Shown here: piece by piece, positions 1 through 64,000 of the stretch
How the letters are laid out: every line of letters starts with the position of its first letter
Numbering within the stretch: the stretch's first letter is position 1
Assembly: GCA_905233465.1 (NCBI GenBank)
Contig: CAJOEI010000004.1
Coordinates: 1-64,000 of the forward strand
Length of the DNA: 64,000 nucleotides
Direction of reading: 5' to 3'
Source: an uncultured Bacteroidaceae bacterium
Lineage (GTDB): Bacteria > Bacteroidota > Bacteroidia > Bacteroidales > Bacteroidaceae
Program-made: the position numbers and the translations under genes
Notes under the pieces: model-generated
Database searches by the model: none
Seen by the model: only the letters and a program-made list of their open reading frames with translations
Told to the model about the DNA's origin: nothing

Positions 1-3000
1 GGTAGCCACAGCCTCGTCGCTGCTCGAGTATGTCACTGCGAGCTGGTTGGGATTATCCAAAGTTGGTGCCTCAAAGTCGCTGCCAAGGACGGCCGTTGCT
101 GTCTCAGCGCTGAAGGCCAGACCTGCGGCCTGCGGCAAGCCAGTGGGCGTGTATGCCAGCTGGAAGTGGTCGGCGCTCCACCATGATGTGCCAGAACCTG
201 TCAGGCTAACGGTGAGTGACTGTCCCTCTTCGAGAGTAATCTCATCGAGAGTGACCACTACCCATCCCTTGTTGGCCAGGCCGCCAGAGTCTCCCGTACC
301 AGTAAAGTCCTTCGATGCAGTGTCGGTGCCGTTGGTGGCCGACAGTTGGAGGCTAAAGCTCGATGCACTGCGCAGGATGGCACTCAACACATATTTTCCG
401 GGCGGGAGGTTGTCCACGGTCTGCGTGAGCGACGACTCGTAAGCGTCAGCTGCCCAGCGGTCGAAATATGTGTTCTTGGGATTATCGTTCTGGCCATCGT
501 ATGCCTGGCCGTTCTTGACCTCAACATTCGTGGCCGTCCAACCATCAGTGTTGCGCGCACAGTCTGGGTTGTGCAGCATGAACGACAGGTTGCGGGCTCC
601 GGACTCCATCTCTTCCATCTGCTCGGCAAAGGCGCTACGGGCAGCGATGATGGCTTCTTCGGGAGTGGTGCTGAGGATATCCTCCACCGTGCCGCGATAT
701 GTCAGCGCAAAGTCGTCGGCACCGGCCCAGCGGGCTGTCATGGCCTTGAGGTTGCGCACACCGAGACGCAGCTTGCCGTCGCGGACAACAATCTTATCAA
801 GCTTGAGCAGGTCGGCAGCAGCCATCTCGCTGTCCTTGGTCACAGGAGCAAACCATATCGTGTTGCCTGTCTGAGCATAGAGGCCCACGGCACCGTTGAT
901 GGAAGCACCTGATACGCCGTTAGTGCTGTTGAAGACCTTTGCCTGAAGGCTGTAGACACCGTCCTGCAGGCCGGTGAGCTCCTGATAGTAGTCGAAGGTC
1001 TCGCCCTCGGTGCTTGCGCTCCATGCCTCGAAATAGGTGTCGCCCGACTCACCCTTGGTATAGCCATTGTCGGCCGAGCGCACGCATGTCCAGCCGTAGA
1101 TGTCGGTGCGACTGGTGGCATTGATGCTACCGTTGACCAGCGAACCGATTTCGAATACATCGCTCTCAGAGCTGCCTCCAAAGAGAGTGCTTACCTTGAC
1201 ACGGAACTTGGTACCCATGCCCACGCCGCTGATGGCTATATCATTGAGCTTGAGGTTGGTGTCCTCCAGCGTCACGCGGTCGGTGATGGAGGCCACCTGC
1301 TGCCATGAGGTGCCATTGGTGGACATCTCCACGATGAGCGACTGCGTAGCATCAGTGTTGGGATTGTTGATGGTGAAGTTGGCTGTTCCGGCAGCATTGT
1401 CGTATGTGGCACTGATGCTGGGCTTTTTAATGCTCGGTGCCCACCATATGGGCTCCTTGGTATAGGATGCATCATAGGCAAATGTGGCGCGATGGTCGCG
1501 ATAGACCTGGCCGGCAGGGGTCAGGCCCTTGCTGGGATTGGCATCATAATACATGTATGTCTGCCACATATCTGTGCCATAGATAGCGTAGCGCTCAATC
1601 CACGGACACTCGTCAATCTTTTGCAACAGTGCTTGCAGGTACTGGCGATTCTTCTCGTAGCTGTCGATCTTGTTGGAGTTCCACGATGCAGAGACCTCCA
1701 TCTCTGTGAGCCACACAGGGCGCTTGGTGTTGTTCCAGATGCTCTTGCACTGGGTATCGCAGAACCAGTTAGCATACGTGTTGGCATCGCGTCCGCCAAG
1801 GTCCCAGTATGCGTGGGTGATGGCGAAGTCGCATCGGTAGGCCATGTCATCGACGTGGCCGAAGAAAGTGTTCAGGTAGCTGAAGTCAGTGGGTTGGCAT
1901 GAGCCAATACGTGCTCCCGAGGCCTGATAGTCTGGCATGAGCGTGCAGTTAGTCCAGTTGTCGCTGCATGCACAGTCGCTCTTGTTGTGCTGCTCGCTGT
2001 GTTCGGGCTCGTTGATGGACATCGTTGCCGAGCTGGCATGCTCGTTCACCTGGCTAACGCTCGGCCACCAACGGTGTTGGCGACATGGTACATATTCCAT
2101 GTCGGATGTGGACCAGTAATCGGCGCTCCATGACCAGTACCACGTAGCGCGTAGACCAGGTCCGCCAGAGGAGCCGGCGGTGTTGCCCCAACCCTTCTTG
2201 GATACATAATGCCAGGGCTTGACATACACTGAAGTTACGCGCTGTGCCAGCCCCTGCGGCAGCGAGACGCTGATATCGGCGTGGTCGGCGACATAGACAC
2301 GGCTGAAACCGCTACCTTTGCGACCGGTGGCCAAGGTCGCCATGTAGCCGCGGCGCAGGGTGAAGCTGGTCATGCTGTTGCTGTTCTCAGCCAGGTCGGT
2401 GTGGCTGCCCTTGCCCAGAGTGAAGCTGTTGTTGCCGCTGGCCTGGAAGATGGTAGCGGGTATGGGTATCACAGCAGCACCGTTGAGGTAGATGGCCACG
2501 CGGCAGTTGCCGCCATCGGAGTCGGCATTGGCAGCGCTGCCGTTGATGGTAACATACTGCAAGAAGTTGTCCTTGACATTCTTCGGCGTGACGTTGTCGA
2601 AGATCAGCCATGTGCGGTCGGAACCAAGGTTCACGCGTGATGACTCGTCCATGGGGTCCTCGTTGGCGGTGAGGTGAATATCCACGGCATCGTTGCGGCT
2701 GATGTTCTTGCCTACAAGGCGGATGTAGTCCACCTCCTGCACGCCCTGCTTGTTGACATACTGAGCGCTCACGTATGCTGCGCGAGCAGTATCATAGTCA
2801 CCGCCGGCGGTGGGGATGATGGTCAGCTGCGAATGGCTGCCACTGGGCTTGTCATAGTACACGGAAACATACTTGGAACCCTTCTGAGCTCCGTCGATGC
2901 CCATGTACTTGCTGTTCTTCTTGTTCTGCAAATAGGTGTAGACACCTGCATCAGCCTTCCAGCAGAAACGGTCGTCGGTGGAACGGTCTTCCAGAGTCAT

Positions 3001-3288
3001 GCTCCATCCGTTGCTGCCGCTGGCAGCAAGATACTTGCCTGAGCTCTTCTGCTTGAGCAGCACATATCCGCTCTTGCCGCAGTCTTCGGCAACGAAGACA
3101 TAGGAATCGCCATCGGTGTTGACGCCCCATGCAGACAACGACGGACCGTCGCCAGCCTCGTTGCTGCCGAGCAGCTTCTCGTAGATGTTCAGCCAGATGT
3201 AGTACTCTGTGCCAGCCGTGAGTGCGGCATTGGCTCGTGTGAGTGCCGTCGCAAGCAGCGCGGCAAGCATCAGTAACCTGATTTTCAT
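1..3288 (-). CDS. Secreted Asl1/GH128-like glycoside hydrolase with extra beta-sandwich/carbohydrate-binding-type domains and a BIG/BACON-like region (partial, runs off left edge)
   Basis: Own reading of the minus strand: ATG at 3288 gives MKIRLLMLAALLATALTRANA (signal peptide). The frame appears open to position 1. Contains ...HASSATMSINEPEHSEQHNK... and ...KRPVWLTEMEVSASW..., resembling the NEP(D/E) and E-containing motifs of the glycosyl hydrolase catalytic core (Asl1) family. Not in the ORF track, presumably because no stop lies in the window. Confidence 0.75.
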   Translation of the reverse strand, partial: MKIRLLMLAALLATALTRANAALTAGTEYYIWLNIYEKLLGSNEAGDGPSLSAWGVNTDGDSYVFVAEDCGKSGYVLLKQKSSGKYLAASGSNGWSMTLEDRSTDDRFCWKADAGVYTYLQNKKNSKYMGIDGAQKGSKYVSVYYDKPSGSHSQLTIIPTAGGDYDTARAAYVSAQYVNKQGVQEVDYIRLVGKNISRNDAVDIHLTANEDPMDESSRVNLGSDRTWLIFDNVTPKNVKDNFLQYVTINGSAANADSDGGNCRVAIYLNGAAVIPIPATIFQASGNNSFTLGKGSHTDLAENSNSMTSFTLRRGYMATLATGRKGSGFSRVYVADHADISVSLPQGLAQRVTSVYVKPWHYVSKKGWGNTAGSSGGPGLRATWYWSWSADYWSTSDMEYVPCRQHRWWPSVSQVNEHASSATMSINEPEHSEQHNKSDCACSDNWTNCTLMPDYQASGARIGSCQPTDFSYLNTFFGHVDDMAYRCDFAITHAYWDLGGRDANTYANWFCDTQCKSIWNNTKRPVWLTEMEVSASWNSNKIDSYEKNRQYLQALLQKIDECPWIERYAIYGTDMWQTYMYYDANPSKGLTPAGQVYRDHRATFAYDASYTKEPIWWAPSIKKPSISATYDNAAGTANFTINNPNTDATQSLIVEMSTNGTSWQQVASITDRVTLEDTNLKLNDIAISGVGMGTKFRVKVSTLFGGSSESDVFEIGSLVNGSINATSRTDIYGWTCVRSADNGYTKGESGDTYFEAWSASTEGETFDYYQELTGLQDGVYSLQAKVFNSTNGVSGASINGAVGLYAQTGNTIWFAPVTKDSEMAAADLLKLDKIVVRDGKLRLGVRNLKAMTARWAGADDFALTYRGTVEDILSTTPEEAIIAARSAFAEQMEEMESGARNLSFMLHNPDCARNTDGWTATNVEVKNGQAYDGQNDNPKNTYFDRWAADAYESSLTQTVDNLPPGKYVLSAILRSASSFSLQLSATNGTDTASKDFTGTGDSGGLANKGWVVVTLDEITLEEGQSLTVSLTGSGTSWWSADHFQLAYTPTGLPQAAGLAFSAETATAVLGSDFEAPTLDNPNQLAVTYSSSDEAVAT

Positions 3289-3358
3289 GTTCTTATTGAT
3301 ATGAGATATTAGTTATATATTCGCACGTTTATATGGGCCTCGATGTACGAAGCCGCGG

Positions 3359-3366
3359 CAAAGTTA
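3359..3366 (-). promoter_or_regulatory. Putative Bacteroidetes -7 element (TAACTTTG) upstream of the Asl1-like gene
   Basis: Matches TAnnTTTG on the minus strand; no clear -33 element. Confidence 0.4.
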
Positions 3367-3424
3367 ACAAATATAATGTAATGCTCCGACAGAATTGCAA
3401 TAATTTTCGATGTCCAACTGCAAA

Positions 3425-4450
3425 TTATTTGTCAATGGGCTTGTGCAACAGTCGTCGCATGCCAACAAAAAGACGTTGCTGCAGGGCAAAGAGCGTAGGC
3501 TGGCGCAGCAACAAATATCCGAAGCGCCGACGATGGCTGGCAGGCAGTGTGGCCGTTGAAAAGGTAGCAAGCGTGGTGGTCAGACGATGGCTGACATCAC
3601 GCTGCTGCTCTGGAGTGAGTTCGTCGCGATGGACAATATACAGTCTATAACAACGCAAGAAGATGGACCATCGCTGAGTCTCCAACATCTGCTTGATGTC
3701 CTCTGGCAGCGGTGAATGAGTGAGTTCATATTCATGAAGCGCACGACGCAGCGAGAGATTGGCCTCCATGAAGTCGAAGCTGAGGATGTTGAAGCTTGTT
3801 GTGAGCGACTGCGCGTGACGGCGATAGTAGTAACGCCCGCTGCACGCCCTCACCTCACGGGAATGCAGATAATGGAGGCGTGACGTGTTGTCGTCGCTGT
3901 AGAGACGCGACGTGGTGTCAAATGGAATCTGACGATGCAGTTCTGTGCGCGTGAGATAGAGCCCGTGCAGCGCCCAGCCGTCGGCACAATAGCGAAGAGC
4001 ATCGATGCCGCTAAGCGCCGTCCCTTGAACGAGAGGTGCTGGCAGGCCGTAGTCCTGCTCACGGCCGCCATCGTCATCGTAGTGCATGACGACGCTGAAG
4101 GCCACACAGTCTGTCTGCGGATGGGCCTGAATGACATCAAGCGCCTGTTGCAGGCAGTCGTGCGACAACCAGTCGTCAGCATCGACCATACACACATACG
4201 GCGCTATGACCCGCTCCAGACCCAGATTGCGCGCCACTGCCTGACCACTGTTGTGCGGCGTGCGAATCACAACAATACGCGGATCCGCGGCGGCACGCTC
4301 CTGCAGCAGCGTGAGAGTGGCATCGGTGGAGCAGTCATCGATGCAGATGAGCTCTATGTCACTCAGCGTCTGGCTGCACAGCGAGTCCAGACAGCGCGGC
4401 AATGTGTCGGCTGCATTGTATGCTGCTATGAGAACGGCAACTGAAGGCAT
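3425..4450 (-). CDS. Glycosyltransferase family 2
   Basis: MPSVAVLIAAYNAADTLPRCLDSLCSQTLSDIELICIDDCSTD..., DADDW motif typical of GT2. Confidence 0.9.
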   Translation of the reverse strand: MPSVAVLIAAYNAADTLPRCLDSLCSQTLSDIELICIDDCSTDATLTLLQERAAADPRIVVIRTPHNSGQAVARNLGLERVIAPYVCMVDADDWLSHDCLQQALDVIQAHPQTDCVAFSVVMHYDDDGGREQDYGLPAPLVQGTALSGIDALRYCADGWALHGLYLTRTELHRQIPFDTTSRLYSDDNTSRLHYLHSREVRACSGRYYYRRHAQSLTTSFNILSFDFMEANLSLRRALHEYELTHSPLPEDIKQMLETQRWSIFLRCYRLYIVHRDELTPEQQRDVSHRLTTTLATFSTATLPASHRRRFGYLLLRQPTLFALQQRLFVGMRRLLHKPIDK

Positions 4451-4571
4451 TCAAAGCGTGGTCAATAGGTGTGTTATGCATTGTTTGCATGGCAAAGTTA
4501 AACAAAAGCGGCGATTCGCATGCCACAAAGACAAAGAAAAACAGCTTGAAGTGGAAAAAAAAGCACAATCA

Positions 4572-4603
4572 TTTCGCAGATACATAAATAAGGTGTACCT
4601 TTG
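4572..4603 (+). promoter_or_regulatory. Putative promoter of the MMPL/FAD/radical-SAM operon (TTTC-N20-TACCTTTG)
   Basis: TTTC at 4572-4575, 20-nt spacer, TACCTTTG at 4596-4603; matches the Bacteroidetes -33/-7 consensus. Confidence 0.65.
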
Positions 4604-4655
4604 CAGCTAAAATTGTACATCAACCCCATATAACAACCACTACTACACCTGCCAC

Positions 4656-7600
4656 ATGTTCCTCTGGCTATACGATAGGCTCCGCCACCGTCAGACGCTG
4701 CTTTTTGTCGTCTGGTACTTGGTGTTAAGCGTAGCAGTGGTGTTGGCCACACACATCAGTCTGAAGGAAGACATTGGGGATTTCCTTGGACGTGACGGCC
4801 TTGCGGCTAAATATATGGGTGTCTACCAGAAGATTGGCGGACAAGACCGCATAGCAATCATTGTCACGGCTCCGGAACTGGAAGGCGATGTGCGTACAGA
4901 CTCCATCGAAGCTGCCATGATGGACTTCGAGGCTGTGCTGGCCGAGATTGACACAGCAGGCATAGTGCGTGACGTGGCCATAGAGACCGACGAAACAGAG
5001 ATGCTGAACGTCGTGACATCATTGCTCGATGCCGGACCACTACTGCTCACCGAAGCCGACTATCGTCGTGCCGACAGTCTGCTAAGCACAACCGGTTACC
5101 TTGACAGCGCACTGGTGGAGGCTCGTCAACAATTGTCGCTCCCCACCAGCGCATTGACCACACCCATCCTGCGGCGCGATCCGTTGCATCTGTTTGCTCC
5201 TGTGCTGCAACGGCTGGGGACACTCAGACAAGGCAACGACTACGTGGTGCGCGACGACATCATCTTCACGTCCGACGGCCGTGCTGCTGTGGGCTTCGTG
5301 CGCAGCCCGTTTGCATCCAGCGACAGCGGCAACAACCGCATGTTGGGGGCTTTGCTCAATGAGGTCTGTGAGCGTCTGATGGGACAACATACATCGGTGA
5401 ACATCTGTGCCGTGGGTGCACCGCTCATTGCCGTGACAAACGCCGACCGCATCCGCACAGACGGCCTCATCGCCGGCATACTGAGCGTCATTCTCATCGC
5501 ACTTATACTGTGGTACGTCTTCCGGCGTGCCAGCGACATACTGTGGATGCTGGTGTCTCTCATCACCGGATATGCCATTGCCATAGCCATCATCGGACTG
5601 TATCGTGACGAACTCTCGGTGATAGTCCTTGGCACAAGCTCTGTGCTGATAGGTATTGCGGCTAACTATCCACTGCATTTCCTCGACCATCTGCGTCACG
5701 AACCCGACCGACGCCGCGCACTGGCCGACATGGTGCCACCACTGCTTACAGGAAACATCACAACAGTATCGGCATTCGCTTGCTTGGCGTGGATGGACTC
5801 TGAGGCCATGCGCGACTTGGGCATCATGGGTGCATTGGTACTCGTGGGAACAATCTTGTTCGTGCTTGTGGTCCTGCCAGTGATGGTCAAGGAACGCAAG
5901 GTCACGAAAGAAGATACAGAGGAAACAGCGGATATAAAAGACACGCCCCGCAAGGGTTCGGCCATAGTGCTGTGGGCGGTTATCGCTGCCACCGTCGTTC
6001 TGGGATATTTCAGTCTGCAGACGACGTTCGACACCAACATGCAGCACATCAACTACATGACACCTGTTCAGCGCGAGAACCTGTCGTTGCTGGGCATCGG
6101 ACTGGAATCGTCAGCAGCAGGCAGCATGCTCTTTGTTGCCGAAGACAGCACCACCGATGCAGCATTGGCGCGAGCCGAGAACATGGTCGACAGCCTGCGC
6201 AACAGCGGTCTGAACGTGCGCTCGCTCGCCGGCCTAATGCCATCGCGACAAAGTCAGGAAGCCTCGTTGCAAAGATGGAATGCACTGTTGAACAAGCACG
6301 GTGAACTGCTGCGCCACGAGCTGCCCCGCCGCGCTGCCAAGATGGGCTTCGCCGCCAATGCCTTCGGGCCGTTTGCTTACATCGTTGAAAACGATTATAC
6401 TGCAGATGCTGCAGACCAGATATGCCAGCCGCTGGCCGACATGGTGGCAGCACAGTACATTTTGAGCGACGACAGCACACATGCACAGGTCATAGCCTAT
6501 GCCACAGCACAACACCCACTGACAGATGAGGTCAAAGACAACTGGCGCGAGCGGTTGGGCAACCAGTGTTTCCTCTTTGACAGTGCCGACCTCCAGAACT
6601 CGCTCACACGCACCCTGTCTGATAACTTCAATTACATCGGATTTGTCTGCGGGTTCGTTGTCTTTGCATTCCTGTGGTTCTCATTCGGCAGCATCGAGTT
6701 GAGCTTGATGTCTTTCCTGCCTCTCGCGGTGGGATGGGTGTGGATTCTCGGCATCATGCAGCTGCTTGGCATACAGTTCAACATCGTCAACATCATTCTG
6801 GCCACATTCATCTTTGGTCAGGGCGACGACTACACCATCTTCATCACCGACGGACTCATCTACGAGCACACCTATGGCCGACGTGTGCTGCGCTCATATC
6901 GTCAGAGCGTGCTTCTCTCGGCCATCATCATGTTTGTGGGTATCGGCACGCTAATATTTGCTCGTCATCCGGCCATGCACTCGCTGGCCGAAGTGGTCAT
7001 TGTGGGTATGGCCACGGTGGTCGTCATGGCGTTCTATCTGCCTCCGCTGGTATTCCGCTGGCTCACCCGCGAAGGTGGTCAGCTGCGTGAGGTGCCATTG
7101 ACATTCGAACGCGTGGCATTCACCGTCTTTGCATCGGTGTTCTACCTTGTTGTTGCCAGCGTCTATCAGATTTTTGCCTTCGTATGGAGTCACGCAGGAC
7201 GCTACACTGAAGCACGACGACTGTTCTTCCACCGCACACTGTGCCGCATCTCGCGCTTCTGCATCGAACATGTGCCAGGCACAACATGGAGCGTCAGTAA
7301 TCCCCATGACGAACGCCTTGAGCGTCCAGCTATCATCGTCTGCAACCATCAGTCGCAGCTTGACCTCGTGGCAGTGCTGAGCATAGCACCGAAGGTATGC
7401 ATACTGACCAAGAAATGGGTTTGGCGCAACCCCCTGTACAGCCTCATCCTGCGTGCGGCAGAGTTCTATCCCGTCAGCGAGGGCGTGGAAGAGACCGACC
7501 GACATCTTGCAGACCTCATCCGTCGCGGCTACAGCATTGTCATCTTCCCCGAAGGCACTCGCTCACGCGACTGCCAGATACACCGTTTCCACAAAGGTGC

Positions 7601-8144
7601 ATTTGAGTTCGCGCGCAACCACGGAGTGGACATCCTTCCTGTATATCTCACCGGTCTGGGCCGCGTGCTGCCGAAGGACGAACTGGCATTCCGACGCGGT
7701 AATATGTATATGGAGATTGGACAGCGCTACAGCATAAGTGATCACGCCTTGGGAGAGACAAGTCGCGAGACCACACGCTTCTTCCATCAGCTCTTCGTTA
7801 GCCACTATGCCGAACTACGTCGCCAACACGAACGCACTGCCGACGTGGTGCCATACGTCAGATATCAATATAAATATAAGGTACGCGCGTGCGAGAGAGA
7901 AGCCAACCGCCGGTTGGACAAAATCCTTCGCGAAGCGGAACACATTGATGCATGGGCAGAAGGCACCACATGCCACCTGCCACAATGCGGACAGGGCGAG
8001 CTGGCATACGTCTTCGCACTGGTGCACCCCGACGTGCAGGTGCTGGCCACCGACCCCGATGCCGACAACATCGCTGTGGCGCGTAATATAAACATCAACC
8101 TCCCCAACCTGCGTTTCGAGGTTCAAAAAACAGAGGAACAGTGA
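4656..8144 (+). CDS. MMPL/RND-type transporter fused to a 1-acyl-glycerol-3-phosphate acyltransferase (PlsC) domain, with a short C-terminal SAM-methyltransferase-like segment
   Basis: 1162 aa; two RND-like TM blocks (GTSSVLIGIAANYPLHFLDHLRHEPDRRRAL; FIFGQGDDYTIFITDGL); PlsC motifs NHQSQLD and FPEGTRSR; tail QCGQGELAYVFALVHPDVQVLATDPDADNIAVARN. Confidence 0.88.
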   Translation: MFLWLYDRLRHRQTLLFVVWYLVLSVAVVLATHISLKEDIGDFLGRDGLAAKYMGVYQKIGGQDRIAIIVTAPELEGDVRTDSIEAAMMDFEAVLAEIDTAGIVRDVAIETDETEMLNVVTSLLDAGPLLLTEADYRRADSLLSTTGYLDSALVEARQQLSLPTSALTTPILRRDPLHLFAPVLQRLGTLRQGNDYVVRDDIIFTSDGRAAVGFVRSPFASSDSGNNRMLGALLNEVCERLMGQHTSVNICAVGAPLIAVTNADRIRTDGLIAGILSVILIALILWYVFRRASDILWMLVSLITGYAIAIAIIGLYRDELSVIVLGTSSVLIGIAANYPLHFLDHLRHEPDRRRALADMVPPLLTGNITTVSAFACLAWMDSEAMRDLGIMGALVLVGTILFVLVVLPVMVKERKVTKEDTEETADIKDTPRKGSAIVLWAVIAATVVLGYFSLQTTFDTNMQHINYMTPVQRENLSLLGIGLESSAAGSMLFVAEDSTTDAALARAENMVDSLRNSGLNVRSLAGLMPSRQSQEASLQRWNALLNKHGELLRHELPRRAAKMGFAANAFGPFAYIVENDYTADAADQICQPLADMVAAQYILSDDSTHAQVIAYATAQHPLTDEVKDNWRERLGNQCFLFDSADLQNSLTRTLSDNFNYIGFVCGFVVFAFLWFSFGSIELSLMSFLPLAVGWVWILGIMQLLGIQFNIVNIILATFIFGQGDDYTIFITDGLIYEHTYGRRVLRSYRQSVLLSAIIMFVGIGTLIFARHPAMHSLAEVVIVGMATVVVMAFYLPPLVFRWLTREGGQLREVPLTFERVAFTVFASVFYLVVASVYQIFAFVWSHAGRYTEARRLFFHRTLCRISRFCIEHVPGTTWSVSNPHDERLERPAIIVCNHQSQLDLVAVLSIAPKVCILTKKWVWRNPLYSLILRAAEFYPVSEGVEETDRHLADLIRRGYSIVIFPEGTRSRDCQIHRFHKGAFEFARNHGVDILPVYLTGLGRVLPKDELAFRRGNMYMEIGQRYSISDHALGETSRETTRFFHQLFVSHYAELRRQHERTADVVPYVRYQYKYKVRACEREANRRLDKILREAEHIDAWAEGTTCHLPQCGQGELAYVFALVHPDVQVLATDPDADNIAVARNININLPNLRFEVQKTEEQ

Positions 8145-9661
8145 AGCGTTGCATCATCATAGGAAGCGGCCTCGGCGGCCTCTCGACGGGCGTGGTACTC
8201 GCTCGCGAGGGCTTCGACGTGACCATACTAGAGCAAGAAGCTCAGGTGGGTGGCTGCCTGCAATGTTTCACGCGGCGCAGTGCCAAGTTCGAGACTGGCA
8301 TGCACTTCATTGGCAGTGCCCGACGCGGTCAGACATTGGACCGCCTGCTGCGCTTCCTCGGCATCGCCGACGACATCACCCTAAGTCCGCTCGCTACGGA
8401 TGCATACGACATAGTGCGAATGGGTGACAACGAGTTCCGTTTCCCCAATGGCACTGAGGCTCTGGCATCACGGCTGACAGAATACTTCCCCCACGAGCGT
8501 CGCGGCATACAAGAATATATCCGCTGTGTGGAGAGCGTGGCCAGCGCATCAAGCCTCCACACGCTGGACCTTGACAACGCCAATGCAGCATTGAGCACCG
8601 AATACCAGCTGCGCAGCATCAACGAAGTCATCAACTCGCTAATCGGTGACCCGACGCTGCGTGACGTGCTTGTTGGTAACCTGCCACTGTATGCAGCCCG
8701 ACGCGATCGCACGCCATTCTCCACACACGCCTTCATTGTCGACTTCTACAACAAAAGCAGTTTCCGTGTGGCAGGTGGCAGCGACAATATCGGTCAGGCA
8801 TTGGTCAGGCAGTTGGAGCGGCATGGCGGCCGCGTGCTGACATGCAGTCGCGCCACACGCATCATCGACGACGGCACCCAGGTGCGCGCCGTTGAGACTG
8901 CCAATGGTCAGCGCTACGAAGCCGACATCGTCGTTAGCGCAATACATCCTGTGCCCACACTGGCCATGACCGATACACCACTTATTCGGCGTGCCTTCAG
9001 GCAGAGGATGCAGACGCTGCCAAACACTATCGGCATCTTTGCTGTATATCTGCATTTCCGCGACCAAGCCATGCCCTATCTGGCCAGCAACTACTATGCC
9101 TACCGTCCAGGCTTCTCGCCTTGGGATTGCGAGGACTACACAGCACAGGACTGGCCACGAGGCTACCTGTACATGCACCATGCACACGAGCTGTCGCCGC
9201 AATATGCCCGTGCCGGTGTCATACTCAGCTACATGCGTTTCGATGAGGTTCAGCAATGGGTGGGCACAACAGTGGGACATCGTGGAGTCGACTATGAGGC
9301 CATGAAGCGCAATCGTGCCGAACATCTGATAGACATTGTCGAGAGCCACCATCCAGGCCTGCGCGACAGCATAAGCCACTACTACACCTCTACCCCACTG
9401 ACCTACTTAGACTATACCGGCACACCACAAGGCAGCGCCTACGGTCTGGCAAAGGATATCGGGCTCGGTGTGTCCACACACGTGCCGCAACGCACTAAGC
9501 TACCAGGCCTTTACCTGACAGGTCAGAATATCAACTCCCACGGCATTCTGGGAGTACTCGTCGGGACAGTGGTAACTTGTTCCGACATCCTTGGCACAGA
9601 ATACGTTTTCAACAAGATAAGAGCTGCAAGCAACGAAGCAGCAACACCCATAAGTCTTTAA
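8141..9661 (+). CDS. NAD(P)/FAD-dependent oxidoreductase, phytoene-desaturase / all-trans-retinol 13,14-reductase-like
   Basis: N-terminal MKRCIIIGSGLGGLSTGVVLAREGFDVTILEQE dinucleotide-binding motif; GTG start overlaps the upstream stop (GTGA). Confidence 0.88.
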   Translation: MKRCIIIGSGLGGLSTGVVLAREGFDVTILEQEAQVGGCLQCFTRRSAKFETGMHFIGSARRGQTLDRLLRFLGIADDITLSPLATDAYDIVRMGDNEFRFPNGTEALASRLTEYFPHERRGIQEYIRCVESVASASSLHTLDLDNANAALSTEYQLRSINEVINSLIGDPTLRDVLVGNLPLYAARRDRTPFSTHAFIVDFYNKSSFRVAGGSDNIGQALVRQLERHGGRVLTCSRATRIIDDGTQVRAVETANGQRYEADIVVSAIHPVPTLAMTDTPLIRRAFRQRMQTLPNTIGIFAVYLHFRDQAMPYLASNYYAYRPGFSPWDCEDYTAQDWPRGYLYMHHAHELSPQYARAGVILSYMRFDEVQQWVGTTVGHRGVDYEAMKRNRAEHLIDIVESHHPGLRDSISHYYTSTPLTYLDYTGTPQGSAYGLAKDIGLGVSTHVPQRTKLPGLYLTGQNINSHGILGVLVGTVVTCSDILGTEYVFNKIRAASNEAATPISL

Positions 9662-9669
9662 CCATAGAC

Positions 9670-11175
9670 ATGAAAAAAGCACTCATTATAGGCGGAGGCT
9701 TTGGAGGCCTTGTCACGGGAGCACTGCTCTCGCGAGAGGGATTCCGCGTGCGTGTGCTGGAGAAGAACACCACCATCGGCGGAGGTCTGCAGAGCTTCAC
9801 ACGCAAAGGTGTTTACTTCGAGACAGGCATGCACATCCTTGGCGGTCTGGCCGAAGGGGGCAGCGTGCGACGCATCTTCGAGTACCTCGGTATCATGGAC
9901 CAACTGCGCATCGAGCGATGTGATATGCATTGCATGGATGAGGTGACGTATCTCAGCACTGGTGACAACTACCGCCTGCCACAGGGTCGTGAGGCCTTCA
10001 CACAAGCTCTGTGCAGCTACTTCCCCCATGAGGCCGAAGGCATACGACGCTATCTGCAAGCATGCTACGACCTCACCGATGAGGTCGGCATCTTCTACCT
10101 GCGTCCTTCTGAAGCCACCTTCACTGTACACACTGAGCGGTTTATGCAGCCTGTCGATGAATTCATTGCAGACTTCATCCATGACGAGCGGCTGCGCGAC
10201 CTGTTAGCATACATGAACCCCATGTACGGAGGTTTGGCAGGACACACACCAGCATACATACACGCACTCATCAACGTGCTGTACATCAGTGGACAATACC
10301 ATTTCCGCGGACGCAGCCAGCACATGGCCGAACTGCTCTCGAGCGTCATCTACAAGAATGGCGGCGAGGTGCTCACAGGTCAGACTGTGAGCGCAATAAA
10401 CGTGGAGGACAAACGTGTGGTAAGTGTTGAGACAACGACAGGTGCCACCTTCACAGCCGACTACTACATCTCCACGATACACACCAAACAGCTCCTGCCG
10501 ATGCTGCCGGAAGGCGCACTAACACGTGGTTACACCACACGACTCATGGATGCACCCGTGACCTATTCGGCATTCATTCTTTATCTGGTGTTCCATCCAG
10601 GTTCATTCCCGTACATCAACCACACCTGCTATATCCAGGACGACTACGGACAGATATGGAACCACTCAGACTATGACGACGACTGGCCTCGCGGCATGAT
10701 GTATCTCACGCCACCCACTGACGACCAAGGACCGTGGGCCGTGCGCATGACTGTCAATTGCATAATGAAGATGGATCAGGTACAGCGCTGGCGCAACACC
10801 AGCGTCGGACATCGCGGCGCAGACTACGAAGCCTGGAAACACGAACAGGCCGAGCGCATCATAGCCAAACTGGAACGTGTGCATCCCGACATCCGTCGAT
10901 GCATAAAGACCTACTACACTGCTTCGCCACTGACCATACGCGATTACTATGCCTCGCCCGAAGGCGCACTCTACGGATATCAGAAAGACGGGCTTGACCC
11001 CGCTCGCACACTGATTGCTCCCGTCACACGTGTTCGCAACCTCTACCTCTCCGGGCAGTGCGTCAACCTGCACGGCATCTGTGGCGTGCCGCTCACTGCC
11101 ATCAACACCGTCGAAGCCATTACCGGCCTGAACACCATTGTCAACAAGATAAACCAACAACATACACAGATATGA
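9670..11175 (+). CDS. Second NAD(P)/FAD-dependent oxidoreductase, CrtI/retinol-reductase-like
   Basis: MKKALIIGGGFGGLVTGALLSREGFRVRVLEKN; start chosen at 9670 rather than 9577; paralogous to the preceding ORF. Confidence 0.88.
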   Translation: MKKALIIGGGFGGLVTGALLSREGFRVRVLEKNTTIGGGLQSFTRKGVYFETGMHILGGLAEGGSVRRIFEYLGIMDQLRIERCDMHCMDEVTYLSTGDNYRLPQGREAFTQALCSYFPHEAEGIRRYLQACYDLTDEVGIFYLRPSEATFTVHTERFMQPVDEFIADFIHDERLRDLLAYMNPMYGGLAGHTPAYIHALINVLYISGQYHFRGRSQHMAELLSSVIYKNGGEVLTGQTVSAINVEDKRVVSVETTTGATFTADYYISTIHTKQLLPMLPEGALTRGYTTRLMDAPVTYSAFILYLVFHPGSFPYINHTCYIQDDYGQIWNHSDYDDDWPRGMMYLTPPTDDQGPWAVRMTVNCIMKMDQVQRWRNTSVGHRGADYEAWKHEQAERIIAKLERVHPDIRRCIKTYYTASPLTIRDYYASPEGALYGYQKDGLDPARTLIAPVTRVRNLYLSGQCVNLHGICGVPLTAINTVEAITGLNTIVNKINQQHTQI

Positions 11176-12467
11176 AGACTTTAAAGATGAAACTCATCTA
11201 CCCAAAGTGGCAGAAGCTGCGTGGGCAGACAACCTTCAACCTGCCGCCTCACGGCCCCGTGGCCTTTGCCGCCACACTGCCGGAGTGGGTGGATATCAGC
11301 TTCACCGATGAGAACGTCGAGCCCATCGACTTTGATGAGCCATGCGACATAGTGGCATTGTCCACTATGCTCTCCACACAGGTGAAGCGCGCCTGGGCCA
11401 TAGCCGATGAATACCACCGGCGTGGTAAGACCGTCATAGCAGGAGGCATCTCGGCAATGTTGCATGCCGAAGACATGGTGAAGCATGTCGACAGCCTTTT
11501 CCTCGGCGAGAGCGAAGGACGTTCGGAACAGGTGATGCTCGACTTCCTCAACGGGCAGCTCAAGAAGATATACAACTATATGGGCAATCAGCCTCCCATT
11601 GAGGACGTAGGTCCATGTCGTCGCGACCTCTACAAGCGCGACCTCTACAACCACAAGGGTGTGCCGATGGTAGACCTCTTCCACGCCAGCCGCGGTTGCC
11701 GATTCAGTTGCTACCCTTGTGCCGTGAGCTACTTGGGAGGACGCAAGTTCCGCCCGCGTCCCATCGACAAGGTGGTGGAGGACATGGCGGCCATAGACAA
11801 CAACCGCCTCTTCATCGTGGACAACTCACTGGCACAAAACAAAGACTGGGAGCGAGAGCTCTTCAAGGCCATTGCCCCACTGAAGAAGAAATGGATCAGC
11901 CACACCATTGAGGATGACCCCGAAATACTCGACCTCGCTGCCAAGGCCGGAGCATGGTATGTCTACCAAGCAGTGTACGACACCAGCGACTATATCAAGG
12001 AGCGTGTGAAACGCTACCACGACAACGGCATCGGCGTCGAAGGCACCATACTGCTCGGACTCGACAATCAGACTGAAGACGACATCAAGCGACTCATCGA
12101 CTTCCTTGGAGAGATTGACCTCGATCTGGCCGAGTTCACAGTGATGACTCCCTTCCCCCATACCAAGGGCTACGACGACCTGCTGCGACAGGGACGCATC
12201 TTTGACTTCGACTGGGATCACTACAATGCCGGACAAGTCGTCTTCCAGCCAAAGCACATGTCACCCGAACGTCTGCAGGAGCTGTACGACTATGCATGGC
12301 AGAGCTTCTACAAGGACGAAACCCAAGAGGCTAAGATGTTCAATCTCTTCTGTCAGGTGGCTCTGCGCGAGATGAACGAAGGCACCTATCGTCCCCGCGA
12401 CCGCCGTTTGATGAACCAGAGCTTCGGCCGCGTAGTGGATCGCAGCAAACGCAATGTGAATCTATAA
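11172..12467 (+). CDS. B12-binding-domain radical SAM protein
   Basis: Start at 11172 (MKTLKMKLIYPKWQ) overlaps upstream stop as ATGA. B12-binding-like Rossmann region ...DIVALSTMLSTQVKRAWAIADEYHRRGKTVIAGGISAML..., then CX3CX2C motif GCRFSCYPC. Confidence 0.88.
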   Translation: MKTLKMKLIYPKWQKLRGQTTFNLPPHGPVAFAATLPEWVDISFTDENVEPIDFDEPCDIVALSTMLSTQVKRAWAIADEYHRRGKTVIAGGISAMLHAEDMVKHVDSLFLGESEGRSEQVMLDFLNGQLKKIYNYMGNQPPIEDVGPCRRDLYKRDLYNHKGVPMVDLFHASRGCRFSCYPCAVSYLGGRKFRPRPIDKVVEDMAAIDNNRLFIVDNSLAQNKDWERELFKAIAPLKKKWISHTIEDDPEILDLAAKAGAWYVYQAVYDTSDYIKERVKRYHDNGIGVEGTILLGLDNQTEDDIKRLIDFLGEIDLDLAEFTVMTPFPHTKGYDDLLRQGRIFDFDWDHYNAGQVVFQPKHMSPERLQELYDYAWQSFYKDETQEAKMFNLFCQVALREMNEGTYRPRDRRLMNQSFGRVVDRSKRNVNL

Positions 12468-12511
12468 ACTTTTCACTTTTCACTTTTATCTTTTTCACTT
12501 TTATCTTTAAA

Positions 12512-12868
12512 ATGAAAGTACCCAAAGAATACTACGACGAGATATTTGAATTTCGTGGCCAGTGGGATATGCCCTCGGCCTGCGGACTGAAGATTCGTCA
12601 GGTCGATGGCCAGACTGTGGTTGTCGTCACAGAGATGTATCAGGAGAACCCCGGCACCAGCGTTACATACGCCGGCAAGAGCCTGGCAGAACAGATCTGT
12701 GAAGCTAAAGGTTTCAACCTTAATGACATCGTGTATCTCGAATGCACGCCCAACACCAACAGTAAGTTATCTTTCTACGACGAGGAATACTTCCGCGTGG
12801 ACTTCAGCGGCGAACGCCCGGCCTACACACAGCTGTCCACGGAAGAGGTGCATCGCTTCCTTAAATGA
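12512..12868 (+). CDS. Small conserved-looking protein of unknown function (118 aa)
   Basis: Lies in the operon with ATGA coupling to the next gene; no recognised motif. Confidence 0.7.
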   Translation: MKVPKEYYDEIFEFRGQWDMPSACGLKIRQVDGQTVVVVTEMYQENPGTSVTYAGKSLAEQICEAKGFNLNDIVYLECTPNTNSKLSFYDEEYFRVDFSGERPAYTQLSTEEVHRFLK

Positions 12869-13821
12869 AAAGGCTCTTCCTGCTCCTCGCCCTTTTTGTG
12901 GGTCTTGTGCCATCAGCTTTCCCTGAGGACAATGACCGCATACTCCCTGCTATCCGCATCTGGGAAGGCACTGATGTGCGAGCTAAGAGCGTGACACTTG
13001 TACCATATCTGCCCACAAAAGACACCAGCAACGCCCAGCACTCCACTGCCATCATCGTCTGTCCCGGCGGCAGCTACTGCTGGCACGACTACGAAGCCGA
13101 GGGCATCAGTGTGGCTGAGTGGCTGCAGAGTGAAGGCATAGCAGCCTTCGTGCTCAAGTACCGCGTTCAGGGCATTGGTCCATACGTCTTCCATACGCGG
13201 TTGGTGAGCCGTGGGCATCGCCATCCCGATGCCATCAGCGACCTGCAGCGAGCCATTCAGATAGTACGTGAGCGCGCGTCGGAGTTCGGCATAGATACTG
13301 CGCGCGTCGGTGCTATGGGCTTCTCGGCAGGAGGACATCTCGTGATGAGCGCGGCAGCATACTCCGCTACTGACTTCCTCGCTCCACTGGGCATAAGCCA
13401 CAGCGTCAGCCTCCGACCAAACTTCGTTGCACCTATCTATCCGGTCGTCACTATGCGGCCGCCATACGTGCACAAGCGCAGCCGCCGCGCACTGCTTGGA
13501 GAGTACCGCAAACGCAACCGCACTCTACGCGACTCGCTCTCCCTCGAACTCCACGTTCCAGCCTCATGTCCACCGGTATTCTTACTCAACTGCGAGGACG
13601 ACCCCATTGTGATGTGGCAAAACAGCGTCCTGTTGGACAGCGCGCTCACAGCAGCCAATGTTCCTCACACCTATACACGCTATACCACCGGCGGCCACGG
13701 CTTCGGTGCCGACACCACACGCTTTGATGACAACACCCGCCAGTGGAAGGAACTTTTCATGCAATGGCTGGCTCAGCCAAAAACTTTCAATTCTCAACTC
13801 TCAACTTTCAACTCTCAATGA
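12865..13821 (+). CDS. Alpha/beta hydrolase (secreted esterase/lipase-like)
   Basis: Signal-like N-terminus; IIVCPGGSY oxyanion region; GFSAGG nucleophile elbow; GGHGFG near C-terminus. Confidence 0.85.
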   Translation: MKRLFLLLALFVGLVPSAFPEDNDRILPAIRIWEGTDVRAKSVTLVPYLPTKDTSNAQHSTAIIVCPGGSYCWHDYEAEGISVAEWLQSEGIAAFVLKYRVQGIGPYVFHTRLVSRGHRHPDAISDLQRAIQIVRERASEFGIDTARVGAMGFSAGGHLVMSAAAYSATDFLAPLGISHSVSLRPNFVAPIYPVVTMRPPYVHKRSRRALLGEYRKRNRTLRDSLSLELHVPASCPPVFLLNCEDDPIVMWQNSVLLDSALTAANVPHTYTRYTTGGHGFGADTTRFDDNTRQWKELFMQWLAQPKTFNSQLSTFNSQ

Positions 13822-15104
13822 AAGACATAGAATACCAGTCTCCGGCCGAGATACAGGCCTTTCAAGAGCAGCTGTTGCGCAAGGCGCTCGACTATCTTGC
13901 TGCCAACTCACCATACTACCGTCGCATCTTTGCGGAGCAAGGCATTGACGTGAGCACCATACACACACTGGACGACCTCCAGCGTCTGCCATTCACAGAG
14001 AAGCGCGACCTGCAGCTACACAACGACGACTTCCTCTGCTGCCCCAAGGAAAAGATTGTAGACTACATCACGACATCAGGCACACTGGGCGAACCCGTTA
14101 CCTTCGGATGCACTGATGCCGACCTCGACCGTCTGGCCTACAACGAGAAGAAATCCTTTGCCTGCGCCGGCCTGCGTCCGGGCAACATACTCCAACTGAT
14201 GACGACCATCGACAAGCGCTTCATGGCCGGGCTGGCATATTTCCTGGGCATACGCAGCCTGGGAGCAAGTATCATCCGTGTGGGCAACGGCATCCCCGAA
14301 CTGCAGTGGGACACCATACAGCGCCTGCACCCCGACACCATCATGTGTGTGCCGTCGTTCATCCTCCGCCTCATAGAATATGCCGAGGAGCACGACATCG
14401 ACTATCGCAACAGCAGCGTGCGACGCATCATAGGCATCGGAGAGGGCCTGCGCGACCAGGACTTCAACCTCAATCTGCTTGGCCGCCGCATCAAGGAGAA
14501 ATGGGATGTTGACCTCTTTGCCACATATTCCAGCACAGAGATGGGTGCCACCTTCAGTGAATGCGAATATGGTCTTGGCGGTCATGTCCACCCCGAACTG
14601 ATTATCGTAGAGATTATTGGAGACGACGACCGTCCTGTGGCTGATGGCGAGGTAGGTGAAGTGGTGGTGACCACGCTCGGCGTGGAAGCCATGCCCCTGC
14701 TGCGCTTCCGCACTGGTGACATGGCCGCCAAGCGCACTGAGCAATGCCGCTGCGGACGCTGGTCATATCGTCTCACCCCACTCGTGGGACGCAAGAACAA
14801 TATGCTCAAGGTCAAGGGCACTACCCTCTACCCTCCTGCCATCAACGACGTGCTCGACAACACAGACTATGTGCAGAACTACATCGTCTATGTGCGCCAA
14901 TCCGAGGCCGGCACAGATCAGGTTGACGTGTGCGTTGGCCTGAAACGGCAGACTGACTTCGACCCGATTAAGGACCTTAAGGACCGCTTCCGCTCCCGCA
15001 TTCGCGTGGCTCCCAACATCCAACTGCTCGACCCGGCAGAGATTCAAAAGCGCAACTTCCCCGCCAAGAGCCGCAAACCCATCAAGTTTGTAGACCTTAG
15101 GTAG
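13818..15104 (+). CDS. PaaK-like phenylacetate-CoA ligase family / AMP-dependent synthetase
   Basis: Start set to 13818 (MKDIEYQSPAEIQAFQ), ATGA overlap. YITTSGTLGEPVTFG AMP-binding motif; C-terminal LVGRKNNMLKVKGTTLYPP. Confidence 0.88.
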   Translation: MKDIEYQSPAEIQAFQEQLLRKALDYLAANSPYYRRIFAEQGIDVSTIHTLDDLQRLPFTEKRDLQLHNDDFLCCPKEKIVDYITTSGTLGEPVTFGCTDADLDRLAYNEKKSFACAGLRPGNILQLMTTIDKRFMAGLAYFLGIRSLGASIIRVGNGIPELQWDTIQRLHPDTIMCVPSFILRLIEYAEEHDIDYRNSSVRRIIGIGEGLRDQDFNLNLLGRRIKEKWDVDLFATYSSTEMGATFSECEYGLGGHVHPELIIVEIIGDDDRPVADGEVGEVVVTTLGVEAMPLLRFRTGDMAAKRTEQCRCGRWSYRLTPLVGRKNNMLKVKGTTLYPPAINDVLDNTDYVQNYIVYVRQSEAGTDQVDVCVGLKRQTDFDPIKDLKDRFRSRIRVAPNIQLLDPAEIQKRNFPAKSRKPIKFVDLR

Positions 15105-15159
15105 CGGTCATATCGCCCATTAGACCCATTAAGCCCATTCACCCCACAAATTGTGAATT

Positions 15160-16362
15160 ATGAATTCTTTTGACGACATTCGCCCATATCGCGACGACGA
15201 GATACCTGCTGCCATGCAGCGCATCGCCGACTCACCGCACTTCCCCCTTCTGGCCCAATACGTCTATCCCGGCCAGGACATAGACCGCGTACGCAATGTG
15301 ATGCGGCAATTCCAGAACGTTTATGACTTCCAGCATGAGGTGATGCGCTGCGTCAACGAGCAAGTCATTGCCCGCAGCACCACCAGCTTCACATGCGAGG
15401 GGCTGGAAGGACTCGACCCTGCCCGCCGCTACCTCTTTGTGAGCAACCACCGCGACATCATGCTTGATGCATGCCTGCTGCAGTATGCCCTGTGGCAGCA
15501 CGGCCACGAGACGACCGAAATCACCTTCGGAGCCAATCTGATGAGCACACCACTCGTCATAGACATCGGCAAGGCCAACAAGATGTTCCGTGTCGAGCGC
15601 GGAGGAACGCCAAAGGAGTTCTATGCATCCTCATTGCACCTCTCAGAATATATTCGCCACTGCATCACGGAGAAGCATCAATCCGTGTGGATTGCCCAGC
15701 GCAACGGACGCACCAAGGACGGCAACGACCGCACCGACCCGGGCCTCATTCGCATGTTTGGCATGAGCCGCACCGACGACCCTGTACAAGCTCTCGCAGA
15801 GCTGAACATCGTCCCTGTTGCGGTGAGCTACGAGTGGGAATCGTGCGACATAAACAAGGCGCTGGAGCTCTACAAGAGCCGCAACGCGCCCTACGTGAAG
15901 CAGCCCGGAGAGGACTTGCAGAGCATCCTCACAGGTGTCCTACAGCCTAAAGGAAAAGTTCAAATGGTATGCTGTAAGCCACTGACAACCGAAGACATAC
16001 AGCCTGCTATGCAAACCACGGCTCGAAGGCCCGCCATCGATGTCAAGGCCATAGCATCGCTGATGGACGAACGCATAATAGCAGCATACAAGCTAACGCC
16101 AAACAACTACATTGCAGCAGAGATACTCCGCAACGAAGACCGGCTCACGCCCGACGAGATTGCCCTCTTAGACACACTGCCCATTCATGGTGATCAAGTC
16201 GAACCCACTTATGGTGAGCTTGTCGAACCAACGAGCCAGCAGCGAGAAGACTTCAACGCACATCTGGCCAAACTCGAGCTCTTCAATGTGCCGGAGCCAA
16301 GCGTGTTGCGCGACATCTTCCTGCGCATCTACGCTACCCCACTGCTCAACAAACTCGCTTGA
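15160..16362 (+). CDS. 1-acyl-sn-glycerol-3-phosphate / glycerol acyltransferase-like protein
   Basis: FVSNHRDIMLDA (HX4D) and downstream acyltransferase-like blocks; contains in-frame repeat segment HGDQVEPTYGELVEPTSQ near the C-terminus. Confidence 0.8.
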   Translation: MNSFDDIRPYRDDEIPAAMQRIADSPHFPLLAQYVYPGQDIDRVRNVMRQFQNVYDFQHEVMRCVNEQVIARSTTSFTCEGLEGLDPARRYLFVSNHRDIMLDACLLQYALWQHGHETTEITFGANLMSTPLVIDIGKANKMFRVERGGTPKEFYASSLHLSEYIRHCITEKHQSVWIAQRNGRTKDGNDRTDPGLIRMFGMSRTDDPVQALAELNIVPVAVSYEWESCDINKALELYKSRNAPYVKQPGEDLQSILTGVLQPKGKVQMVCCKPLTTEDIQPAMQTTARRPAIDVKAIASLMDERIIAAYKLTPNNYIAAEILRNEDRLTPDEIALLDTLPIHGDQVEPTYGELVEPTSQQREDFNAHLAKLELFNVPEPSVLRDIFLRIYATPLLNKLA

Positions 16363-16480
16363 ACATTGAACATTGTGCATTGAGCATTGAGCATTGAACA
16401 TTGCGAATTGTGAATTATGAATTGTGAATTGTTTTTCACTTTTCATTGTCCATTGTCCATTCTCAATTCTCCATTCTTTA
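16363..16480. repeat. Heptanucleotide-period repeat tract
   Basis: GAACATT GAACATT GTGCATT GAGCATT GAGCATT GAACATT GCGAATT GTGAATT ATGAATT GTGAATT, followed by CATTGTC CATTGTC CATTCTC AATTCTC CATTCTT. Confidence 0.9.
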
Positions 16481-16672
16481 CATTTCCCCCTCCATACTCC
16501 CCTCCATACTCCCCTCCCTAACAGGGGAGGGGTCGGGGGTGGGGCCGGTGGGGGCGCCTGCATTCAATGCCGCAAAAGGTGCGAACTGCGCTGCACGGCT
16601 CCACATCGGCATCTGTGGATGACGTGTTGACACATGATGTGGCAGATTTATGATATCTTCGTATTTTTCCAT
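16478..16672 (-). pseudogene. Truncated YolD-like protein associated with Y-family polymerase
   Basis: MEKYEDIINLPHHVSTRHPQMPMWSRAAQFAPFAAL resembles YolD-like N-termini; the frame then runs into GC-rich repeat sequence (PTGPTPDPSPVREGSMEGSMEGEM). Confidence 0.65.
16481..16552. repeat. GC-rich C-run/G-run inverted repeat
   Basis: ...actcccctccctaacaggggaggggtcgggggtggggcc...; similar elements at 16852-16890, 27957-27993, 41624-41691. Confidence 0.85.
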
Positions 16673-16677
16673 GAGAC

Positions 16678-16690
16678 GCGGCTACGCCGC
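16678..16690. repeat. Short palindrome with trinucleotide loop GCGGC-TAC-GCCGC
   Basis: Read directly; one of a series in the window. Confidence 0.8.
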
Positions 16691-16699
16691 AGTTTAATG

Positions 16700-16790
16700 T
16701 TTATGGTTTAAAGTTTAAAGAAAATTGTAAATTTGCTAAATCGTAAATAGATTGTAAATCGTAAATCGTCAAATTGTAAATTAAATTAGA
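16700..16790. repeat. AT-rich heptad-like repeat tract (tttaaag / tcgtaaa units)
   Basis: gtttaaagtttaaag...tcgtaaatagattgtaaatcgtaaatcgtcaaattgtaaatt. Confidence 0.75.
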
Positions 16791-16851
16791 TTCTCATCTT
16801 TCCGCTCGGCCCAATGGGACGCTTTCCTTAGAAAGAACTTTCTACTTTCAA

Positions 16852-16890
16852 CTCTCCCCTCCCTTGGGGAGGGGCCGGGGGTGGGCCCCC
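16852..16890. repeat. GC-rich C-run/G-run inverted repeat
   Basis: ctctcccctcccttggggaggggccgggggtgggcccc. Confidence 0.85.
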
Positions 16891-16891
16891 T

Positions 16892-18391
16892 TTACGCCCT
16901 ATGTCCCCCTATCTGAGCATTACGCTCTTTGGCAGTAGCACCCTCCTCATAGCTCATTGCTTTGAGGAGGGCGTTTTTTCCGAAGCGTCGTCGGATAGAC
17001 AGCTGAGCCTCCTGCATACGGCGTTCCTTCTCCAGTGCCGCCTTTTCCTTGGCCTTCTGCTTTTGTTGTGCTTCGTAGTCTGTGAAGAGGTCCAGCTGCC
17101 GTGGAACCACTCGCTCGGCACATGCTGATTCGGGCACAACGTGGTTAACTGCGATGTTCAACCGCCGTATCAGCAGGTCCGGGTTCACGATGCGGTGAAA
17201 GAGTTCGCTGGCCGCACCCATAATCTGCCTTGACGACGACGTCTGACGCGGGAAGTTAAATGTGCCATGAGCGTGCTTCGGCACAGGCTTACCGTAGTAG
17301 TTGGTAGTAATCTCGCCGTGGTATTTGGCCCGTATCTCCGGCCGCGTCAGGCATTCGACATCATAGCTCACCGTCATCACCATCTGGTCGGTCACCAACC
17401 GCTTAGACACCAGCTTGAGCGCCATAGCTTCGGCCATCTCCTGTATCACCACGAGAGCTTTCTTGAAGACGTATGGCTCCTGCAGTACCTGGCCGCTACT
17501 CAGCGAGTTGGTCTCAGGCCTGTAGGCCTTCACGGCAGCCATAGTACACGGTTCCCAACCCCAGGCGTGGTCTATCAGCAGCTCCGCATTCACACCAAAG
17601 AGCCGATATAGCAACTCCTCATTTTGCAAGGACAAACGCGCCAACTTGCCCATAGTGTCGATACCATACACAGCCAGTTTGCTCGCTATGCCATTGCCTA
17701 CACGCCAGAACTTCGTCAGCGGACGATAGTCCCACAGCTCGCGACGATAACTCATCTCATCAAGTTCGGCAATGCGCACTCCGTCCTTGTCGGCTGGCAT
17801 CTTTTTGGCAACGATATCCATTGCCACCTTGCAGAGATACATGTTCGTGCCGATGCCCGCCGTGGCCGTGATGCCCGTCTGCGACAGCACGTCGCGAATC
17901 ATCCTCATTGTCAGCTCGTGAGCCGTCAGCCCGTATAACCCGAGATAGTCAGTCACATCCATAAACACCTCATCGACGCTATAGACATGAATGTCCTCCG
18001 GCGCAACGTATTTCAGGTATATCTCATAGATCTTTGAACTCATCTCAATATAGCGTGCCATCCTGGGCCTGGCTGTGATGTAGTCCACAGCCCAGTCCGG
18101 ATGCTGCTTCAGTTCCGTGTCAGATGTAGAGCGGCCCGTCAGCCTGTGCCCAGGTGCGCGCCCTTGACGCTCATTGTTCACCTCACGCACCCTCTGCACC
18201 ACCTCAAACAGCCTGGCACGGCCACCTATGCCGTAGGCCTTCAGCGGAGGCGACACCGCCAGGCATATCGTCTTCTCTGTGCGACTCACGTCAGCCACCA
18301 CGAGATTTGTGGACAAAGGGTCCAGCCCCATGTCCACACACTCCACCGAAGCATAAAACGACTTCAAGTCAATGGCTATATACGTGCGCAT
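16892..18391 (-). CDS. Y-family DNA polymerase (UmuC/DinB-type)
   Basis: MRTYIAIDLKSFYASVECVDMGLDPLSTNLVVADVSRTEKTICLAVSPPLKAYGI...; YSVDEVFMDVTDYL catalytic motif; TATAGIGTNMYLCKVAMD. Confidence 0.95.
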   Translation of the reverse strand: MRTYIAIDLKSFYASVECVDMGLDPLSTNLVVADVSRTEKTICLAVSPPLKAYGIGGRARLFEVVQRVREVNNERQGRAPGHRLTGRSTSDTELKQHPDWAVDYITARPRMARYIEMSSKIYEIYLKYVAPEDIHVYSVDEVFMDVTDYLGLYGLTAHELTMRMIRDVLSQTGITATAGIGTNMYLCKVAMDIVAKKMPADKDGVRIAELDEMSYRRELWDYRPLTKFWRVGNGIASKLAVYGIDTMGKLARLSLQNEELLYRLFGVNAELLIDHAWGWEPCTMAAVKAYRPETNSLSSGQVLQEPYVFKKALVVIQEMAEAMALKLVSKRLVTDQMVMTVSYDVECLTRPEIRAKYHGEITTNYYGKPVPKHAHGTFNFPRQTSSSRQIMGAASELFHRIVNPDLLIRRLNIAVNHVVPESACAERVVPRQLDLFTDYEAQQKQKAKEKAALEKERRMQEAQLSIRRRFGKNALLKAMSYEEGATAKERNAQIGGHRA

Positions 18392-18412
18392 ACCAGTGTG
18401 ACGTTACGACTG

Positions 18413-18420
18413 CAAATGTA
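18413..18420 (-). promoter_or_regulatory. Putative -7 element TACATTTG of the Y-family polymerase gene
   Basis: TAnnTTTG match ~22 nt before the start codon on the minus strand; no clear -33 element. Confidence 0.4.
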
Positions 18421-18437
18421 CACACTTTTTTTTATTT

Positions 18438-18680
18438 CCTAATTCTCAATTCTAAATTTTCAACTTTCAATTGGTTCGACAGGCTCACTATAAATCAATT
18501 CTCAACTTTCAATTCTCCGCTCGAACTCTGATCGCTTGCCTAAGCAAGAATTGTGAATTATGAATTATGAATTGTCAACTTTCAATTCTCAATTGTCCGC
18601 TCAACCGCTGGTCGCTTGCCTAAGCAAGAACTTTCAATTATCCATTGTCAATTGTCAATTATCAATTGGCCTTCGGCCTC
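18438..18680. repeat. Composite repeat region: heptad tracts, GGTTCGACAGGCTCACTATAAATC element, GGCC-TTC-GGCC palindrome
   Basis: e.g. CAATTAT CCATTGT CAATTGT CAATTAT CAATTGG at ~18640-18668; ggttcgacaggctcactataaatcaatt at 18473-18500. Confidence 0.85.
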
Positions 18681-18821
18681 TGGTCTCCAACTGCGCTTAA
18701 CACACTCATTTGCAGCGCTTTGCAAAACCGGCAAAAGGCCCGGGGGTTAGCGGTTGATGATCCAGGAGGTTTGCACTAAAACATCCGGGCCTTTCACGTA
18801 AAAGTTCCAGGATCATTTTCC

Positions 18822-18887
18822 GCCAACCTCCGGATGTTTTCATGCCAACTTCTGGATGTTGTAGTCCTAACCTCTGGATGTTTCTGC
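18822..18887. repeat. 22-bp degenerate tandem repeat, three units (possible fourth at 18800-18821)
   Basis: gccaacctccggatgttttcat / gccaacttctggatgttgtagt / cctaacctctggatgtttctgc. Confidence 0.75.
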
Positions 18888-18972
18888 GATACCAAGATTT
18901 ATATATGTAACTTTCTCGTGTCAGCAAGCCGGTGCGATGTCCAATTAGAGGCATTATTGTGGTGGGGGGTAT

Positions 18973-19017
18973 AGCACGACCCAGCTGCATCAACAGTAGA
19001 TGCAGCTGGGTCGTGCT
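18973..19017. terminator. Perfect 19-bp stem, 7-nt loop hairpin at the 3' end of the capsule operon (possible terminator, no clear T-tract)
   Basis: agcacgacccagctgcatc-aacagta-gatgcagctgggtcgtgct. Confidence 0.6.
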
Positions 19018-19041
19018 TAGGAGGAATTAGCAAGTGTGGCG

Positions 19042-19530
19042 CTATGATGCGTTGGAGGTCTTATCGTCTATAAAATCCTCAATTGATTGGATTAGGGATA
19101 ATGATGCGCTGTTACCGATATGCTGGAGCGTTGTCTGATGCCCATTCAGCAGCATAGAGGTCAGTTCTTCTTCGTCCATTGCCACGTTGACCGCTCCCAT
19201 TTCCTTGAATTTCCGTGCCGTTGCCAATTGGTGTTCGTTGCGGTGCTCTCCTAAGGCGGCGATACGTGGGAAAACGATGATGGGCTTGTCCTGCTGTAGG
19301 GCTGATAGTATTGTACCCATTCCAGCGTGAGATATGATGAGACGTGCCTTGTCAAAGAGTGTGTTAAACTCGTCAGGGGCAAGGAAATCGACGGTCTTTA
19401 TGTTTTTAGGAGTGAAACCACATTGATAAACCTGCGCAACAACTTCCTCATTCAGTTGCGGCGCCAGTTCATCGATAATCTTGATGAGACGGTCAAATGG
19501 GAGCTGCGTGCCTATAGTGACAAAGATCAT
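19042..19530 (-). CDS. PssE/Alg13-like glycosyltransferase catalytic subunit
   Basis: MIFVTIGTQLPFDRLIKIIDEL...LIISHAGMGTILSALQQDKPIIVFPR, typical of the GT28 C-terminal/Alg13 family. Confidence 0.85.
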   Translation of the reverse strand: MIFVTIGTQLPFDRLIKIIDELAPQLNEEVVAQVYQCGFTPKNIKTVDFLAPDEFNTLFDKARLIISHAGMGTILSALQQDKPIIVFPRIAALGEHRNEHQLATARKFKEMGAVNVAMDEEELTSMLLNGHQTTLQHIGNSASLSLIQSIEDFIDDKTSNAS

Positions 19531-19538
19531 AGAGAGTT

Positions 19539-19572
19539 TACGGTTTAACGTTTACGGTTTACGGTTTAAATT
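19539..19572. repeat. Heptad repeat (GTTTACG/GTTTAAC) between pssE- and pssD-like genes
   Basis: gtttacggtttaacgtttacggtttacggttta. Confidence 0.85.
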
Positions 19573-20031
19573 CTATATATTGTTCCCAAAGACATTGCCG
19601 GCATATTGTATCTTCTCCGTGGCAAGGTCTTTCCATTGGGTATAGGTGCGTGAAGCAAACTTTGATGCCATGCGTCCGCTTGCCGACAGATGTTCTGCAT
19701 TGGCGATGCTGTCAATCCAAATTGTTTTTCGTCCTAACAATTTCCCTGCCAGTAGAAAGACAAATCCAGGAGCAGCGCCAGTAGTTATAATGGCATCCGG
19801 GTTTTCTTGCCGTATCGTTTTCATAGCCTTGAAAAACGACGGTATCAGTTTCCATACATCCGTTCGGCTGAAATCGGATGTCTGAAAGAACTTCTGCCCC
19901 TCCACCATCGTGGCACATTTGGGATGGGTTGAGACATATACCATCTCACAGTGCTCCTCCATCGGCCGCGCTATCCTCAGCAACTGTATCCAGTGCCCGC
20001 CTATCGAGGCCACTGCAAGTACTTTTTTCAT
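19573..20031 (-). CDS. PssD/Alg14-like glycosyltransferase anchoring subunit
   Basis: MKKVLAVASIGGHWIQLLRIARPMEEHCEMVYVSTHP...ITTGAAPGFVFLLAGKLLGRKTIWIDSIA. Confidence 0.85.
   Translation of the reverse strand: MKKVLAVASIGGHWIQLLRIARPMEEHCEMVYVSTHPKCATMVEGQKFFQTSDFSRTDVWKLIPSFFKAMKTIRQENPDAIITTGAAPGFVFLLAGKLLGRKTIWIDSIANAEHLSASGRMASKFASRTYTQWKDLATEKIQYAGNVFGNNI
19964..20025. repeat. 62-bp direct repeat copy A (inside 5' end of intact pssD-like gene)
   Basis: ggccgcgctatcctcagcaactgtatccagtgcccgcctatcgaggccactgcaagtacttt; one mismatch with copy B at 21634-21695. Confidence 0.95.
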
Positions 20032-20043
20032 GATTAAAGAATA

Positions 20044-21468
20044 TTAAACGGCAAACAAATCGCCCATGGTTATCTCATTCTGAATGAGGTTGTAGTTGTT
20101 ATTGTGAGTAACACCATTAGTTGTCACCATTACAAGATGGGGGGTGCGTCTGTCCTTCGAATGTTCTTGATATGCGCCAAGTTTGTTTTGCAGGTCATTC
20201 GCATAGTCTTTGTCGATTGTGAAGACATAATCAGAGTGCTTCATCTCACAAAGATCAGTAAAGCCATCGGCCCGCTGAATCACCAAGTCAATCTGTGCCC
20301 CGCGTCTCTCATCCGTCCCACGGGCAAACCAGGAACACACGTTTGTCTGAACACCCGAAATACCAAGGGCATATTTTATCTGATGAATGTGCTGTAGGCA
20401 TATTCGCTCAAAGGCATGTCCCCTCCATGTGTTATGGGATGTCGAGGTGAAGGTGTTCGACCAATAACGTTCATCGTTAAAGGCATTTTTCTTAATGCAG
20501 AGATAATAGAACAGGGTGTAGTTGTCTATAAGCTGATACATGGCATTTGTCTCAGTAGTATCAGCAGAAGCAAAACGGCGGATAAATCCACATTCCTCCA
20601 GTTCTTCCAATATCGTAGAGAAAGTACCTCCATCGGAGAGTTTACTTGCCTTCAGTATTTCCTCTCTGGTCATCCCCGACTTTCTTCCATCACTCAAGCA
20701 CTCAATAACTTTAAGATAATTCTCCGGACGTTTGAAAAGGATGGCATAAAGAGCCTCAAACTCATCACGGAGTTGAGCTGTCTCTGTATAAAACAGTTGG
20801 TCAATATTCTGTGCCACACTCAAGCCCTTTTTGAGGAAACTCCAATAGTAAGGTATGCCACCAAGAATCATGTAGAGTTCCAGCACATCCTTTCTTCCAA
20901 GAGCAAGATTCGCACTCTTTGCAAAAAGTTCGCACTCACGGAGCGTAAAGGGAACAAGTTTAATTCGGTTGGTCAATCTCCCGCGAAGGCCACCTTTGTC
21001 CTTCAGTAGTTTCTTGCTAATCCACGAGGTGGCACTGCCGCACACGATGAGTACGATGTCTTTCTCACGACGTGCCGTAACCCATCCGTTCCAAAAGTTT
21101 TCCAACGCACCAATCAGGTTACCCTTAGGTGTGTCCATCCATGGAAGTTCATCAATAAACAAAACTTTCTTTCCAGCCGGGGCTTGATTAATTAGCACTT
21201 TCAGCAATTCAAAAGCCTCAATCCAGTTTTTGGGAATGGCGCACTTTATTCCTGCTGCCACCAAGGAGTTACGGAATGCCGTCAGCTGCTGACGAAGCGT
21301 TCCTTTTGAAATTCCTGTGTGTTGGAAACAGAACTGATAGTTGAAAGTCTCACGAATAAGATACGTTTTTCCTACACGTCGCCTGCCATAGACGGCACAA
21401 AACTGTGACTCCTCTTTTTCAAGAAGTCCTTGCAATTCCCGTTGTTCTTTTTCGCGTCCGATAATCAT
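20044..21468 (-). CDS. AAA ATPase (archaeal ATPase/DUF234-type fold)
   Basis: MIIGREKEQRELQGLLEKEESQFCAVYGRRRVGKTYLIRETF (Walker A), VLFIDELPWMDTPKGN (Walker B); C-terminal nuclease-like EIDLV-like segment GAQIDLVIQRADGFTDLCEMKHSDY. Confidence 0.9.
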   Translation of the reverse strand: MIIGREKEQRELQGLLEKEESQFCAVYGRRRVGKTYLIRETFNYQFCFQHTGISKGTLRQQLTAFRNSLVAAGIKCAIPKNWIEAFELLKVLINQAPAGKKVLFIDELPWMDTPKGNLIGALENFWNGWVTARREKDIVLIVCGSATSWISKKLLKDKGGLRGRLTNRIKLVPFTLRECELFAKSANLALGRKDVLELYMILGGIPYYWSFLKKGLSVAQNIDQLFYTETAQLRDEFEALYAILFKRPENYLKVIECLSDGRKSGMTREEILKASKLSDGGTFSTILEELEECGFIRRFASADTTETNAMYQLIDNYTLFYYLCIKKNAFNDERYWSNTFTSTSHNTWRGHAFERICLQHIHQIKYALGISGVQTNVCSWFARGTDERRGAQIDLVIQRADGFTDLCEMKHSDYVFTIDKDYANDLQNKLGAYQEHSKDRRTPHLVMVTTNGVTHNNNYNLIQNEITMGDLFAV

Positions 21469-21500
21469 AGATGCACACTTGCTATATTACAAATCCGCTG

Positions 21501-21508
21501 CAAATATA
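21501..21508 (-). promoter_or_regulatory. Putative -7 element TATATTTG upstream of the ATPase
   Basis: TAnnTTTG match ~33 nt upstream of the ATG, inside the inserted segment. Confidence 0.5.
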
Positions 21509-21633
21509 TTGAAAATATTCTTATAACTAGCGGAAATGTTCCTTTTTCTTTCGTTTTTCGCTAAAAATAACGTTTTTTAATCTGTTCATCTATGTTATCA
21601 GATCTATAAAAAGCATATTTCACATTTGAGACA

Positions 21634-21695
21634 GGCCGCGCTATCCTCAGCAACTGTATCCAGTGCCCGCCTATCGAGGCAACTGCAAGTACTTT
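21634..21695. repeat. 62-bp direct repeat copy B (truncated 5' end of pssD-like gene)
   Basis: ggccgcgctatcctcagcaactgtatccagtgcccgcctatcgaggcaactgcaagtacttt; encodes MKGKVLAVASIGGHWIQLLRIARP before diverging. Confidence 0.95.
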
Positions 21696-21700
21696 CCCTT

Positions 21701-22756
21701 TCATTCCTCTATTAATCCTATATTTTTCAGATAATCTGCCGACAGGGCATTCTTTGCTTCATATTTTGTTGCCTCAGCCCGGGCGTTGCGTGCCATCGCT
21801 GGTAGGGCGACTTGTCCTGAGATGCATTTCTCCATAACGTTCATCAATGCCTCCACGTTATGGACAGGATAGATGATGCCAAGCTTCCCGTCGGTGATGG
21901 CCTCGGCATTGTGTGCCCAGTCTGAAGCCAGCACCGGCAAAGCGGCAATGAATGCATCGATGAATACGCCAGCGAACCCCTCGGAAGGGTGGAATGTCGG
22001 GAAGAGCATGGCGTGATATGAGGCCAGGGTGTCGTAACCCTCATTGGTGCGAAGGTCCAGCAGACCGTGCCAACTTACATTTTCCAGTAAACAAACTTCC
22101 TTCAGGAATTGTTCGCGGTAGTCAGCATCTATCTTTCCAAAAAAGTCGACGGAGAAACGAGACTGAAGACCTTTAGAATTGAGGCGCCGAACAGCTTCTA
22201 TGATGTAATCGCAGCCCTTGCTTGGCATGATGCGGCTGAGGAACACAAAACGGATGGTCTCGCTCTCAGCCCTCGATGCCAGAGCCTTCTCCATATCGGG
22301 ATAATAGGGAATGGGTTTGAAGTTAGAGACGAAGCGGGCATTGGTCACGCCAGCCTCTTTCAACTCGTCAATCATACTATGGCATTGCACGAGATTGTAT
22401 TTGATGTAATTGAACACATCAGCCCTAAATTTGCCGTCTCTGACCTGTTTGGCAAAAGCACCGCCAATAACCCAGTAGATGATGTCGCGCCTGACATGCA
22501 GACCCTTGAACAGCCGCAGAATGGAATAGACATTCTTTGCCGATGTTGAGAAGATAATGGTGGCCTTGGGCTTGGCAAGCAATGCCCACAAAGCTTGAAC
22601 ATACACCCACGGATGGCGACGTTTCTCAAAGAAGTCCAAGACCGTCACCTTGCAGTACTTTTTCAGTTCCGCAATGATGTATTGGTTCTTGGTCGTCTCG
22701 CCATCAACAGGTGCTTTCCCCAGGTTCACCCAGCCGACAAAAATGATGCTCTTCAT
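21701..22756 (-). CDS. Glycosyltransferase (GT4/GT1-type)
   Basis: MKSIIFVGWVNLGKAPVDGETTKNQYIIAELKKY...; PTFHPSEGFAGVFIDAFIAALPVLASDWAHNAE. Confidence 0.9.
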   Translation of the reverse strand: MKSIIFVGWVNLGKAPVDGETTKNQYIIAELKKYCKVTVLDFFEKRRHPWVYVQALWALLAKPKATIIFSTSAKNVYSILRLFKGLHVRRDIIYWVIGGAFAKQVRDGKFRADVFNYIKYNLVQCHSMIDELKEAGVTNARFVSNFKPIPYYPDMEKALASRAESETIRFVFLSRIMPSKGCDYIIEAVRRLNSKGLQSRFSVDFFGKIDADYREQFLKEVCLLENVSWHGLLDLRTNEGYDTLASYHAMLFPTFHPSEGFAGVFIDAFIAALPVLASDWAHNAEAITDGKLGIIYPVHNVEALMNVMEKCISGQVALPAMARNARAEATKYEAKNALSADYLKNIGLIEE

Positions 22757-22768
22757 TTGGTTTATGGG

Positions 22769-25147
22769 TTACTTAATGATGACCTTCCTGCGAGTTCCGT
22801 CAGAATAGAGGATGATGTTCACGCCTCGTTGCTTCTCGGGTAACTTTCTACCTGACACATCATAGATGGCTTCAACAGTATTGCCTCTGTTGACTGACAG
22901 ATTATCAACCATGGTAGCTTCAGCTATCATGAATGTGACGGAGTCGCCAGGCCCACATGCAGTGAGGCTGGGCAGAATCTCTGCCGTGTCGTAGGTGTAA
23001 GTGTCTGTCTTTCCATCTTCATGGGTGACTGTCATCGTCCATGCGGCATTACTACCTTCGGCGCGGAGCGAGAGGGGGAACGACGTAAACCATGCACCGC
23101 TGAATCGTCCTGTTCGCAATGGGGTGTCACCAATGAAGATGCTTCTGCTGTCATCTTCATCGTTCAGGATGCTGACGGGGATGACATGACCAAGCGAGAA
23201 ATAGCCGGCCATTTGCTGATAGACCTGTTTTGGACGATCATTAACATAAGTCAATAGACGATTGACGCGATTCTGGAATTTGTTAAGTGTTGACATGTTA
23301 TTATATGCAGCAAAGGTTGGTGTAATCTCGTCCAATATCTCATCATACATTTCCATAATGATGGGCTTGCAGACATCGGGACGCAGAAAGTCACCGAGGT
23401 AAGTGGCGTATGTGGCGAGGAAACGGTTGAGGAACTCTGGGAAACTCATCATCTTTTCATAGAGGCATCTCGACAAAACCACCTTTTCAACATGGGAACT
23501 TGCATATTCCGCGTCATCGGGGTTGTCTGTGCCCAGCATATATTTAAACATATTCCATGAAGCATTATGGTTGCCAACATAGTCTAAATCCTTTACGATC
23601 CAATGCCACTTGTGCCCATCGCCATTCTGTCTCCAAATTGCTACATTATTTTGAGGAAAATCAGTGTTTGAACTATAACATTCAGCGATGAAGGCATTCA
23701 TGAAATTCTCAATGTTCATGGTTTCAGTCATATCCTCGTATGTAACATCGCTTCTATGGTAGAGTATATAGAAAGAATTAAAATATGGGGTATTGACATA
23801 GTTTGAAGATCTGTAATTATTGTCAATAGCAATTTCAACATCTTTGTCATCTATATCATAGTTGCTAGCGACATAATCCTCGTTGGAGCGCTCACGGAAA
23901 CCATAGACACCCTTGTAAACGCCATTGATGTAAACGATAACGGGCTCGTAGGCCTGCCAGTCAATCTCGTCAATGTTTGTTCCGAAGAATTTCTGTATGG
24001 CTTCATCCTCAATGCGAGCTCTCAGACAGTTAGTACCTCCGTTTCTCAGCATGAAGGACTTCACTTTGGTCACCTCTGGTTTATCACGCCAGAAATCGCC
24101 CTTGAAATTTTTCTTGCCAAAACGGTTCTTGGCATAGCATTTAATGCTCTTCTGTGGCATCTCACGTGATTTAGCACCACCTACAGCCATTTCTCCACTC
24201 TGGTTAAAAACTGTTATGCCATTCTGTGTATTGAAATACTCAAAGTTGGCAGGACGCCGCCAGTCATATTTATAGTTGGGCATTCCGTCGGTGCTGTCGT
24301 TCGAAAGGATTCCTTTCTCGCTGCTGTAGAGGAAAGTTTCGTCTGTAGTGATGCAGACAATGGGCAACTTGGTTTCCCGGGGATGGAAGATGTAGGAATG
24401 GGTTGTTGAACGGGAAGGCAGCATCCGGCTTGACAACAGCTTGGCTCTGATGACCATGCTTCTATCAACGTTGATTGTGAAGTGGGTGTCGTTGTCAGAT
24501 TCCCATGTAGGCTCGCTACCGTTCAAGGTAAGATAAATGCGCGTATCCTCTGGCACACCTTCAGGCATGCTGACGGTGACGGACTCTGGGCCGTTTGTCA
24601 TCACATGTCCTTCGACGGAAAAGAGCGGTTCTGGCAACACCTCGTCGCACCCCTCGCTATTGTTGGACGCTCCTGGCGTGGGTGTCAGTTCATACTGCCA
24701 CTCGTCGCTGCCGTCGGTCACTCGACCGTATGCAATGTTAGGTGCAGGCATTTTCTTGTAAAAGACGGAATCGACAAGTGCACCCGTGTTGTCAAACAAG
24801 AAGAGTTCGCCCTTGCCTGCCTCCAGATTTAAGTTGTAATGGAAGGGTGTGCCTGTTGTCTTATCGCAGTATAGCATCAGATGCGCACCAGGCTCTATAC
24901 CAACGGCACTTGACGACAACGGATAAGCTTCTGCAAACACATCTGTCAGACCGATGCGGTAACCCTTGAGGGCAACTGCCTGGTCACTTCCGTTATATAG
25001 TTCCACCCATGAATCTGGAAAATCATGGTTAACCATCATAAAGTCCACATTCGACTGCATCATCTCATTGATAAGCAGTCTTCCTTGTGCAGCAGCAAGC
25101 GTGCAGCAAAAAGGAACAAGAAATAGAATAAGAAATCTCCGTTTCAC
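22769..25147 (-). CDS. CotH kinase family protein with N-terminal lamin-tail-like domain and T9SS-like C-terminal domain
   Basis: LLINEMMQSNVDFMMVNHDFPDSWVELYNGSDQAVALKGYRIG (LTD-like); MLRNGGTNCLRARIEDEAIQKFFG...VYINGVYKGVYGFRERSNEDYVASNY (CotH); C-terminal VEAIYDVSGRKLPEKQRGVNIILYSDGTRRKVIIK. Confidence 0.88.
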   Translation of the reverse strand: MKRRFLILFLVPFCCTLAAAQGRLLINEMMQSNVDFMMVNHDFPDSWVELYNGSDQAVALKGYRIGLTDVFAEAYPLSSSAVGIEPGAHLMLYCDKTTGTPFHYNLNLEAGKGELFLFDNTGALVDSVFYKKMPAPNIAYGRVTDGSDEWQYELTPTPGASNNSEGCDEVLPEPLFSVEGHVMTNGPESVTVSMPEGVPEDTRIYLTLNGSEPTWESDNDTHFTINVDRSMVIRAKLLSSRMLPSRSTTHSYIFHPRETKLPIVCITTDETFLYSSEKGILSNDSTDGMPNYKYDWRRPANFEYFNTQNGITVFNQSGEMAVGGAKSREMPQKSIKCYAKNRFGKKNFKGDFWRDKPEVTKVKSFMLRNGGTNCLRARIEDEAIQKFFGTNIDEIDWQAYEPVIVYINGVYKGVYGFRERSNEDYVASNYDIDDKDVEIAIDNNYRSSNYVNTPYFNSFYILYHRSDVTYEDMTETMNIENFMNAFIAECYSSNTDFPQNNVAIWRQNGDGHKWHWIVKDLDYVGNHNASWNMFKYMLGTDNPDDAEYASSHVEKVVLSRCLYEKMMSFPEFLNRFLATYATYLGDFLRPDVCKPIIMEMYDEILDEITPTFAAYNNMSTLNKFQNRVNRLLTYVNDRPKQVYQQMAGYFSLGHVIPVSILNDEDDSRSIFIGDTPLRTGRFSGAWFTSFPLSLRAEGSNAAWTMTVTHEDGKTDTYTYDTAEILPSLTACGPGDSVTFMIAEATMVDNLSVNRGNTVEAIYDVSGRKLPEKQRGVNIILYSDGTRRKVIIK

Positions 25148-25180
25148 AGTCTTTGTTAATGTATTGTTTTTTTTGATTTG

Positions 25181-25732
25181 TCAATTCTTGATTCTGATAA
25201 CCTTGGCTGGCACTCCGGCCACGATGGCATTGTCTGGGATATCCTTGGTAACAACTGCCCCAGCACCGACAGTAACATTATTGCCTATGACCACAGGGCC
25301 AATAATAGTGGCACCTGTATTGACGAGGCAGTTGTCCCCGATTTCAAAATAGCACGGTCCTGGATGATTCTTACCTATCACCACCATAGGCAGAACACTG
25401 CAATTTTTACCTAACTTCACATATTTCCCAAATCTCCTGAAGCCTGCATGGATAGGATAGAACCCAGGTCCTACCACATTGGGATAAATAAACAATTCTG
25501 ATTTCAGTTTTAGTCTCCGATAATTCCACCACCAGAAGAGGTATGGGATTTGCTCCAATATGTTCCTTTTCTTGTTTAGCCAATATTCATAGTGGCGCAA
25601 TGCCACCATGAACGCCCGAATGTAATATTCGTCACTTCTGGTTATCCATTTTATGAACAGGTGATTAGGGTGTCCGTACGCTTGTTGATCTGCCTTCAGA
25701 TAAGCTCGAAGATCTTCTTTAGACTTTATCAT
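25181..25732 (-). CDS. Serine acetyltransferase-like hexapeptide-repeat transferase
   Basis: Left-handed beta-helix repeats ...NTGATIIGPVVIGNNVTVGAGAVVTKDIPDNAIVAGVPAKVI. Confidence 0.88.
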   Translation of the reverse strand: MIKSKEDLRAYLKADQQAYGHPNHLFIKWITRSDEYYIRAFMVALRHYEYWLNKKRNILEQIPYLFWWWNYRRLKLKSELFIYPNVVGPGFYPIHAGFRRFGKYVKLGKNCSVLPMVVIGKNHPGPCYFEIGDNCLVNTGATIIGPVVIGNNVTVGAGAVVTKDIPDNAIVAGVPAKVIRIKN

Positions 25733-26718
25733 TTTATGAATAGTATAAGTTTCAGTAATAGTTTTAGCATCTTGTATGAGCGCGACAACGCAAGCTGCCG
25801 TGTCATTTTAAGATAGGATACAGAGGGCTTCGCTGTCTGCACGATGTGCCGGATGGTGGGATCGTCCAAAAGGCAGGCCATGTCCCATCCCTGCGCCACG
25901 GATTTCTGCAAGTTGGAATAGATGCGCACGCGGAAGAACCAATTGCACATCTCCTGTTCGGGAAACGTCATACCCCATGATTGGTACATAGCTCGAAGGT
26001 CTTTATAGAGGAATATGATGGTCTTGTAATAGTCGGCATGCGACTTGCCTGCCGTTTGTGTAGGCATGGCGCGGTAGTAGTAACCGCTGTAGGATATGAG
26101 ACGCAGGGACTGGACACAGCTATAATAGCGATAGTTAAATACAATATCCTGCGAGCGTTTCAGCGAGGGAAACTCCACCTGATTATCACGAATGACAGAC
26201 AACTTAAAGAGTTTCTGTGTAGGGTTGCTGACCACTCCCGTGCGGAGCATCTGCATATAGGCATGGCGCACAGCCTCTTGTCCGACAATGGTCTCGTCGG
26301 CCAAATGCTTGGGCAAAATCCTTTTCACTTGCCCCTTTGAATCACATTCCACCTTGATTCTCGTAGAAGCCACAAGGTCGTAATCGCCTTCACTTTGTGC
26401 TTCATAGAGTTTTTCCAACAGCTGCGGTTCTATCCAGTCGTCGGGATCGACAAACATCACCAACTCTCCCTGGCAATGTGCCAGTCCTGCATTGCGTGCT
26501 GGGCCACTGCCGGCATTCTCTTGCCAATAAACAGAGAAACGGCTGTCTGTCTTACAGAATTCTTGAGCTATCTCATACGACCCATCGGTGGCTCCATCAA
26601 TAATGACAATAACCTCTATATTCCGATAGGTCTGTGCTGACACACTCTCCAAGCATTGCTGCAAGTACTGCGCTACGTTGTAGGTGGGTAGCACTACGCT
26701 GATGAGGGGGCTGTTCAT
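25729..26718 (-). CDS. Glycosyltransferase family 2
   Basis: MNSPLISVVLPTYNVAQYLQQCLESVSAQTYRNIEVIVIIDGATDGS...VDPDDW. Confidence 0.92.
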   Translation of the reverse strand: MNSPLISVVLPTYNVAQYLQQCLESVSAQTYRNIEVIVIIDGATDGSYEIAQEFCKTDSRFSVYWQENAGSGPARNAGLAHCQGELVMFVDPDDWIEPQLLEKLYEAQSEGDYDLVASTRIKVECDSKGQVKRILPKHLADETIVGQEAVRHAYMQMLRTGVVSNPTQKLFKLSVIRDNQVEFPSLKRSQDIVFNYRYYSCVQSLRLISYSGYYYRAMPTQTAGKSHADYYKTIIFLYKDLRAMYQSWGMTFPEQEMCNWFFRVRIYSNLQKSVAQGWDMACLLDDPTIRHIVQTAKPSVSYLKMTRQLALSRSYKMLKLLLKLILFIK

Positions 26719-26751
26719 GAATTGAAAATTGAAAGTTGAAAATTGAAAGTT

Positions 26752-27453
26752 TTATTCAATACCTGCTGCTTGTAGGAACTCATCAAATGAAGCAAATTTT
26801 GCCACATGATGTGCCTTGTAATGGTCGTATGCAGGACCTAACTGATGCTTGAATGGTATCTCGGGATACTTATCCATATCCTTTCCATTGACAAACCAGA
26901 CAAAACTTTCCCGAAAATCTTCAGGGACGGGTCTCCGATGATAACGTTCCAAGATTCCCTTTGCATATGCAAAGGATTCCTGAAGAGCTTCTTTCTTTCG
27001 TCTCTCATAATAATCATCAATAGTACAGATGACTTTTGCTGGCACACCAACAGCGACGGAATTGGAAGGAATATCGTGAGTAACGACAGAGCCCAAACCA
27101 ATAATACAATTATCGCCTATTATTACGTTCTTCAATACCCTCACATCACGGGCAAACCACACATTGTTGCCGATTGTAATATGCCCATTGCTTGGTAAGT
27201 AATCATTGTATTTTATTCTGAAAACCTTTGCCGTTGCGTCATGGGCTATGAGGCGATTATTGAAATTGAACCTTACATTCGAGCCAATGGTAATCAGATG
27301 TGCCCTCTGCAAGTCAATGCCAAAGGTCTTAGGGTCGCGAATAAAGGTGTGCTCTCCTATCTTCACGCCTTTACCTCGCAAATATTTTATATATGATTGG
27401 CTGTTGCGTTTAGCCCACCACTGCTTTGCTCTCTCAATGATGCTTGTTTTCAT
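26752..27453 (-). CDS. Hexapeptide-repeat acyltransferase
   Basis: ...ITIGNNVWFARDVRVLKNVIIGDNCIIGLGSVVTHDIPSNSVAVGVPAKVI. Confidence 0.87.
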   Translation of the reverse strand: MKTSIIERAKQWWAKRNSQSYIKYLRGKGVKIGEHTFIRDPKTFGIDLQRAHLITIGSNVRFNFNNRLIAHDATAKVFRIKYNDYLPSNGHITIGNNVWFARDVRVLKNVIIGDNCIIGLGSVVTHDIPSNSVAVGVPAKVICTIDDYYERRKKEALQESFAYAKGILERYHRRPVPEDFRESFVWFVNGKDMDKYPEIPFKHQLGPAYDHYKAHHVAKFASFDEFLQAAGIE

Positions 27454-27458
27454 GATGG

Positions 27459-28583
27459 TTACTGTTTACCGTTTACGCCCCCTTTAGGGGTGGGGGCTGA
27501 GTTTGGGGCTTGGTGATAATAGCGTAATAATGATGCTGCAATAATGTCAGATGACCAGTGTTCTATGGCGTATATTCTGTTTTCTTTACCTTGTGTCGTT
27601 TCCGTCAATGCCCTTTGCAAAACACTTACAGCACTACTAAAGTCATGTGGGTCAAAGGTGAAATTACCTGTTTCACGCAATATCTCTCCTACGTTTCCTA
27701 CATCAGGTCCTACCACCACCTTTCCAGCATGGAAGGCCATAGGTAAGTTGCCTGAATTTAGGATGTCAAGACGCTGTATAAGTACTACGTCAGCAGCACA
27801 GAAGTAGCACTGCATCAGGTCATCGGGAATTACGTCGTTACAGAATTTGATGCCTTTGAGTTTATACTTACAGGTGTTATATAGCCGTACTGCCAGTTTC
27901 TTAGGGTTCCATGTGTGTAAAGTCTCGCGATAGAAGCCTGGCATGAGAAATAGAGCCTCTCCCCCAGCCCCTCCCCCATAGGGAGGGGAGTAGATACATT
28001 TGCTCTTGAGGTTTAGTATAAATTGGCGTTCCTCATTGTTACGGAACTTTCCGAAACTGAGGATAATCTTCTTATCTGTTGGAAGGTGCAAACGCTGTCG
28101 CGCTTCCTCCTGCGAGATGCCGAAACTATAAACATCGTCATAAATGTGATGAGGAATGACCACATGCTGGGCATTAGGATAATGGGATTGTAATAGCTCA
28201 CGGCTGTAGTTTCCCATGTGTACCATTACGTCTGCGTGCTGATAGAGCAGTTCATACATCCGCGAAACATTTTTATCCTTATTCGCATGAGGTTTCAGAT
28301 TATGTACTTGAACAAAGATCTTGATTTCTTTTTCCTTCAGTTGTATCAAACGATGACTCATGCGAGTTATATCATTGTCTGAGAATTCCTTTTTTTGATT
28401 GCCAAAAACATATTCCGGCCACTGGAAGTGAACAATATTACAATTAAACACATCATCTGTCCACAGCAGCTTAAGGCCATAGACGACCTCGCACCCCTGC
28501 TTCTGAAGGGCGTTGCCAAGCGAAGACACAAAATGATTGATCGTTCGCTCAGAAGGTTCCTTGACAACAAAATAGACTTTCAT
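27459..28583 (-). CDS. Glycosyltransferase (GT4-like) with in-frame repeat-derived insertion
   Basis: Start set at 28583 (MKVYFVVKEPSERTINHF; ATGA overlap with upstream GT). Segment CIYSPPYGGGAGGEALF corresponds to a GC-rich repeat. Confidence 0.75.
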   Translation of the reverse strand: MKVYFVVKEPSERTINHFVSSLGNALQKQGCEVVYGLKLLWTDDVFNCNIVHFQWPEYVFGNQKKEFSDNDITRMSHRLIQLKEKEIKIFVQVHNLKPHANKDKNVSRMYELLYQHADVMVHMGNYSRELLQSHYPNAQHVVIPHHIYDDVYSFGISQEEARQRLHLPTDKKIILSFGKFRNNEERQFILNLKSKCIYSPPYGGGAGGEALFLMPGFYRETLHTWNPKKLAVRLYNTCKYKLKGIKFCNDVIPDDLMQCYFCAADVVLIQRLDILNSGNLPMAFHAGKVVVGPDVGNVGEILRETGNFTFDPHDFSSAVSVLQRALTETTQGKENRIYAIEHWSSDIIAASLLRYYHQAPNSAPTPKGGVNGKQ

Positions 28584-29524
28584 TTGCTCTTCTTTAAGAG
28601 ATGATATAATTTTATCGGAGTCAGATTTAGGAATAACCATAACAGCATCTTTTTCTTGCGATGGCCATGCATTCGAAAGAAAGTGGTAAAAGCAGTCTGA
28701 TAACATTGCCACCCTACACGTTTTCTGTATTGCATCATCTTGCTGATAAATATATTTTTGTTCACCAGTTTGATGTCAGATTCTTTTTTGAAATAATTGT
28801 ATGACCATTTTAGGAAATCACATTCGGCCATGAGTTTACGTTCAGCTGTATGCCGCGACTTGTCTGGCGTAATATTCTGACTGCTACGACGCCAACGGAC
28901 GTGTGCATCTGGAATCTTATACATGCCTTTATTACCACAGAAGATGCACCATGTGGCTACATCACTGCCCCATGCCAGGTCAAAGTTCATGAAACCTCCC
29001 GATTGCACATATTTTTTGCGCGAAAAGACATTCTCCACCACATAGCTGCGATAGCGACCAGTGGTTTTGCCCTTGTAGAAGTCGTAGGCACTCAGTACTT
29101 GCGGATATTCTGGTAGTGCTTTCGTCACCTCGCCTTTCTCGTTGATTTCTTTCACATCGAAGTGATACAAATCATAAATTCCCTGCGTGGAGTCAATGGT
29201 CTTGAAAAGTTCTTCCACACAGTTAGGTTCCATCACATCATCATCAGAGAATAACCAGATGTAAGGCTCTCCCTGACTCAGGGCAATGCATCGTTCCCAT
29301 TGGGCAACAAGGTCTTTGCCACCCAGATTGGAATCAAATCGCTGGTAAACCAGTTCTATCTTGTCTTTGTATTGCTCAACGATATCACCTATCGGCTCAG
29401 GGCTACAGTCATCACCTACATACAATGTGAAGTCCTTGCATGTCTGTGCGACTATCGAGTCGAGCGCAGCAGGCAGGAATGTCGCCTTATAGGCAGGGAT
29501 GATAATCGCAAGTCGATGTTCCAT
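28580..29524 (-). CDS. Glycosyltransferase family 2
   Basis: MEHRLAIIIPAYKATFLPAALDSIVAQTCKDFTLYVGDDCSPEP...SDDD. Confidence 0.92.
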   Translation of the reverse strand: MEHRLAIIIPAYKATFLPAALDSIVAQTCKDFTLYVGDDCSPEPIGDIVEQYKDKIELVYQRFDSNLGGKDLVAQWERCIALSQGEPYIWLFSDDDVMEPNCVEELFKTIDSTQGIYDLYHFDVKEINEKGEVTKALPEYPQVLSAYDFYKGKTTGRYRSYVVENVFSRKKYVQSGGFMNFDLAWGSDVATWCIFCGNKGMYKIPDAHVRWRRSSQNITPDKSRHTAERKLMAECDFLKWSYNYFKKESDIKLVNKNIFISKMMQYRKRVGWQCYQTAFTTFFRMHGHRKKKMLLWLFLNLTPIKLYHLLKKSK

Positions 29525-29563
29525 TATAATCCACTAAAACCTTTAAACTCTTAAACTCATCTA

Positions 29564-30958
29564 TCACTTCCTAATGGCTTTCAGAATTAGACCAAGTTGT
29601 TGTTTACGAGTCCGATTCTTACGCTTCATAATGCTCAGCAACACGGCATATAGCAGTTTCCTCCGCTTTTCAGATTCTATCATCTTTATGGTCATGCCAA
29701 ACAGAAGCATGGTAGGATATACAGAACCTAACTCTCCTGTGCCAATTGAGAATGCAAGGTAGAGCGTAAGGATTGAAGCGCCCAAACCTGTTAAAGCCTT
29801 TCTTCTTTTACGGTTTCTCCAAAAATAGAGGAGAATGATTATATAAAAAGTCGCCCATAAAGTAAACCCAATAATGCCGCGTTCAAGCAGATAACCAAGA
29901 ATAACACTTTCTACACCATAGAGACCACGGATTGACTCTTTATCCTCAGCAAAATTACTGCTCCAATATCCTTTTCCTAACCCTAACCATTCATGTCCTT
30001 CTGTGCGGGAAAGTACAAGCATATATTGGGACATTCGCAGTTGTATGGAACTTCCTGCTGTCTCGCTGTTTTCAATAAAAACATCAGTCACCTTATTGAC
30101 TTTATCTTCAACAGCAGGAACAGTATAATATGACATAATCATAAGAATCATAGCTATCATGCCATATATCACTGTTCTGTCCAGCTGGAAAACCCACATA
30201 CTGTAACAAGCTATTGAAAACACAGTGCCCATCCAAACTGTGCGGCATCCACATATCAATATTCCAAATGAACAACACGTAAGGGCTATAACAAATGCCT
30301 TTTTGCTTTCTAAATGCCGATACCAACCATGCAAATGAAGTATTAACATGGCAGCACATATATAGCCATAATCAAAAGGTGACTTAAACATTGACTGTAC
30401 CCTGAATCTGTCACTTTCCGTAAAAACATCACCAAGAGCGACACCCTCATATATCATACTAGTCTTGCCTTCGGTCAAGGCATTGACAAACATGGCATTC
30501 TTATCTATGTAATTAAGCACACCAAAGAAAGTCAGCACAATCAGGCAATACAGCGAAACCTCCAATACAGGCTTTAATGACTTTTCATCCTTGACAGCCC
30601 AGAAAGCATAGGCGAGGGCAAAATACTTGAACAGGAGTTCCGATCGTATAGTTTCTTTGATTCCTGTGTATTGACTGGTCAATGCAGCTAATAGTGCAGA
30701 TACACTAACCAGAAGAAGCAGCCCCACAAGATAAGGCATTCGCCACAATTTCTTGGCATGTTGTTGCAATTGTTTCCATTCTGATAATAGGAAAGACGCT
30801 TGTAGCAAGAAGTTCGCATTGTGCAATGGCATACCGGGTATTTTCACCAGCGTCAGCGTCATAGCTCCCATGACGAGCAGAGCCGCCTTCCATTCTCGCT
30901 TAACGAAGAACATCAGTCCACAACACACCAGGGTAACTATGATGGCAATAATCTTCAT
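29564..30958 (-). CDS. O-antigen polymerase/ligase-like membrane protein (Wzy candidate)
   Basis: Many TM segments; ...HEWLGLGKGYWSSNFAEDKES... periplasmic loop and C-terminal TM cluster typical of Wzy/WaaL-like proteins. Confidence 0.8.
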   Translation of the reverse strand: MKIIAIIVTLVCCGLMFFVKREWKAALLVMGAMTLTLVKIPGMPLHNANFLLQASFLLSEWKQLQQHAKKLWRMPYLVGLLLLVSVSALLAALTSQYTGIKETIRSELLFKYFALAYAFWAVKDEKSLKPVLEVSLYCLIVLTFFGVLNYIDKNAMFVNALTEGKTSMIYEGVALGDVFTESDRFRVQSMFKSPFDYGYICAAMLILHLHGWYRHLESKKAFVIALTCCSFGILICGCRTVWMGTVFSIACYSMWVFQLDRTVIYGMIAMILMIMSYYTVPAVEDKVNKVTDVFIENSETAGSSIQLRMSQYMLVLSRTEGHEWLGLGKGYWSSNFAEDKESIRGLYGVESVILGYLLERGIIGFTLWATFYIIILLYFWRNRKRRKALTGLGASILTLYLAFSIGTGELGSVYPTMLLFGMTIKMIESEKRRKLLYAVLLSIMKRKNRTRKQQLGLILKAIRK

Positions 30959-30993
30959 TGTACTTTCGTCAGCATTTTAGCCATTAAAATTTC

Positions 30994-31710
30994 TTAATAC
31001 AGCCTTTGGGACTTACCTTTAAACTCATATCTTAGGTCGCGCGGACGCTCATTGACTTTTCTTGCTGGAATACCAGCAACAACAGAATATGGCTCCACAT
31101 CCTTTGTGACAACACAACCAGCGCAGACAACAGCACCCTCTCCAATATTCACGCCAGTCAAGATGATCGCATTACTGCCAATCCAAACCCTGTCACCGAT
31201 AGTTATCGGGCGGGTCGTGGCAGCAGTACTTCTAAAGTATGGATCTCGGTGATCGTGTGCCCCAGAATAGATAGACACGTTTGATGACAGATTGACATTA
31301 TTGCCAATGGTCAGTCCCCTTTGTGCTGCCAGCAATGCGTTGTCTCCGATGATGGTGCCGTCTCCTATCTTTAAACGATGGAGACCACGCACCTCTGTGC
31401 GGAAATGGAACACCACATGTTTGCCTATCTCAGCACCAAGCGCTCTATATACAAATTTCCGTATATGGTGCGAAGGGACAAGTCCAACTTGAAAAAGCAT
31501 ATACCTTTGCCATCCTTTCTTAAATAACTTTTCCCAATAGATGTATGGTTTATCTAAGGTTCTAATTAGCAGAGGGGCATCTTTACTTTTCCCCCATTTC
31601 TTCAGGATACGTCCATGAACAACCTGGAAGGGGAACACCGCGATGATCAGCACCCACTTTAAGTAGAGCAGTGAGATCAATATAGTGAGAATAATGATGG
31701 TTGTGTTCAT
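30994..31710 (-). CDS. Hexapeptide acyltransferase (WbbJ-like)
   Basis: ...YSGAHDHRDPYFRSTAATTRPITIGDRVWIGSNAIILTGVNIGEGAVVCAGCVVTKDVEPYSVVAGIPARKV. Confidence 0.9.
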   Translation of the reverse strand: MNTTIIILTILISLLYLKWVLIIAVFPFQVVHGRILKKWGKSKDAPLLIRTLDKPYIYWEKLFKKGWQRYMLFQVGLVPSHHIRKFVYRALGAEIGKHVVFHFRTEVRGLHRLKIGDGTIIGDNALLAAQRGLTIGNNVNLSSNVSIYSGAHDHRDPYFRSTAATTRPITIGDRVWIGSNAIILTGVNIGEGAVVCAGCVVTKDVEPYSVVAGIPARKVNERPRDLRYEFKGKSQRLY

Positions 31711-31713
31711 ATT

Positions 31714-32697
31714 TCAACTTTTCAACTTTTCAACTTTCAACTTTATAAAAGCTACGGGCAGCAATAAGTAGGAAAGAGGACTGGCTTTTAGCGTGTCCTT
31801 TCTAAGCTGCCTGTCTTTTTTCTGTAGAGCCCTCCTGAGGATAAGTGTCGTGAGATGAAAGCGTTGACCTATCGACAACGGTTTGCACTGCCCGTTTATC
31901 ACTAATCCGGCATAGTAACGGTAAATATCCTGAGCCCAGTGTACCCCTTTCCGCAGACCCGATGCGATCATTCCGCTCTCAAGCGATCGGTAACATGACG
32001 TCTGTTCCGGCAACCAGATGAAGTCACCCATCAGGGCGGCACTCATGGTAAGGGCAAAATCCAGCTTTACAGGGCGATTCGCGTATGATTCGGATTCCCA
32101 CACTTTATAACGGTACATGGTAGTGAGCGTCATGATGTAGTTCCCATAACGGAGCAAGGTTGGCAGGTTGTCGCCAGAATGGGAACACCCAGGAAACTTT
32201 TCTATAATCGGTCTGCTTATCGGATTACCTTCACCATCAATAACCAGAAAGTTGGTATAGACCATTACCGCCTGAGGGTTGGCATCCAGTGCATCGGCCT
32301 GCTTTTGCAGTTTGTGTTCGTCTATCCAATAGTCATCACCTTCACATAAGGCCACATATTCTGACTCTTCCATCCACGGCTCGGCATACTTTAGCGGCAT
32401 CTTGCCCTGACTGTAGTGGTTTTCCTTTAGTAGATACACCACAAAGTGACAGTTGTGATTCTCCATACTACGGGCTACTAACTGACGATAATCAGTTGTT
32501 ACGCTCTCTTCTGCCTTTTCAAAGTTTTCAAGCAAATAGTGCTCGATGACGGCTTGGTTGCCGTCCTTGCTGGCATCATCAAAGATGACACAGACAAAAG
32601 GAAAGTTGGTCTTCTGTAGGATGAAACCATTCATCGTATCCGTGACGTATGGCGCATGATTAAACGTGGCACATTTCACACAGACCTTATACTTCAT
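31714..32697 (-). CDS. Glycosyltransferase family 2
   Basis: MKYKVCVKCATFNHAPYVTDTMNGFILQKTNFPFVCVIFDDASKDG...CEGDDYW. Confidence 0.9.
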   Translation of the reverse strand: MKYKVCVKCATFNHAPYVTDTMNGFILQKTNFPFVCVIFDDASKDGNQAVIEHYLLENFEKAEESVTTDYRQLVARSMENHNCHFVVYLLKENHYSQGKMPLKYAEPWMEESEYVALCEGDDYWIDEHKLQKQADALDANPQAVMVYTNFLVIDGEGNPISRPIIEKFPGCSHSGDNLPTLLRYGNYIMTLTTMYRYKVWESESYANRPVKLDFALTMSAALMGDFIWLPEQTSCYRSLESGMIASGLRKGVHWAQDIYRYYAGLVINGQCKPLSIGQRFHLTTLILRRALQKKDRQLRKDTLKASPLSYLLLPVAFIKLKVEKLKS

Positions 32698-34136
32698 TTC
32701 TTCTTCCGTTTTTTTAGAATTTCCCTGATTTCTTTATATTCATTCATCTTGAACAACTTGCAGAGGGTGAAGAACACAGCCGTTCCCACAACAAGCTGCA
32801 AGGGCAGGATAATCCAGTAGCTCTGTGGCAGGTATTTCAAGAACCATACCGACAGGGCAATAACTGTTGCCAAAGTGTAGGAGGGGGCAATGTCGCGCAA
32901 CTGCATCCATGAACTGTAACCCAACAGACGGCCTGAGTAGTAGGAGTTGAGGAAATAGGCTATGATGCCAACTAATATGTTTGCCCAGAGCATGGGGATA
33001 ATACCGATGAAGGCACCGACGAACAGCGGAACCAAGGCAATCACTTTCTTGACAACTTCCAGACCAAGGAACAGGTCACTGCGCCCCTGCACCTGTAGCA
33101 TGTTCAGGTTGATGGCATGCAACGGATAGAGCGTGCTGCTCAAGCAGATAAGTGGCAGATAGGTGGATGCCTCATGCCATTTGGGGCCTATCATGCAATA
33201 GATGAGCGGTTCGCTGACTGCACCGAGGAAGAATAGCGTCACGGCGGTGATGAACATACTGGTGCGGATGATGCGACGATAGGCGCTGACCATGCGCCCC
33301 TTGTCGTCCTGTATGCTGCTTAGCACGGGGTAGGTGACGCGCTGGACTACCGTTGTCAAGTTCGACGAGAACAATTTTGCATAGTGTTGAGCGCGGGTAT
33401 ATTGCCCCAAGGTGGCTGGATTATAGAATTTACCTACTACTACCTGATACAACTCCTTCCACACGGTATCCAAGAGAGCACTCACCATCATCTTCCATCC
33501 AAAGCCAAACAGGTTGTGGAAGCTTTCGGTAGAGAAACGCAGCCGTGGCAACCACCTATTATATATATATAGTTGTATTGTTCGCAATGCATGAGACATC
33601 AGTTGCTGGGCCACCAACGCCCATACGCCGAAACCTATCAAAGCCAAGATGATGCCTGTCACACCGCTAATGGCTGTTGACACAAGCGTAATCTTGGTCT
33701 GCGTCTTGAAGTCAATGCGCTTGGTCAGGCGTGTCTGCTGTACCATGCCCAAGGCCCCGATGATTAGACCTAACGATGAAACCCTAACCAGAGGTATGAG
33801 TTCATCCCGACTGAAAAAGTCGGCTATCAGCGGGGCGCAGACAAACACCACGACATAGAGCAGCAAACTCATGCCAAGGTTGCAGATGAACGCCGTGTTG
33901 AAGTCATCGTCGGTAGCGTCTTTCTTGCGTATCAAAGCAGTGGTAAAGCCGCCGTTGACAAGGGCTGTGCAGACCATCGTGAAGATGCTCACGAGTCCCA
34001 GAAGCCCATAGTCATCGGGTGACAAGAGTCGGGCCAGCACGATGCCAATGAAAAACTGCATACCGTAGCGGGCAGCGTTATCTAATGCTGACCACCCTAA
34101 GCCCTTCACCGTTTTATGTTTCAGCGATTCTGACAT
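32694..34136 (-). CDS. Lipopolysaccharide/capsule flippase (Wzx, RfbX-like)
   Basis: MSESLKHKTVKGLGWSALDNAARYGMQFFIGIVLARLLSPDDYGLLGLVSIFTMV..., multi-TM. Confidence 0.92.
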   Translation of the reverse strand: MSESLKHKTVKGLGWSALDNAARYGMQFFIGIVLARLLSPDDYGLLGLVSIFTMVCTALVNGGFTTALIRKKDATDDDFNTAFICNLGMSLLLYVVVFVCAPLIADFFSRDELIPLVRVSSLGLIIGALGMVQQTRLTKRIDFKTQTKITLVSTAISGVTGIILALIGFGVWALVAQQLMSHALRTIQLYIYNRWLPRLRFSTESFHNLFGFGWKMMVSALLDTVWKELYQVVVGKFYNPATLGQYTRAQHYAKLFSSNLTTVVQRVTYPVLSSIQDDKGRMVSAYRRIIRTSMFITAVTLFFLGAVSEPLIYCMIGPKWHEASTYLPLICLSSTLYPLHAINLNMLQVQGRSDLFLGLEVVKKVIALVPLFVGAFIGIIPMLWANILVGIIAYFLNSYYSGRLLGYSSWMQLRDIAPSYTLATVIALSVWFLKYLPQSYWIILPLQLVVGTAVFFTLCKLFKMNEYKEIREILKKRKKK

Positions 34137-34140
34137 CTGA

Positions 34141-34863
34141 TCATAAGAAATGATAACGGTTCAGCATGTCGTGCAACTCGTCGCGAGAGCAGAACATCAT
34201 CAGGTCGATGATGCTCAGGTCGGGAATGAACTCATCGGAGAACTGCTTGTAGCAGATGTCCTCGTTACGACGCAGGAAGCTGAGGTTGATGCCCATCTCG
34301 CGGAAAGCATCCTTGTCGTAGTAGCCCATGCCGGCACCGGAGGGGTTGATGTAATCAGTGAAGCCGAAGTGTTCGCAAGTGCGACTGATAATCTCAGGAG
34401 CACGGTACTCCCAGCGGTCTGACACCTCTGTGAGCATCCTGAATTCCGTCTTGATACCTAAATATTCGGCCACGGATTGCAGTTGCTTGACGAGATAGCG
34501 CGTCAGGTCGGGTTCCTCATCTAATAGGATAGGCTTGATGACTTCCATCGCCTCGCTGTAGTGTGGTGCTTTGCCATAGTAGAACTTCAGCACCCGACAG
34601 AGGTATTCTGCCTGTTTGCGGCTGACCACCCGTTTCGTCTCATAGATAAGGTGATTGCAGGAGGCGTGGCTGACTTCGATGCCGAAGTACTGCGGCTGGC
34701 CTCCTTCACCCAAGATGCGGTTGCGGTTGATCCAGCCGTGCTTAATATAGTGTACACTGTCGCCAACAACAAACATGTCGGCAGCATGGATGAGCTGCCA
34801 GTAGCCGATGTACGGAAAGAAGTACGGCTGCATGATGGCGATATAACGTTTTCCGTCAATCAT
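34141..34863 (-). CDS. WbqC family protein
   Basis: MIDGKRYIAIMQPYFFPYIGYWQLIHAADMFVVGDSVHYIKHGWINRNRIL. Confidence 0.93.
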   Translation of the reverse strand: MIDGKRYIAIMQPYFFPYIGYWQLIHAADMFVVGDSVHYIKHGWINRNRILGEGGQPQYFGIEVSHASCNHLIYETKRVVSRKQAEYLCRVLKFYYGKAPHYSEAMEVIKPILLDEEPDLTRYLVKQLQSVAEYLGIKTEFRMLTEVSDRWEYRAPEIISRTCEHFGFTDYINPSGAGMGYYDKDAFREMGINLSFLRRNEDICYKQFSDEFIPDLSIIDLMMFCSRDELHDMLNRYHFL

Positions 34864-34875
34864 AACAATAAAGGA

Positions 34876-36156
34876 TTAGTTTATATTTAATGTGCGTGGA
34901 TAATCCAGCAATAGCGACTGTTTATTCTCATCCTCTATTTCGAGGATACTGAGAATGGTGTTGATATGCTGGTATAGTTCCTGCTGACTGCTGGCTCGTA
35001 CAAAGATGCGGCATAGCACTTGCAGGAAGATGCCGGAGTACTGCATGGTATCACCCTCATAGTAATATTGGTACAAGCTATAGACATGCGGCAACTGCCT
35101 CACATCATCTATTCCACTGATGGTATGGATATGACCATTTTTCAGACCGATGCAGATGGTGGCATAGCAACCGTGAAGAGGTTCTGCAAGCGATGAGAAG
35201 TCGTCTCCAAATTGTGCTGTCAGTGCATGTTGCATATAGCAGGCCACAAGGTCGATGCCCTTGTCCTCATGTACCACACGGAAGTCCATACCGCCGCTGA
35301 GACGGAAGGCGTTGTCCATGATATAGGGCACGCCATCGCTGATGATGCCCTGGAACATGCAGGAACCGTTGCTCACGCCGAGATCATCAAACAATTGCGA
35401 CATGGGCTGATATAGAGTGTTGATGATGTCAGCCTCAGGCGAAGGGTATAGGTCGAGGAAGGGCTGGCGGGGAGACTGGCCAATTGCCGGGTAGAACACA
35501 CGTCCCTTGGTATAGGGGAAATACGACTTCCCGTTCTGCCGCCATATCTCAAACTGGAAATAAGGACCCTCGAGAAATTTCTCACAGAGGTATTCACCCA
35601 CGGTGGAGTTCTGGATGGCCTTCGCCACGGCCTCTTTCATCTCTGTGCGGTCGTGGCACACGGTGATGCCAAAGGAACCGCCGTTATCGACAGGCTTGAC
35701 GATGACGGGGAAAGGAATGTCTTCATCCTCCAAGCGGTAGGCGGGGATGGCGGGCATACCGTAACGAATGCAAGCCTCTTTGAAGTGCTGCTTGTTCATC
35801 AGCACATCCCATTGGTGGGGCGTGGCATAGTAGTGGAAGCCTGTCTTCCCAATCCAGCCCACTGACTTTCGGATGACCATTTCGCCCGAGCAGGACAGCA
35901 GGCCGTCGATGTGCTTCTCCTTGAAGAACGGCAGCATCACGGACTCGTCTGTGCAGTCCAGATAATACTGTTCGTCAGAAACCTGATGCATCGGAGCCTC
36001 TGGCACATTGCCCACAGACACCAGCACGATACCGTGCCGACGGGCAAAGGCTGTCACTTCCTCTGTCACATTGTTGGCTCCGAATACGGCGAGCCGTTTG
36101 CCTTTCATTGCTTCATATATCTTCATTAAGAATTCTCGTATACTTGATGGCTCCAA
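34876..36156 (-). CDS. ATP-grasp domain protein
   Basis: ...PFPVIVKPVDNGGSFGITVCHDRTEMKEAVAKA...; EKFLEGPYFQFE; MDNAFRLSGGMDF. Confidence 0.85.
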   Translation of the reverse strand: MEPSSIREFLMKIYEAMKGKRLAVFGANNVTEEVTAFARRHGIVLVSVGNVPEAPMHQVSDEQYYLDCTDESVMLPFFKEKHIDGLLSCSGEMVIRKSVGWIGKTGFHYYATPHQWDVLMNKQHFKEACIRYGMPAIPAYRLEDEDIPFPVIVKPVDNGGSFGITVCHDRTEMKEAVAKAIQNSTVGEYLCEKFLEGPYFQFEIWRQNGKSYFPYTKGRVFYPAIGQSPRQPFLDLYPSPEADIINTLYQPMSQLFDDLGVSNGSCMFQGIISDGVPYIMDNAFRLSGGMDFRVVHEDKGIDLVACYMQHALTAQFGDDFSSLAEPLHGCYATICIGLKNGHIHTISGIDDVRQLPHVYSLYQYYYEGDTMQYSGIFLQVLCRIFVRASSQQELYQHINTILSILEIEDENKQSLLLDYPRTLNIN

Positions 36157-36185
36157 TATCTGATATTACCCCTGTTTTCTAAATT

Positions 36186-37238
36186 TTATCGTTTTCCTCT
36201 CAGTTGCCACGCGCCACACATATTCCATCGGTCCGTAACAGAAATACTGTAGCCAGACATAGCTGAAGATGGCTTGCGTACATAGACTGCTCCAAAAATC
36301 AGCAAGACATCCCATAGGCTATAGGGCAATACACCAGTGGTAAACTGCCATATCACGCAGACACCGATAATTCCCTGCATGGAATAGTTTGTGAGTCCCA
36401 ACTTACCGTAAGGTTCCAGCAGACGCAATATCGACTGGATAGTTTGACTGTGGTAATATACATAGATAACCGTAGAGGCGTAGGCAAAAGTAGCGGCGTA
36501 TGTGTTCAACAGTTTGAAAAAATAGTGCAACTTCCTTATGTCGGGCAACGCAAACGATATCAGATAGATAACCCAAAATACCAGAATCACTTTCCAGGTC
36601 ACGACCTTGTCAAGTTTCTCTATATACCCCTTGACTGCAAGCCAATAGCCCAACACAAGAAATGCGTATGGGCCGAAGATACCTCTGTTCAGGATACCCC
36701 TCAGATAGTCTTGCACAGCGTTGGGATAGCTTAACACATCCATGAAACTACCCTCCCCATCGTACCTGTTGACGGTATTCAAGCCAAACAGGATATTACC
36801 AATTTTGAACTTATGCAATTCGTATGCGACAAGAATCAGCAGGCAGAAGAATGCGAGAATATATCTGGGCTTCAGGTACCTGACTGGTACGAGCATCATT
36901 CCGCAGATGCCGTACCACATCAGTGCATCATAGGTGAAGAACACCTTATTAACCAAGCCTATCAGCATCAGCAGGAAACAACGCCAAAGGAACTTCCCGC
37001 TTGTGTTCTGTGGATTGCGAAGAATAAGGAAGAAACTCACACCGAAAAGCATCGCAAAGATGGTGTTGCACTTGCCCAACAAGAAGGTTTTAATGAACCA
37101 TGTCAATCCCTCGTCAATGCCAGAGGTCGGCTCCAGCACCCCTCGTCCGAAGCCATCGAAGGCATGGACGGTGATGATGCCCAGAAGGGTAATGGCCCGA
37201 AGTGCATCAATAGAAGTAATGCGGCTATTATTTTTCAT
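36186..37238 (-). CDS. DUF418-like membrane acyltransferase, apparently frameshifted near the 3' end
   Basis: MKNNSRITSIDALRAITLLGIITVHAFDGFG...IFAMLFGVSFFLILR. Alternate frame from ~36280 to 36166 reads QAIFSYVWLQYFCYGPMEYVWRVATERKTIKFRKQG*, typical of a DUF418 C-terminus. Confidence 0.78.
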   Translation of the reverse strand: MKNNSRITSIDALRAITLLGIITVHAFDGFGRGVLEPTSGIDEGLTWFIKTFLLGKCNTIFAMLFGVSFFLILRNPQNTSGKFLWRCFLLMLIGLVNKVFFTYDALMWYGICGMMLVPVRYLKPRYILAFFCLLILVAYELHKFKIGNILFGLNTVNRYDGEGSFMDVLSYPNAVQDYLRGILNRGIFGPYAFLVLGYWLAVKGYIEKLDKVVTWKVILVFWVIYLISFALPDIRKLHYFFKLLNTYAATFAYASTVIYVYYHSQTIQSILRLLEPYGKLGLTNYSMQGIIGVCVIWQFTTGVLPYSLWDVLLIFGAVYVRKPSSAMSGYSISVTDRWNMCGAWQLRGKR

Positions 37239-38383
37239 TTGTTTGTTTTCACCAACTTAATCACTTTTTCAACATCCTCCTCGCTCAATGCGTGGTGCAT
37301 GGGCAGGCAGATGACCTCATTGGCCATCTTCGTTGCCACAGGAAGGTTTTGTGGCGAAGCACTCTCCAAACTACGATAAGGCGCAAATGTGCTGATGAGT
37401 GGATAGAAATACCGCCGGCCGTATATGTCACTCTCCTGCATACGGAAATACAGTTCATCACGCGTCATGCCATACTCTTGCGCATTGACGAAGATGGGGA
37501 AGTATCCGTAATTGTGGCGTACGCCAGACTGGTCATCCCAGAAAGTGATGCCCTCCACATCGCGCAGAGCTTCGCGATAACGTATAGCTACGCGATGTCT
37601 TGCCTCGATGGCGGCATCCACTTTCTGCAGATTCAGAAGACCGAAAGCTGCACGCACCTCGTCCAACTTGGAATTAATGCCAGGTGCCACAACTTCAGTT
37701 TCGCCAGCAAAACCGAAATTCTTCAGGTGGTCTATGTGTTGTTTGGTCTCGGCATCATGCATGAACATAGCACCGCCCTCAATGGTCGTGAAAACTTTGG
37801 TGGCATGAAAACTCAAAGTGCTTATGTCACCAGCTTTAAGAATGCTCTCTCCGTCTTTCTCTACCCCGAAGGCATGGGCGGCATCATAGATGACCTTCAG
37901 ATTATATCTGTCAGCTATATCCTGTATCGCCTTAATATCACAGGGGGTGCCATATACATGAACCGGCATGATGGCAGTAGTCTTTGGGGTAATTGCAGCT
38001 TCTATCTTCGAAGGGTCGATGTTGCAATTGGTAGGATCGATATCTACGAACACTGGTTTTAAACCATTCCACCAAAGGGCGTGTGAGGTTGCAACAAAAG
38101 AATAGGGCGTGGTGATGACTTCGCCTTTAATGTCAAGAGCTTGTAATGCAGTGATGAGAGGCAGCGTGCCATTTGTAAAAAGACTGACAAAAGGAACCTT
38201 AAGGTATTCCGCTAAAGCCTGCTCCAACTGTTGGTGATACTGACCATTGTTGGCAATCCATTTACGGTCCCAGATATCTTTCAGCAGTTCTGTGAATTCA
38301 TTGAGATCAGGCAACAACGGTGACGTCACCTTGATGCTGTCCTTGCTCATCATTTTCTGAAGTATCTCGTCTGTTTTTTTCAT
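37235..38383 (-). CDS. DegT/DnrJ/EryC1/StrS aminotransferase
   Basis: ...TNGTLPLITALQALDIKGEVITTPYSFVATSHALWWNGLKPVFVDIDPTNCNIDPSKIEAAITPKTTAIMPVHVYG; SFHATKVFTTIEGGAMF. Confidence 0.95.
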   Translation of the reverse strand: MKKTDEILQKMMSKDSIKVTSPLLPDLNEFTELLKDIWDRKWIANNGQYHQQLEQALAEYLKVPFVSLFTNGTLPLITALQALDIKGEVITTPYSFVATSHALWWNGLKPVFVDIDPTNCNIDPSKIEAAITPKTTAIMPVHVYGTPCDIKAIQDIADRYNLKVIYDAAHAFGVEKDGESILKAGDISTLSFHATKVFTTIEGGAMFMHDAETKQHIDHLKNFGFAGETEVVAPGINSKLDEVRAAFGLLNLQKVDAAIEARHRVAIRYREALRDVEGITFWDDQSGVRHNYGYFPIFVNAQEYGMTRDELYFRMQESDIYGRRYFYPLISTFAPYRSLESASPQNLPVATKMANEVICLPMHHALSEEDVEKVIKLVKTNK

Positions 38384-38393
38384 CGTTACTCAG

Positions 38394-38696
38394 CTATCGG
38401 GTGAATTCTATAAAATGATTATCAGCATTTTTCCGTACCTCTGTAATTATTCCAAACTCGTTAGCACCTGGCGTTTCCGTTATTCCAGTATATTGCCAGT
38501 AGTCGTAGGTGGCAATGGCAAAGATGTCCTCAATGCTCCTGCCACCCGCTATGTCGGGTCTGGTCTTGGCACGCAGTTCCAACTGTCGCTTAATGTGATC
38601 AACAACCCAAGGATTGTAAATTTCAGGATAAGCCGCTACTATTTCATGGCCTATGCGGATCTGATAGGCCTCGTCTTCACTTGCGCATAGTCTCAT
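38394..38696 (-). CDS. Short hypothetical protein (100 aa), possibly a gene remnant
   Basis: Open frame in the correct operon orientation with no recognised domain. Confidence 0.45.
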   Translation of the reverse strand: MRLCASEDEAYQIRIGHEIVAAYPEIYNPWVVDHIKRQLELRAKTRPDIAGGRSIEDIFAIATYDYWQYTGITETPGANEFGIITEVRKNADNHFIEFTR

Positions 38697-38712
38697 ATTT
38701 CAAGTTTCTAAC

Positions 38713-38725
38713 CGCGCTGCGCGCG
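38713..38725. repeat. Short palindrome CGCGC-TGC-GCGCG
   Basis: accgcgctgcgcgcgaag. Confidence 0.75.
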
Positions 38726-38771
38726 AAGTGTAATGTTTCTAACCTAACTTAATTGCTTGACACTTCAAGAA

Positions 38772-39584
38772 CTATGGCCGTGGGCCGCGTCCTTTCAATT
38801 CTATTCTTAACGCACCGCCTACCGAGGGATAGCGGCACTTCATCAGAGATGCCTGCAGCTGTACATAGCGGAACAGCACGCAGTCGGCTCCTATGTTGAC
38901 GCCATTGCCGTCATATTCGGCAATAAAACGCAACGGGCGATATATCGACGGACGAAAGGTAAGACCGCCAACCACGCCATTCCATCGCTTGTTATACGAC
39001 TTCGTCCAATAGCGATAAGCCAGATGTCCACCAACTTCTCCAAATGGCAATTCAACGTGTTTGGAGGCTGCTAAGTAGAAGTTACGGAAATAAAAGCTGT
39101 ATGAGTCGCCGTCGCGCTGACCTATCACATCATTGCCGCCTATTACTACCGATGGCCAGTAGCGCCCCTCACGCAGAGGACGCAGGCGGAGCGAGAAGTA
39201 ACGGTCCTTGGAGTAAAATCCCGTCTCTTCTGAGTTCTTGTCCAGGTTCTTGTGGAATTTCATCAGTGTAAAGCTATAGCCCACCTCAACCCATTTCAGC
39301 GGCATAGCTGAAACATACCAGTTGGTAGAAGCATACTTCTCGCCCTCGAAGCGAATGGCGTCGGGCATCATGTACTTGGGCAGCAGATGCACACCAAAAC
39401 GGAGATTCTCAATGGTGTCCATCTCTGCCGACGGCACATGCAGCAACCCCGTCATGCCAGTATATTGTTGAGCCATGACACTACTTCCGACAAAAGTGAA
39501 AAGCAGCAAAAGAAACAATAATTTATGGTGAGCAAGTTGAACCAGCATTCTTCTTCGCCGCATCAAACAAATATCAATTTTCAA
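38772..39584 (-). CDS. YjbH-domain-like outer-membrane polysaccharide-associated protein
   Basis: Signal peptide then MAQQYTGMTGLLHVPSAEMDTIENLRFGVHLLPKYM..., resembling YjbH N-terminal motifs. Confidence 0.65.
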   Translation of the reverse strand: MKIDICLMRRRRMLVQLAHHKLLFLLLLFTFVGSSVMAQQYTGMTGLLHVPSAEMDTIENLRFGVHLLPKYMMPDAIRFEGEKYASTNWYVSAMPLKWVEVGYSFTLMKFHKNLDKNSEETGFYSKDRYFSLRLRPLREGRYWPSVVIGGNDVIGQRDGDSYSFYFRNFYLAASKHVELPFGEVGGHLAYRYWTKSYNKRWNGVVGGLTFRPSIYRPLRFIAEYDGNGVNIGADCVLFRYVQLQASLMKCRYPSVGGALRIELKGRGPRP

Positions 39585-39594
39585 CTTTCAATTT

Positions 39595-40536
39595 TCAATT
39601 AGCTGGCGTCTCCTCCTTTCCCAGACCCCAGTCAACATCTATCAAACGTTCACGACTATTCTCTTCCGGATCTGTCATATATGACTGCATGGAAAGACCA
39701 TCGGCACGCGAACTATGAGAGAGTGTGAAGCTTGACGCCGGACGTACAACCAGTTTACGACTACTTCTCTTATATGGTGGCAACATCCATACAATGGCGA
39801 AACCGCCATTAGTCCTGTACTTCTGTTTGTCATACTGATTAGGCTCCAACTCACCTATTCGCACCCGCGCAAAGGCCAACAAAGTGACGTGACGAAAATG
39901 GCGCATAACATTCAACTGCGAACCATAATCGCCGGCAATGTATCGTCCACCAGACAGTCGGAATTCTACGTTATACGGCCGCAGATACACATCGGCTCCA
40001 ACAGTTCCTGTCAGTGTGTAGTCTGTGTGAAAGCTGGCCTCGCTACTTCCACGGAAGTCCGTACCCATGACCCAGAAGCCTGTAAGTCCTAATCTGGCAT
40101 TCAGCAGGAACCACTCATTGACAGGCCACGCCCAACTAACATCGAGTCCGTAACGCTGGGCACTAAACAAACCGGCCGACAGTCGCAGATGCTGGTTGGC
40201 ACCGTCGAAATGCAGCTGACGGGCCACAGTGGCCATATTGAGCCTATTGTATTTATAAATCTTTCCACGGTATGTATAGCCAAGGCTGACAACGGGAATA
40301 GCAAGCTGAGCTGCAACCTCCCAGTCATGCCCCGGATGCCAGCGAAAACCTGGCGTGACTTCAATCTGCAAGTCGTACAGACGGAGCCAGTTTGTATCGG
40401 CATAGCCCAAGGTGAGACCGCAAAACAATTCCGACTGTGTAGCCGGAGTTGCAGTCTCTTGCTGCGCAGGCATCTCCTGTCCCCAGCAGGGCAGGAACGA
40501 AAGAAAACAAACGAATATGGTGAATTTATAATTCAC
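39595..40536 (-). CDS. Putative outer-membrane beta-barrel protein next to the YjbH-like gene
   Basis: Signal peptide MNYKFTIFVCFLSFLPCWGQE; alternating beta-barrel-like pattern. Confidence 0.6.
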   Translation of the reverse strand: MNYKFTIFVCFLSFLPCWGQEMPAQQETATPATQSELFCGLTLGYADTNWLRLYDLQIEVTPGFRWHPGHDWEVAAQLAIPVVSLGYTYRGKIYKYNRLNMATVARQLHFDGANQHLRLSAGLFSAQRYGLDVSWAWPVNEWFLLNARLGLTGFWVMGTDFRGSSEASFHTDYTLTGTVGADVYLRPYNVEFRLSGGRYIAGDYGSQLNVMRHFRHVTLLAFARVRIGELEPNQYDKQKYRTNGGFAIVWMLPPYKRSSRKLVVRPASSFTLSHSSRADGLSMQSYMTDPEENSRERLIDVDWGLGKEETPAN

Positions 40537-40793
40537 AATTCATAATGCACAATGCACAATTCTTTGCGAGCAAAGCGAACAAGTTCGAGCGCATAATGCA
40601 CAATTCACAATGGACAATCCTATTTAAATTTACGATTTCACAATTTTACGATTTCACGATTGACTTTCAACTTTCCGCTCGACCCAAAGGGACGCTTTCC
40701 TCAGAAAGAACCCTCAAACTGACTTTAAACTTTAAACCTTAAACTTTAAACTACGACCAAGGTCGTGTCTTTCAACTGCTGCGTAGCAGCATC
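40530..40793. repeat. Composite intergenic repeat block
   Basis: TGCACAA/TTCACAA heptads, tttacgatttcac units, CTTTAAA heptads, ACGACC-AA-GGTCGT (40753-40766) and GCTGC-GTA-GCAGC (40778-40790) palindromes. Confidence 0.9.
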
Positions 40794-42236
40794 TCAGTAG
40801 GCATTAGCGTTTTTCTTGAATAACGACTTTATTGTCATCCAGATGATGCGTATATCAAGCCAGAAACTCCAGTGCTGGATGTACCAGATGTCATGCTCCA
40901 CACGTTCCTCCATCTGCCACAGCTCGCGGGTTTCGCCACGGAACCCCTTCACCTGAGCCCAGCCGGTTACACCAGGCTTGACGAAATGGCGTACCATGTA
41001 CTTGTCTATCAGCTTGTCATACTGCTCGGTGTGCGCCAGCATGTGGGGTCGCGGACCAACTATGCTCATAGTGCCCAACAGCACATTCCAGAATTGCGGC
41101 AGCTCATCGATATTGGTCTTTCGCATGAATGTGCCGAAGGGGAACGTGCGAGGGTCGTCCTTGGTTGCCTGCAGACGGTCGGCATCGGCATTGACATGCA
41201 TCGAGCGAAACTTATAGCAATAAAATTCACGACCGCCAAGACCCGTACGCCGCTGACGGAAGAATAATGGACCGGGGCTCTGGCACTTGATGATGATGGC
41301 AATGAATGGTAACAGCAAGGCTGTAGGCATCAGGAAGAGGACGGAAAGCAATATGTCAGCCAATCGCTTCAGCATGCGGTTAAGCGGCTCCTCCAACGGA
41401 CTGCTATAGGCGGCCATCACCTCCATATCATCAATAAAGATGGGTTGTAGGTTGAGTTTCTCCTCAGCGGTGGGCACATAGTAGAATTTAATCATTTTGT
41501 GTTGACACAGACTGACCGTGCGCTCTATGAGCTCACGTTCACTGCGTGAGACACAGAGATAGAGTTCATCACCGAGGCGGAGGTCTTCGGGACGCGTCAG
41601 GAGGTTTTTAAAATCACTGACGGTGCCACCGCCCCCAACCCGGCCCACTCCCGACCCCTCCCCAAGGGAGGGGAGAAGAGGGAGGGGAGCATCTATATCG
41701 CCGTATATGCTGCGAACTCTGTAACCAAACGTGGTATTGCTGGTAAGTTTGTGATACAGATGGGACAATTCGCTGTCTGAACCGACAAAGGTGACGGTGC
41801 GTGTGTTGTAGCCTGACTGTCTGAGTTTCTTCACCATCCATCGCTCTATGAAGCGCAATAGAATGATGACGACGAGCATGACAAGACCCATCACAAACAG
41901 ATGCCAACCTATACGGGACAGGAAGCGAATGGCACGCAGCATGAGATATGAAAGTAGTGTCTGCGTCATCACGAACATCACGCTTCGACGCAGGATATCG
42001 CCAGCCCCCACCATACGCTCATGAATGACGGAAGGGAAGAAGTACTTGGAAATAATAAAAGCAAAGATGCAAACTATCAAGAAGGCTCGTTCCTTCTCTT
42101 CGTCCCAACTTCCAGACTTAGGAATGGCATCTGTCACGAAATAGAGCAGGACACACAGCACCACAAAGTCCACAGCTATAATAAATAACTGTATCAGCTT
42201 ATTGGTTTGATTGCTGTTCCCCATTCTTGTATGCAT
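40794..42236 (-). CDS. Initiating sugar-phosphate transferase (WcaJ/undecaprenyl-phosphate glucose phosphotransferase-like) with in-frame repeat insertion
   Basis: C-terminal ...KRLADILLSVLFLMPTALLLPFIAIIIKCQSPGPLFFRQRRTGLGGREFYCYKFRSMHVNADAD...; insertion APLPLLPSLGEGSGVGRVGGGGTVSD. Confidence 0.92.
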   Translation of the reverse strand: MHTRMGNSNQTNKLIQLFIIAVDFVVLCVLLYFVTDAIPKSGSWDEEKERAFLIVCIFAFIISKYFFPSVIHERMVGAGDILRRSVMFVMTQTLLSYLMLRAIRFLSRIGWHLFVMGLVMLVVIILLRFIERWMVKKLRQSGYNTRTVTFVGSDSELSHLYHKLTSNTTFGYRVRSIYGDIDAPLPLLPSLGEGSGVGRVGGGGTVSDFKNLLTRPEDLRLGDELYLCVSRSERELIERTVSLCQHKMIKFYYVPTAEEKLNLQPIFIDDMEVMAAYSSPLEEPLNRMLKRLADILLSVLFLMPTALLLPFIAIIIKCQSPGPLFFRQRRTGLGGREFYCYKFRSMHVNADADRLQATKDDPRTFPFGTFMRKTNIDELPQFWNVLLGTMSIVGPRPHMLAHTEQYDKLIDKYMVRHFVKPGVTGWAQVKGFRGETRELWQMEERVEHDIWYIQHWSFWLDIRIIWMTIKSLFKKNANAY

Positions 42237-42285
42237 ACTGTACTTTTTATTTCAAGTTTCAGGTTTCAAGTTTCAGGTTTCAATG

Positions 42286-43092
42286 CTATTTCAATTTCAG
42301 AATTGAGAAGAGAAGAGAGGTCAGAGAGATAAGAACGGACGTTCCCGTGAACCAGAGGCTCGTGGAGGTGCCGACATTTGAGTTACGTGCTTTCACCTTG
42401 TTAGGTTCCACATAGACGACATCATTCTGCTGGAGATAATAGTAAGGCGAGTTTATTATCTCGGCATCATTGAGGTTGAGGGTGACGACCTCTTTCTTTC
42501 CCGTGGAACTCTCACGGATGAGTTTTACGTGGTCTCGTACGCCGTAAATGGTTAAGTCGCCTGCCTGTGCCAACGCCTCCAGAATGTTGATTTTCTCATT
42601 GCCAACTGTAAACATGCCAGGACGATTGACCTCTCCCAAAACAGAAATCTTGTAGTTTGACATGCGGACTGTGACTACAGGATTCTCCTCTGCATTCATA
42701 TAAGGGAGCAGTTTGTCGTGTATCATCTTCTCACATTCTGCCTTTGAGAGACCGCCCACCTGAAGAGTACCCAACACAGGGAATTCTATCTTGCCGTCAT
42801 TGCCAACGAGATAGGTCTGAAGAGTGCCTCCTACTGATGAGATGGTACTGGATGTATTGTTCATCGTAGGACGTACGATGAGATTGTAGGGAGCCGATGC
42901 TTCGGGATTGACTGTATTGACGGTGATTGTCAATATATCCTTTGGCATGATACGGGCATCGTAGAGGTACTCGGAACGTGCGAAGTCGATAGAATCGCTG
43001 TTCTGCAGATAAGCGACATCCTTCAATGAGACGCAGGAGCTCATGAAACTTGTCATAACAACAAATAGGATGAAATATAATATTTTCTTCAT
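42286..43092 (-). CDS. Polysaccharide export outer-membrane protein (Wza-like, SLBB)
   Basis: Lipoprotein-like N-terminus MKKILYFILFVVMTSFMSSCVSLKDVAYLQNSDS; ...FPVLGTLQVGGLSKAECEKMIHDKL; C-terminal TM. Confidence 0.93.
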   Translation of the reverse strand: MKKILYFILFVVMTSFMSSCVSLKDVAYLQNSDSIDFARSEYLYDARIMPKDILTITVNTVNPEASAPYNLIVRPTMNNTSSTISSVGGTLQTYLVGNDGKIEFPVLGTLQVGGLSKAECEKMIHDKLLPYMNAEENPVVTVRMSNYKISVLGEVNRPGMFTVGNEKINILEALAQAGDLTIYGVRDHVKLIRESSTGKKEVVTLNLNDAEIINSPYYYLQQNDVVYVEPNKVKARNSNVGTSTSLWFTGTSVLISLTSLLFSILKLK

Positions 43093-43103
43093 TATTGAAA
43101 GAC

Positions 43104-43118
43104 ACGACCTTTGGTCGT
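43104..43118. repeat. Palindrome ACGACC-TTT-GGTCGT
   Basis: Read directly, followed by tttaaagtttaaggtttaaagtttaaag heptads. Confidence 0.85.
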
Positions 43119-43165
43119 AGTTTAAAGTTTAAGGTTTAAAGTTTAAAGTAATTATGAATTATGAA

Positions 43166-45706
43166 TTATATCTTTATGGAATCGTCTTTCTTGTCACTGT
43201 AATGCGACCCGCTATACTGCCCATAGTTGCCGTACTGTCCATATTTGCCAGAGCTGTATTTACCATAACCATAGCGACCGTACTTGCCATATTTGCCATA
43301 ACCATAGTAGTAGCCGTACTTGCGACGTGACATGTCGATACCATTGAGCAAGATACAAGGCTTGGGCATCTTCTTCTCATCGGCAAGAGAATTTATCAAA
43401 CCGAAAGAGGACTTCGGGGTATAATCAGCACGGCATACAAATACGGTCATGTCAGCCTGCTGGCCTATCTGCAGCGTATCGGTCACCAATCCGACTGGAG
43501 CAGTGTCGAAAATAACGTAGTCGTAGTTCTCGCGGAGCAGTTTCACCACATCAACAAAGTTCTCACGAGCAAGGAGCTCCGTGGGATTAGGTGGTATGCG
43601 TCCAGCCAACAAAAGGTCGAGATTCTCATTAACCTCAGACTTCTTAATCTTAGAAAAGAGAGCTTCCTTGGTTACATTGTCTAAAGTCAACAGTTGCGTG
43701 ATACCTTCTTTATAATCTGCAATACCAAAGAGCCGACCGAGTGCTGGCTTGCGGATGTCAAGACCACACAGGATGACCCTCTTGCCAAGCAAAGCGAACG
43801 ACACAGCCAAGTTGGCAGCGTTGAAGGTCTTTCCTTCGCCTGATATGGAGGAGGTAAAGCAGATTACTTTTTCACTACCATGCAACATAAACTGGATATT
43901 GGTGCGCATGGAGCGGAATATCTCATCAATCTGGTTGTTCCTGTTGGCCTGGACAACGATGCCAGCCTTCTGCTTGGCGCTCTCAGAGGCGAGGGCGACA
44001 TCGGCAATGATAGGCAGATCGGTAAACTGCTCTACGTCCTCATGACCCTCAACCTTGTAGCGGAACAGGGATATCAGCCATAGAATGATTCCTGGAACAA
44101 TGAAACCGAGGCATAATCCCGCAAACAACACAAAACGTTTCTTGGGACTGACCGTACCCTCAAAAAGCGGTTCATCAATAAGCTTTCCATTATCAGCGGT
44201 GGCAGCCAACTCAATGCTATTTTCCTCGCGCTTCTGGAGAAGTAGCATATAGATTGTGGACTTCACATCCTGCTGGCGGCCTACCTGATTGAGGACGCGC
44301 TCCTGAAGGGGAGCTGCAGAGATACGACCCTGGAACTTGGCGTATTGCGACTGGATGCCCTGAAGATTGATATCTGCAGAACGACGGGCTTGCAACAGAG
44401 CGGTCTGAATGCTCTGCTGGAGTTCGTCAATCGTGGCAGTGAGTGTGCGCACCTGAGGAGCCTGCTCGCTGGCAGCCTTCAACATACGGTTGCGATCCTG
44501 AACAGCCTTGTTGTAGTTGTTAATAAGGGCTGTTGAGGCCGCATCGCTAATACCCACGTTTGAGGGAATAATCTGGTACTTATTATCCGGATTATTGACA
44601 AAATCACGCATGTAGTCAAGCATCTGCAACTGAGATTGTGCCTCTGCCAAACGATTAGAGAACTGATTAGACATCTGCACAGACTGCGACGCATCGGCCA
44701 TGGACGTGACGGCATTCTGCTGCTTGAAACGCTGTATCTGGCCCTCCGTGCTGCCCAGTTCTTCATTTATCTTAGACATGCGGTCGTTGATAAATTCCTC
44801 AGTGCGCATGGCAACCTCGTTTTTATCGGCATTGGCCTGACGGTTGTAGCAGATAGTCAGCTGACGCAGCACATCCATTCCCCTGCGATAGTTCTTGTCC
44901 GTCAAGGTCAGCGCAGCAATGGATGTGAGCCTGGATGTGGGTGCAACGGCAAGGCGAGACAGGTATTTAGTAGCCACAGCCATTGGCGGACGTATGGTGA
45001 CAAGATAAGTAGCGCCTTCTACCCACTTTCGCTCTGGGTTGAGTGTCATAGTGATTGTCCCCAACTCTGTGTCAAAAGTGGCAGGAAGAGAGTCGATGCG
45101 GTGCTCGAACGGAAGCCCTTCGTTTCTGCCATCCATACATTTGCCAGAAAGCACATAGACCGTATCCTCCTTCCACATTTTCATGTCAATCCGTTGCATC
45201 TTCTCCAAAAGATTGAAGTCAAGGGAGTCAAGATGGAGTGGGTCGAGGTCAATATTGACGGGCTGGTAGTTGTACACTATTATATCACGCAACCCATTCT
45301 CGAGGCTGTACTCCGTGTAAAGCTTAAGGTCTTTCACAACCTCCCGCAACAAGACACGTGACCGCAGCACTTCCATCTCATTGTCAATACCAGTAGAGTT
45401 GGTAAGGAATCCCAAGTCCTGCACACCTGCAAACATCTGGTTGGTATTGCCCCTTCTTTTGTTCTCATCCTTGATAAGCATGCGGGCCGAAACCCGATAG
45501 ACAGGCTCTGTATAGCGCAGATAGAAGTATGCGCCACCAACGAAAAAGACAAGTGACAGCAGGAACCAGTGCCAATTGAGCACCAACGCATCATAAATGG
45601 TCTGGAAAATCGGTCGCTTACGGTTGCGACGACCTCCGCCACCAATGCTTTCGTCTTCAAATAAGTCCTCGAGATTGTCGAGGGTGATTTTCTTTTCGTC
45701 TGACAT
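43166..45706 (-). CDS. Polysaccharide co-polymerase / tyrosine autokinase (Wzc-like) with Tyr-rich C-terminal tail
   Basis: Wzz-like N-terminus; kinase domain VICFTSSISGEGKTFNAANLAVSFALLGKRVILCGLDIRKPALG; tail KYGYYYGYGKYGKYGRYGYGKYSSGKYGQYGNYGQYSGSHYSDKK. Confidence 0.95.
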   Translation of the reverse strand: MSDEKKITLDNLEDLFEDESIGGGGRRNRKRPIFQTIYDALVLNWHWFLLSLVFFVGGAYFYLRYTEPVYRVSARMLIKDENKRRGNTNQMFAGVQDLGFLTNSTGIDNEMEVLRSRVLLREVVKDLKLYTEYSLENGLRDIIVYNYQPVNIDLDPLHLDSLDFNLLEKMQRIDMKMWKEDTVYVLSGKCMDGRNEGLPFEHRIDSLPATFDTELGTITMTLNPERKWVEGATYLVTIRPPMAVATKYLSRLAVAPTSRLTSIAALTLTDKNYRRGMDVLRQLTICYNRQANADKNEVAMRTEEFINDRMSKINEELGSTEGQIQRFKQQNAVTSMADASQSVQMSNQFSNRLAEAQSQLQMLDYMRDFVNNPDNKYQIIPSNVGISDAASTALINNYNKAVQDRNRMLKAASEQAPQVRTLTATIDELQQSIQTALLQARRSADINLQGIQSQYAKFQGRISAAPLQERVLNQVGRQQDVKSTIYMLLLQKREENSIELAATADNGKLIDEPLFEGTVSPKKRFVLFAGLCLGFIVPGIILWLISLFRYKVEGHEDVEQFTDLPIIADVALASESAKQKAGIVVQANRNNQIDEIFRSMRTNIQFMLHGSEKVICFTSSISGEGKTFNAANLAVSFALLGKRVILCGLDIRKPALGRLFGIADYKEGITQLLTLDNVTKEALFSKIKKSEVNENLDLLLAGRIPPNPTELLARENFVDVVKLLRENYDYVIFDTAPVGLVTDTLQIGQQADMTVFVCRADYTPKSSFGLINSLADEKKMPKPCILLNGIDMSRRKYGYYYGYGKYGKYGRYGYGKYSSGKYGQYGNYGQYSGSHYSDKKDDSIKI

Positions 45707-45718
45707 ATAATTATGATT

Positions 45719-46432
45719 TTATTGATTATCTTTTTCCATTATGAATGCTGTGGGAATATAAGCTGTCGAGATTAGGCCAACTCCAGCGAGTGAGACCACA
45801 ACACGCTGCTGGCCTGCAACTCTCGCGACCCTGCCTTCAACACCCTTGAACGGACCATCTATTATCACAACTGTGCCACCAACTTTGTAATGACACTGCG
45901 ATTCATTGACGAACCTCAAGTGCTCACTATTATTACTTGTGGCCAGAATGAAGTTCTCCATCTCCTTGCATGGTATGGTCAGCGGCGGATTCTTGCCCGT
46001 TTCATCATGGGCAAAATGATTATAGTAATATGTGAGATATGACAGAGCTGGCGTGCGGCGCACATACTCCTCAATCTTTGACTCAGTAGTATATACGAAA
46101 AGAAGGTTAGGAATCAACGACTCCAAAACCTTCTTTTGCTTACCGTTTACTACTTTACGGGTATAACGCTTCGCTATATAGACATAAGTACCGTCGGCAA
46201 CGATGTAATCCGCAGCCTTGTCTTCTCTTCCATAGGAAGCTCGAAGTACGTACCATTTTTTACACCCCCCATTCTCCATTTTACATTTTACACCATCCAT
46301 TATCGATTGTCCATAGTCTACCGACACCCCTGTTTTTGAGCATACAGCTTCGGGGATAGTATCAGGTGCAAGCCTGACACTTGGAGGATTTAACTCGCCT
46401 CGTCGAGTTTCCACATTAGACAATGTGTTCAA
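45719..46432 (-). CDS. UpxY-family NusG-like transcription antiterminator
   Basis: CKKWYVLRASYGREDKAADYIVADGTYVYIAKRYTRKVVNGKQKKVLESLIPNLLFVYTTES; C-terminal GPFKGVEGRVARVAGQQRVVVSLAGVGLISTAYIPTAFI. True start may be 46279 (MENGGCKKWYV). Confidence 0.9.
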   Translation of the reverse strand: MNTLSNVETRRGELNPPSVRLAPDTIPEAVCSKTGVSVDYGQSIMDGVKCKMENGGCKKWYVLRASYGREDKAADYIVADGTYVYIAKRYTRKVVNGKQKKVLESLIPNLLFVYTTESKIEEYVRRTPALSYLTYYYNHFAHDETGKNPPLTIPCKEMENFILATSNNSEHLRFVNESQCHYKVGGTVVIIDGPFKGVEGRVARVAGQQRVVVSLAGVGLISTAYIPTAFIMEKDNQ

Positions 46433-46638
46433 ATCGGACTTATGTCACATTAAAAGCTATCTTATCTTAAAGATAGCACCAACACCCTCTGTCACAGGGG
46501 ATGGGGGAAGTGATGTTGTGAACACCTCCTTATGGGGTGCAAAGTAAAACAAAAATCCACAAAAAATCTGTCTTAACCACCCACTTTTTGTGAATTATAT
46601 TACATTTTTTGATTTTGGAAGATTCTCATGCGTTGCAT

Positions 46639-48117
46639 CTACTTTCCGATGCAGAAGTTTTTAAAGATGTTTCCTAATACCTCGTTGGGGGTGATTTGGC
46701 CGCCGGTGATTTCGGCGAGGATATCAAGAGTATGGCGCAGGTCTTCGCTGAGAAGGTCGCCGCTGAGGGATGGATTGACCATTGACCATTGACCATTGAC
46801 CATTTTTGCTCCCATCCCCTCGATGACACGCTGGATGCTGTCGTGGGCTCTGAGGAGGGCATCGTAGTGGCGAGCATTGGTGACAATGATGTCGTTCTCA
46901 GTGATTTCAGGAATATTAGCTGCCTCGAAGAGCTGGGATTCTAACTTGTCAATATTGTAGCCTGTCTTAGCGGAGATGCTAAGAACATTGAACATTGAAC
47001 ATTGAACATTGAACATTGTTCTGTCTACAAGGTCGGCTTTGTTTCGGATAATGATGAGGGATTTGCCTGCGCAACGGCTCTGCAAGTCCTCGACTTCGGC
47101 GGCAGATGGCTCAGCATCGATGAGCCACAGGACGATGCGGGCTTTATCGATGGCGGCGTATGTGCGGTTGATGCCTATCTGCTCTATGGTGTCTGTCGTC
47201 TGGCGTATGCCTGCTGTGTCAATGAAACGGAAGGTTACTCCATTGATGTCTATGGTGTCTTCGATGGTGTCGCGCGTGGTGCCGTGTATGTCGCTGACGA
47301 TGGCGCGGTCGTCCTTCAGAAGGGCATTCAGCAGGGTGGATTTTCCTACATTGGTCTTGCCCACAATAGCGACAGGTATGCCCTGTTTGAGGACTTGGCC
47401 TATCTCGAAGGAACGAGCCAGTTCTGTGATATGTGTGTCTATTTCCTTGGCCAAGTCGAAGAGCTCGCTGCGGTCGGCAAACTCAAGGTCTTCATGGTCT
47501 GAAAAATCGAGCTCGAGCTCCAATAGCGACGTGAGCTTGAGCAGCTGCTCGCGCAGTTGTGCCAGTCTGGAAGAGAAGTGTCCCCTGAGCTGCGACATCG
47601 CCATCTGATGGGTGGCGCGGTTGGTAGATGCGATGAGGTCGGCGACAGCTTCTGCCTGCGAGAGATCGAGCTTGCCATTGAGATAGGCACGCTGCGTGAA
47701 CTCACCCGGGTTCGCCATACGACATCCGTTCTGGCAGAGAAGCTCCAACACCTTATTTAATATATATTGCGACCCGTGGCAAGATATCTCCGCACTATCT
47801 TCGCCAGTATAGCTGTGTGGCGCACGGAAAACAGATACTAGGACCTCGTCAATAGGAGGACAGCCCACCTTATTGATAATGTGGCCGTGATGAATGGTGT
47901 TGGGCAGAGCCTGTGTGACGTCCTTGGTAAATATATGAGAAAGAATCTCAAGCGACTGGACACCTGAGATTCTGATAATTCCTAAAGCACCACCGGTGGC
48001 GGTGGCCGGAGCACAGATGGCCCCATTTAATTTACAATTTGACAATTTACTATTTACAATTGGTTCGACAGGCTCACCATAAATCAATTTACAATTGGGC
48101 TGCGCGTTGACTTTCAA
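46639..48117 (-). CDS. mnmE: tRNA uridine-5-carboxymethylaminomethyl(34) synthesis GTPase MnmE, containing repeat-derived insertions
   Basis: GIPVAIVGKTNVGKSTLLNALL; GTTRDTIEDTIDINGVTFRFIDTAGIR; NKAD; C-terminal FKNFCIGK. Confidence 0.97.
   Translation of the reverse strand: MKVNAQPNCKLIYGEPVEPIVNSKLSNCKLNGAICAPATATGGALGIIRISGVQSLEILSHIFTKDVTQALPNTIHHGHIINKVGCPPIDEVLVSVFRAPHSYTGEDSAEISCHGSQYILNKVLELLCQNGCRMANPGEFTQRAYLNGKLDLSQAEAVADLIASTNRATHQMAMSQLRGHFSSRLAQLREQLLKLTSLLELELDFSDHEDLEFADRSELFDLAKEIDTHITELARSFEIGQVLKQGIPVAIVGKTNVGKSTLLNALLKDDRAIVSDIHGTTRDTIEDTIDINGVTFRFIDTAGIRQTTDTIEQIGINRTYAAIDKARIVLWLIDAEPSAAEVEDLQSRCAGKSLIIIRNKADLVDRTMFNVQCSMFNVLSISAKTGYNIDKLESQLFEAANIPEITENDIIVTNARHYDALLRAHDSIQRVIEGMGAKMVNGQWSMVNPSLSGDLLSEDLRHTLDILAEITGGQITPNEVLGNIFKNFCIGK
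46777..46804. repeat. (GACCATT)4 heptanucleotide repeat inside mnmE
   Basis: gaccattgaccattgaccattgaccatt. Confidence 0.95.
46983..47017. repeat. (GAACATT)5 heptanucleotide repeat inside mnmE
   Basis: gaacattgaacattgaacattgaacattgaacatt. Confidence 0.95.
48059..48090. repeat. Dispersed element GGTTCGACAGGCTCACCATAAATC in the 5' end of the mnmE frame
   Basis: Second copy at 18473-18500; related copy in coding sequence at ~16185-16240. Confidence 0.85.
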
Positions 48118-48139
48118 TGTTCAACTCTCAACTTTCAAC

Positions 48140-48154
48140 TACGGCCAAAGGCCG
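48140..48154. repeat. Palindrome ACGGCC-AAA-GGCCGT
   Basis: Read directly. Confidence 0.85.
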
Positions 48155-48157
48155 TGA

Positions 48158-49027
48158 TTAAATGCGGTCGAGAACTTTCTGGATGAGTGTGTCGATGGAG
48201 TTCTTGTACTCCGTGTTCATCTCCTTGGCATAGCGGTTGGCAATAACCATGCAGCAGGTCATTGCACGATGTCCCAGCAGCGAGGCAAGTCCAGCGAGAG
48301 CCGATGACTCCATCTCGAAGTTGCAGATGTGCATGCCGTCGTATTCGAATGCTTCGACTTTGGCATTTTGCTGGGGGTCGGCTATGGGAGCTCGCAGTTC
48401 ACGCCCTTGCGGGCCATAGAAGCCGCCGCATGAGATGGTGTAACCACGCACCATATCATCTTGTGCCACCTGGTCGATGAGTGCGGCATCGGCCACACTG
48501 ACGTAGGGTGCGCCCTTGATGGGATCCCACTGCATGTGCTGCTTGAAGGCTTCCTCAAGCTGCAAGTCACACACCTGATTGCGACCGGCATAGAAATTCA
48601 GCAGTCCGTCGAAACCGATGCTCTTCACCGAAGCCACAAAGCAACCAGTGGGAGTGAACGGTTGCAGGCCACCGCATGTGCCGATGCGTACGCATGTCAG
48701 CGTGCGATGTTCGGGCTTCTCGGTGCGTTGCTGGTAGTCGATGTTTGCCAATGTGTCGAGTTCGTTCATCACGATGTCGATATTATCACAGCCTATACCG
48801 TGACTCTGACAGGTGATGCGCTTACCCTTGTATGTGCCGGTGATGGTATGAAACTCGCGGCTGTTGACCTCGCACTCACGAGTATCAAAATGTGCTGCCA
48901 CAGTGTCAACACGGGCAGGGTCGCCAACAAGGATAACACGGTCGGCAAGCTGTTCTGGCTTCAAATGCAAGTGGAAGCACGAGCCATCTTCATTGATAAT
49001 TAGTTCAGAAGGTGCAAAAAACTTCAT
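48158..49027 (-). CDS. Nucleoside phosphorylase (uridine phosphorylase-like)
   Basis: VILVGDPARVDTVAAHFD...GTYKGKRITCQSHGIGCDNIDIVMNEL...RIGTCGGLQ. Confidence 0.9.
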   Translation of the reverse strand: MKFFAPSELIINEDGSCFHLHLKPEQLADRVILVGDPARVDTVAAHFDTRECEVNSREFHTITGTYKGKRITCQSHGIGCDNIDIVMNELDTLANIDYQQRTEKPEHRTLTCVRIGTCGGLQPFTPTGCFVASVKSIGFDGLLNFYAGRNQVCDLQLEEAFKQHMQWDPIKGAPYVSVADAALIDQVAQDDMVRGYTISCGGFYGPQGRELRAPIADPQQNAKVEAFEYDGMHICNFEMESSALAGLASLLGHRAMTCCMVIANRYAKEMNTEYKNSIDTLIQKVLDRI

Positions 49028-49132
49028 AGTTCACAATCTTAATTCACAATCCTATATAATTCACAATGCACAATTCACAATGCACAATTCAACTTTCAAC
49101 TCTCAACTGACTTTCAACTCTCAACTTTCAAC
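49028..49132. repeat. Heptad repeat block
   Basis: ttcacaatgcacaattcacaatgcacaattcaactttcaactctcaactgactttcaactctcaactttcaac. Confidence 0.9.
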
Positions 49133-50419
49133 TTATTCTGTCAGTTCAGCATTACGTATGTCTTTGGCCAGAATGCGGAGTTCTTCGAGATGGAGGTGAT
49201 GTGCGTCCTCGAGGCGGCGTATGGTGCCGGCCATTGTCTGGCGCTCATGGGCATCTGATGTTGCATATTTGTCACGCAGGCGCTCGAGCATCACGGCATC
49301 GGTTTCGGTTGTCTTCTTCAGACTCAGCCAATTCTGCATTTTGGCTTTTGCATCGGCCGAATGGAAGTCGTCCAACGAGGTATATGTATGTGTGTCGTCG
49401 ATGGGGAAGACAAAGTCAGAGGCTGTCTTCGCCACCTCTGTCTGTCCGCTGCGCACAGCAGCAAGACGGTTCTTGGCATCTGTGATGTCTGCATCCCAAG
49501 TATCACGTATGGCATATATCATAGCGCGTGCCCTGAGGACATCATCATCTACATCTTCGGAATAAAGCTGTCGCGTGCTGTTGGGAATGAAAGTATAGAC
49601 ACACACCTTGCCCTCGGGCTGTCGGCGGTCGGAAACGAACCAGCCGAGATGGTTGTACTCGTCAATGGCCAGAAGGTAGTCGTTGGCTGCGGAATTGTAG
49701 GGGAAGCCAACGTTCTCAGGGGCAAGGAACGAGCCGTCCTCGCCATCAGCACGACTGACAAAGATGTCATAGCCGCCCATGCTCTCGGGGCCGGTGGCAG
49801 CATAGTACATAGTTATGCCGTCGGCAAGCAGGAACGGGAAATTCTGTGATATGTCACCGGCGTTGAGACCTGTGAGCGATGTGGGGGCCGACCAGCTGTC
49901 GCCGAGTTTGTCGGAATAGGCAAGACGGAGAGACGTAGCAGATGTGCCGTCGCCTTTCGCTGTTGCAGGTATTGCTAGATAGCGCTTGTTGGCAAGTTCG
50001 TTCTCGTAGATGGTGGCGCCGGCAGGGTCGGTGGTGTGGTATGTGCTGGAATATGTGTCTATGCGCCCGCTCTCGCTACTGAGCCGAATGGCACTGAGAG
50101 CAGCATCCTTGTCCACCACAACACTGTCTATGATGACTATCCGCTCTGTTGCCCGCAACCTGATGACACCCTGCTGAGCGAGGCGTAGCTGCTGCTCAAG
50201 GGCTGCTGTTGGCTGACGTTTGCGCTGCAAAGCAGCAATTTCGGTAGTCAGCAACTCCTCGGCACGGCTGAAATCATAGACTGCAAAAGCTGCCCGGACC
50301 TGTTCTTCCACAGGCACGGCAGGAGCCTTTGTCGCTGCACGACGGCGCTGTGCCGAAGAGGGCAACGCAACAGCAAGACAGCATATGAGGCACAAAATAG
50401 AAAAGTAATGATTTCGCAT
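49133..50419 (-). CDS. PD40 (WD40-like beta-propeller) domain protein, exported
   Basis: Start likely 50419 (MRNHYFSILCLICCLAVALPSSAQ). ...LRLAYSDKLGDSWSAPTSLTGLNAGDISQNFPFLLADGITMYYAATGPESMGGYDIFVSR. Confidence 0.75.
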   Translation of the reverse strand: MRNHYFSILCLICCLAVALPSSAQRRRAATKAPAVPVEEQVRAAFAVYDFSRAEELLTTEIAALQRKRQPTAALEQQLRLAQQGVIRLRATERIVIIDSVVVDKDAALSAIRLSSESGRIDTYSSTYHTTDPAGATIYENELANKRYLAIPATAKGDGTSATSLRLAYSDKLGDSWSAPTSLTGLNAGDISQNFPFLLADGITMYYAATGPESMGGYDIFVSRADGEDGSFLAPENVGFPYNSAANDYLLAIDEYNHLGWFVSDRRQPEGKVCVYTFIPNSTRQLYSEDVDDDVLRARAMIYAIRDTWDADITDAKNRLAAVRSGQTEVAKTASDFVFPIDDTHTYTSLDDFHSADAKAKMQNWLSLKKTTETDAVMLERLRDKYATSDAHERQTMAGTIRRLEDAHHLHLEELRILAKDIRNAELTE

Positions 50420-50482
50420 AGACAATGGATGAACTGCGGGAAGTGTACCCGCGGCGGCGAACCGCCGCAGGCGCACACTGGG

Positions 50483-52843
50483 TTAGCGTGAGAGGTATTC
50501 GTGCATAGCAGCGGCAGCACGGCGTCCGTCACCCATAGCAAGGATGACTGTTGCACCGCCGCGGACAATGTCGCCGCCGGCAAAGATCGTCGGGATATTG
50601 GTCTGCATGCCGTCGTTGACCACGATGGTGTTCTTGCGACCGAGCTCCAGGCCCTCAATGCTGGTGGGAACGATGGGGTTGGGTGATACACCTACGGCTA
50701 CGATAGCCTGGTCTATATCAATGGTTTCGGTAGCTCCTGGGATAGGCTGAGGCGAACGACGTCCGCTGGCATCGGGCTCACCGAGCTCCATCTTCTGCAA
50801 CACTACGGCACGGACGTTGCCCTTGTCATCTGCCAGATATTCGATGGGGTTATGCAGCGTCAGGAACTCAATGCCCTCTTCCTTGGCATGCTTCACCTCC
50901 TCCAGACGTGCTGGCATCTCGGCTTCACTGCGGCGGTAGGCGATGAACACGCGTTCGGCACCAAGCCGCTTGGCTGTGCGGCAGGAGTCCATTGCGGTGT
51001 TACCGCCACCTACTACCATCACATGCTTGGCACGATGTATGGGCGTGTCGGTCTCGGGGTTGGAGGCGTCCATGAGGTTGACGCGCGTGAGATATTCATT
51101 GGATGACATTATGCCCTTGAGGTTCTCACCTGGGATGTTCATGAAGTTGGGTAGACCAGCGCCTGAGCCGACAAATATGCCATTAAAGCCCTGCTGCTCA
51201 AGTTCCTCAACAGTGATGGTCTTGCCAATGATGCAGTCCTTGATGAAGGTGACGCCCATCTTGCGCAGGCCGTCAATCTCAACATCAACGATGGCATTGG
51301 GCAGACGGAATTCGGGGATGCCATACTTGAGCACACCACCAATCTCATGCAGGGCCTCGAAAACAGTGACTTCGTAACCTAACTTGGCCATATCGCCTGC
51401 AAAGGATAAACCCGATGGGCCAGAACCGATGACAGCAATCTTCTTGCCGTTGGCAGGAGCACACTGGGGAATGGAGACATTACCACTCTCACGCTCGTAG
51501 TCTGCAGCGAAACGCTCGAGATAACCGATGGCTACTGCCTCACCGCCTGTCTTGACATGAATGCATTGAGCCTCACACTGCTTCTCCTGCGGACAGACAC
51601 GACCACAAACAGCAGGCAAAGCGGACGTTTGCTTAAGCACGCTGGCTGCACCAAGGATGTTGCCGCGTTCGATGTTCTTGATGAAAGAGGGGATATTGAT
51701 GTTCACAGGGCAGCCTTCCATGCATGACGGCTTTGCACAGTCGAGACAACGACGAGCCTCGGCTTGTGCCTGCTCAAGTGTCAGGCCCTGGTTGACTTCC
51801 TCTGTGCGTGTCGTTGCGCGGTAGACAGGATCAAGCTCTGTCATCTTGACGCGCGGAATGGCGGTGCGTTCTTTGCCCTTCAAGGCAGCGCGAAGCTCGA
51901 CACGCCAAGGAGCGTTGCGGTCAGTTAAAGACCCACCCTCAATTGCTTCTGTGGAGGGAATAGGCTGCGCGTTAGCTTTTTCTTGATTGTCAGAGGACTG
52001 GTCTTCCCCACCCTCACAAGAGGGGTTGGTGACGGGTCTCTCCATCGCCTCCATCTCTTCCTGCTTGAACGCCGTCATGCGTGAGAGCATCTCGTCGAAG
52101 TCAACCTCATGGCCGTCGAACTCAGGGCCATCGACGCAGACGAAGCGTGTCTTGCCGCCCACAGTGATACGACATGCGCCACACATACCTGTGCCGTCAA
52201 CCATAATAGTGTTCAATGAGACATCTGTGCTGATACCGTATTTCTTTGTCAGCAAGCAGCAGAACTTCATCATTATTGCTGGCCCGATAGCGAAGACCTT
52301 ATCAACCTTCTCGCGCTGAATGACCTGCTCTATTCCCACTGTGACAACACCTTTCTGGCCATAAGAACCATCGTCTGTCATGATGATAACCTCATCAGAG
52401 TGCTGACGCACTTCGTCTTCTAATATAATAAGGTCCTTGCTGCGTCCTGCCAGCACGCTGACAACACGATTGCCGGCAGCCTTCAGAGCCTTGATGATGG
52501 GCAACATGGGAGCTACGCCGACACCACCGCCGGCACAGACCACGGTTCCAAAGTTCTCGATATGAGTGGCCTTGCCCAATGGACCCACGACGTCAGTTAT
52601 CTCGTCACCAACATTAAGGTCACAGAGCTTGGTGCTACTCACACCCACCTTCTGGACTACAAGTGTTATGGTGCCTGCCTGCACGTCGGCATCGGCGATG
52701 GTCAGAGGCATGCGTTCGCCTTTCTCGCCCACACGAACGATGACGAAGTGGCCTGCTTTGCGCGCTTTGGCGATAAGTGGCGCCTCCACGACAAGCTTAT
52801 ATACTTTTTCTGAAAACTGTTCTTTTGCTACAATCTTATTCAT
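50483..52843 (-). CDS. Fused ferredoxin-NADP reductase-like subunit plus GltD-like oxidoreductase (NfnAB/SudAB-type; often annotated bifunctional dihydroorotate dehydrogenase B NAD-binding subunit/NADPH-dependent glutamate synthase)
   Basis: N-terminal FNR-like with MVDGTGMCGACRITVGGKTRFVCVDGPEFDGHEVDF; central RRCLDCAKPSCMEGCPVNINIPSFI; C-terminal KKIAVIGSGPSGLSFAGDMAKLGYEVTVFEA. Confidence 0.92.
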   Translation of the reverse strand: MNKIVAKEQFSEKVYKLVVEAPLIAKARKAGHFVIVRVGEKGERMPLTIADADVQAGTITLVVQKVGVSSTKLCDLNVGDEITDVVGPLGKATHIENFGTVVCAGGGVGVAPMLPIIKALKAAGNRVVSVLAGRSKDLIILEDEVRQHSDEVIIMTDDGSYGQKGVVTVGIEQVIQREKVDKVFAIGPAIMMKFCCLLTKKYGISTDVSLNTIMVDGTGMCGACRITVGGKTRFVCVDGPEFDGHEVDFDEMLSRMTAFKQEEMEAMERPVTNPSCEGGEDQSSDNQEKANAQPIPSTEAIEGGSLTDRNAPWRVELRAALKGKERTAIPRVKMTELDPVYRATTRTEEVNQGLTLEQAQAEARRCLDCAKPSCMEGCPVNINIPSFIKNIERGNILGAASVLKQTSALPAVCGRVCPQEKQCEAQCIHVKTGGEAVAIGYLERFAADYERESGNVSIPQCAPANGKKIAVIGSGPSGLSFAGDMAKLGYEVTVFEALHEIGGVLKYGIPEFRLPNAIVDVEIDGLRKMGVTFIKDCIIGKTITVEELEQQGFNGIFVGSGAGLPNFMNIPGENLKGIMSSNEYLTRVNLMDASNPETDTPIHRAKHVMVVGGGNTAMDSCRTAKRLGAERVFIAYRRSEAEMPARLEEVKHAKEEGIEFLTLHNPIEYLADDKGNVRAVVLQKMELGEPDASGRRSPQPIPGATETIDIDQAIVAVGVSPNPIVPTSIEGLELGRKNTIVVNDGMQTNIPTIFAGGDIVRGGATVILAMGDGRRAAAAMHEYLSR

Positions 52844-52890
52844 GTGTTGTGATGATTTAGTGTTTGTGTATGTGTTGTGTAGACTGGATA

Positions 52891-54207
52891 TTAGTCGATG
52901 ATGTCGAAACTTGTGTAAGGCTGCAAAGCGGCTGGGATGCGTATGCCGTTTTCAGTTTGGTTGTTCTCCAAGAGGGCAGCCACGATGCGTGGAAGAGCCA
53001 ATGCAGAGCCATTCAGCGTGTGACACAGTTCTGGCTTCTTGGAGCCTTCAGGACGATAGCGGCATTTGAGGCGATTAGCCTGATATGTGTCGAAGTTTGA
53101 CACGGAGCTCACCTCAAGCCAACGCTTCTGTGCCTCACTGTAGACTTCGAAATCGTAGCAGATAGCACTCGTGAAGCTCTGGTCGCCGCCGCAAAGACGA
53201 AGTATGCGATACGGCAGTTCGAGCTTCTGCAACAGCCCTTCGACATGCTGCAACATCTCCTTGTGGCTCTCACGGCTATGCTCAGGTGTATCGATACGCA
53301 CAATCTCCACTTTAGAGAACTCATGCAGGCGGTTGAGGCCTCGCACATCCTTGCCGTAGGAACCAGCCTCACGGCGGAAACACTGTGTGTAGGCACAGTT
53401 CTTGATGGGCAGGTCTTTCTCTTCAAGGATGACGTCGCGGTAGATATTTGTCACAGGCACCTCGGCAGTGGGGATGAGATAGAAGTCATCCACCTCAGCA
53501 TGGTACATCTGTCCCTCCTTGTCTGGCAGCTGTCCTGTTCCGTAGCCGCTGGCCGCGTTGACCACCGTTGGAGGCATAATCTCGGTATAGCCGGCCTTGC
53601 GGGCCTCGTTGAGGAAGAAATTAATCAGTGCACGTTGCAACTGTGCGCCCTTACCTATATATACTGGGAAGCCAGCGCCAGTGATCTTCACACCGAGGTC
53701 GAAGTCGATGAGGTTGTATTTCTTCGCAAGTTCCCAGTGCGGCAGGCGTGCTGTCTCGACAACAGGATTGGCTGTCCAGTTGCCTACGGTGTCGCCTGAC
53801 TGACAGTCACGCAGATTGGATTTCACCACGACATTATCTTCTGCTGCCCTACCCTCCGGCACTTCGTCATAAGGGATATTAGGGATTTGACAAAGTTGTT
53901 CAGTGAGCTTCTTCTGGGCCTCATCCATAGCGGCCTCCAAAGCTTTGGCGCGTTCCTTCATTTCTGCAACAACAGCCTTGGCATTCTCTGCCTCCTGACG
54001 CAAGCCCTGCTTCATCAGCGCCCCTATCTCTGCAGCTTTCTGTTTGCTCTCAGCCAGCAGTTTGTCCAACTGCTGCTGTGCCTCACGCCGCTGACGGTCG
54101 GTGGCCTGCACTGCAGCAATAGCCTCAGCAGCACCACTGAAATGTTTCTTCTCCAAGCCACGAATGACGCGCTCTGTTTCCTCGTTAATGAGTTTTAGTG
54201 TAAGCAT
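52891..54207 (-). CDS. serS: Seryl-tRNA synthetase
   Basis: MLTLKLINEETERVIRGLEKKHF...; CFRREAGSYGKDVRGLNRLHEFSKVEIV; NGSALALPRIVAALLENNQTENGIRIPAALQPY. Confidence 0.98.
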   Translation of the reverse strand: MLTLKLINEETERVIRGLEKKHFSGAAEAIAAVQATDRQRREAQQQLDKLLAESKQKAAEIGALMKQGLRQEAENAKAVVAEMKERAKALEAAMDEAQKKLTEQLCQIPNIPYDEVPEGRAAEDNVVVKSNLRDCQSGDTVGNWTANPVVETARLPHWELAKKYNLIDFDLGVKITGAGFPVYIGKGAQLQRALINFFLNEARKAGYTEIMPPTVVNAASGYGTGQLPDKEGQMYHAEVDDFYLIPTAEVPVTNIYRDVILEEKDLPIKNCAYTQCFRREAGSYGKDVRGLNRLHEFSKVEIVRIDTPEHSRESHKEMLQHVEGLLQKLELPYRILRLCGGDQSFTSAICYDFEVYSEAQKRWLEVSSVSNFDTYQANRLKCRYRPEGSKKPELCHTLNGSALALPRIVAALLENNQTENGIRIPAALQPYTSFDIID

Positions 54208-54211
54208 GTTA

Positions 54212-54910
54212 TTATCTTTTTTTTGTCTTTATTATATCGAATAGGTATCCACCCTTGATGAATATTGCACCGTTAGCGGAACGTCCAAATGGGTCCTTCT
54301 TGCCGTTATTGAACATATCAGACAGGGCAAAATAGTATCTTCCCTCAAGGGTGAAATGACCAATTATGGTGTTTATCTCCATTCCCAATCCACCCGTGAG
54401 TCCATAGTCAAACTTGCGCTCAACAACTTTGCCATATTGGGCTGTAACTTGGTTGGGGCGCAACAGGAGGTTCATTGTCGTCCATTCCCCAGAACGATGT
54501 TCGGTCTCACTTAAGTAATACCCGACCTGTGGGCCGGCACATAGGAATACCATAGCCGTTTTGCCCCACGCCAGTCGGGCAAGTATGGGAACTTGAACGT
54601 ACTTAATATTGCGGCTATACTTGTCGTCGCTGGTCTCTATGAGTTCCTTCCAACCCATGTTGGCGTAGTTGACCTCTGCCTGAATGGCACAATATGCCGA
54701 GAAATATTTTTCACAGGTGTAGCGGAATGTGAGGCCAAATGTCTCACCGCCCTTCCACGTCTGCTTGATTGTCGGACTGAAGTCCACGCGGTTGAGCAGA
54801 TATCCGCCATTGATGCCGATAGCAAAGTCGTTACGCAACTCCCCAACCTGTGCACTGGCGCAGATGGGAATGGCAAGTGTCATGGCAAGGACGAGAGGCC
54901 TGAACATCAT
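54212..54910 (-). CDS. Outer-membrane beta-barrel protein (PorT-like)
   Basis: Signal peptide; GINGGYLLNRVDFSP; C-terminal FIKGGYLFDIIKTKKR. Confidence 0.75.
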   Translation of the reverse strand: MMFRPLVLAMTLAIPICASAQVGELRNDFAIGINGGYLLNRVDFSPTIKQTWKGGETFGLTFRYTCEKYFSAYCAIQAEVNYANMGWKELIETSDDKYSRNIKYVQVPILARLAWGKTAMVFLCAGPQVGYYLSETEHRSGEWTTMNLLLRPNQVTAQYGKVVERKFDYGLTGGLGMEINTIIGHFTLEGRYYFALSDMFNNGKKDPFGRSANGAIFIKGGYLFDIIKTKKR

Positions 54911-56556
54911 TCCGTGCGTTTAAGCACCTCTATTTTTCCGTCTTGAGTGAAATGCACAAATTCAACACATTCGTTGACGAATCCACTGCCCTTCTCTATC
55001 TGATGGAAGATTATCGGATTCTGGAGGGCATGGTAAGGCACATCCGCCAGCCTATCCTCAAAGGTGTTGGCAAACAGAGATATACCTTGAAGGAAATACA
55101 TCGTCAAGTCAAATCCCATAAGGCCATATCGCGGAAAGGTGTTAGCCATTGACTTATTGAACCACTGCTCGAAGGTGTGCTCAAGTTGTTGCGTCACCGG
55201 ATTGTCAGAATTGCGATAGAACGGCGTGAAGATGAAAGTGTCAAACTGATGAAAATCACGTTTCAACTGCTGAAGATACGTCTGCCAGGCAGGAAAACCG
55301 ATAAGGCTGATCTGGCATTCAGGATTCTTCTGCTGGAATTTCTTCAGCTTTGGCAAGAACTTGGTCAGCGCCTTGTTGCTGGGCGAATTCAGGATTACCA
55401 GATTCTTACGCTGTGTGTTAAAAGCCTGTAAGTAATCCAGCTCATCGCCGTCACATTCCAATTGTCTGAGGAAAACACCGTCGCGACCAAGATGATAGCG
55501 CAATGCATTGGCAAACGCTATGCCCTCTTCATTCTGATCGTATGTATCTACAACAATGTAGTTACAGTCAAAAAGTTCCTTTCGGATAAAGTCCGCAGCC
55601 GCTGCATGTAGAGTGTCACGCGGTGCCGTGACCACAAACTGACGTGGGCGACAAGGCAGTTGTGCTGTCACTGTGGTGAAAGGCTGCACAAGCCTGATGC
55701 CATTGATGTTGCAGTAATCTGACAAGGTGACCAACTGGGCGCCATCGAGGGGACCGAATATTACATCACATGCTGCCAAGCTGCGTGACGCTATCAACGA
55801 ATCCATCTGCATGGCAGTGCGGCCACAGTCATGCACCTCAACATCCACAAACAGACCCTCACGGCGCAGGCTGTCGACTGCCAGCAACACGCCCTGATAG
55901 AATTCAACCATCTTCGGGCCGCGTGTTGATTGTTCCTTCAGGGGAAGCACCACGCCGAGATGAATATGTGTCTGCTCCTTGAACTGCTGAGCAGCCACAT
56001 CCTCCACAGACATGGCCGATGCCAGCAGCAGAGCTATGGCGGAGGTACGCAGCCGGTCAAGCGAACGAACCAGCATCTCGTCTTTCAGTATTCCACGGAA
56101 TGCCAGATAACAGAATATTGCCGCCACAGCTGGCAAAGCGGCCCATGTCGTTGGCATAAAGGAGGCATCAAAACGTTCCTTGAGCATGAATGCGAAGAAT
56201 GCATAAACTCCGTACCAAGCCAACAATAATATGCAAGCAAGGATGGCCACTCTGCTCTGAACAAGGCGTGCACGATAGATGAAGATATCCATGAGCACTA
56301 TCACACTTGTCAGGACAAGTATAGCGAACAGGGCCCACGGTGTGAACAGATGCGTTCCCTGTGCCTGTGCTGCCAACACAGGCGCTGCTCCAATTTGCCC
56401 CACGGCAATCTGTGGCGGCTGGTAGGCCCATAGATTGAACAATGTGGCTGCCGTCTCACCATCACCGTTGACAAACGAGCCGATGGGCAAGCACAGACAC
56501 GCCACAGTACATGCCGCTGCCAGAAGGAGGTAAACCGTCTGGATGCGCTGAATCAT
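54907..56556 (-). CDS. DUF4293-like membrane domain fused to a periplasmic-binding (type I ABC substrate-binding-like) protein
   Basis: N-terminal MIQRIQTVYLLLAAACTVACLCLPIG...LVRSLDRLR, followed by a signal-peptide-like TSAIALLLASAMSVEDVAAQQ and a PBP1-like body HLGVVLPLKEQSTRGPKMVEFYQGVLLAVDSL. Confidence 0.8.
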   Translation of the reverse strand: MIQRIQTVYLLLAAACTVACLCLPIGSFVNGDGETAATLFNLWAYQPPQIAVGQIGAAPVLAAQAQGTHLFTPWALFAILVLTSVIVLMDIFIYRARLVQSRVAILACILLLAWYGVYAFFAFMLKERFDASFMPTTWAALPAVAAIFCYLAFRGILKDEMLVRSLDRLRTSAIALLLASAMSVEDVAAQQFKEQTHIHLGVVLPLKEQSTRGPKMVEFYQGVLLAVDSLRREGLFVDVEVHDCGRTAMQMDSLIASRSLAACDVIFGPLDGAQLVTLSDYCNINGIRLVQPFTTVTAQLPCRPRQFVVTAPRDTLHAAAADFIRKELFDCNYIVVDTYDQNEEGIAFANALRYHLGRDGVFLRQLECDGDELDYLQAFNTQRKNLVILNSPSNKALTKFLPKLKKFQQKNPECQISLIGFPAWQTYLQQLKRDFHQFDTFIFTPFYRNSDNPVTQQLEHTFEQWFNKSMANTFPRYGLMGFDLTMYFLQGISLFANTFEDRLADVPYHALQNPIIFHQIEKGSGFVNECVEFVHFTQDGKIEVLKRTE

Positions 56557-56891
56557 AATTCTTCGTCGTCGCTCTCCTTAGCGGGATTGCGGAAATAGAT
56601 CTTCCCGTCGATGAATTCCTGTGTTGCAATGAGGCTGGGCTTTGGCAGCTTCTCATAGAAACGGCTGATCTCTATCTGCTCCCTGTTCTCAAACACCTCA
56701 TCGAGGTTGTCACTTGTGGATGCAAACTCCTGGAGTTTCTTGGACAGCTCCACCTTGAGATCACTGCTGATCTGGTTTGCGCGTTTAGCGATGATGGCAA
56801 CGCTCTCGTAGATGTTGCCTGTGTCTTCGCATAAGTTCATGACATCACGTGTCACGGTGTTTACGGGTGCATTAGTTTTCTTGTAATCCAT
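56553..56891 (-). CDS. rpoZ: Bacteroidetes-type RNA polymerase omega subunit (RpoZ-like)
   Basis: MDYKKTNAPVNTVTRDVMNLCEDTGNIYESVAIIAKRANQISSDLKVEL; ATGA overlap with downstream gene. Confidence 0.82.
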   Translation of the reverse strand: MDYKKTNAPVNTVTRDVMNLCEDTGNIYESVAIIAKRANQISSDLKVELSKKLQEFASTSDNLDEVFENREQIEISRFYEKLPKPSLIATQEFIDGKIYFRNPAKESDDEEL

Positions 56892-56939
56892 GATGATTAT
56901 TTTAAATATTTTTCAATTCAATAATTAACTCTTTCTATT

Positions 56940-57782
56940 TCAATCATCTAAGGGCTGGCCTTTTACGGCCTTCTCGCTCTTTGTCAGATATGTGCGGGCC
57001 TCCTTGAGATATGCTGACTCCGGAAACTCATTAACGAAGCCATAGTACTCATCTATCGTCTGGCGGAAGCGCTCAACACGTTTCTCCTCAATGCTCTGTC
57101 GAGCAAGATGATAGCGCGACCGCAACACAAGGATGCTCAGCTGCTCGCGTTTCTCTGTCGAGGCATACGGGAAATCGCGCAAAGCATTCTCCGCAGTGAC
57201 GATGCAGGCTTCATAGTTCGAGCCGCCATAGCTGCAGTTGATCACGTATGACCCTAAATTGTAATACAGTTGAGCTGCGAGTACCTCTTTCTGCACAAGA
57301 TGATCCTGCAACTTGAAGATCATATCCTGAGTCTGCTCTCGCAGCGTGGTGTATGGATAAGCATCCAGAAAACCTTGCAACTCAGCTATGGCCCTGTTGG
57401 TGGTACTCTGGTCCAGACGGGGATCGGGCACATTGTCATACAGCGCCTTACCTGAATAGTATCTGGCCTGCTCTACGAATATGCCGCGCGGATAGCTCTG
57501 ATAGTATTTCTTGAATGTCTGGGCTGCAGTCTCCAAATCGCCTGCATGATAGGCACTCAGCCCAGCCATATAGAGGCACTCCTGAGCGTTACCCGAACCC
57601 TTCATGGCAACAACAAGGTCCGTGAAGAGCTCTGTGGCACGAGTGTACTGCCCCATCGTATAACATGATTTTGCCAGCTCATATTTGTACTCGGCATCGG
57701 CATATTTGGTGGCAGTATAATATTCTCCGCACCCAGCCATCGCACATAGCACCACAAGTAGGCAAACTATTTTATGCTTCAT
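56940..57782 (-). CDS. bamD: Outer membrane assembly lipoprotein BamD
   Basis: Lipoprotein signal MKHKIVCLLVVLCAMAGCGEYY; TPR-like ...YELAKSCYTMGQYTRATELFTDLV...GSNYEACIVTAENALRDFPYA. Confidence 0.88.
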   Translation of the reverse strand: MKHKIVCLLVVLCAMAGCGEYYTATKYADAEYKYELAKSCYTMGQYTRATELFTDLVVAMKGSGNAQECLYMAGLSAYHAGDLETAAQTFKKYYQSYPRGIFVEQARYYSGKALYDNVPDPRLDQSTTNRAIAELQGFLDAYPYTTLREQTQDMIFKLQDHLVQKEVLAAQLYYNLGSYVINCSYGGSNYEACIVTAENALRDFPYASTEKREQLSILVLRSRYHLARQSIEEKRVERFRQTIDEYYGFVNEFPESAYLKEARTYLTKSEKAVKGQPLDD

Positions 57783-57812
57783 CTAATAATATTTGTTCCA
57801 ATGAAAACGGCT

Positions 57813-57845
57813 GCAAAATTACATGTTTCTGATGAAACTGCCAAA
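57813..57845 (-). promoter_or_regulatory. Putative bamD promoter TTTG-N20-TAATTTTG
   Basis: On the minus strand: TTTG at 57845-57842, 20-nt spacer, TAATTTTG at 57821-57814. Confidence 0.7.
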
Positions 57846-57934
57846 AGCTACAACTATTTTTAAGAGAAAAACACCCTTTAACCATTAAAAAACACTAAAC
57901 TTTTCAACTTTATGCGTAACTTTCAACTCTCTGC

Positions 57935-57966
57935 TTTCAACTTTCAACTTTATTGTCTTACCTTTG
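57935..57966 (+). promoter_or_regulatory. Putative uvrB promoter TTTC-N20-TACCTTTG
   Basis: TTTC at 57935-57938, TACCTTTG at 57959-57966, ATG at 57975. Confidence 0.55.
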
Positions 57967-57974
57967 CCCTCGCA

Positions 57975-60005
57975 ATGCCAGATTTTCATCTAATATCAAA
58001 ATACTCGCCAACGGGCGACCAACCCGAGGCCATCGCACAGCTTGTCGATGGCCTGCGAGCCGGAGCACCGGCACAGACACTGCTTGGCGTGACAGGGTCT
58101 GGCAAGACTTTCACCATAGCCAACGTCATTGCGGCGATGAACAAGCCCACGCTGATTCTCTCGCACAACAAGACTTTGGCCGCACAGCTCTACGGCGAGA
58201 TGCGTAGTTTCTTCCCCGAGAACGCGGTGGAGTATTATGTCTCTTACTATGACTACTACCAGCCTGAGGCTTACATACCTCAGACTGACACGTATATCGA
58301 GAAAGACCTGGCCATCAACGACGAAATAGACAGGTTGCGGCTGGCTGCGACATCATCGTTGCTTTCAGGGCGTCGCGATGTGGTAGTAGTGAGTTCGGTG
58401 TCGTGCATCTATGGCATGGGCAACCCGGCTGCATTCTATGAGAGCGTTATAGAACTGCAACGCGGCAAACTGTTGGACCGCAACATGTTGCTGCGTCGGC
58501 TCAACGACTCGCTCTATACGCGCAACGACCTCACATTGGGCCGCGGCGAATACCGCGTGAAAGGTGACACGGTGGATGTCTTTCTCGCCTATAGCGACAA
58601 TCTGCTGCGCATAACCTTCTGGGACGACGAGATAGAGTCGCTCGAAGAGGTCGACGCCCTCACGGGAAGACGCATAGCATCATTCGAGGATTACAAGATC
58701 TACCCTGCCAACCTTTTCATGACATCCAAGGAACAGACGATGTCTGCCGTGCATCAGATAGAAGATGATCTGGCGGAACAAGTCCGTCTGTTTGAGGAGG
58801 ATGGTAAGATGCTCGAAGCCAAGCGTCTGCACGAACGCGTGACATACGACATGGAGATGATTCGCGAGCTGGGCCATTGTTCGGGCATCGAGAACTACAG
58901 CCGATACTTCGACGGCCGTCCGGCTGGAACGCGTCCCTACTGCCTGCTGGACTTCTTTCCCGAAGACTATCTGCTTGTCGTAGACGAGAGTCATGTCAGC
59001 GTACCGCAGATTGCCGCTATGTATGGCGGCGACCGCGCACGCAAGACCAATCTCGTCAGATATGGCTTCCGCCTGCCCGCTGCAATGGACAACAGGCCCC
59101 TGCGATTCGATGAGTTCGAGGCTCTGACGCATCAGGTCATCTTCGTCTCGGCCACACCTGCCGACTATGAGCTGGCAAAAAGCGAAGGCGTGGTGGTTGA
59201 ACAGGTCATCCGTCCCACGGGACTGCTTGACCCTGTGATAGAAGTGCGCCCCACAGCCAATCAGGTTGACGACCTCATGGAAGAAATCATGCAACGCAGC
59301 GAGGCCAACGAACGCACGCTTGTTACAACACTGACCAAACGTATGGCCGAAGAGCTGACGGAATATCTGCTCAACAACGGCATACGCGCCAACTATATCC
59401 ACAGTGATATCGACACACTGGAGCGAGTTCGCATCATGGATGCTTTGCGAGCAGGAGAGTTTGACGTGCTTGTCGGCGTCAATCTGCTGCGCGAGGGCCT
59501 CGACCTGCCGGAGGTGTCGCTGGTGGCCATACTCGATGCCGACAAGGAAGGCTTCCTGCGCAGCCATCGCTCGCTGACACAAACCGTTGGACGAGCTGCA
59601 CGCAACATACACGGCAAAGCCATCATGTATGCCGACAGCATCACACCGTCAATGCAGCAAACCATAGACGAGACCAACCGGCGACGCGAGAAACAACTGC
59701 AGTACAATGACAAACACGGGATAACTCCCACTCAGATCAACAAGGCCAGAACAATGACTGACCTGGTGGCTGCATCACAACAACAGGCCACACAGCATGA
59801 CAAACGTGCATACATCGAGCCCGAACAGCCAATGCTCATCGCTGCCGAAGAGGAGGCTGAGTACCTCACGCCAGCAGAACTGCGACAACGCATCGAGACG
59901 CTACGTCGCCAGATGCAGGACGCTGCCAAGAAACTCGAGTTCATCACTGCAGCACAACTGCGCGACCAGATGCTCACGCTGATGACCCGATTAGACGAAG
60001 CCTGA
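57975..60005 (+). CDS. uvrB: Excinuclease ABC subunit B
   Basis: [53 protein letters not shown]...; start 57975 preferred over 57912 because the preceding 21 codons are repeat-derived ([13 protein letters not shown]...). Confidence 0.98.
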
Positions 60006-60041
60006 CACATACTAACAGCAAACTATCAACACACAAATATC

Positions 60042-60803
60042 ATGCAATCAGACAGTATCGTAATCATCCCCACTTACAACGAGAAGGAAAATATTGAAAA
60101 TATCATTCGTGCCGTAACAGGGCTGCAGGAGCACCGTTTCGACATCCTGGTCATCGACGACGGCTCGCCAGACGGCACCGCAGATATCGTCAAGCGCCTA
60201 CAGCAGACCCCAGAGCTATCCGAACGCCTGCATCTGGTGCAACGCAGCGGCAAACTGGGACTCGGCACAGCATACATCGCAGGCTTCCGTTGGGCCATAG
60301 AGCACAAGTTCGATTATATCTTCGAGATGGACGCTGACTTCAGCCACGCTCCCGCCGATCTGCCGCGACTGCTCGCCGCCTGTCGCGACGAGGGCTACGA
60401 TATGTCTATCGGCTCACGCTATATATCTGGTGTCAACGTCGTCAACTGGCCTATGGGACGCGTACTCATGTCGTACTTCGCATCCAAATACGTGCGCATA
60501 GTCACAGGCATTGACATACACGATACCACTGCCGGTTTCGTATGCTATCGCCGACAAGTGCTCGAAACCATTGACCTCGATGCCATCCGATTCAAGGGCT
60601 ATGCCTTCCAGATTGAGATGAAGTTCACTGCCCATCAATGCGGATTCAAGATCAAGGAGGTGCCCGTCATCTTCGTCAACCGCGAACTGGGCACAAGCAA
60701 GATGAGCGGCGGAATATTCTCTGAGGCTGCATTTGGTGTGCTGCGCTTGCGTTGGGACGGATGGTTCCGCAAGTACCCAAAGAAAAGCGAAACAACGCAC
60801 TAA
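60042..60803 (+). CDS. Polyprenol monophosphomannose synthase-like glycosyltransferase family 2
   Basis: SIVIIPTYNEKENIENIIRAV...VIDDGSPDGTADIVK...FEMDADFSHAPADLPRLL. Confidence 0.93.
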   Translation: MQSDSIVIIPTYNEKENIENIIRAVTGLQEHRFDILVIDDGSPDGTADIVKRLQQTPELSERLHLVQRSGKLGLGTAYIAGFRWAIEHKFDYIFEMDADFSHAPADLPRLLAACRDEGYDMSIGSRYISGVNVVNWPMGRVLMSYFASKYVRIVTGIDIHDTTAGFVCYRRQVLETIDLDAIRFKGYAFQIEMKFTAHQCGFKIKEVPVIFVNRELGTSKMSGGIFSEAAFGVLRLRWDGWFRKYPKKSETTH

Positions 60804-60834
60804 TTCACAACAAAATAACAGAACAGTGTAAAAG

Positions 60835-62172
60835 ATGTGCTTGAATGATATTATCTATGTCAGTGACGGGCGCATCCGTCGAGCCGACATAACTATCTCT
60901 GGCGGCCTCATCGAGCATATCGCCGACCGCGAGGAACTTGACACAGCGAGTTTTGTGTCAGGTGCTATGCCTGAGGGCAGTAGCTTGCTTCTGCCTGGCA
61001 TCATCGACGAACACGTCCACACCCGTGAGCCCGGACTGACGCATAAAGGCAACCTCGACAGCGAGACTCATGCCGCAGCAGCCGGAGGCGTGACGACAAT
61101 CATGGACATGCCCAACGTGGTGCCACAGACCACAACGCTCGAAGCCCTGGATGAACGCTTCTGCCTCGGCCGACAACACGCATTTGTCAACTACAGCTTT
61201 TATTTTGGCGCCACAAACAGCAACGCACATCTCCTGACACAACTGGACCCCGCACGCGTGCCTGCCGTGAAGCTCTTCATGGGCAGCAGCACCGGTGGCA
61301 TGCTTGTCGACCACGGCCAATCCCTGCATGATGTCTTTAGCCTCTCGCCGCTGCCAATAATGGCGCACTGCGAGGACAGCTCTATCATCAGTCGCAACAT
61401 GCAGCGTGCCAAGGAGTTGTATGGCGACGACCCCGATATCACCCACCACGCCGAGATACGTTCGCGCGAGGCATGCCTGACCTCTACACGCTTAGCCATA
61501 CAGATGGCCACGCAGACGGGAGCACGCTTGCACATAGCACACGTGTCGACAAAGGACGAGATAGAACTGATTCATGATTCACAAGCTACAAGTCAGGCCA
61601 CTATAACCCTCGAAGCATGCCTGCCACACCTGCTCTTCACCGATGCCGACTACGAGCATCTGGGCACTGCTGTCAAATGCAACCCGTCAGTGAAGACGGC
61701 TGCAGACCGACAGGCATTGAGAGAAGCGCTGGCAGACGGCCGCATCACATGTGTAGCCACCGACCACGCTCCACATCTGCCGACAGAGAAAACTGGCGGC
61801 TGTGCACGCGCAGCATCTGGCATACCAATGATTGAGTTCTCGCTTGTATCCATGCTTGAGCTTGTGGACAAGGGGGTGCTGTCGCTGCCACGCATGGTGG
61901 AAGTGATGTGTCATGCTCCCGCCAAACTGTTCTCCATTCGCGACCGCGGATTCATCCGCGAGGGCATGCAAGCCGACCTCGTCATCGTTCGCCGCCACCC
62001 CTGGACGCTCACCGCCGACAACATCCACAGCTTGTGTGCATGGAGTCCGCTCACAGGGCATCGCTTTGCCTGGCAGGTGGCACAAACCTACTGCAACGGC
62101 CGCCTTATCTACGACAACGGCATCTTCGCACAAGACAATAGCCACGCACAGAGTCTGACCTTCCAGCGCTAA
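60835..62172 (+). CDS. pyrC: Dihydroorotase
   Basis: LLLPGIIDEHVHTREPGLTHKGNLDSETHAAAAGGVTTIMDMPN...; CVATDHAPHLPTEK. Confidence 0.93.
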   Translation: MCLNDIIYVSDGRIRRADITISGGLIEHIADREELDTASFVSGAMPEGSSLLLPGIIDEHVHTREPGLTHKGNLDSETHAAAAGGVTTIMDMPNVVPQTTTLEALDERFCLGRQHAFVNYSFYFGATNSNAHLLTQLDPARVPAVKLFMGSSTGGMLVDHGQSLHDVFSLSPLPIMAHCEDSSIISRNMQRAKELYGDDPDITHHAEIRSREACLTSTRLAIQMATQTGARLHIAHVSTKDEIELIHDSQATSQATITLEACLPHLLFTDADYEHLGTAVKCNPSVKTAADRQALREALADGRITCVATDHAPHLPTEKTGGCARAASGIPMIEFSLVSMLELVDKGVLSLPRMVEVMCHAPAKLFSIRDRGFIREGMQADLVIVRRHPWTLTADNIHSLCAWSPLTGHRFAWQVAQTYCNGRLIYDNGIFAQDNSHAQSLTFQR

Positions 62173-62208
62173 CTTTTCATCGTTAACGTCCTTCGTCAAA
62201 TCGTCAAA

Positions 62209-63117
62209 TTGTATAATTGTCCAATTGTAAAATGTCATCGCCTCTTGCATCTCCAATATTCCATAGATGAGGTAGAGCCTTACATCAACTGGCTATATTT
62301 CTTCCACACGTGGGGCTTTGAATCTCGTTTTGCCGCCATAGCCAACATCCACGGCTGCGACGCTTGTCGCGCCATGTGGCTTGCCAGCTTCCCCGAAGCC
62401 AGTCGCGGCAAGGCAGCTGAGGCCATGCAGCTACATAAGGAAGCACAACGCCAGCTGCGCGCGCTTGCTGCCGATGGATGTCACACGCACGCCGTGGTGC
62501 AGATTCATGAATGCTACTCCAATGGCGACGACATAGTGCTCAACAACGCCGTCCTATGTTTCCTACGACAACAACGGCCACCATATCTCTGTCTGGCAGA
62601 CTACGTGCGGCCTATGGCTGCCGATGCTGCGCCCGACCACATCGGACTGTTCGCCACATGCGCCGATGCCGACATCGAACAGCGCTATGCCGGCGAGGAC
62701 GACTACCGACACTTACTGTGCCAGACGCTGGCCGACCGCTTGGCAGAGGCCACTGCCGAACTGCTGCATCTACAGGTGAGGAAACAAATCTGGGGCTATG
62801 CCCCTGACGAACACCTGTCGATAGCCGAGCTCCACGCAGAGCACTTTCAGGGCATACGCCCAGCCGTTGGCTACCCTTCCCTACCGGACCAGAGCATTAA
62901 TTTCGACCTCGACCGCATACTTGACTTCGCATCTATCGGCATAACGCTCACACAGAGCGGAGCCATGCGTCCTCATGCCGCCGTCAGCGGACTGATGCTG
63001 TCGCACCCCGAAGCCCGCTATTTCAGCATAGGGCCCATAGGCGACGATCAGCTCAACGACTATGCCCGCCGACGCCACATGGACCTCGACAAGCTGCGAC
63101 CATTCCTGAACTTATAA
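62209..63117 (+). CDS. Standalone MetH-type B12-dependent methionine synthase activation domain protein
   Basis: VEPYINWLYFFHTWGF; HECYSNGDDIVL; EHFQGIRPAVGYPSLPDQSINFDLDRILDFASIGITLTQSGAMRPHAAVSGLMLSHPEARYFSIGPIGDDQLNDYARRR. Confidence 0.85.
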   Translation: MYNCPIVKCHRLLHLQYSIDEVEPYINWLYFFHTWGFESRFAAIANIHGCDACRAMWLASFPEASRGKAAEAMQLHKEAQRQLRALAADGCHTHAVVQIHECYSNGDDIVLNNAVLCFLRQQRPPYLCLADYVRPMAADAAPDHIGLFATCADADIEQRYAGEDDYRHLLCQTLADRLAEATAELLHLQVRKQIWGYAPDEHLSIAELHAEHFQGIRPAVGYPSLPDQSINFDLDRILDFASIGITLTQSGAMRPHAAVSGLMLSHPEARYFSIGPIGDDQLNDYARRRHMDLDKLRPFLNL

Positions 63118-63124
63118 GTGGATT

Positions 63125-64000
63125 GTGGAATATATTCACCCTCTCGACTGCAAAGCCTCTGACCTGCCCGAGCGCTTCACCTATCCTTTCCGCTACGAAG
63201 CACATCCTCTGTGCCGCCGCGCAGCACAGATAGTCCAGCTGCGTCCCGAATTGGCCGCTCTCAACGAGGGTAAGATGTTTGGCGTCCTTGTGTGCCGGCG
63301 AGACGATGCTGTATATTTCCTTGCAGCATACTCTGGCCAACTCAATGGCAACTATGCCCATCCATGGTTTGTGCCACCCGTGCTGGACTACCTCCAGCCC
63401 AATGGGTATTTTCTCACACAACAGCAGCACATCATAAGCTTCAACCAACGCGTTAACAAAATACTACATTCTTCTGATTATCAAAACGCTTTGCAGCTAA
63501 GACAAAAGCTATTATCCGAACGCCAGCAAGCCATTGACGCAGCACGGCAGGCATACATTCGCGGCAAACAGGAGCGCGATGCAGCTCGTCTCAACGGCAC
63601 ATCAGGCAGCTCATCGGACAAGACGCTCATACTCCAGAGCCAGCACCAACGTGCCGACATTCGCAGGGCAACACGACTGCACGAAGAAGCCCTGAAACAG
63701 ATACAGTCAAAGCTTGATGCCTACGACAGCGAACTGCAGGAGCTCCGCAACCAGCATCGCCACCTCAGCGAGGCACTGCAGCAATGGCTGTTCGACAACA
63801 CACGTCTTCTCAATGCCGAAGGCAACCAGTTGAGCGTGACACAGATCTGGGCCAGACGAGCCGCATCCACCAACTCTAACAGTCCTATCCCCAGCGGCGC
63901 TGGCGAATGCTGCGCACCCAAGCTGCTTCACGCTGCCTACAGCGAGGGGTTGCAACCGATAGCAATGGCCGAATTCTGGTGCGGGCCGTCGTCGGCCGAC
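63125..64000 (+). CDS. RluA-family pseudouridine synthase, N-terminal region (partial, runs off right edge; GTG start proposed)
   Basis: Own translation: VEYIHPLDCKASDLPERFTYPFRYEAHPLCRRAAQIVQ...GAGECCAPKLLHAAYSEGLQPIAMAEFWCGPSSAD; matches the extended N-terminal region of Bacteroidetes RluA-like proteins. Confidence 0.72.
   Translation, partial: MEYIHPLDCKASDLPERFTYPFRYEAHPLCRRAAQIVQLRPELAALNEGKMFGVLVCRRDDAVYFLAAYSGQLNGNYAHPWFVPPVLDYLQPNGYFLTQQQHIISFNQRVNKILHSSDYQNALQLRQKLLSERQQAIDAARQAYIRGKQERDAARLNGTSGSSSDKTLILQSQHQRADIRRATRLHEEALKQIQSKLDAYDSELQELRNQHRHLSEALQQWLFDNTRLLNAEGNQLSVTQIWARRAASTNSNSPIPSGAGECCAPKLLHAAYSEGLQPIAMAEFWCGPSSAD

What the first reader, a model, noticed from the sequence alone, without database searches (positions are those of the whole stretch)
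19964..21704. AAA-ATPase cassette inserted in pssD with a 62-bp duplication that rebuilds the gene
Copies of 62 bp with one mismatch lie at 19964-20025 and 21634-21695, flanking 1608 bp that contains one ATPase ORF and its own -7 element. Copy B is a truncated pssD start (MKGKVLAVASIGGHWIQLLRIARP...) still ATGA-coupled to the upstream glycosyltransferase, which marks the ancestral junction. Copy A belongs to the intact pssD downstream. Insertion with gene reconstitution resembles attachment-site logic of integrative elements, but no integrase is present. The ATPase may be a minimal mobile or selfish/defence cargo.
Basis: partly seen in the sequence, partly recalled or inferred. Interest (0 to 1): 0.72.

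Follow-up and report, generated by a model that had tools for sequence, protein, structure and literature searches.

The report
Self-regulated ATPase-nuclease gene inserted before pssD
A single candidate virus-defence gene has been added to a sugar-coat gene cluster in a rumen-type gut bacterium, leaving a broken scrap of the neighbouring gene behind; it got there most probably by ordinary DNA recombination rather than as a self-moving element, and the new part is that genes of this family each carry their own tailor-made on/off switch.

Summary
A 62-bp direct repeat (61/62) brackets one ATPase gene; with a 3-bp indel it runs back to the pssD start codon. Relatives G114 (GT1-pssD) and G033 (pssD-pssE) have a single pssD start and no ATPase, so this is an insertion and copy B marks the old junction.

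The gene is a full-length member of PADLOC candidate PDC-S27: AAA ATPase, winged helix, PD-(D/E)XK nuclease with invariant D394, E408, K410 (AlphaFold pLDDT 92).

About 22% of 76 related copies have flanking repeats (1% of ordinary genes, about 6% of other accessory genes). The repeats differ in sequence, span about 18-580 bp, are often only 80-95% identical, and in six loci end at a neighbour gene's start or stop codon. At L087 the copies are alleles of different lineages; at L061 the intact gene is mosaic. These look like recombination scars, not target-site duplications. Conserved termini, integrase and a common att site are absent. In the window locus itself a target duplication cannot be excluded.

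New: PDC-S27 genes are preceded by a copy-specific palindrome over the promoter (60/72 loci, several phyla; shuffled 2/72). Its sequence tracks the winged helix, not the nuclease, implying self-regulation.

The parts
20044..21468 (-). ATPase-nuclease gene, 474 aa, PDC-S27 family (ATPase_2 PF01637, winged helix about 246-315, PD-(D/E)XK about 343-474)
21634..21704 (-). Copy B: truncated pssD start (71 bp from ATG), overlapping the GT1 stop; ancestral GT1-pssD junction
19964..20031 (-). Copy A: start of the intact pssD (68 bp from ATG)
19573..20031 (-). pssD-like gene, intact (Alg14-like, PF08660)
19042..19530 (-). pssE-like gene (Glyco_tran_28_C, PF04101)
21701..22756 (-). GT1, group 1 glycosyltransferase upstream of the insertion; 93% identical to G114
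21555..21562 (-). Operator half-site 1 (AGCGAAAA; degenerate relative to CAGCGGAAA of close copies)
21527..21536 (-). Operator half-site 2 (TTTCCGCTAG)
21501..21508 (-). -7 promoter element TATATTTG (TAnnTTTG)
21494..21500 (-). Third half-site CAGCGGA directly after the -7 element
21563..21633 (-). Insert left part between copy B and the operator; not shared with other copies, origin unknown

Best explanation
A one-gene accessory unit (operator-promoter plus a PDC-S27 ATPase-winged helix-nuclease gene) was brought into a capsule-type locus on a piece of donor DNA that also carried the start of pssD. Homologous recombination in that shared pssD piece, combined with a non-homologous join at the other end (single crossover of a circularised fragment, or homology-facilitated illegitimate recombination), left an intact pssD next to the ATPase and a truncated pssD start on the far side. 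Shown: insertion, partial duplication starting at the pssD start codon, family-wide repeats that differ in length and sequence, allelic or mosaic copies at two other loci, no common termini. Inferred: the one-sided recombination route in this locus and the donor arrangement ATPase-pssD. Function inferred: the protein represses its own promoter through its winged helix and the palindrome, and acts as an ATP-driven nuclease, plausibly against invading DNA.
For: Empty sites G114 and G033 with a single pssD start. The repeat begins exactly at the pssD ATG once a 3-bp indel is allowed. Repeat edge within 0-9 nt of a neighbour's start or stop codon also in L061, L087, L015, L326 and, around an unrelated AlbA_2 gene, L197. 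Copies 84-98% identical there. L087: the fragment shares alleles with G026/G038/G040, the intact copy with G048/G049. L061: copies about 96% identical over roughly 420 bp, then about 70%; the intact gene turns G076-like while the fragment stays G125-like. Integration of a recircularised molecule by single crossover is an observed route to partial target-gene duplications of 109-950 bp in E. coli (PMC3240628). No conserved ends outside promoter palindrome and ORF. Family. Operator.
Against: No genome with a donor-like ATPase-pssD arrangement was found. In the window the copies are 98% identical and closer to each other than to any relative, which a recent target duplication would also give. L016 and L084 repeats are 52 and 54 bp and 100% identical. 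At L061 the simplest one-step version predicts divergence at the opposite end of the repeat, so further events are needed there. Repeats are more frequent around this family (17/76) than around three other accessory families (5/81), which recombination alone does not explain unless these genes arrived more recently.
Confidence: 0.58

Rival explanations
1. The ATPase gene is a minimal self-mobile element; its nuclease cuts the target with widely spaced nicks and gap filling leaves a long, variable target-site duplication.
For: Direct repeats flank 17 of 76 copies against 2 of 163 ordinary genes; inserts hold just the gene plus roughly 100-250 bp upstream and 0-110 bp downstream in most repeat-bearing loci; nuclease residues invariant; L016 and L084 repeats identical.
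Against: No shared ends even among copies 66-87% identical; repeat copies mostly 80-95% identical; alleles of different lineages at L087; edges at gene boundaries; similar repeats around unrelated AlbA_2 and AAA-ATPase_like genes; deletion derivatives L230 and L232 carry no flanking repeat.
Confidence: 0.13
2. Homing-like spread: the nuclease breaks an allele lacking the ATPase and the break is repaired from an allele carrying it, sometimes with one faulty side, which leaves the partial gene duplication.
For: Invariant PD-(D/E)XK residues in all 69 proteins; allelic, mosaic repeat copies; excess of repeats at this family.
Against: Copies sit at unrelated genes with no visible common recognition site; no cleavage data; passive recombination explains the same scars.
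Confidence: 0.08
3. Shuffling between variants of the capsule locus: in another strain the ATPase is a resident neighbour of pssD and the present order is a join of two locus variants.
For: Gene order differs among G000, G033 and G114; GT1 is closest to G114 but pssD and pssE to G033.
Against: No relative has the ATPase beside pssD; most other copies lie outside capsule loci.
Confidence: 0.16
4. Carried in by a phage, plasmid or integrative element that was later lost.
For: Distant relatives (below 60% identity) on 118 plasmid and 7 phage records.
Against: No relative found in IMG/VR at the depth of the scan; no integrase or phage gene beside it in the window.
Confidence: 0.05

Closest known systems
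PDC-S27, PADLOC phage-defence candidate (single gene)
   Same: Full-length match, E 4.8e-190; ATPase fused to PD-(D/E)XK, as described in PMC12988326; abundant in rumen genomes (PMC13356809)
   Different: A self-specific promoter palindrome and partial-gene repeats are not mentioned in the passages read; antiviral activity is untested here and reported as pending for most PDCs
Archaeal AAA ATPases PAB2304 (2qen) and SSO1545 (2fna)
   Same: Best fold matches (E 7e-12 and 4e-10)
   Different: 16-19% identity over the aligned part; 350-residue proteins against 474, so the nuclease domain is not covered as a whole
Homology-facilitated illegitimate recombination and single-crossover integration of recircularised DNA (PMC3240628)
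   Same: Partial duplication of the target gene beside the insert
   Different: There studied with a lacZ plasmid in E. coli; here inferred from sequence scars only
Integrative elements that rebuild a gene end at att sites
   Same: Intact gene on one side, gene-end remnant on the other
   Different: No integrase, no common att; every copy lies at a different gene

Membership tests
PDC-S27 | Full-length match to the PADLOC model | tested here: met
   PDLC04984 E 4.8e-190, residues 2-472; 69 of 69 family proteins match
PDC-S27 | ATPase fused to PD-(D/E)XK nuclease | tested here: met
   Walker A GRRRVGKT, Walker B FIDELPW, invariant D394/E408/K410; model pLDDT 92, pTM 0.89
PDC-S27 | Antiviral activity | not testable with these tools
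   needs phage challenge
Transposon / insertion sequence | Conserved element ends | tested here: not met
   Conservation among the five closest copies stops at the promoter palindrome and at the stop codon
Transposon / insertion sequence | Target duplication of set length, identical at birth | tested here: not met
   Lengths about 18-580 bp, identity mostly 80-98%, allelic copies at L087
Integrative element with att site | Integrase and common att sequence | tested here: not met
   Single-gene insert; repeats unrelated between loci
One-sided homologous recombination scar | Partial duplication of a neighbour gene starting at its boundary | tested here: met
   Window, L061, L087, L015, L326, L197
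One-sided homologous recombination scar | Repeat copies are different alleles, or the intact gene is a mosaic | tested here: inconclusive
   Seen at L087 and L061; not resolvable in the window for want of close strains
One-sided homologous recombination scar | A donor genome with ATPase next to the same gene | tested here: not met
   No pssD, pssE or GT1 beside the ATPase in the 79 named loci; same-species strains were not available, so the absence is weak evidence
Homing endonuclease gene | Insertion inside its own recognition site | tested here: inconclusive
   No common target seen among repeats; cleavage not testable
Autoregulated gene with self-operator | Palindrome over the promoter that co-varies with the DNA-binding domain | tested here: met
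   72% against 5.5% of control genes, 60/72 against 2/72 shuffled; partial r 0.233, p 0.001 for the winged helix and -0.004 for the nuclease
Autoregulated gene with self-operator | Direct binding and repression | not testable with these tools
   needs gel shift and reporter assay

The most novel reading that the evidence does not exclude
PDC-S27 genes are self-propagating: the winged helix recognises a private operator, the nuclease breaks alleles that lack the gene, and repair from the occupied allele copies it in, leaving gene-end duplications; the copy-specific operators keep co-resident copies from repressing each other.
Probability: 0.07. Interest if true: 0.85.

Novelty: new member of a known kind. 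Interest (0 to 1): 0.42.

Why it matters
PDC-S27 is among the commonest defence candidates in rumen bacteria and archaea, yet its function is untested. A private operator that tracks the winged helix gives a direct, cheap handle: it predicts the binding site of each copy and says that expression is kept low until the protein is released or engaged. The partial gene repeats show how such single genes enter capsule and other loci without any integrase, and warn against reading every gene-rebuilding repeat as an attachment site.

Tried and rejected
Transposon with target duplication: no shared ends, divergent and allelic copies. Promoter palindrome as a mobile end or dispersed repeat: for the L067 copy the arm occurs in its genome only on the two sides of that gene, and the window half-site occurs once in its genome. 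In five copies the second palindrome downstream is read as an operator relic of a lost neighbour copy, not tested. Deletion derivatives as MITE-like elements: L230, L231, L232, L234, L235 have no flanking repeats, so they look like decayed genes. The short stretch after copy B as further eroded pssD: suggestive only (score 8.5, above the 99% null of 8.0). The same stretch as the 3' end of a donor gene: no convincing relative. RNA families: none in the window. A DUF4143 locus (L160) repeat is a minisatellite and was discounted.

Full report
OBSERVATION. The repeat is real and far above chance. The element between the copies is one 474-aa ORF with its own promoter. Allowing one 3-bp indel (ATGAAAGGGAAAGTA against ATGAAAAAAGTA) both copies begin at the pssD start codon.

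EMPTY SITES. In G114 the GT1 homologue (93% aa) runs straight into pssD; in G033 pssD follows CotH and leads into pssE. Each has one pssD start and no ATPase. G047 and G110 also carry pssD-pssE. So the ATPase is an insertion and copy B is the old junction. GT1 is closest to G114, pssD and pssE to G033, so this locus recombines anyway.

THE PROTEIN. It matches ATPase_2 and, over its whole length, PADLOC PDC-S27; all 69 family members do. Invariant positions include Walker A and B and D394, E408, K410 of a PD-(D/E)XK core. The model (pLDDT 92, pTM 0.89) shows ATPase, winged helix at about 246-315 and an alpha-beta nuclease domain; best fold matches are archaeal ATPases PAB2304 and SSO1545. [quoted passage not shown] PMC13356809 counts it among common rumen systems. 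The two papers differ on whether the family arose in Archaea or Bacteria.

FAMILY. 76 of 139 genomes of the genus carry a match, up to nine per genome. Of 76 full-length copies with flanks, 17 have a direct repeat of score 18 or more within 400 bp on both sides, against 2 of 163 control genes (Fisher p 9e-8). Three other accessory families gave 1/28, 3/27 and 1/26 at the same threshold, some of them simple repeats. So repeats mark accessory insertions generally and are commoner here. Some repeats in the ATPase set are also simple sequence, tRNA-linked or the promoter palindrome itself, so 17 is an upper figure for true gene-fragment scars.

WHAT THE REPEATS ARE. They share no sequence between loci. 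In the window, L061, L087, L015, L326 and the AlbA_2 locus L197 an edge lies 0-9 nt from the start or stop codon of the intact neighbour; L309 and the second L061 repeat do not fit that rule. Selection for intact neighbours biases in the same direction, and I did not compute a formal probability. Copies in gene-end repeats are 84-98% identical. At L087 the fragment shares states with G026/G038/G040 where the intact copy shares them with G048/G049, and the spacer behind the intact copy resembles G049. At L061 the two copies are about 96% identical for roughly 420 bp and then about 70%; there the intact gene is G076-like and the fragment G125-like. A fresh target duplication would be identical; one aged to 10-15% divergence would be expected to leave the two copies nearest relatives, which is not so at L087. 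A simple one-step crossover does not explain the polarity at L061, so more than one event is likely.

MECHANISM. PMC3240628 reports that most recombinants recovered after conjugation of non-replicating DNA carried a 109-950 bp duplication of part of the target gene, explained by a single crossover of a circle that had lost part of the homologous segment. That matches the pattern here. It is an inference for the window, since no donor arrangement was found and no close strain is available.

NO ELEMENT ENDS. Among the five closest copies conservation covers about 100 bp upstream (palindrome and promoter) and stops at the stop codon. Internally deleted relics keep the palindrome and sometimes the last codons but have no repeats.

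OPERATOR. Nearly every copy has a palindrome just upstream of or over the promoter: score 9 or more in 72% against 5.5% of controls (p 4e-27), 60/72 in named genomes against 2/72 after shuffling, including Lachnospiraceae, Clostridiales and Fibrobacter loci. Spacer is mostly 13-20 nt. In the close subfamily there are three half-sites, CAGCGGAAA, TTTCCGCTG and CAGCGGA, the last directly after the -7 element; the window copy has one degenerate half-site. Between subfamilies the arms differ, and arm similarity follows winged-helix similarity beyond the rest of the protein (partial r 0.233, permutation p 0.001), weakly the ATPase domain (0.097, p 0.006) and not the nuclease (-0.004). The permutation does not fully remove relatedness, so the contrast between domains is the stronger part. 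AlbA_2 genes lack such palindromes (0/26); DUF4143 genes often have them (16/28).

VERDICT. Observation confirmed; mobile-element reading unlikely but not excluded; gene filed as PDC-S27; self-operator is the newest point and needs a binding test.

Noticed in passing
G051:C47:163246-166317 and G021:C8:4383-7603: Two PDC-S27 genes of different subfamilies lie in tandem on the same strand about 240-400 bp apart.
   Followed up: partly
L067 (G066:C2:1301-2915): A 60-bp palindrome occurs in that genome only on the two sides of one PDC-S27 gene; similar second palindromes follow the gene in L010, L012 and L103.
   Followed up: partly
L230 (G047), L232 (G075), L235 (G022), L231 (G105): Internally deleted PDC-S27 relics or a lone operator; the promoter palindrome outlives the gene.
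   Followed up: partly
DUF4143 loci L136-L165: DUF4143 ATPases also often have an upstream palindrome (16 of 28), suggesting the self-operator is shared with other ATPase-nuclease genes.
   Followed up: no
window 18973-19017: Near-perfect 22-bp inverted repeat with a 1-nt loop downstream of pssE, probably the operon terminator.
   Followed up: no
window 18770-18890: Several near-copies of CCAACTTCTGGATGTT in both orientations in the spacer downstream of pssE.
   Followed up: no
window 16365-18667: Stretches of degenerate ATTGTCAATT-type repeats in spacers, also seen in many genomes of the genus.
   Followed up: no
L197: An unrelated AlbA_2 (Schlafen-type) gene is flanked by a 70-bp repeat (98.6%) ending at the stop codon of the upstream gene, the same kind of scar.
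   Followed up: partly
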